The notes beneath the pieces are model-generated. The model saw only the letters and a program-made list of their open reading frames with translations. It was not told the origin of the DNA and ran no database searches. DNA of 22,441 nt, from the NCBI GenBank assembly GCA_017614795.1, contig JAGABD010000084.1, positions 1-22,441 on the forward strand. Reading direction: 5' to 3'. The DNA comes from Bacteroidales bacterium (GTDB lineage Bacteria > Bacteroidota > Bacteroidia > Bacteroidales > UBA932). Of the stretch, positions 1-22,441 are shown in pieces (the stretch's first letter is position 1; every line of letters begins with the position of its first letter). The translations under genes were made by a program, and so were the position numbers.

Positions 1-838
1 CCAGCTTGTCGCCGTCGCGCTTGCTGAGCTTGCCGTTGCCCACGGGCTTCAGAAGCAGCGAGAGATGCTCGAAACGCGGGCGCTCCCATCCGAAAGCCTT
101 GTATAGCAGATAGTGCAGGGGGAGGGAAGGCAGCCACTCCTCGCCGCGGATGACCTCGGTGATTTCCATCAGATGGTCGTCCACTATGTTGGCGAGATGG
201 TAGGTGGGCAGCTCGTCGGCCCTTTTCCAGAGCACCTTGTCGTCGAGGGTGGAAGTGTTCACCTCTATGTGTCCGCGGATCATGTCGTCCATCTCCACGG
301 TCTCGTTCTCGGGAATCTTGAAGCGGACTGTCCAGTCGGTGGTTTCGGCGAGCAGGCGCTTTACTTCATCCTCGGGGAGGGTGAGCGAATTGCGCAGTTT
401 GCCGCGTGTCTCGTGATTGTAGATGAAGGTCTGTCCGGCGCCTTCGGCTTCCGCGCGGAGCGCGTTGAGCTCTTCGGCGCTGTCGAAAGCGTAATAGGCG
501 AAGCCTCCTTCCACCAGCTGCTCGGCATACTTGCGGTAGATGCCGCGTCTCTGGCTCTGGCGGTAAGGGGCGTGGGGATGACGATCCGAAGGTGTCTCCA
601 CCACCTTGCCGTTTTCGTCCACACCCTCGTCGGGCACTATTCCGCACCAGCGGAGCGATTCGATTATATACTCCTCGGCTCCCGGCACGAAACGGTGGGA
701 GTCGGTGTCCTCTATCCTGAGGATGAAGTCCCCTCCGCGCTGCTTCGCATACAGATAATTGTACAGGGCCGTGCGGACGCCGCCCATATGGAGCGGTCCG
801 GTGGGGGAGGGAGCGAATCTTACTCTTGTCTTATTCAT
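1..838 (-). CDS. gltX: Glutamyl-tRNA synthetase, N-terminal part (runs off left edge)
   Basis: This class I aminoacyl-tRNA synthetase charges tRNA-Glu with glutamate in the cytoplasm. About 279 residues are visible. They start [20 protein letters not shown], where PLHMGG is the HIGH-type ATP-binding signature. The Rossmann fold with its inserted glutamate-binding part follows, and KLSKRDGD (the KMSKS-type loop) lies near the left edge. The C-terminal anticodon-binding region lies outside the window. The ATG at 838 overlaps the ftsZ stop by 8 nt (ATGAATAA), so gltX is translated from the tail of the division operon and is probably translationally coupled to ftsZ. The identification is firm. 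Whether it is a strict GluRS or a non-discriminating form cannot be told from this part. Confidence 0.95.
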
Positions 839-2090
839 AATTTGCCTTGCTTTTCTTTGCCCTGCGGATCGCGGGAGTGTTCTCCATATCGAGGATTGCG
901 TTCTCGAGCCGCAGAAGCGTGGGAAGATCGTCCTTGTCGTAGTTGAACGTGCGCTCGTTCTCCCTGCTGTTGAATCCGATGTGCGTTACGATGTTCTCGG
1001 CGGGCAGCGATATTCCGTCGGTGCTCTCCTCCTCGTAACGGTCGTACTTGTAGTTGCTGTCCAGCATTATGTAGTTGTCCGAGCTGCGCAGGCTTTCGCC
1101 GATGACGTCGTCGTACTTGAGGCCCGCCACGATCGCGGTTATGCGTATGCTGTCGCCGGCTTCGGGGCTTTCGTCGTAGATGAGTCCGCGCTTGAAGTTG
1201 TTGCCCTTGCCGGTGTATTCCTCGATGAGCTTGCCGAGCTTTTCCATCTCCTCCATGGTGAGGCCATGGTCGTTCTTGCCGACCGTGGTGTTGGTGAGCA
1301 CATACTTGGCGCTCTTGAGGTTGAAGTCGTTCAATAGCTTGCATTCGAATGCGCTCTTGACAGCATCCTGTATGCGGTCCTTTCCGCTGCCGTAGCCGCT
1401 TCCCATAAGCGCCATTCCGCTGTCGCGGAGCATGGTCTTCACGTCCTCGAAGTCGACGTTCTGATAGCCGCGCTTCTGGATTATTTCAACAATTCCCTTG
1501 ACCGCGGTGGCGAGAACTTCGTCGGCCTTGGGATATGCGTCGTGGACGAGCAGCTTGCCGTAGTGCTTGTACAGGTTCTCGTTGTTGATTATAATGAGGC
1601 TGTCCACGTTCTTTTCAAGCTCGTGGATGCCTTCGAGGGCGCGGGTGAGCGCCTTGTCGCCTTCGTTGAGGAAAGGAATGGTCACTACCGCGACGGTGAG
1701 GATTCCCTTTTCCTTTGCCATCCTCGCGATTACGGGAGACGCTCCGGTGCCGGTGCCTCCACCCATTCCGGCTGTGATGAACACCATCTGGGTCTCGTCG
1801 TTGAGGACCCTGGAGGCGATTTCATCCTGTTTTTCGAGCGCGGCGTTGCGTCCCTTGGTGGGATCGGTGCCGGCGCCGAGTCCGGTTCCGAGCTGGATCT
1901 TGACGGGGACCGTGCAGGCGTTCAGATGCGAGGCGTCGGTGTTGCAGACGATGAAATTGCATCCCTGGATGCCCTGCCGGAACATGTATTCGACCGCATT
2001 GCAGCCGCCTCCGCCGACGCCTATCACCTTGATGGTATTGTCGGACGGAACCCAGGTATTGTCAGTTGGCATATAAAAGTTCTCTTCCAT
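831..2090 (-). CDS. ftsZ: Cell division GTPase FtsZ
   Basis: This tubulin-like GTPase polymerises at midcell into the Z ring that recruits the divisome. The protein has 419 aa. The nucleotide site shows [10 protein letters not shown] near residues 24-33 and the signature GGGTGTG at 110-116. The T7 synergy loop with N211, D213 and D216 (NVDFEDV) supplies the residues that activate GTP hydrolysis in the next subunit. The linker after the globular domain is short. It ends in TPAIRRAKK, which looks like the conserved C-terminal peptide that binds FtsA. The gene lies 12 nt downstream of ftsA, its usual partner, and overlaps gltX by 8 nt. The ATG at 2090 is chosen as first in frame; an internal ATG six codons later is possible. 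Confidence 0.98.
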
Positions 2091-2102
2091 ATTCTTGCGG
2101 TT

Positions 2103-3614
2103 TTAATTCATTTCTCCAAACAGTTGTCCGGTGGCATCGGCGAAAGTCTTCGTCCATCTTGTAGTGAATTTCCCGAGCCAGGTCTGCTTTTCGGGCTTCT
2201 CGACCGGCTTTTCGACCTTTCCGGCTTCGGGGTCGAACACGCTGCCGATCAGGGCATCAGGTTCTGCGGCGACCGGTTGCCCGGACTGCGTTCCCTGAGG
2301 TTCGGAGCTTTCTTCCGTCTCTCCCTTCACAGTGTGGAGTTCATCCTCGATAGGGCCGGTAGTGGACGGGCGAGCGGGCTGCGCTTCAACAGTTTCCTGG
2401 GCGGGCCCGGCCGTCTGGGGGAAATACTCTTTCGTGCAGTTGATGACATCGTGGAAAGCCTTGTAGAGCATACCTACGGTGGCTGCGGAGCCGGGGTCGA
2501 GAATGGATGCGAAATCGTTGGGGGCGATTTCCTTCAGACGCGGATAGCCCACGCGGACATTGTAGCCGGACATCGACTTGACGAGTCCGCTGCAGTTGCC
2601 GAGGTTGGCGCATCCTCCTGTAAGAACCACTCCGGAGGTGAGCCTGTCGGCGTAATTGCTTTCCTGGATCTTGAACAGCAGCGCGTCGATAATTTCCTTC
2701 ATCCTGCAGGTGATGATTTCGGAGAGATATTTCACCGGGACGTCCTGATAGCTCGCCCCGTTGTCGTTGCTGATACGCAGAATCTTGTCGGTGAGAGACT
2801 GGAGCTTGTCTGGCATGCAGACGCCGTAACCCTGCTTTATGTTTTCGGCAAGGGTATCGTTGAAGCCGCATTCGCGCTTGATGTCGAAAGTGACGTTGCC
2901 CCCGCCGTAGGGGATGGCGAAATAATAGCGCAGGATGCCTCCTTCGTAGATGGTCACGCTGCTTACGTTGCCGCCCAGTTCGAGCAGGGCGACACCGTTT
3001 TCCTTCTCCTCGCTGGTGAGAACCACGTCCGCGACCGCTTCGGGCAGGAAATACCTGCGCGCCAGCCCGACTTCCGCCTTGTTGAGAGTGTTGTCGATGT
3101 TGTCGAGACGTTTCTTGTTTCCAACGAATACCTTGAAATTGCCGTCGATGAACGAACCGGTCATGCCGACGACGTCCTCTTCGCGAAGTCCCATCGCATC
3201 TTCAGTCGCAAAGGACTGGGGAACGGCGCTGTAGATTACCTCGTTATTTTCCTCGTTCAGGGGATAGGAGTTGAGGGCCTTGCTCTTGACGAAGTCCACT
3301 TCCTCCTGGCTGATGCAGGTGGAGTCGTCCGTGCGTTCGTTATTTCCCGTGGCAATTTCCTGCCTCAGGCCGATGCGGGGATAGCCCACAACCACCTGCG
3401 TAATCTTGATGCCGAGTTCGTTCTCGGCATCGGCAATCGCCTTCTTGAGCAGGTCGGAAGCCTTGAGGGGATTCCATACGATTCCGTGCCTCACGCCAAC
3501 CGAAGGGAATTCCTTGAAATACAATACCTGGTTGTAGCCGCCTCCGACTTTGGCGACCGCCAGGGCCAGTTTGTGCGAACCGAAGTCCACTGTTACCAAA
3601 TATCTCTCTTCCAT
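2103..3614 (-). CDS. ftsA: Cell division protein FtsA (actin-like membrane tether)
   Basis: This actin-fold ATPase anchors FtsZ filaments to the membrane and links them to later divisome proteins. It has 503 aa from the ATG at 3614. Visible motifs are VDFGSHKLALAV (phosphate 1), LLELGGNVSSVTIYEGG (phosphate 2) and VVLTGGCANLGN (adenosine loop). After about residue 350 there is a Pro/Glu/Thr-rich linker. The tail, LGKFTTRWTKTFADATGQLF, has the spacing of an amphipathic membrane-targeting helix. The same frame is open up to a TTG at 3635, inside ftsQ. I prefer the ATG, which sits 8 nt past the ftsQ stop and immediately precedes the conserved fold. The gene lies between ftsQ and ftsZ, the classical order. 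Confidence 0.96.
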   Translation of the reverse strand: MEERYLVTVDFGSHKLALAVAKVGGGYNQVLYFKEFPSVGVRHGIVWNPLKASDLLKKAIADAENELGIKITQVVVGYPRIGLRQEIATGNNERTDDSTCISQEEVDFVKSKALNSYPLNEENNEVIYSAVPQSFATEDAMGLREEDVVGMTGSFIDGNFKVFVGNKKRLDNIDNTLNKAEVGLARRYFLPEAVADVVLTSEEKENGVALLELGGNVSSVTIYEGGILRYYFAIPYGGGNVTFDIKRECGFNDTLAENIKQGYGVCMPDKLQSLTDKILRISNDNGASYQDVPVKYLSEIITCRMKEIIDALLFKIQESNYADRLTSGVVLTGGCANLGNCSGLVKSMSGYNVRVGYPRLKEIAPNDFASILDPGSAATVGMLYKAFHDVINCTKEYFPQTAGPAQETVEAQPARPSTTGPIEDELHTVKGETEESSEPQGTQSGQPVAAEPDALIGSVFDPEAGKVEKPVEKPEKQTWLGKFTTRWTKTFADATGQLFGEMN

Positions 3615-3622
3615 ATATACAA

Positions 3623-4402
3623 TTATTTTCTGCAAATAAGCTGTCCGTCGTACTTGACGTTGACCGTCCTGTACCAGTCTTCTTCCTTTGCGGGCTTCAC
3701 GTATTTGTAATAGTCCGCGATTCTGCCGAACTTGGCCGCAGCGTCGCGGGGGGCGCCGAAGATGAAACGCTCCCTGCCCTCGCGGGGCACCAGCACCAGG
3801 TCCCCGTCTTCGTTCACCGTCATCTGCACTATGCTGTCGCCCCAGGTCCTCGAACCGGCGAGGAAGGACGCGAGTTCCGCCATCCCCTCCAGCCAGGTCC
3901 TTTCCCGGGGAGTGGCGGCGATTCCCTTATAGCCTTCCCAAACCCTTACCGGGATGTTGCCGTCGACCACGGGCACCCGTGCGGAATGTCCTTTCTGAAG
4001 CGGGAAGATGAAGCCGCGGTCGTCGATATAGAAGCCCCTGTCTCCCTTCTGGAAGCGCATTACGGGCTGCCTCTGGGTGATGCTGATATGGAGGATTCCG
4101 TCGCCCGTGGTCCAGGCTTCGCTCTTCAGCACCGCGGAATGGTTGTCCACGAGCCTCTCGATGGATGCCAGGTCGAGGCTGTCGATGCGCAGGCCGCTGA
4201 AAGTGCCGAAGTTCCTGCGAAGGGCGTCGGTAATGTCCTTGTCGCTTACGAAACGGTAGTCGTCGCGGTATTGGATGTCGATGTTCTGGCAGGTCGTCTC
4301 GTGCCTGACGTTCCGGGCGAAGGAATAAACCGTCCAGAGCATCGCCGAGAACACCGCGAGGAACGCGATCGCGAGCAGGTATTTGATTCCGGTCTTTATC
4401 AT
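3623..4402 (-). CDS. ftsQ: Cell division protein FtsQ/DivIB-like
   Basis: This is a bitopic divisome protein that links early and late division proteins (the FtsQLB type of complex). It has 259 aa. A short cytoplasmic start is followed by one membrane segment at about residues 8-29 (YLLAIAFLAVFSAMLWTVYS), then a periplasmic part. The section with VSDKDITDALRRN is POTRA-like, and ISITQRQPVMRF matches the usual FtsQ 'ExxPxA'-type region. Sequence identity within this family is low, so position between murC and ftsA carries much of the call. The start overlaps the murC stop in an ATGA (4399-4402). Confidence 0.88.
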   Translation of the reverse strand: MIKTGIKYLLAIAFLAVFSAMLWTVYSFARNVRHETTCQNIDIQYRDDYRFVSDKDITDALRRNFGTFSGLRIDSLDLASIERLVDNHSAVLKSEAWTTGDGILHISITQRQPVMRFQKGDRGFYIDDRGFIFPLQKGHSARVPVVDGNIPVRVWEGYKGIAATPRERTWLEGMAELASFLAGSRTWGDSIVQMTVNEDGDLVLVPREGRERFIFGAPRDAAAKFGRIADYYKYVKPAKEEDWYRTVNVKYDGQLICRK

Positions 4403-5754
4403 TGCCGTTTCTTCAGCATTTCAGTTATTGGTACGATGAACCGGTCGATGTCGCCGGCGCCGAAGGTCACGAGCACGTCGAGGGGCTCCTTCTCAAGCAG
4501 GGGAAGAAGATCTTCCTTCGAGATGAGAACTTTCTGCGGAGCCGTGACGTCCTTGAAGATGATTTCGGAGGTTACGCCGGGAATGGGTTCCTCGCGGGCG
4601 GGGTAGATGCCCAGAAGGATGAGTTTGTCCACTGCGCTGAGGGCCTTGGCGAAGTCCGCCGCGAAATCCCTCGTGCGGGTATAGAGGTGCGGCTGGAAAA
4701 CAGCCGTGATTTTTCTGTGCGGGAAGATGCCGCGGATGGAAGATATCGCCGTGGCGAGTTCTTCCGGATGATGTGCGTAGTCGTCGATGTAGGTGAGCCC
4801 GGGCCTGTTCACGTGTTCGTCGAGACGGCGTTTCGCGCCCGCGAAACTGCCGATGGCGCTGCGTATGGCCTCCGGAGACACTCCGTGGGTGAGGCAGACC
4901 GCCGCCGCGGCGACGCTGTTCTCCACATTAACCCAGCCGAGGGTGCCCACGCGGATGTCCGCGATCACTCCTCCGGGATAATGCAAGTCGTAGGTATAAT
5001 GTCCGAGAGCATCTGCCCTGAGGTTCTCGGCGTGGAAGTCCGCTGCCTTGTCCTCGAAATGGTAGGAGACTATCTTCGCGGGGGTGTCTTTCGCGGAAAG
5101 GGGAAGCCCGAGTTTCGCCACGAGCGTGCCGCTGACCTGCGACGCGAACTGGCGGAAGGCCTCCTGCACGTGCGCGAGGTCTCCGTAGATGTCGAGATGG
5201 TCCGCGTCCATCGCGGTGATTACCGCAATCTCCGGATGCAGCTGCAGGAAGGAACGGTCGAATTCGTCCGCCTCCGCCACTACCACTGGAGTATGGCTCA
5301 CGAGCATATTGGTGCCGTAGTTCTTGGAGATGCCTCCGAGGAAGGCGGAGCAGCCCGCGCCGGATTCGGTGAGGATATGGGCGATGAGCGTGGACGTGGT
5401 GGTCTTGCCGTGGGTGCCTGCGACTGCGAGGCACTTCTGCCCTTCGGTTATCTCGCCGAGCATCCGGCTGCGCTTGATCACGCGGTAGCCCTTCTCCTGT
5501 ACCGTCTGGAGTTCCTTCAGGGAAGCAGGAATGGCGGGTGTGTAGACCACCAGGGTGCTTTCCAGATCCTGCGGAATAAGGTCGGGACGGTCTTCGTAGT
5601 GAACGGCGATTCCTTCGGCCTCAAGCTCGGCGGTCAGCTCAGAAGGAGTACGGTCATAGCCCGCGACCTCGAAGCCCTTGAACTTGTAGTACCGGGCGAT
5701 GGCGCTCATTCCGATGCCGCCTATACCTATAAAATATATGTTCCTGTAGCTCAT
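4399..5754 (-). CDS. murC: UDP-N-acetylmuramate--L-alanine ligase MurC
   Basis: This ATP-dependent ligase adds L-alanine to UDP-MurNAc, the first amino acid of the stem peptide, in the cytoplasm. It has 451 aa. The N-terminal UDP-binding Rossmann motif GIGGIGMSAIA lies at about residues 10-20. The P-loop AGTHGKTTT is near 112-120. YIDDYAHHPEE, the characteristic MurC motif, lies in the C-terminal half. The start overlaps the murG stop (ATGA, 5751-5754) and the stop overlaps the ftsQ start (ATGA, 4399-4402). Translation across murG-murC-ftsQ is therefore probably coupled. Full length and no odd features. Confidence 0.97.
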   Translation of the reverse strand: MSYRNIYFIGIGGIGMSAIARYYKFKGFEVAGYDRTPSELTAELEAEGIAVHYEDRPDLIPQDLESTLVVYTPAIPASLKELQTVQEKGYRVIKRSRMLGEITEGQKCLAVAGTHGKTTTSTLIAHILTESGAGCSAFLGGISKNYGTNMLVSHTPVVVAEADEFDRSFLQLHPEIAVITAMDADHLDIYGDLAHVQEAFRQFASQVSGTLVAKLGLPLSAKDTPAKIVSYHFEDKAADFHAENLRADALGHYTYDLHYPGGVIADIRVGTLGWVNVENSVAAAAVCLTHGVSPEAIRSAIGSFAGAKRRLDEHVNRPGLTYIDDYAHHPEELATAISSIRGIFPHRKITAVFQPHLYTRTRDFAADFAKALSAVDKLILLGIYPAREEPIPGVTSEIIFKDVTAPQKVLISKEDLLPLLEKEPLDVLVTFGAGDIDRFIVPITEMLKKRQ

Positions 5755-6878
5755 ACCAGTTTGTATATTTCGTCCACGATAGTCTGCGCCGCGTCCAGCC
5801 TTGCGAGAGGCTCGGTGTTGCGCTCCATTTCGGCAAGGCGTTTCCTGTCCCTGATGAGTTCCATCGCGACGGGCATCAGTTTCCCGGATGCTTCGGCATC
5901 ACGCACCAGCACCGCGGCGTCCTTGCTCACGAGCGCCATCGCGTTATGCGTCTGATGATCCTCAGCCACGTTGGGGGAAGGTACGAAAACGGCGGCCTTG
6001 CGCGTGGCGCAGATCTCCGAAATCGAAGATGCGCCGCTGCGCGAGATGATGAGGTCCGCTGCCGCGTACGCGTAATCCATCCTCGCTATGAAGTCCGAAT
6101 GCCTTATGTCGGGAAGATCCCTTCCTGCCATAAACTCGTCAACTCCTTTCTTGTAGTATTTGCCGCACTGCCACAGCACCTGCACTCCTTCTCCTCCGGG
6201 ACAGCCGTCCGAAATCCACTTTTTCATCGCCGCGTTGAGGGTGCCGCTGCCGAGGCTTCCTCCCACTATGAGAAGATGCTTCTTCGCAGGGTCCAGACCG
6301 TAGAATGCGAGCGCTTCCTCGCGATCCTTGGCGCTGTAGGGATGCATTTCCGGGCGGATGGGGTTGCCGCTGAAGACAATCTTGTCCGCGGGGAAGAACT
6401 TCTCCATTCCCTCGTAGGCCACGCAGATGCAGCCGACTTTCTTCGAGAGCATCCTGTTGGTGAGTCCGGCGAAGCCGTTCTGCTCCTGGATGAGGGTGGG
6501 GATGCCCTTGGACACGGCCTTGCGAAGCAGGGGAGCGCTTGCATATCCGCCCACGCCTATCGCGATGTCTGGCTTGAAGCTGTCGATGACGCGACCGGCC
6601 TTGTGAAGGCTTGCGAGCCAGCGGAAAGGCACCTGGATGTCGTTCTTGATGTTCTTCCAGTTGAGCTGGCGCTGCAGGCCCAGGATGGGCAGGCCGACTA
6701 TTTCGAATCCGGCAGCAGGCACCTTCTCCATTTCCATCTTGCCTTCCGCGCCCACGAAAAGAATCTCGTTTTCGGGGTTGAGTTCGCGGAGCTTGGACGC
6801 TATGGACACGGCGGGGAAAATGTGTCCGCCGGTGCCGCCGCCGCTGATTATGGCGCGTATCTTCTTATACTTCTTCAT
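5751..6878 (-). CDS. murG: Lipid II synthase MurG (UDP-GlcNAc transferase)
   Basis: This membrane-associated GT-B glycosyltransferase transfers GlcNAc from UDP-GlcNAc to lipid I, giving lipid II on the cytoplasmic face. It has 375 aa from the ATG at 6878, beginning MKKYKKIRAIISGGGTGGH. The GGGTGGH loop is the N-terminal MurG signature. Near the C-terminus, RSGASSISE and PSPNVAEDHQTHNA form the UDP-GlcNAc site. The frame is open to a TTG at 6911, eleven codons further upstream. I prefer the ATG because the family usually starts a few residues before the glycine-rich loop. The chosen start overlaps the ftsW stop region by 14 nt. Confidence 0.95.
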   Translation of the reverse strand: MKKYKKIRAIISGGGTGGHIFPAVSIASKLRELNPENEILFVGAEGKMEMEKVPAAGFEIVGLPILGLQRQLNWKNIKNDIQVPFRWLASLHKAGRVIDSFKPDIAIGVGGYASAPLLRKAVSKGIPTLIQEQNGFAGLTNRMLSKKVGCICVAYEGMEKFFPADKIVFSGNPIRPEMHPYSAKDREEALAFYGLDPAKKHLLIVGGSLGSGTLNAAMKKWISDGCPGGEGVQVLWQCGKYYKKGVDEFMAGRDLPDIRHSDFIARMDYAYAAADLIISRSGASSISEICATRKAAVFVPSPNVAEDHQTHNAMALVSKDAAVLVRDAEASGKLMPVAMELIRDRKRLAEMERNTEPLARLDAAQTIVDEIYKLV

Positions 6879-8292
6879 ATTCGGGTTCTTCTTCGAGTTT
6901 GTCGCTTTCAAAATCGTCCAGTTCGCCGAGGGTGTCTTCGTGCTCGGCCTGCACTTCCTCCTTGACCTGCTCCAGTTCCACGAGCGGAATGGCGTTCAAC
7001 TGCTCCTTCTTCATCCGTTTCGCGGCGATTCGGCTCAGGCTCAGGATAACTCCGAACGCCACCATGAAGCAGAGGAAGGCGGAGTTGCCGTGGCTTATCA
7101 CCGGCAGCGTCTGTCCGGTCATCGGGCCGATGTCCACGTTCACGAATATGTGCAGGAAGGCCTGTCCGCTGATGAGCAGGGTGAGCCCCGCGACGCACAT
7201 CTTCGCGAAGAAGTCGTCGCAGTTCCTGGCTATGATGGAGCCCCTCGCGAGAAGGCTGAGGTATATCAGCATCACGAAGATGCCGCCGAGCAGGCTGTAT
7301 TCCTCGATGATGAAACTGAACATATAGTCCTCGGAGAAATCGGGCACGACGTAGCGCTGCGAGCTTCCTCCGGGTCCTTTGCCGAGGCCGACGCCCTGAT
7401 GTATCGCTATCTTGGCGCTGTAGGGCTGGCGGATTACGTCGACCGCTTCCTGGAATTCCTTGCTGCCGAGAGGGGAGCGCTTCGCGATCTCTTCGGCGGG
7501 GTCGTCCTTGAAGGTTTTGATGATACGGCTCTCTATCGTCGCCCATCGCCGCATTATCTTGCCGTCGGGGCATGATTCGCTGCGGGATGCGTGGTTGAGT
7601 CCGGCCACAACGCCGATCACAAGCACGCCGGCCGCGAAAAGGATGAGGAGATCCTTGAACTTGCCTCCGCCGAGCATAATGAGAAGCAGCATCAATCCGC
7701 CCATTATGAAGGCGGCCGAACCGCTGGCGGTGAGCGAAAGGACGAAAATCAGTCCGAAAGGAATGTAGAGGGCTGTCCAACGACGAAGGTCGTCGGCGTA
7801 TTTTTCGTATTTGGGCTCGGTGAACCAGTTGTCGAAGTGGCCGTTGCGATATGCGTCCATAGCCCAGGCCAGGTACATCATCATCGACACCTTGACCACT
7901 TCCAGCACGTGGATCTGCTGACCTCCTACCGAAAGGATTCGCCAGGAACCGTTGACGCTCGCCGCGCGCACGAAGCCGAGATTGACGTGCCCGGCCAGGA
8001 ACAACAGCAGGCCGAGCGACAGGATGAAGCCGAACTTGGCGAAGAATTTCCAGACCTTGAGGTTCTTTATGTTGTAGCAGAATATCAGCACGCCGACCCC
8101 CAGCACCGCAAGCACCACCTGACTCTTGAGGATGGAGATTCTGCTGGCGTCGCCCTTGAGAAGACCGGAAGTCGACGAGAACAGGCACAGTATCGAGCAG
8201 AGTATGAGGAGTATGACGATAATCCAGACGATCTTGTCGCCTTCCATATCGTCGAAGTAGTTCCAGAATTTCTTTTTGCCGTCTGATGCCAT
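6865..8292 (-). CDS. ftsW: SEDS glycosyltransferase FtsW with long acidic C-terminal tail
   Basis: FtsW is the divisome peptidoglycan glycan-strand polymerase, partner of the transpeptidase FtsI. It has 475 aa with about ten hydrophobic segments, the first at about residues 21-40. The sequence VVPDFSEDYMF places Asp322 where the SEDS catalytic aspartate lies (Asp297 in E. coli FtsW). PVISHGNSAFLCFM is a conserved late SEDS motif. The cytoplasmic tail after about residue 430 is very rich in Glu and Asp and ends EEEPEYEEV. An AGGAG ribosome-binding site lies 5 nt before the ATG. The gene sits between murD and murG. Other SEDS proteins (RodA) are alternatives, but the dcw context decides for FtsW. 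Confidence 0.95.
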   Translation of the reverse strand: MASDGKKKFWNYFDDMEGDKIVWIIVILLILCSILCLFSSTSGLLKGDASRISILKSQVVLAVLGVGVLIFCYNIKNLKVWKFFAKFGFILSLGLLLFLAGHVNLGFVRAASVNGSWRILSVGGQQIHVLEVVKVSMMMYLAWAMDAYRNGHFDNWFTEPKYEKYADDLRRWTALYIPFGLIFVLSLTASGSAAFIMGGLMLLLIMLGGGKFKDLLILFAAGVLVIGVVAGLNHASRSESCPDGKIMRRWATIESRIIKTFKDDPAEEIAKRSPLGSKEFQEAVDVIRQPYSAKIAIHQGVGLGKGPGGSSQRYVVPDFSEDYMFSFIIEEYSLLGGIFVMLIYLSLLARGSIIARNCDDFFAKMCVAGLTLLISGQAFLHIFVNVDIGPMTGQTLPVISHGNSAFLCFMVAFGVILSLSRIAAKRMKKEQLNAIPLVELEQVKEEVQAEHEDTLGELDDFESDKLEEEPEYEEV

Positions 8293-8297
8293 TGTCT

Positions 8298-8302
8298 CTC
8301 CT
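8298..8302 (-). promoter_or_regulatory. Ribosome-binding site of ftsW
   Basis: The minus strand reads AGGAG, then 5 nt, then the ftsW ATG at 8292, within the 12-nt gap after the murD stop. It is one of the few clear Shine-Dalgarno sequences in this cluster, where most starts are embedded in the preceding gene. Confidence 0.7.
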
Positions 8303-8304
8303 GT

Positions 8305-9645
8305 TTAAAGGTTTCTCACAGCCGCCTTGAACTGGTCGCCGCGGTCTTCATAGCATTTGAAAAGGTCGAAGCTGGCGCAGCAGGGGCTGAGGAGCACGAC
8401 GTCTCCGCTCTCGGCGAAAGCCGCCGAAGCCTTCACCGCATCCTGCGCGCTGCGCGTGTCGACGATCCTGTCGCTGCCGACGATGTCCTCGAATGCGGCG
8501 TGGATCTTGGCGTTGTCGACGCCGAGGCAGACTATCGCCTTCACCTTCTCCTTTACGAGATCGTTCAGCACGGAATAGTCGTTGCCCTTGTCGGTGCCGC
8601 CCACTATCCATACCACGGGCCTGGTCTGGCTCTCCAGCGCGTACCACGCGGAGTCCACGTTCGTGGCCTTGGAATCGTTGATGTAGAGCACACCGCCAAC
8701 GCTGAGAACAGGCTCGAGCCTGTGCTCGATGGGAGTGAAGCTCTTCAGGGAGCTGCGGATGATCTCGTTCTTGATGCCCGTGGCCTTCGCCGCCAGGGCG
8801 GCCGCCATCGAATTGTAGATGTTGTGCTTGCCGCCGAGAGCGAGTTCGTTGAGGAAGATTTCGCTTTCGCTCTGCTTGTAGCGCAGGACGATTTTGCCTT
8901 CGCGCACGAACGCGCCCTGTTCCACCTCCTTCTTCTGGGAGAAGGGGAGCATCTGGGCGTGGACGACTATCTTGCTGAGATGGCCGATGGTTATGTCGTC
9001 GTCGGAGTCGAATATGAAGCAGTCCTCCGGACGCAGGTTCTGCGTGATGCGGAACTTGCTGCGGATGTAGTTCTCGAAATTGTGGTCGTAGCGGTCGAGA
9101 TGATCCGGGGTGATGTTGGTGATGATGGCGATGTCCGGACGGAAATCGTAGCAGCCGTCAAGCTGGAAGCTGCTGATTTCCAGCACGTAATAGTCGTGCT
9201 TCTCGGTCGCGACCTGCAGCGCGTAGCTCTTGCCGATGTTGCCTCCGAGGCCGACGTTGAGCCCCGCGTTCTGCAGCAGGTAGTAGATGAGGGAAGTGGT
9301 CGTGGTCTTGCCGTTGGAACCGGTGATGCAGATCTTCTTGGCGCTGTCGTAGCGGCCGGCGAATTCTATCTCCGAAATGACCTTGATTCCCTTGGCGACG
9401 AGTTTGCGCACGATGGGCACCGTCTCGGGGATGCCAGGGCTCTTCACCACCTCGTCGGCGTTGAGCACGAGATCTTCGGTGTGCCCGCCTTCTTCGAAGG
9501 GCACCTCCCACTTGCGCAACATCTGCGCATATTCTTCCTTTATCTTCCCGTTGTCGGAAAGAAACACGTCGAAACCCTTGACTTTCGCGTGGACCGCGGC
9601 TCCCACGCCGCTTTCAGCCCCGCCCAAAACAACAAGTCTTGCCAT
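8305..9645 (-). CDS. murD: UDP-MurNAc-L-alanine--D-glutamate ligase MurD
   Basis: MurD adds D-glutamate to UDP-MurNAc-L-Ala in the cytoplasm using ATP. It has 446 aa. The N-terminal domain starts MARLVVLGGAESGVGAAVHA, the UDP-binding Rossmann fold. The P-loop ITGSNGKTTTT lies at about residues 107-117. YINDSKATNVDS, GGTDKGNDYS and LLSPCCASFDLF are characteristic of MurD in the central and C-terminal domains. It lies 3 nt after the mraY stop and 12 nt before ftsW. It is full length and ordinary. Confidence 0.97.
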   Translation of the reverse strand: MARLVVLGGAESGVGAAVHAKVKGFDVFLSDNGKIKEEYAQMLRKWEVPFEEGGHTEDLVLNADEVVKSPGIPETVPIVRKLVAKGIKVISEIEFAGRYDSAKKICITGSNGKTTTTSLIYYLLQNAGLNVGLGGNIGKSYALQVATEKHDYYVLEISSFQLDGCYDFRPDIAIITNITPDHLDRYDHNFENYIRSKFRITQNLRPEDCFIFDSDDDITIGHLSKIVVHAQMLPFSQKKEVEQGAFVREGKIVLRYKQSESEIFLNELALGGKHNIYNSMAAALAAKATGIKNEIIRSSLKSFTPIEHRLEPVLSVGGVLYINDSKATNVDSAWYALESQTRPVVWIVGGTDKGNDYSVLNDLVKEKVKAIVCLGVDNAKIHAAFEDIVGSDRIVDTRSAQDAVKASAAFAESGDVVLLSPCCASFDLFKCYEDRGDQFKAAVRNL

Positions 9646-9648
9646 CGC

Positions 9649-10809
9649 CTATCGTATTTTAAGCAGGGCCAGCGTGGCCACCGCCAGTATTATTCCAATG
9701 ATCCAGAAGCGGGAGACTATCCTCGGTTCGGGGATGCCCTGTTTCTGGTAATGATGATGCAGGGGGGCCATCAGGAAGATGCGCCTGCCCTCGCCGTATT
9801 TGATCCTCGTATATTTGAACCAGTACTTCTGGATGAGCACGCTGGCGCTCTCCACGAGGAAGATGCCGCAAAGCAGCGGGAGAAGGAGTTCCTTGCGGAT
9901 GAGGACCGCGCTCACGCCGATGATGCCTCCTATCGCCAGGCTTCCCGTATCGCCCATGAACACCTGGGCGGGGAAGGTGTTGTACCAGAGGAATCCCACC
10001 AGCGCTCCGGCGAAGGCCGCCATGAACACCGCGACCTCTCCGCTTCCGCGCAGATACATTATGTTGAGGTAATCGGCGTTGTTGATGTTGCCTCCGACGT
10101 ATGCCAGCACACCGAGCGCGACGCCTACGATGGCGGAAGTGCCCGATGCCAGACCGTCAAGCCCGTCGGTGAGGTTGGTGCCGTTGGAGCAGGCCAGGAC
10201 CACGATTATGATCATAGCCACGTATACGGCCCAGGAGAAATACATTCCGAGCTGTCCCTTAAAGGGGGAGAGCCAGGAATAATCGAATTCGTTCGCCTTC
10301 ACGAAAGGAATGGTGGTGACGAGCTGCTTGGCTCCGTCTCCCCAGATGGTGTGCGAGAAGCAGAAGATGAGCGCGATGCCGAGGGCGAGGGTGAACTGCA
10401 GAATCAGTTTCATCCTGGGGCTCATTCCTTCCTTGTTGTGCTTGAACACCTTGATATAGTCGTCGGCGAATCCGATGCCGCCGCACCAGACGGTTGTGAC
10501 GAGCAGCATCTGCACATAGATGTTGCTGAGGTCGCAGATGAGCAGCACCGAGCCTACCAGCGACAGAAGGATGATTATGCCGCCCATCGTGGGGGTGCCC
10601 TTCTTCTGCATCTGTCCCTCGAGACCGAGGTCGCGCACAGTTTCGCCAATCTGCTTGCGCTGGAGCCATCCTATTATCTTCTTGCCCGCGAAGAAGGCGA
10701 TGAGCATACTCAGCACGACCGCGGCCAATGCCCGGAAAGAAAGGTACTGGAACAGGCCGTGTCCCGGGAAATTTATATCCTTGAATAATTCTGAAAGGTA
10801 GTAGATCAT
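9649..10809 (-). CDS. mraY: Phospho-MurNAc-pentapeptide transferase MraY
   Basis: This integral membrane enzyme transfers phospho-MurNAc-pentapeptide to undecaprenyl phosphate, making lipid I. It has 386 aa with roughly ten hydrophobic helices. Catalytic and Mg-binding motifs are visible: GFADDYIKV with Asp116/Asp117, TNLTDGLDGLASG with Asp215/Asp218, and MAPLHHHYQ with His351-353. There is an extra soluble stretch around residues 152-188 compared with the E. coli enzyme, which I recall as normal for Bacteroidota. The start overlaps the murE stop (ATGA, 10806-10809). Confidence 0.97.
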   Translation of the reverse strand: MIYYLSELFKDINFPGHGLFQYLSFRALAAVVLSMLIAFFAGKKIIGWLQRKQIGETVRDLGLEGQMQKKGTPTMGGIIILLSLVGSVLLICDLSNIYVQMLLVTTVWCGGIGFADDYIKVFKHNKEGMSPRMKLILQFTLALGIALIFCFSHTIWGDGAKQLVTTIPFVKANEFDYSWLSPFKGQLGMYFSWAVYVAMIIIVVLACSNGTNLTDGLDGLASGTSAIVGVALGVLAYVGGNINNADYLNIMYLRGSGEVAVFMAAFAGALVGFLWYNTFPAQVFMGDTGSLAIGGIIGVSAVLIRKELLLPLLCGIFLVESASVLIQKYWFKYTRIKYGEGRRIFLMAPLHHHYQKQGIPEPRIVSRFWIIGIILAVATLALLKIR

Positions 10810-12206
10810 AAGTTGCCGAAAATTTCGTTCACTATTTCACGTTCGTCGAAATGGTATTTCACGGTACCGATTATCTGGTATGTCTCGTGCCCCTTGCCAG
10901 CGATGAGTATGGTGGCGGATTCGGGGGCGGTGAGTATCGCGGTGCGGATGGCCTCCCTGCGGTCGGTGATGCAGATGGCTTTCGCCGCGCCCTTCGGGCT
11001 GAGCCCGGCGCGGATTTCCGCGATTATGTCGTCCGGGTTCTCCGTACGGCAGTTGTCGGAGGTTATGAAGACGCGGTCGGCGAGTTTCTCCGCTATCGCC
11101 GCCATCTCGGGCCGCTTGCTGCGGTCGCGGTCGCCTCCGCATCCGAACAGGCAGACGAGCTGTCTCTTGGGGGCGATGGCGCGAAGTGTCTTGAGCACGT
11201 TCTCGAGAGCGTCTGGAGTATGCGCGTAGTCTATCACCACGGCAAGGTCCTTCGGTCCGCGCAGGGTTTCGAGCCTGCCCGGAGCGCTCTCCAGCTTGCT
11301 GATGGCCAGCATCGTCTCGTCCCTGTCGGCTCCGAGCGCGAGCGCGGCGCAGTATATGGCGAGCACGTTGTATGCGTTGTGGGCGCCGGTGAGCCTTGTC
11401 CAGACTTCGGTGCCGTCGAGTTTCAGGAGCATTCCCTCGAAACTCTCCTCGACTATGCGGCAGTTGTGGTCAGCGGCCTTGCGGCAGGAATAGGTGACGA
11501 CCTTCGCCTTTGTGTTCTGCGTCATCACGAGGCCGTTGCGGTCGTCCGCATTGGTGATGGCGACGGCGTCGGAAGGAAGGCCGTCGAAGAAGAGCTTCTT
11601 GCAGCGGAGGTATTCCGCGAATGTCTTGTGGTAGTCGAGATGGTCGTGGGTGAGGTTGCTGAAGATGCCCACCTTGAATTCCAGACCGGCGGTGCGTTCC
11701 TGCTCGATGCCGATGGAACTGACCTCCATGAAGCAGTACCTGCATCCGGCGTCCACCATCTCCGCGAGAAGCGAGTTGATGGTGATGGGATCCGCGGTGG
11801 TGTTGGCTGTTTCGCTGCGGCGGGTGCCCACGTAGTTGGCTATAGTGGAAAGCAGGCCGCATTCGTAGCCGAGTCCGCGGAAGAGGTTGTAGAGCAGGGT
11901 GACCGTGGTGGTCTTGCCGTTGGTGCCGGTGATGCCCACGAGTTCGAGCTTGCCGGAAGGATGGCCGTAGAAGCGGTCCGCGCAGAGCGCGAGCGCCTTG
12001 CGGTCGGCGTCCACCACCGCGACGGCTCCGTTCGCGACGGCCTGGTCCACGAAGGCGTGTCCGTCCACCGCGCATCCCTTGACGGCGATGAACAGCCATC
12101 CCTTCTCCACCTTTCTGGAGTCGGAGGCTATGCCCCGGATTTCAGTTTCCGGAGTTCCGCGCAGGATGGTTGCGCCCGTACCTTTTATTATATCTGCAAG
12201 TTTCAT
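10806..12206 (-). CDS. murE: UDP-MurNAc-tripeptide synthetase MurE (meso-DAP type)
   Basis: MurE adds the third stem-peptide residue to UDP-MurNAc-L-Ala-D-Glu in the cytoplasm. It has 466 aa. The ATP-binding loop GITGTNGKTTT lies at about residues 91-101. The diamino-acid-recognition motif, DNPR in meso-diaminopimelate enzymes, reads DNCR here (residues 384-387), so the arginine is kept but Pro is Cys. The downstream IAGKGHETY is also the form seen in DAP-adding MurE. The substrate is therefore probably meso-DAP, as expected in Bacteroidota. The gene overlaps ftsI (ATGA, 12203-12206) and mraY. Confidence 0.95.
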   Translation of the reverse strand: MKLADIIKGTGATILRGTPETEIRGIASDSRKVEKGWLFIAVKGCAVDGHAFVDQAVANGAVAVVDADRKALALCADRFYGHPSGKLELVGITGTNGKTTTVTLLYNLFRGLGYECGLLSTIANYVGTRRSETANTTADPITINSLLAEMVDAGCRYCFMEVSSIGIEQERTAGLEFKVGIFSNLTHDHLDYHKTFAEYLRCKKLFFDGLPSDAVAITNADDRNGLVMTQNTKAKVVTYSCRKAADHNCRIVEESFEGMLLKLDGTEVWTRLTGAHNAYNVLAIYCAALALGADRDETMLAISKLESAPGRLETLRGPKDLAVVIDYAHTPDALENVLKTLRAIAPKRQLVCLFGCGGDRDRSKRPEMAAIAEKLADRVFITSDNCRTENPDDIIAEIRAGLSPKGAAKAICITDRREAIRTAILTAPESATILIAGKGHETYQIIGTVKYHFDEREIVNEIFGNL

Positions 12207-14308
12207 TTCAAAACTACGTTAATCGTGCTTCCGGCCCTGAGCCTTGCGCCAGGGGCGGGGGACTGGTTTCTCACGCGGCCGCTTCCGCTGTAGGTGCAGT
12301 GCAGGCCGACGTTCTCCGCCAGATAAAGTATGTCGCCGATTCCCAGGCCCTTGAGGTCGGGAAGGATTATCGTGTTGTCGTTGATTTCCATCTTGGGAAG
12401 CCTCGCTTCCATCTCGGGCAACTGGCCGGACTTGCCGATGTGCTCCCTCCACGAAGGCTCGGTGTCGGCTATGTAGTTAACCACGTCCTTGACCACCCTG
12501 GCGGGGATTCCGCCGCCCTGGTACTGACGGTGCGTGGGCTTGGACACCACCTGGCAGACCACGCTGTATTTGGGGCTCTCGGCAGGGAAGAATCCTACGA
12601 AGGTTCCCTGGTAGATGCGTCCCTGCTCGGCGCTGTAGCTGCCGTCGACCGCAGCGAAGGATGTTCCGGTCTTGCCGGCCACCTTGCATTTCGCGTTCTT
12701 GAGCACCTTGGCGGTGCCTTCCTCGGTAACGGCGAGAAGCGCCCTCTTCAGGGTGTCGATGGAAGCCTTCTTGCACATCGCCTTGTTGATGTAGCTCTGG
12801 CCGTACTTCACCAGCACGTCGCCGCGGTACTCGATGTCCTCCACGAGGTAGGGCTTCATCAGCCTGCCGCCGTTGGCTATGCCGTTGTAGAAGGTGAGTA
12901 TCTGGAGGGGAGTCTCCATTGTGCCGTAGCCGAAGCCTACCTGCGCCAGCGCCGTGTTGCTGAAGGTCTTCCTGCCGTTCTCCGTCGCATTGGGATCGGG
13001 GATGAACGGGGGAGCCATTCCGTCGAGGTCGAAGTTGAAGGAGTCGCCAAGTCCGAACTGGAAGAGCTTCGAGATGAATTCCGCCTTGCGGTCCTTGTAG
13101 TTCTCCACCGCTATTGTCGAAAGCACATAGTTGGAAGATATCTTGAATCCGTCGAGGTAGCTGATTTCGCCGGTCTTGTATTCGTGCTCCCAGTCTAGGA
13201 TGTGAACGTCCTGGGGATAGTTGCCGGCGACGTTCTTCACGCGGCCGTGGTTGGTGGGGATGGTTTCGTCGAGGCTCTTGATGTAACCGTCGTCGATTGC
13301 GGCGAGCAGAGTCACGGTCTTGAACACCGAACCGGGCTCGCAGCGTCGCTGTATTGCCGTATTGTAAAGTTCTCCGAAATGTCCGAGGTTGTACTGGTCG
13401 CGTTTCAGGTTGACCATCGCGCGGATGGCGCCGCTCTTGACGTCCATCAGCACGAGGCAGGCCTCTTCGAGGTCGTCTTCTGTCTCTATCTTGCTCCTGA
13501 GGGCCTTGTCGGCGATGTCCTGCAGGTCGATGTCGATGGTGATGCGAAGGTCCTTGCCGTTTATTTCACGGACATAGCTGCTGTCATTGTCGCGTATGCG
13601 GCCGCGGTCGCTGGTGCGCCTGAACTCGACCCCGTCCTTGCCGTGGAGCACAGAGTCGAACTTGCGCTCGAGGCCCTTGTTGGCATCCTCGGTTCCGAGA
13701 TTGCCGCTGTTGTCCTTGACATATCCGAGAGTCCTTCTGGCAAGGCTGCCGTAAGGATATTTGCGAACGTTGCGTCCCTTGACTATGAGCCCTCCGCGGC
13801 CCGGGGCCAGACGGAAGAGGGGAAGCTGCCTGAGTTCTCCCAGCGTCTTGAGGTCCACGTGGTTGGCTATCAGAACATACCTTCCGTTGTTGTAGCGGGC
13901 GTTCCTGATGGTGGTGAAGTATTCGTCGGCGGTACGTTCGCCCACCAGCCTCTCGAGCCCCTCGGAGAGTCTGCGGGCATCTGCGAGCCACCTCGATTCC
14001 CTCGCAGCCGCGGTATCCGCCGGCTTCAGGCTGGCGAACGCGTCTTTCATCACGGTGCAGTCCATCCTTATCTCGTATTCGGGATAGGACATCGCGAGGA
14101 GCTTGCCGTTGCAGTCGATGATATTGCCGCGGACGGGCTCCAGAACGAGCTTTTCGGTTTTGGGAGTGAGCGCCTTGGCGATCTTGTCGTCGGGCTTCCA
14201 GATGAACTGGTAATATATCAGCTTGCCTATCACGAACAGCGAGGCAAGCAACAGCAGCAGGTAAAACAGGTACAGGGTGTACCCTATGCGGTCTCTCTTT
14301 TCACTCAT
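12203..14308 (-). CDS. ftsI: Division transpeptidase FtsI (class B PBP with PASTA domain)
   Basis: This class B penicillin-binding protein cross-links septal peptidoglycan with FtsW. It has 701 aa. One N-terminal membrane anchor lies at about residues 10-35, followed by the PBP dimerisation domain, then the transpeptidase. Active-site motifs are SVFK (Ser327 nucleophile, Lys330), SSN (391-393) and KTG (546-548). The last about 60 residues, with LPDLKGLGIGDILYLAENVG, form a single PASTA domain. PASTA-bearing division PBPs are known in Bacteroidota and in the SpoVD type. Both ends are 4-nt ATGA overlaps, with ftsL-like upstream and murE downstream. Confidence 0.96.
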   Translation of the reverse strand: MSEKRDRIGYTLYLFYLLLLLASLFVIGKLIYYQFIWKPDDKIAKALTPKTEKLVLEPVRGNIIDCNGKLLAMSYPEYEIRMDCTVMKDAFASLKPADTAAARESRWLADARRLSEGLERLVGERTADEYFTTIRNARYNNGRYVLIANHVDLKTLGELRQLPLFRLAPGRGGLIVKGRNVRKYPYGSLARRTLGYVKDNSGNLGTEDANKGLERKFDSVLHGKDGVEFRRTSDRGRIRDNDSSYVREINGKDLRITIDIDLQDIADKALRSKIETEDDLEEACLVLMDVKSGAIRAMVNLKRDQYNLGHFGELYNTAIQRRCEPGSVFKTVTLLAAIDDGYIKSLDETIPTNHGRVKNVAGNYPQDVHILDWEHEYKTGEISYLDGFKISSNYVLSTIAVENYKDRKAEFISKLFQFGLGDSFNFDLDGMAPPFIPDPNATENGRKTFSNTALAQVGFGYGTMETPLQILTFYNGIANGGRLMKPYLVEDIEYRGDVLVKYGQSYINKAMCKKASIDTLKRALLAVTEEGTAKVLKNAKCKVAGKTGTSFAAVDGSYSAEQGRIYQGTFVGFFPAESPKYSVVCQVVSKPTHRQYQGGGIPARVVKDVVNYIADTEPSWREHIGKSGQLPEMEARLPKMEINDNTIILPDLKGLGIGDILYLAENVGLHCTYSGSGRVRNQSPAPGARLRAGSTINVVLK

Positions 14309-14667
14309 TTCTCCAAAACGATTGCGGGGTTCTCCGGTTCTTCGAGTTTCGAGCCCATCTGCTTCAGCCTTTCGGCCACCGACGAACGCCTGCTCATGGA
14401 TGCGACTTGGAAGGTCTTGTCGGAGTAGATGACTTCGAGTTGTTTCAGTGTTTCATTGTTGCGCTCTACCTTGCTCAGGGTGTTCTCTTCCAGAAGGTTG
14501 ATGAGGATGAGCAGGGCGAGGAGGATGAAAGTGTACAGGTATTTCGCGAAGTGCTTGCCCACCTGCATGCGGAGCAGCAGTTCCCCCTTGATGATCGCGA
14601 GGAAGCTGTTCTTGATCAGCGTGCCGATGTCGGCTATGCGCCATTTGGTATGTATCTGTTCACTCAT
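14305..14667 (-). CDS. ftsL: FtsL-like small bitopic division protein
   Basis: The 120-aa protein has a basic/hydrophilic N-terminal part of about 42 residues, one membrane segment at about residues 43-60 (YLYTFILLALLILINLL), then a periplasmic region with coiled-coil character (ENTLSKVERNNETLKQLEV). FtsL proteins are barely conserved in sequence. The call rests on size, topology and position between rsmH and ftsI, where FtsL lies in nearly all dcw clusters. In the cell it would join FtsQ and a FtsB-like partner to activate FtsWI. It overlaps rsmH (14664-14667) and ftsI (14305-14308) by ATGA. The gene name is inferred from context. Confidence 0.8.
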   Translation of the reverse strand: MSEQIHTKWRIADIGTLIKNSFLAIIKGELLLRMQVGKHFAKYLYTFILLALLILINLLEENTLSKVERNNETLKQLEVIYSDKTFQVASMSRRSSVAERLKQMGSKLEEPENPAIVLEK

Positions 14668-15557
14668 ATTCTTTCGGCTATTCGCAGTTTCGCGCTGCGG
14701 GCGCGGGTGTTGGCGGCTATTTCCTCCTCCGACGGCACGATGGCCTTGCCGATGGGCTTCAGGGGAGCAGAGATGCGGCCGTATACGTCTTTCTCGATGC
14801 GTCCTTCGACGTTGCCCGACTTGAAGAAGTTCTTCACCATCCTGTCCTCGAGGGAGTGGTAGGTGATTACGGCGATGCGTCCTCCCTTCTTCAGGGAAAG
14901 GGCCGCGCCTTCCAGGAACTTCTCCAGCGAGCGCATTTCTCCGTTGACTTCGATGCGAAGGGCCTGGTAGACCTTAGCAAGGAATTTGTGCTCTGCGAAA
15001 GACGGCAGGGCCGCTGCGATGGCGTTGTCGAGGTCATCTGTAGTGAGAATGGGGGATTCCGCCCTCGCGGCGGCGATCAGGCCCGCAACTTTACGGGCAT
15101 TTTCCACTTCTCCGTACAGTTTGAGGATAGTTTCCAACTCGTTTTGCGTATACGAATTGACAACATCCGCCGCAGTCTTGTCGCCCTGCACGTTCATTCG
15201 CATGTCCAAAGGAGCACTATAGCGGAAAGAAAAACCCCTCTCCGCGGTGTCAAACTGGTGCGACGACACTCCCAGGTCCGCCAGGATGCCGTCGAGTCCC
15301 TCCGGAAAGTTCAGGAGGGTGTAGTTGTGTATGAATCTGAAATTGTTGTGTATCAGCGTGAAGCGTTCGTCCTGCAGGGCATTCGCCGCGGCGTCGGCGT
15401 CGCGGTCGAAGGCCATCAGCCGGCCTTCGGGGGAGAGCCTGCGAAGAATCTCGGCGCTGTGGCCGCCGCCACCGAACGTGGCATCGGCATAGCAACCGGA
15501 TTGGTTTGTTATCAGGGAATCGACGCTCTCGAAGAGCAGGACGGGATTATGGTACAC
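14664..15557 (-). CDS. rsmH: 16S rRNA (cytosine(1402)-N(4))-methyltransferase RsmH
   Basis: RsmH (MraW) methylates N4 of C1402 in 16S rRNA using SAM. It has 297 aa. It begins MYHNPVLLFESVD, typical of the family. The SAM-binding motif DATFGGGGHS is near residues 25-34, ILADLGVSSHQFD follows, and it ends with RARSAKLRIAERI, the usual C-terminal signature. The start codon is GTG at 15557. It is supported by an AGGAG sequence 10 nt upstream and by the family N-terminus. It lies 17 nt after mraZ and overlaps the ftsL-like gene by ATGA. Confidence 0.97.
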   Translation of the reverse strand: MYHNPVLLFESVDSLITNQSGCYADATFGGGGHSAEILRRLSPEGRLMAFDRDADAAANALQDERFTLIHNNFRFIHNYTLLNFPEGLDGILADLGVSSHQFDTAERGFSFRYSAPLDMRMNVQGDKTAADVVNSYTQNELETILKLYGEVENARKVAGLIAAARAESPILTTDDLDNAIAAALPSFAEHKFLAKVYQALRIEVNGEMRSLEKFLEGAALSLKKGGRIAVITYHSLEDRMVKNFFKSGNVEGRIEKDVYGRISAPLKPIGKAIVPSEEEIAANTRARSAKLRIAERI

Positions 15558-15567
15558 GCTCGCGGAT

Positions 15568-15572
15568 CTCCT
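15568..15572 (-). promoter_or_regulatory. Ribosome-binding site of rsmH, supports the GTG start
   Basis: AGGAG on the minus strand is 10 nt before the GTG at 15557, in the 17-nt gap after the mraZ stop. There is no ATG in a suitable position, so this site decides for GTG. Confidence 0.6.
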
Positions 15573-15574
15573 AT

Positions 15575-16024
15575 CTATTTTTCAGATAGTGACTCCGCCA
15601 GGGCAGTGAATTCTTCTTCCGAAATGCGGCTCCCCTCGAATTTCTCCTTCGCCCAGATTTCGATCTTGAAGTCACTGCCGGAGAAAACCACTTCCTTGGT
15701 TACACCTATGGACTCAAGGAGTTTGCGCGACACGGTAATGCGGCCCAGTTTGGGATCGGGCTCCACCACGTCGCGGTCGCGCATATATTCTCTCCAGAAC
15801 ATTGCGTCTTTCTTGTTGAAGAAATTGAGTTTGCCCTTCACTTCGGCGCTCTGCCTTTCCCACTCTTCGAAAGTGTACATGTCGAGGCAGGGCGAATAAA
15901 GGGATTTTTTGATCACGAACCTCATATCTCCACCGGGCGGCAACAGCCCCTTGAGCGGCGCTGGGAAGACCATTCTCCCCTTGTCGTCAATCCTGGAGCC
16001 GTATTCGCCGATGAAAGTGACCAT
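15575..16024 (-). CDS. mraZ: Division/cell-wall cluster transcriptional regulator MraZ
   Basis: MraZ is an AbrB-like DNA-binding protein that forms rings and in E. coli represses its own dcw promoter by binding short direct repeats. It has 149 aa, the usual size. It starts MVTFIGEYGSRIDDKGRMVF, the first MraZ domain. A second copy of the fold appears around residues 85-130, with LGRITVSRKLLE matching the DKxGR...P pattern. It is the first gene of the cluster. Four TGGAA boxes directly upstream make autoregulation likely. The ATG at 16024 lies 21 nt after the -7 box. Confidence 0.97.
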   Translation of the reverse strand: MVTFIGEYGSRIDDKGRMVFPAPLKGLLPPGGDMRFVIKKSLYSPCLDMYTFEEWERQSAEVKGKLNFFNKKDAMFWREYMRDRDVVEPDPKLGRITVSRKLLESIGVTKEVVFSGSDFKIEIWAKEKFEGSRISEEEFTALAESLSEK

Positions 16025-16045
16025 AATTCATATACGCAATTGGCA

Positions 16046-16053
16046 CAAAGGTA
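16046..16053 (-). promoter_or_regulatory. Promoter -7 box of mraZ and the dcw operon
   Basis: The minus strand reads TACCTTTG, an exact match to the Bacteroidota -7 consensus TAnnTTTG, 21 nt before the mraZ ATG. The position of the -33 element (about 16073-16076) has no TTTG and is covered by a TGGAA box. A regulator bound there would compete with RNA polymerase. Confidence 0.75.
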
Positions 16054-16062
16054 AGAAAAATT

Positions 16063-16097
16063 TTCCACTTTATTCCACCTTCTTCCAAAATTTTCCA
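16063..16097 (-). promoter_or_regulatory. Four TGGAA direct repeats, 10-bp period: putative MraZ operator
   Basis: On the minus strand TGGAA occurs at 16093-16097, 16083-16087, 16073-16077 and 16063-16067, each followed by 5 nt, so the boxes lie on one face of the helix. A further TGGAA at 16114-16118 is one base out of phase. E. coli MraZ is known to bind TGGGN repeats with 5-nt spacers upstream of mraZ, so both the layout and the core resemble that operator. The boxes begin 9 nt upstream of the -7 box. MraZ binding is inferred. Confidence 0.7.
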
Positions 16098-16118
16098 CAA
16101 TTTTTTCAACAGCTTCCA

Positions 16119-16367
16119 TCGGGGAGCCTGGGGTTGCCTCATGCTTCGCAAAAGGGCTCGACCTGCTTCGGGCCCTGACGGCTCACTAGTGTCACGCCCC
16201 TCCGGGGCCTCCTCATTCTCTCGCCGTCCGGGACGGTCCCTCCGCTTCGTCTCCCCGGGAACCTTTTGCTCAAAATCGGCAGCCCCCAGGCGCCTCCGGC
16301 TCCCGACATGCCGAATACCTCTACAACTTTGCTAATTCTGAAACGCCATCGCGCGGCACCTGGCCGG
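16119..16367. other. GC-rich gene-free stretch with small palindromes
   Basis: I see no credible gene here. Two short perfect inverted repeats are present: GCCCC-TCC-GGGGC at 16196-16208 and CCGTCC-G-GGACGG at 16224-16236. Positions 16244-16269 resemble the end of the last unit of array B. The stretch separates array A from the mraZ operator. It may be a degraded extension of the array element. Confidence 0.5.
16244..16269 (-). repeat. Degenerate end of a fourth array unit plus flank
   Basis: Read on the minus strand, these 26 bases match 21550-21575 (right arm of array B unit 4 and its flank) at 22 of 26 positions without gaps. The shared core is GCAAAAGGT followed by a GAGAC...AAGC flank. 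About 98 bp lie between this point and unit A1. This suggests that the ancestral element extended beyond the preserved three units, with a deletion or replacement inside array A. Confidence 0.5.
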
Positions 16368-16509
16368 GGACCTTTTGCATTTTTGGCCATTTTTGCTAAA
16401 GGTCCCCTTGAAAAAGGCAGGACCTTTAACATATTCCCCTTATATCGTAAAAGGTCCCCCGAAATTCGATAGGACCTTTTACGTTTTCAGCCATTTTTGC
16501 AAAAGGTCC
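16368..16509 (-). repeat. Array A: three 38-bp palindromic units, 52-bp period
   Basis: Units start at 16368, 16420 and 16472. Each is exactly 38 bp, with 11-bp near-complementary arms of the type GGACCTTTTGC / GCAAAAGGTCC around a 16-bp centre. Units are separated by exactly 14 bp. Read on the minus strand the order matches units 1-2-3 of array B. The middle unit is identical to B unit 2 over all 38 bp, and identity extends to 56 bp (16411-16466). The last base of the array, 16509, is the final base of the RAYT stop codon. The arms and regular layout resemble REP/BIME elements associated with RAYT transposases. Confidence 0.9.
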
Positions 16510-17411
16510 TAGACTAATTTTGACAAGTCCTGCGAATCGAGACGAAGAACCCTTGCCAGTTGCTTGGCGTTGCAACCCATTTCCCTTTTTAATAACCGGG
16601 CAACGGCGAGTCTCTCCTGCGCGGAGCATATTGCGATTCTGTCTTTGCGGTACAATTCAAGGCAGAGTTCTACCGCCCGCAGACGTACATCTCCATCCGG
16701 AACCGAAAAGTTCCCGGCTGTCATTTCCTCTTCGACCTCTTTGTCTATGTTGCTGTTATTCAGGTCGAACATGAAACGTCCTATGCTCGGAAACTGTTTT
16801 TCTGCAGTCCTGTAATCGGTGTAGCATCCTGGCCAAATTATGTAAACAGGCTTCTTTGGCTCCAGACTGGCAGAAGCCTTATGAACAAGCCAGTCCGCGG
16901 GCATATTAACTGCTGTATAAAAGTTCCTCAAAATATCTCTGACACCGAGATCGGACATCTTAACGGACTCGGCCGGGGCAACCGACGCTTCATTGAACAT
17001 CAGCATTCCTGAGGACCATCTGTATCCCCACGGAGTTACCTTGATTCCGGCAGCAACAGGATTTCTAAGGACATAGACGATTTTCTCAGCCAACTTGTTG
17101 AACGCGATTGGCCAGTGCCCAAGTTCAATGTGCTCCGACAATGCCGATCCGCGATACTTTGCCACCCACATAGATGTCAGTTTCTTGAAGGTTTCCGCGA
17201 AAAAAGAACAGGCCTCCTCTTCGCCAAAAACGATAAAGTGAAAATGGTTGTCCATCAGGCAAAAGGCGACAATAGTGACGACGAACCCTTTCGCCCTGGT
17301 TATTGTCAAACATACGCCAATCCGGTTCATGGCGGCGACGAATTCCGCCTCGTTTGCAAATAATATTTCACGCGAAAAACCACGTGAGCAGAAATGAAAA
17401 TACTGTTTCAT
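16509..17411 (-). CDS. REP-associated tyrosine transposase (RAYT, IS200-like Y1 HUH)
   Basis: This is a single-strand DNA nuclease/transposase of the Y1 HUH superfamily. It has 300 aa from the ATG at 17411. The HUH motif is in MDNHFHFIVFG (His56-Phe57-His58). Tyr113 in IVYVLRNPVAAG is the probable nucleophile. RNPVAAG...WGYRWSS (116-134) is the hallmark of RAYTs. The extra C-terminal part, about 150 residues, ends in a helix-turn-helix-like stretch (RLAVARLLKREMGCNAKQLA). RAYTs are known to bind and cut REP hairpins. Here palindromic array A starts at the stop codon. The gene is visibly more A/T-rich than its neighbours, suggesting transfer. Extending the frame to 17801 would run antisense through radC, so I reject that start. 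Confidence 0.88.
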   Translation of the reverse strand: MKQYFHFCSRGFSREILFANEAEFVAAMNRIGVCLTITRAKGFVVTIVAFCLMDNHFHFIVFGEEEACSFFAETFKKLTSMWVAKYRGSALSEHIELGHWPIAFNKLAEKIVYVLRNPVAAGIKVTPWGYRWSSGMLMFNEASVAPAESVKMSDLGVRDILRNFYTAVNMPADWLVHKASASLEPKKPVYIIWPGCYTDYRTAEKQFPSIGRFMFDLNNSNIDKEVEEEMTAGNFSVPDGDVRLRAVELCLELYRKDRIAICSAQERLAVARLLKREMGCNAKQLARVLRLDSQDLSKLV

Positions 17412-17415
17412 TCCG

Positions 17416-17423
17416 CAAAAGTA
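17416..17423 (-). promoter_or_regulatory. Possible -7 box of the RAYT gene
   Basis: The minus strand reads TACTTTTG, matching TAnnTTTG. It ends only 4 nt before the RAYT ATG, so a transcript from it would be leaderless or nearly so. No well-spaced TTTG -33 element is seen. Confidence 0.35.
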
Positions 17424-17542
17424 TAACTGTATTTCTTCAAGAAAAAACCAAAGACCTACGAAAACATAAAAATCTTTTTGAATAAGAAAGAAATATATGT
17501 TTTTATAACGCCTGTTCGAAAAAGTCTTCGCACCTTGCGCAC

Positions 17543-18238
17543 ATGAAAATGAAAGAGATGTGCGCGGCGGAGCGGCCGCGGGAAAAGATGATGGAACGCG
17601 GCCCGGGCGGACTCGGGAATGCCGAGCTGCTGGCGGTCCTCCTGCGTACGGGCACAAGGGAAGAAAGTGCAGTAGATTTGGCCCAGAAGCTGTTGAAAAT
17701 GGCGGGCGGAAGCCTTGTCCGGCTCTTCGGGTGGAATGCCGCGAAGCTGTGCGCCATTCCCGGAATAGGTCCTTACAAGGCTGCGGGGGTGCTGGCGGCA
17801 TTCGAACTCGGCCGCCGATTCCTGCAGGAGGGCGCCCCGGTGGAGAAACGGCCGCTCCTTACGGCGAGAATGGTTTACGACCTGATGGCTCCGGTGCTGA
17901 AGGGGCTGGACCACGAGGAGTGCTGGGTGCTTGGGTTCAATGTGTCCTGCTATCTGGTCGGCAGGCAGAAGCTCACCCAGGGTGCGATGAACTCAACTGT
18001 AATCGACTCCCGCCAGGTGCTCAAAGCCGCGCTGGACTGGGGCGCGCACTCCATAGTGCTGATGCATAACCATCCTTCCGGCAATCCCCGTCCGGGCCCT
18101 GAGGACATCCGCCAAACCGAACGCGTCAAGCAGGCCTGCAGCGCCTTCGGCATCCAGCTAACCGACCACATCGTCTTCGCCGACGACTCCTTCTTCAGCT
18201 TCGCCGACGATCGCCTCTATTCTGCGACAGGGGGTTGA
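17543..18238 (+). CDS. radC: RadC family JAB/MPN-domain protein
   Basis: RadC proteins carry a JAMM metalloprotease-like fold. Their role is unsettled: early links to DNA repair have not held up, and many copies sit on mobile elements. The protein has 231 aa, full length. A helix-hairpin-helix region with AIPGIGPYKA lies at about residues 71-80. The JAMM motif MHNHPSGNPRPGPED gives metal ligands His175, His177 and Asp188, and the N-terminal ERPREKMMERGPGGLGNAEL is the usual family start. It is divergent from the RAYT gene across a 131-bp A/T-rich gap, with no convincing promoter box on this strand. The bidirectional hairpin at 18388-18419 probably ends its transcript. Confidence 0.93.
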   Translation: MKMKEMCAAERPREKMMERGPGGLGNAELLAVLLRTGTREESAVDLAQKLLKMAGGSLVRLFGWNAAKLCAIPGIGPYKAAGVLAAFELGRRFLQEGAPVEKRPLLTARMVYDLMAPVLKGLDHEECWVLGFNVSCYLVGRQKLTQGAMNSTVIDSRQVLKAALDWGAHSIVLMHNHPSGNPRPGPEDIRQTERVKQACSAFGIQLTDHIVFADDSFFSFADDRLYSATGG

Positions 18239-18334
18239 GAGGCAAAGCCCCACTTGCACCCGCCAACAAATGAGCGCATCAGCGCGAACGGCGAAGGCCG
18301 GTCCGAAGGACTGAGGCCCAGAGCCGCAGGGTAC

Positions 18335-18354
18335 ATTAGGGGCGGGCCCCTAAT
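18335..18354. repeat. Perfect short palindrome downstream of radC
   Basis: ATTAGGGG and CCCCTAAT flank CGGG, an 8-bp stem with a 4-nt loop. It lies about 100 bp after the radC stop and is the first of three closely spaced hairpins before tRNA-His. It has no T-run on the plus strand, so it is not by itself an intrinsic terminator. Confidence 0.6.
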
Positions 18355-18362
18355 AAAAGGTT

Positions 18363-18382
18363 TTTCGGCGCTCGCGCCGAAA
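18363..18382. repeat. Second hairpin between radC and tRNA-His
   Basis: TTTCGGCG and CGCCGAAA pair around CTCG, an 8-bp perfect stem. It is 5 bp from the terminator hairpin. Its role is unknown; it may be a remnant of a small repeat. Confidence 0.55.
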
Positions 18383-18387
18383 GCACC

Positions 18388-18419
18388 AAAAAAGGAGAAG
18401 CGGCATGCTTCTCCTTTTT
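18388..18419. terminator. Bidirectional intrinsic terminator of tRNA-His and radC
   Basis: The stem AAAAAGGAGAAGC / GCTTCTCCTTTTT has 13 perfect pairs and a 5-nt loop. On the minus strand it starts at the tRNA 3' CCA and ends in a six-T run. On the plus strand it ends in five Ts, in the right place to stop radC transcription. Confidence 0.85.
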
Positions 18420-18495
18420 GGGGTGCAATGTGGGGCTCGAACCCACGACAACCAGAACCACAATCTGGGACTCTACCAACTGAGCTAATTGCACC
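18419..18495 (-). tRNA. tRNA-His (anticodon GTG), CCA encoded
   Basis: The cloverleaf folds completely. The acceptor stem is GTGCAAT/ATTGCAC, with the extra G at -1 facing C73, the identity element of histidine tRNA. The anticodon loop TTGTGGT is closed by CCAGA/TCTGG, so the anticodon is GTG. The T arm is GTGGG TTCGAGC CCCAC. The 3' CCA is in the DNA (18419-18421). A matching promoter lies upstream and a strong terminator directly downstream. Confidence 0.95.
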
Positions 18496-18515
18496 ATGTA
18501 GCCCCGAAGGGACTG

Positions 18516-18546
18516 CAAAGGTACAAAAATATTTTAACTGGACAAT
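18516..18546 (-). promoter_or_regulatory. Promoter of tRNA-His
   Basis: The -7 box TACCTTTG is at 18516-18523. An ATTG at 18543-18546, separated by 19 nt, fits the -33 element (consensus TTTG). The -7 box ends 20 nt before the tRNA 5' end. Confidence 0.65.
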
Positions 18547-18563
18547 AGCTCGGGGCATTTTTG

Positions 18564-18571
18564 TATCTTTG
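18564..18571 (+). promoter_or_regulatory. -7 box of the carboxyltransferase gene
   Basis: TATCTTTG matches TAnnTTTG and ends 7 nt before the ATG at 18579, so the transcript may have almost no leader. No clear -33 TTTG is seen at the usual distance. Confidence 0.55.
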
Positions 18572-18578
18572 TGTCGCT

Positions 18579-20360
18579 ATGGCAAGAGAAATCAAGTTCT
18601 CCCTGGTCTACAGGGATATGTGGCAGTCTTCCGGCAAGTATGTGCCGAGGGTGGACCAGTTGGTCCGCGTAGCGCCGGCGATCATCGATATGGGAGTGTT
18701 CGACCGCGTCGAGACCAACGGCGGCGCCTTCGAGCAGGTAAACCTGCTTTTCGGGGAAAACCCGAACACTGCCGTGTGGCAGTGGACGGCGCCGTTTCAT
18801 AAGGCCGGCATCCAGACCCACATGCTTGAAAGGGGACTTAACGCTCTCCGGATGAACCCCGTTCCCGCCGACGTGCGCGAACTTATGTTCAAGGTCAAGA
18901 AAGCCCAGGGCACTGACATCGCCCGTTCTTTCTGCGGACTCAACGACCACAGGAACCTCCGCCTCAGCGTGGAATACGCCAAAAAGGCCGGAATGATTTC
19001 CCAGGCCGCGCTTTCCATCACAAACAGCCCCGTACATACTGTGGAGTATTATATGGGCGTGGTGGACAAACTCGTCGAGTACGGCACCGACGAAATCTGC
19101 CTCAAGGATATGGCAGGCATCGGCCGCCCGACTTTCCTGGCTCGACTGACATCCGAAATCAAGAAGAAATACCCGCACATCGCCGTGCAGTATCACGGTC
19201 ATTGCGGGCCTGGTTTCTCGCCGGCATCGATGCTGGAAGTAGCTCGCGCCGGAGCCGACTGTCTCGACGTGGCGGTGGAGCCCCTCTCCTGGGGGAAGGT
19301 GCATCCCGACGTGATCACCATCCGCGAAATGCTCCGCGCCGACGGCTTCCTCGTGAAAGATATCAATATGGACGCCTATATGCAGGTGCGCGCTCTCACG
19401 CAGGAGTTCATCGACGATTTTCTCGGATACTGGATCAACCCAGCGAACAAGGTGATGACCTCGCTGCTGGTGGGCTGCGGCCTTCCCGGCGGAATGATGG
19501 GTTCGATGATGGCGGACCTCAAGCCGTTCCTGGGCGCGATCAACGCGGCTGAACGTGCGGCAGGCAGGCCCGAAATCACGCTCGACGCACTGATGGTCAA
19601 GCTTTTCGAAGAAGTGCAGTACGTATGGCCCAGACTCGGATATCCTCCGCTCGTGACACCTTTCAGCCAGTATGTGAAGAACACCGCCCTGATGAACCTG
19701 CTCGACACTCTCAAGGGCAAACCCCGCTGGAGTTCCATCGACAGGGATACCTGGGGGATGATTCTCGGCAAGATGGGCCGCCTTCCCGGCGAACTCGCTC
19801 CGGAGATCGTCGCGCTTGCAAAGGAAAAGGGCTTCGAATTCTACGAGGGCAATCCTCAGGACGAGTATCCAGACGAACTGCCCAAGTTCGAGGCGATGAT
19901 GCGCGAAGAAGGCTGGGAGGAGGGTCCCGACCGCGAAGAGCTCTTCGAGCTTGCAATGCACGAACGCCAGTACCGCGACTACCGCAGCGGCATAGCCAAG
20001 CAGCGTTTCAACGAGGAGTTGGAAGAATTCCGCGCAAAGGCCGGAGCCCCGATAGTGGTCAAGCGCCCCGTGGTGGAACTACCGGAATTCGATGCGGAAG
20101 AGTTCCTGAAGCAGCACCCGAAAGCAATCGCGGTCCAGGCTCCCGTCAAGGGCCGTATGCTATGGGGCGTAGATGTGGACGATGCATCCGCCGCACCCGT
20201 GGCCGGCACCAAAGTGGAAGCCGGCAAGGCCGTCGGTTTCGTGGATACCTACTACGGCCACGAAGAAGTCGTTCCGGCCGTATCAGGCCGCATCCTCGCC
20301 GTTATGGCTCCCCAGGGCAAAGAGGTAGTCAAAGGCGAGATCGTCGCATTTATCCAGTAA
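18579..20360 (+). CDS. Pyruvate carboxylase B/oxaloacetate decarboxylase alpha-type carboxyltransferase
   Basis: It is a 593-aa protein with a DRE-TIM-like carboxyltransferase barrel and a C-terminal biotinyl/lipoyl-like domain. Metal-site residues match the transcarboxylase 5S/pyruvate carboxylase family: Asp13 in VYRDMWQS, Lys176 in LKDMAG (the carbamylated lysine) and His206/His208 in YHGHCG. The family moves carboxyl groups between biotin and pyruvate/oxaloacetate. The C-terminal fold (about 521-593) begins APVKGRMLWGV and ends VVKGEIVAFIQ, but the place of the biotinylation motif (A/S)MKM reads DTYYG, without lysine. No biotin carboxylase or membrane decarboxylase subunit is nearby. The upstream TTG at 18561 is rejected because the promoter box would be inside the gene. 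The reaction in vivo is uncertain. Confidence 0.85.
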   Translation: MAREIKFSLVYRDMWQSSGKYVPRVDQLVRVAPAIIDMGVFDRVETNGGAFEQVNLLFGENPNTAVWQWTAPFHKAGIQTHMLERGLNALRMNPVPADVRELMFKVKKAQGTDIARSFCGLNDHRNLRLSVEYAKKAGMISQAALSITNSPVHTVEYYMGVVDKLVEYGTDEICLKDMAGIGRPTFLARLTSEIKKKYPHIAVQYHGHCGPGFSPASMLEVARAGADCLDVAVEPLSWGKVHPDVITIREMLRADGFLVKDINMDAYMQVRALTQEFIDDFLGYWINPANKVMTSLLVGCGLPGGMMGSMMADLKPFLGAINAAERAAGRPEITLDALMVKLFEEVQYVWPRLGYPPLVTPFSQYVKNTALMNLLDTLKGKPRWSSIDRDTWGMILGKMGRLPGELAPEIVALAKEKGFEFYEGNPQDEYPDELPKFEAMMREEGWEEGPDREELFELAMHERQYRDYRSGIAKQRFNEELEEFRAKAGAPIVVKRPVVELPEFDAEEFLKQHPKAIAVQAPVKGRMLWGVDVDDASAAPVAGTKVEAGKAVGFVDTYYGHEEVVPAVSGRILAVMAPQGKEVVKGEIVAFIQ

Positions 20361-20371
20361 AGGATTTTTTT

Positions 20372-21328
20372 TCAGTGTTTCAGGGTTTTTGCGAGGGCAA
20401 AAACCGAGGGTGACAGGTGGCAGTAGCCGCCGGGGTTCTTGTCGAGATAGTCCTGGTGGTATTCGTCGGCAGGATAGAAGGATGAAAGGGGCAGAAGTTC
20501 CACCGGCAGAGAATCGACGCCGAGTTCGTGCCGGACACGCCCGAAGACCTTTTCCAAAACAGGCAGATCAGCCTCATCTCCGTAATAAATGCCGGTGCGG
20601 TAGCGGGTACCTTCGTCCCCGCCCTGTTTGTTCAGGCTGAGGGGATCGATAATCTTGAAATACAGGTCTGCCAGTTCTTCAAGCGAAACCCTTTCGGGAT
20701 TGTATCGGACATGCACGCATTCGGCGTGGCCGGTGGTGTCGGTATAGACCTGCTCATAGCTCGGATTCGGGACCCGGCCATTGGCAAAACCGACCTCCGT
20801 AAAGTCCACGCCATCAATAAGTTTGAAGAATTTCTGCGCTCCCCAGAAGCAACCGGCCGCAAACCAGATTTCGCGCTGCGGTCCACACGTCTGAGCAGCG
20901 ATTCTTTCCAGCCAGATTCGGTCGATCTCGTCGAAAGACGCAAGCTCCCGGCTGTCGATGTCCAGAACTGCCGCAATGTCGTTATTATGCCACACCGGAA
21001 CGACTATCTCGCTGCGGCTTTCGCTCGAACATGCTATGTGGCCCGGGAACTTCTCCACATCCGGAACTACTACCGTACGCCTCTCCGACAACGCTGTCCC
21101 GCAGACGCCCTTGCCCTTCTTTATCCTGTAGCACGCGACAGGTCCCTGAAACGGACCGAGCACCAGTTCTTCCCCTTCAACCCTGTAGAACCCAGTCCAC
21201 CAGAATCCCATCTCCCGGTGAAGCAGCGCGGCGATGTTAGCCATCCTGGCAATCACATCACTCTCGCCCGCCACCAACGCTTCCGCCTGTCGCAGCAGTT
21301 CGCGGTATTTCTGTTCCTTGTCAATCAT
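20372..21328 (-). CDS. Fusion of free methionine-R-sulfoxide reductase (GAF) and MsrA
   Basis: This 318-aa protein joins two repair enzymes. Residues 1 to about 148 form a GAF domain of the fRMsr/MsrC (YebR) type, with LVLGPFQGPVACYRI, GKGVCGTA and GHIACSS. Cys66, Cys76 and Cys100 correspond to the three conserved cysteines; Cys100 would be the nucleophile. Residues about 152-318 are MsrA, with GCFWG (nucleophile Cys160), GHAE (200-203), DEYHQDYLDKNP and a C-terminal Cys303 that could resolve the disulfide. Together they would reduce free methionine-R-sulfoxide and methionine-S-sulfoxide. The junction has almost no linker. It is convergent with the carboxyltransferase gene, with an 11-bp gap. 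The ATG at 21328 is 7 nt after a -7 box. Confidence 0.92.
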   Translation of the reverse strand: MIDKEQKYRELLRQAEALVAGESDVIARMANIAALLHREMGFWWTGFYRVEGEELVLGPFQGPVACYRIKKGKGVCGTALSERRTVVVPDVEKFPGHIACSSESRSEIVVPVWHNNDIAAVLDIDSRELASFDEIDRIWLERIAAQTCGPQREIWFAAGCFWGAQKFFKLIDGVDFTEVGFANGRVPNPSYEQVYTDTTGHAECVHVRYNPERVSLEELADLYFKIIDPLSLNKQGGDEGTRYRTGIYYGDEADLPVLEKVFGRVRHELGVDSLPVELLPLSSFYPADEYHQDYLDKNPGGYCHLSPSVFALAKTLKH

Positions 21329-21335
21329 CCGACTT

Positions 21336-21343
21336 CAAAGATA
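21336..21343 (-). promoter_or_regulatory. -7 box of the msr fusion gene, beside array B
   Basis: The minus strand reads TATCTTTG, exact to TAnnTTTG, 7 nt before the ATG. Array B starts 23 bp further upstream (21367), where the -33 element would be expected. No TTTG is seen there. Confidence 0.6.
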
Positions 21344-21366
21344 GCAGTAATTCCGATTTCTACTCA

Positions 21367-21560
21367 GGACCTTTTGCAAAAAAGGCGAAAAATGTAGAAG
21401 GTCCTGCCAAATTTCGGGGGACCTTTTACGATATAAGGGGAATATGTTAAAGGTCCTGCCTTTTTTGAGGGGACCTTTAGCAAAATAGGGCCAAAATGCA
21501 AAAGGTCCCGCCATTTTCGAGGGGACCTTTAGCAAAAACCGGCCAAAACGCAAAAGGTCC
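21367..21560 (+). repeat. Array B: four 38-bp palindromic units, 52-bp period
   Basis: Units start at 21367, 21419, 21471 and 21523. Each is exactly 38 bp with 11-bp arms (GGACCTTTTGC-like and GCAAAAGGTCC-like), separated by 14-bp spacers. It is inverted relative to array A: units 1-3 here align with the reverse complement of the three units there, and spacers are also similar. Positions 21410-21465 are identical to the reverse complement of 16411-16466. Units 1, 3 and 4 have A-rich centres, most with a GGCC core, whereas unit 2 has the different centre GATATAAGGGGAATAT. The array lies between the esterase stop and the msr promoter. Confidence 0.9.
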
Positions 21561-21678
21561 CTGGCGAGACAAAGCTAAGGGGCCTTTCGTCGGCGAGGGC
21601 GTCGCCGTGCGAGAGCGTTTTCGGGTCGCGGGGGAGATTTCGGAGGCGAAGCCGACGCGGAGGAGGAGGCAGTCGGGC
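21561..21678. other. GC-rich gap between array B and the esterase gene
   Basis: No gene is seen. The first 15 bp still match the flank of array A (see 16244-16269). GGCGA-GGGCG-TCGCC at 21593-21607 can form a small hairpin. No intrinsic terminator with a T-run follows the esterase stop. Confidence 0.4.
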
Positions 21679-22441
21679 CTATTCCTTCCCAGCCTGGTCC
21701 TTCAGGAAGCGGCCGAGGTCGGCGTAGAAGACCTCGCGGTACTGCTGGAGGCGGTCGGGTTCCCAGGGCTCGTGGTAGAAGCCCCAGCCGTGGCCGCCGA
21801 TGGGGTAGACGTGCATCTGGCAGGGGACATTATGCTCCTGGAGGGCCTGGAAGTACATAAAGCTGTTCACCGGGGGCACCACGTTGTCATACGAGCTGAG
21901 CGCGATGAAGGTTTCGGGAGTGTCGGGAGTGACCTGCTTCTGGGGAGAATAGAGATCCACGATTTCCTGGGAAGGAATCTCTCCGAGAAGACCGTGACGG
22001 GTTCCTATGTGGGTGACGCTGAGGGTACCCAGGTCAATGACGGGATAAATCAGAATCGAGAAGTCGGGACGGGTGATCTCGTCGAGGTAGAGGGTCGATG
22101 CGGTAGCGGCCAGATGTCCTCCGGCGGAATAGCCCATCACACCGATTTTGTCGCTGCCCCATTCCTTGGCATGGGCACGGCAGTAGCGGAAGGCATTCTG
22201 CACGTCGGTGAGGGGAACGGTGCGGTGGTAGTTGGGCAGGCGGTAATTTACGCTGCAGACCGTAACTCCCTGGCTTGTAAGCCATTCGGCGGCGCACATA
22301 CCCTCATTTATGGAAGATACGATCTGATAGCCGCCGCCCGGGCAGTTCACTATGCAGAGTCCGTTGGGCTTCTTCGGGAAATAGATGTCCACGCGGGCGC
22401 TGTCGCCGATGTTGGAAATGTGGCCGTTAGCGGGGTTGTAC
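21679..22441 (-). CDS. Alpha/beta-hydrolase esterase, N-terminus beyond right edge
   Basis: About 253 residues are visible. The frame is open to the right edge, so the true start lies outside; the GTG at 22392 is internal. PGGGY is the oxyanion-hole region, GYSAGGHLA holds the serine nucleophile, SSYDNVVPP gives a candidate aspartate, and GGHGWG gives the histidine, so the triad is complete. The pattern is that of the BD-FAE/acetyl-xylan-esterase-like group of small carbohydrate esterases, common in gut Bacteroidota. Substrate is not known. Whether a signal peptide is present cannot be seen. It ends 118 bp from array B. Confidence 0.85.
   Translation of the reverse strand, partial: YNPANGHISNIGDSARVDIYFPKKPNGLCIVNCPGGGYQIVSSINEGMCAAEWLTSQGVTVCSVNYRLPNYHRTVPLTDVQNAFRYCRAHAKEWGSDKIGVMGYSAGGHLAATASTLYLDEITRPDFSILIYPVIDLGTLSVTHIGTRHGLLGEIPSQEIVDLYSPQKQVTPDTPETFIALSSYDNVVPPVNSFMYFQALQEHNVPCQMHVYPIGGHGWGFYHEPWEPDRLQQYREVFYADLGRFLKDQAGKE

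Follow-up and report, generated by a model that had tools for sequence, protein, structure and literature searches.

The described systems that stand closest to the locus reported here are built around TnpAREP proteins, or RAYTs, for which hairpin recognition and tyrosine-mediated cutting and joining of single-stranded DNA are established (PMC6006769, PMC8266576). The REP hairpins of E. coli are described as bulged and cleaved (PMC8266576). The TnpAY1 classification survey reports no REP-like sequences for subclass 2.1, and it attributes to the Bacteroidetes subclass 2.6 non-GTAG structures that flank the gene and have further genomic copies, together with proteins of a median 179 aa carrying the motifs NH[LIV]H and YIH[QN]NP; as described there, that survey began with Pfam hits in complete genomes (PMC6006769). 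TIR-flanked RAYTs are known as well, and the TIRs of many such TIRYTs are reported to carry GGGGWSAS (PMC3733652).

Compared with the E. coli-type REP/TnpAREP system (subclass 2.2), the locus in the 22,441-nt stretch of DNA from an uncultured Bacteroidales bacterium analysed here (hereafter the window) differs in several respects: its palindromes have no GT[AG]G foot but start with GGACC, they are arranged in a tandem 52-bp architecture, and the RAYT next to them is 300 aa long with an extended C-terminal part (Table 1). We consider it probable that the locus represents a REP/RAYT module belonging to a Bacteroidales lineage, in which the RAYT would act as a single-stranded DNA endonuclease with the GGACCTTTT palindromes as its cognate substrates. 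This reading rests on sequence comparison, mostly in relatives, i.e. on the association of palindromes with RAYT genes, private palindromes, co-divergence of the two partners, a largely genome-restricted dispersal, the conserved 52-bp architecture and the module's differing locations on the chromosomes of close kin. We infer the single-stranded substrate, catalysis by Tyr113, the place of the cut, the choice of strand and growth by tandem duplication.

Table 1. Features of the RAYT locus and of the second array (window coordinates)
Feature	Position	Strand	Remark
RAYT (HUH Y1 transposase, 300 aa; long C-terminal part, short predicted helices at end, HTH-like by profile)	16509..17411	-	start ATG at 17411, stop TAG at 16511-16509
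His56-Phe57-His58 codons (HUH motif)	17238..17246	-	His56 and His58 invariant in 35-sequence alignment A1
Tyr113 codon (expected nucleophile)	17073..17075	-	invariant in 35-sequence alignment A1; Y---NP signature
mraZ-radC intergenic region holding RAYT and array 1, 1518 bp	16025..17542	.	158-262 bp (measured between tblastn matches) and empty in five close relatives
Array 1 unit A	16472..16509	-	one-base overlap with RAYT stop codon
Spacer A/B, 14 bp	16458..16471	-	
Array 1 unit B	16420..16457	-	identical to second unit of array 2
Spacer B/C, 14 bp	16406..16419	-	
Array 1 unit C	16368..16405	-	
Array 2, four 38-bp units A-B-C-D, 14-bp spacers	21367-21404, 21419-21456, 21471-21508, 21523-21560	+	
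Isolated degenerate half-arm	16255..16269	+	93% like 16364-16378

The catalytic residues picked out in the initial annotation, His56, His58 and Tyr113, hold up across A1, where Asn117 is likewise invariant and Pro118 is kept at 90% or more, giving the HUH motif and single catalytic tyrosine of a RAYT/TnpAREP (class 2 TnpAY1); its WYRWSS motif has to be corrected to WGYRWSS. Comparison with the PDB returned the TnpAREP fold, with residues beyond 210 barely covered, and the structure model has short helices at its C-terminal end. Against Pfam Y1_Tnp the protein scores 16.3 bits, under the gathering cut-off of 23, which is set for annotation and is not a biological criterion; because the RAYT motif and fold are present, we read this score as divergence. 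Y1_Tnp matches at E ≤0.1 were obtained for 30 of the 35 A1 members (best 4.2e-07). Since 65 of 67 homologues, among the matches listed, are without a precomputed Pfam domain, the lineage is easily missed by a survey that starts from Pfam. Of 249 genomes drawn from a single Bacteroidales family, 118 contain relatives at 1e-10, and among the titles and abstract beginnings listed by searches of open-licence literature none describes this Bacteroidales RAYT lineage.

A Pfam search with the C-terminal 113 aa gave no match. This part nevertheless aligns with HTH-tailed RAYTs at an hhalign probability of 99.9, in a profile alignment that spans the full length; the comparison set consists of 42 RAYTs from Firmicutes and others, with no named subclass 2.1 reference among them. 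Purifying selection acts on a set of RAYT pairs, with a median dN/dS of 0.13 over the 45 non-independent pairs with finite dS out of 57, the 25 pairs listed coming almost all from one Coprenecus-type cluster. Eight RAYTs from different Coprenecus-type genomes (L017, L018, L019, L020, L107, L108, L111 and L113) are ~96-99% identical at a dS of ~0.03-0.18, which hints at recent transfer.

Array 1 (16368-16509) comprises three 38-bp palindromes with 14-bp spacers, and its first base is the G of the RAYT stop codon TAG; both the unit architecture and the shared base had been given correctly before, and TRF reports a period of 52 (score 129). It occupies one side of the RAYT only. Array 2, which was absent from that first finding, sits 4.9 kb away; its order A-B-C is that of array 1 read on the minus strand, followed by the extra unit D, and both arrays start and stop on whole core-type units. 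The exact pattern GGACCTTTN{20,24}AAAGGTCC matches six times in the window against 0.00 expected, a number reached by none of 100 dinucleotide shuffles, and the seventh unit (21367-21404) is one base off. CRISPR-like repeats were ruled out, as the 'repeats' are palindromes with variable cores, and at gathering thresholds Rfam found in the window only the tRNA at 18422-18494.

Each unit follows the same plan: an arm of ~12 nt, a 14-nt core and a complementary arm of ~12 nt, after which comes the 14-nt spacer. Because core and spacer are both 14 nt long, arms of opposite sense recur every 26 bp, and any arm can pair over a core or over a spacer. Single units fold as hairpins (z -1.96 to -5.88 for 16 sequences, i.e. 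eight units on both strands); the 142-nt array 1, folded as single-stranded DNA, reaches z -7.35, with the inner arms paired over the spacers and the two outermost arms joined to one another. Owing to the symmetry of the arms, no single foot like GTAG can be read from the units, while the core is A-rich on one strand and could thereby serve as a strand mark. No convincing conserved motif was seen by eye beyond the array ends (28 ends of 14 arrays in genome G003, fewer ends elsewhere).

Palindromes of this kind accompany RAYT genes well beyond the window. Relatives' loci were taken as the best 80 of 418 relatives from a scan of genome contigs, and density was assessed at 40 Bacteroidota loci (L001-L039 and L041; L040 was omitted because its locus ends early): 70 palindromes lie within 500 bp of the RAYT genes (1.80/kb) versus 110 farther out (0.30/kb), a sixfold difference. 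Among 76 distinct RAYTs (133 ORF matches minus 42 of another RAYT group and 15 duplicates), 40 have palindromes on both flanks, and at 19 of these the two sides agree in 11 or all 12 of the arm bases, compared with a mean of 0.17 and a maximum of one matching RAYT in 60 shuffled pairings. The 42 RAYTs of the other group, to which both loci on viral contigs belong, have palindromes on both flanks in 12 cases and matching arms in one. Speaking against a strict pairing, 36 of the 76 lack a detected palindrome on at least one side, some flanks being cut, and 21 of the 40 two-sided RAYTs fail the 11/12 arm match. The detector is too strict for some families; it missed, for instance, the units at L041, which were found by pattern search. 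An inverted repeat ACATA..TATGT upstream of the RAYT was seen at just 4 of the 76.

Enzyme and arms diverge together. RAYT identity and arm similarity are correlated across 70 RAYTs (Mantel r 0.32, a value reached in 0 of 2000 permutations), and arms are shared in 30 of 38 RAYT pairs more than 80% identical, in 5 of 17 pairs at 60-80% and in 25 of 2360 below 60%; given this drop with RAYT identity, arm sequence must turn over quickly. Density, matching two-sided arms and co-divergence in relatives thus support the proposal, made for the window from its sequence, that the palindromes are the cognate elements of the RAYT. Similar arms also occur at greater distance: the L041 RAYT is 24% identical to that of the window, yet it has two-sided GGACCT..AGGTCC units of 38 bp at 52-53 bp, in a genome (G474) whose eight RAYT matches are all at 35% identity or less. 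The form GGACC..GGTCC is found in the 600-bp flanks of 8 of the 76 RAYTs, two of which (L009 and L015) have flanking copies that are not otherwise palindromic, and six control palindromes occur near 0-3. Near the distantly related RAYTs of L012, L026, L037, L038 and L133, GGTCC-(12-14)-GGACC hairpins are present, which are the inverse of a unit and resemble an array spacer together with the arms on either side. Among distant RAYTs, many have single palindromes instead of tandem ones.

Copy numbers point in the same direction. GGACCTN{24,29}AGGTCC matches 53 times in G003, 37 times in G002 and 0-5 times in the remaining 26 of 28 RAYT genomes, in which a reversed-pattern control gave 1-13 matches. 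The comparison of copy counts with and without a RAYT that the initial annotation had called for was run on relatives, namely G003 and 80 others, 41 of which have a RAYT at 1e-10 and 32 any GGACCT-pattern match: more than five matches occur only in G003 (53) and G306 (8), and these are the only two of the 81 genomes with a RAYT over 50% identical to that of the window (51% and 53%, respectively). The G306 copies are a third sort, GGACCTGGAGC. One observation runs against this rule: in G303, where no RAYT reaches 1e-10, two GGACCTCCGACA palindromes stand isolated. These are of the GGACCTCCGACA..TGTCGGAGGTCC type and lie at C2:221939-221977 and C3:89808-89847.

Other palindrome types are distributed in a comparable way. 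Among 32 genomes, the ACCTTCCCC type was found in four (11 copies in G004, eight in G005, four in G306 and one in G001) and flanks the RAYTs L006 in G004 and L005 in G005; the copies in G306 and G001 run against a strict restriction, since close RAYTs there carry other types, as far as seen. The CTGGACAG type is present in G010 alone, as two copies bracketing its RAYT, and the TGCACATT type in six of the 32, beside RAYTs in G017, G019, G020 and G023 but not in G016 and G025. Some RAYTs have copies at their own locus only, as in G010 (two) and for the GTAG type of G004 (three). A search for the window type in 398 genomes from the G003 family gave one isolated 36-bp match in each of three genomes and no array, and the type therefore looks private to its species. 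By these counts, palindrome types appear largely, if imperfectly, confined to genomes carrying their RAYTs. In relatives, cognate palindromes occur both beside the gene and scattered over the genome; the window itself shows the one-sided array plus array 2.

What persists across these types is the spacing. The period is 52 (53 in G002) in 90 of 96 intervals from seven genomes with six palindrome sequences, and the six exceptions, of 51 or 53, are all in G003. Unit length is 38 bp in 65 of 65 G003 units and 39 bp in 22 of 22 G002 units in the stretches read, and it is off in two of eight G001 units and one of nine G004 units, those of G001, G004 and G005 having been measured as 34-bp stems. As the units within an array are near-copies, families rather than intervals count as independent observations. 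A self-match scan of RAYT flanks gave 52 as the commonest lag (11 of 147 flanks), compared with 0 of 82 flanks, and one at 51, in the other RAYT group. The view that this is a Bacteroidota REP/RAYT system with an architecture of its own is supported by the recurrence of the 52-bp period with different sequences.

The accompanying statement that the units are unlike GTAG-headed REPs applies to the window, whose units start with GGACC, but not to its whole clade. The tree places L004 as sister to L001 (96/83); at 169-272 and 1398-1605 this locus carries 52-bp units that begin with GTAGCC, the head of classical REPs, next to a RAYT that belongs to the GGACCT clade. In G004 these units are matched only at their own locus, and matches in other genomes look like chance; the same genome thus harbours two RAYTs and two repeat types, L004 with GTAGCC units and L006 with ACCTTCCCC units. 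Such comparisons indicate that spacing stays while arm sequence changes among close relatives.

The surroundings of the RAYT speak for movement. G002-G005 and G306, whose mraZ is 78-81% identical, have radC and mraZ as divergent neighbours without RAYT or array. Such adjacency in all five of the nearest relatives makes it most likely that the module has moved. mraZ and radC are also adjacent in G275 (175 bp). In total, 30 genomes yielded 27 mraZ loci, and six of these show the arrangement; in G008 the radC match is weaker and lies on the mraZ strand, and radC was not found at the remaining loci. Across ten RAYT loci (up to 3.5 kb per side, contig permitting), neighbour genes are common only to the sisters L005 and L006. 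RAYT and array have thus most likely changed place together among close kin, with borders that are approximate; loss of both in six relatives is the less likely alternative.

The window offers some further observations around these genes. Upstream of mraZ, the direct repeat AAAATTTTCCAC occurs twice (16057-16098), relatives have GTGGAAAA-like repeats at the same place, and these are perhaps an MraZ operator. Around array 2, the msrA neighbourhood shows no synteny across the 14 loci retrieved; here the window encodes a fusion in the order GAF then MsrA (20372-21328), the order being MsrA then GAF in G001, G002, G003, G004 and G306, and we take the GAF half to be fRMsr-like. Elsewhere, a four-unit array at L142 (1999-2191) lies within a 606-aa open frame, possibly an array inside a gene.

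Within the preferred reading, the following course of events can be envisaged. In single-stranded DNA, for which the lagging-strand template is the likeliest source, the ~12-nt arms would form hairpins with a loop of ~14 nt that is A-rich on one strand. The RAYT would bind such a hairpin, cut near its foot via Tyr113 and join the hairpin elsewhere; by analogy with TnpAREP, hairpin recognition and tyrosine-mediated cutting and joining of single-stranded DNA are likely for the window protein. Joining of this kind could have dispersed units over the genome and carried the RAYT, together with the array beside it, to new places as a single module. Local tandem duplication of 52-bp units may then lengthen the arrays, and this step is suggested by the near-copies of unit plus spacer within them.

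Two other explanations deserve consideration. The palindromes might be duplex operators, read by the HTH-like C-terminus of the RAYT or by a nucleoid protein, with double-stranded arms alternating every 26 bp; the system would then serve as a domesticated regulator or as an organiser of the chromosome, and would not be mobile. The alignment of its C-terminal part with HTH-tailed RAYTs, the terminal helices of the model, the purifying selection on a set of RAYT pairs and a period of about five helical turns kept over six palindrome sequences are all consistent with such a role, but common descent and tandem duplication could also keep the period, and many distant RAYTs have only single palindromes. 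Movement is favoured by the dispersal of copies, by RAYT loci that lack synteny and by an mraZ-radC site that is empty in relatives, and we regard this explanation as unlikely.

Far less probable still is that the palindromes are ordinary host elements, such as terminators, mRNA stabilisers or nucleoid sites, next to which the RAYT came to lie by chance or by hairpin-directed insertion. Hairpins are common in intergenic DNA, and of 16 arrays 13 are free of overlap with any open frame of at least 150 aa, and 8 with any of at least 80 aa, as this explanation would have it. However, it leaves the matching two-sided copies at 19 RAYTs, the co-divergence of arms and enzyme and the largely genome-restricted sequences without an account, and intrinsic terminators were rejected for array 1, within which none of the three terminator-like calls at 15900-17700 falls.

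Returning to the REP/RAYT module, the fixed spacing is not predicted by a model of hairpins alone and suggests that the duplex may be read as well. A tentative extension, which we hold to be possible though doubtful, is that in Bacteroidales a large lineage of two-domain RAYTs, most of it without annotation, reads each repeat in two ways: the HUH domain would process single-stranded hairpins, and the HTH-like C-terminus would bind the same arms as duplex. If so, double reading would force the fixed 12+14+12+14 spacing (~five helical turns) while leaving arm sequence free to change, and each enzyme and its repeats would co-evolve as an orthogonal pair private to the species, some genomes containing several such pairs. 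A new question arises, namely why the 52-bp spacing outlives the sequence it spaces. About twenty natural enzyme/repeat pairs with matching two-sided repeats are now at hand, including L004 and L006 within G004, so that how RAYTs choose and spread their repeats becomes testable.

Among known systems, REPINs and BIMEs share with these arrays the clustered inverted arms, which can pair within and between units; they differ in that the ~12-nt arms here form no hairpin alone and the units run head-to-tail with a 14-nt spacer. Subclass 2.6 is similar in its Bacteroidetes hosts and in having non-GTAG flanking structures with copies elsewhere, as described in PMC6006769. The window RAYT departs from it with NHFH, YVLRNP and 300 aa, but NHVH is found in 44 of the 76 relatives. 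The protein itself resembles, in sequence, the HTH-tailed RAYTs of subclass 2.1, though not in all motifs: NHFH fits the NH[YF]H given for subclass 2.1 and TIRYTs, an SS motif follows past the core, and the alignment with the 42 HTH-tailed RAYTs, 29 of which have FQ, covers its full length. YVLRNP stands in place of YIELNP or Y[IV]HLNP, and neither W[EQ] nor FQ is present at the aligned place; a loose scan of the 76 Bacteroidales RAYTs likewise found neither in 70, and YVLRNP in 44. Unlike subclass 2.1 and TIRYTs as described, the window protein is longer and comes with private palindromes, which are now tied to RAYTs akin to a group reported without any.
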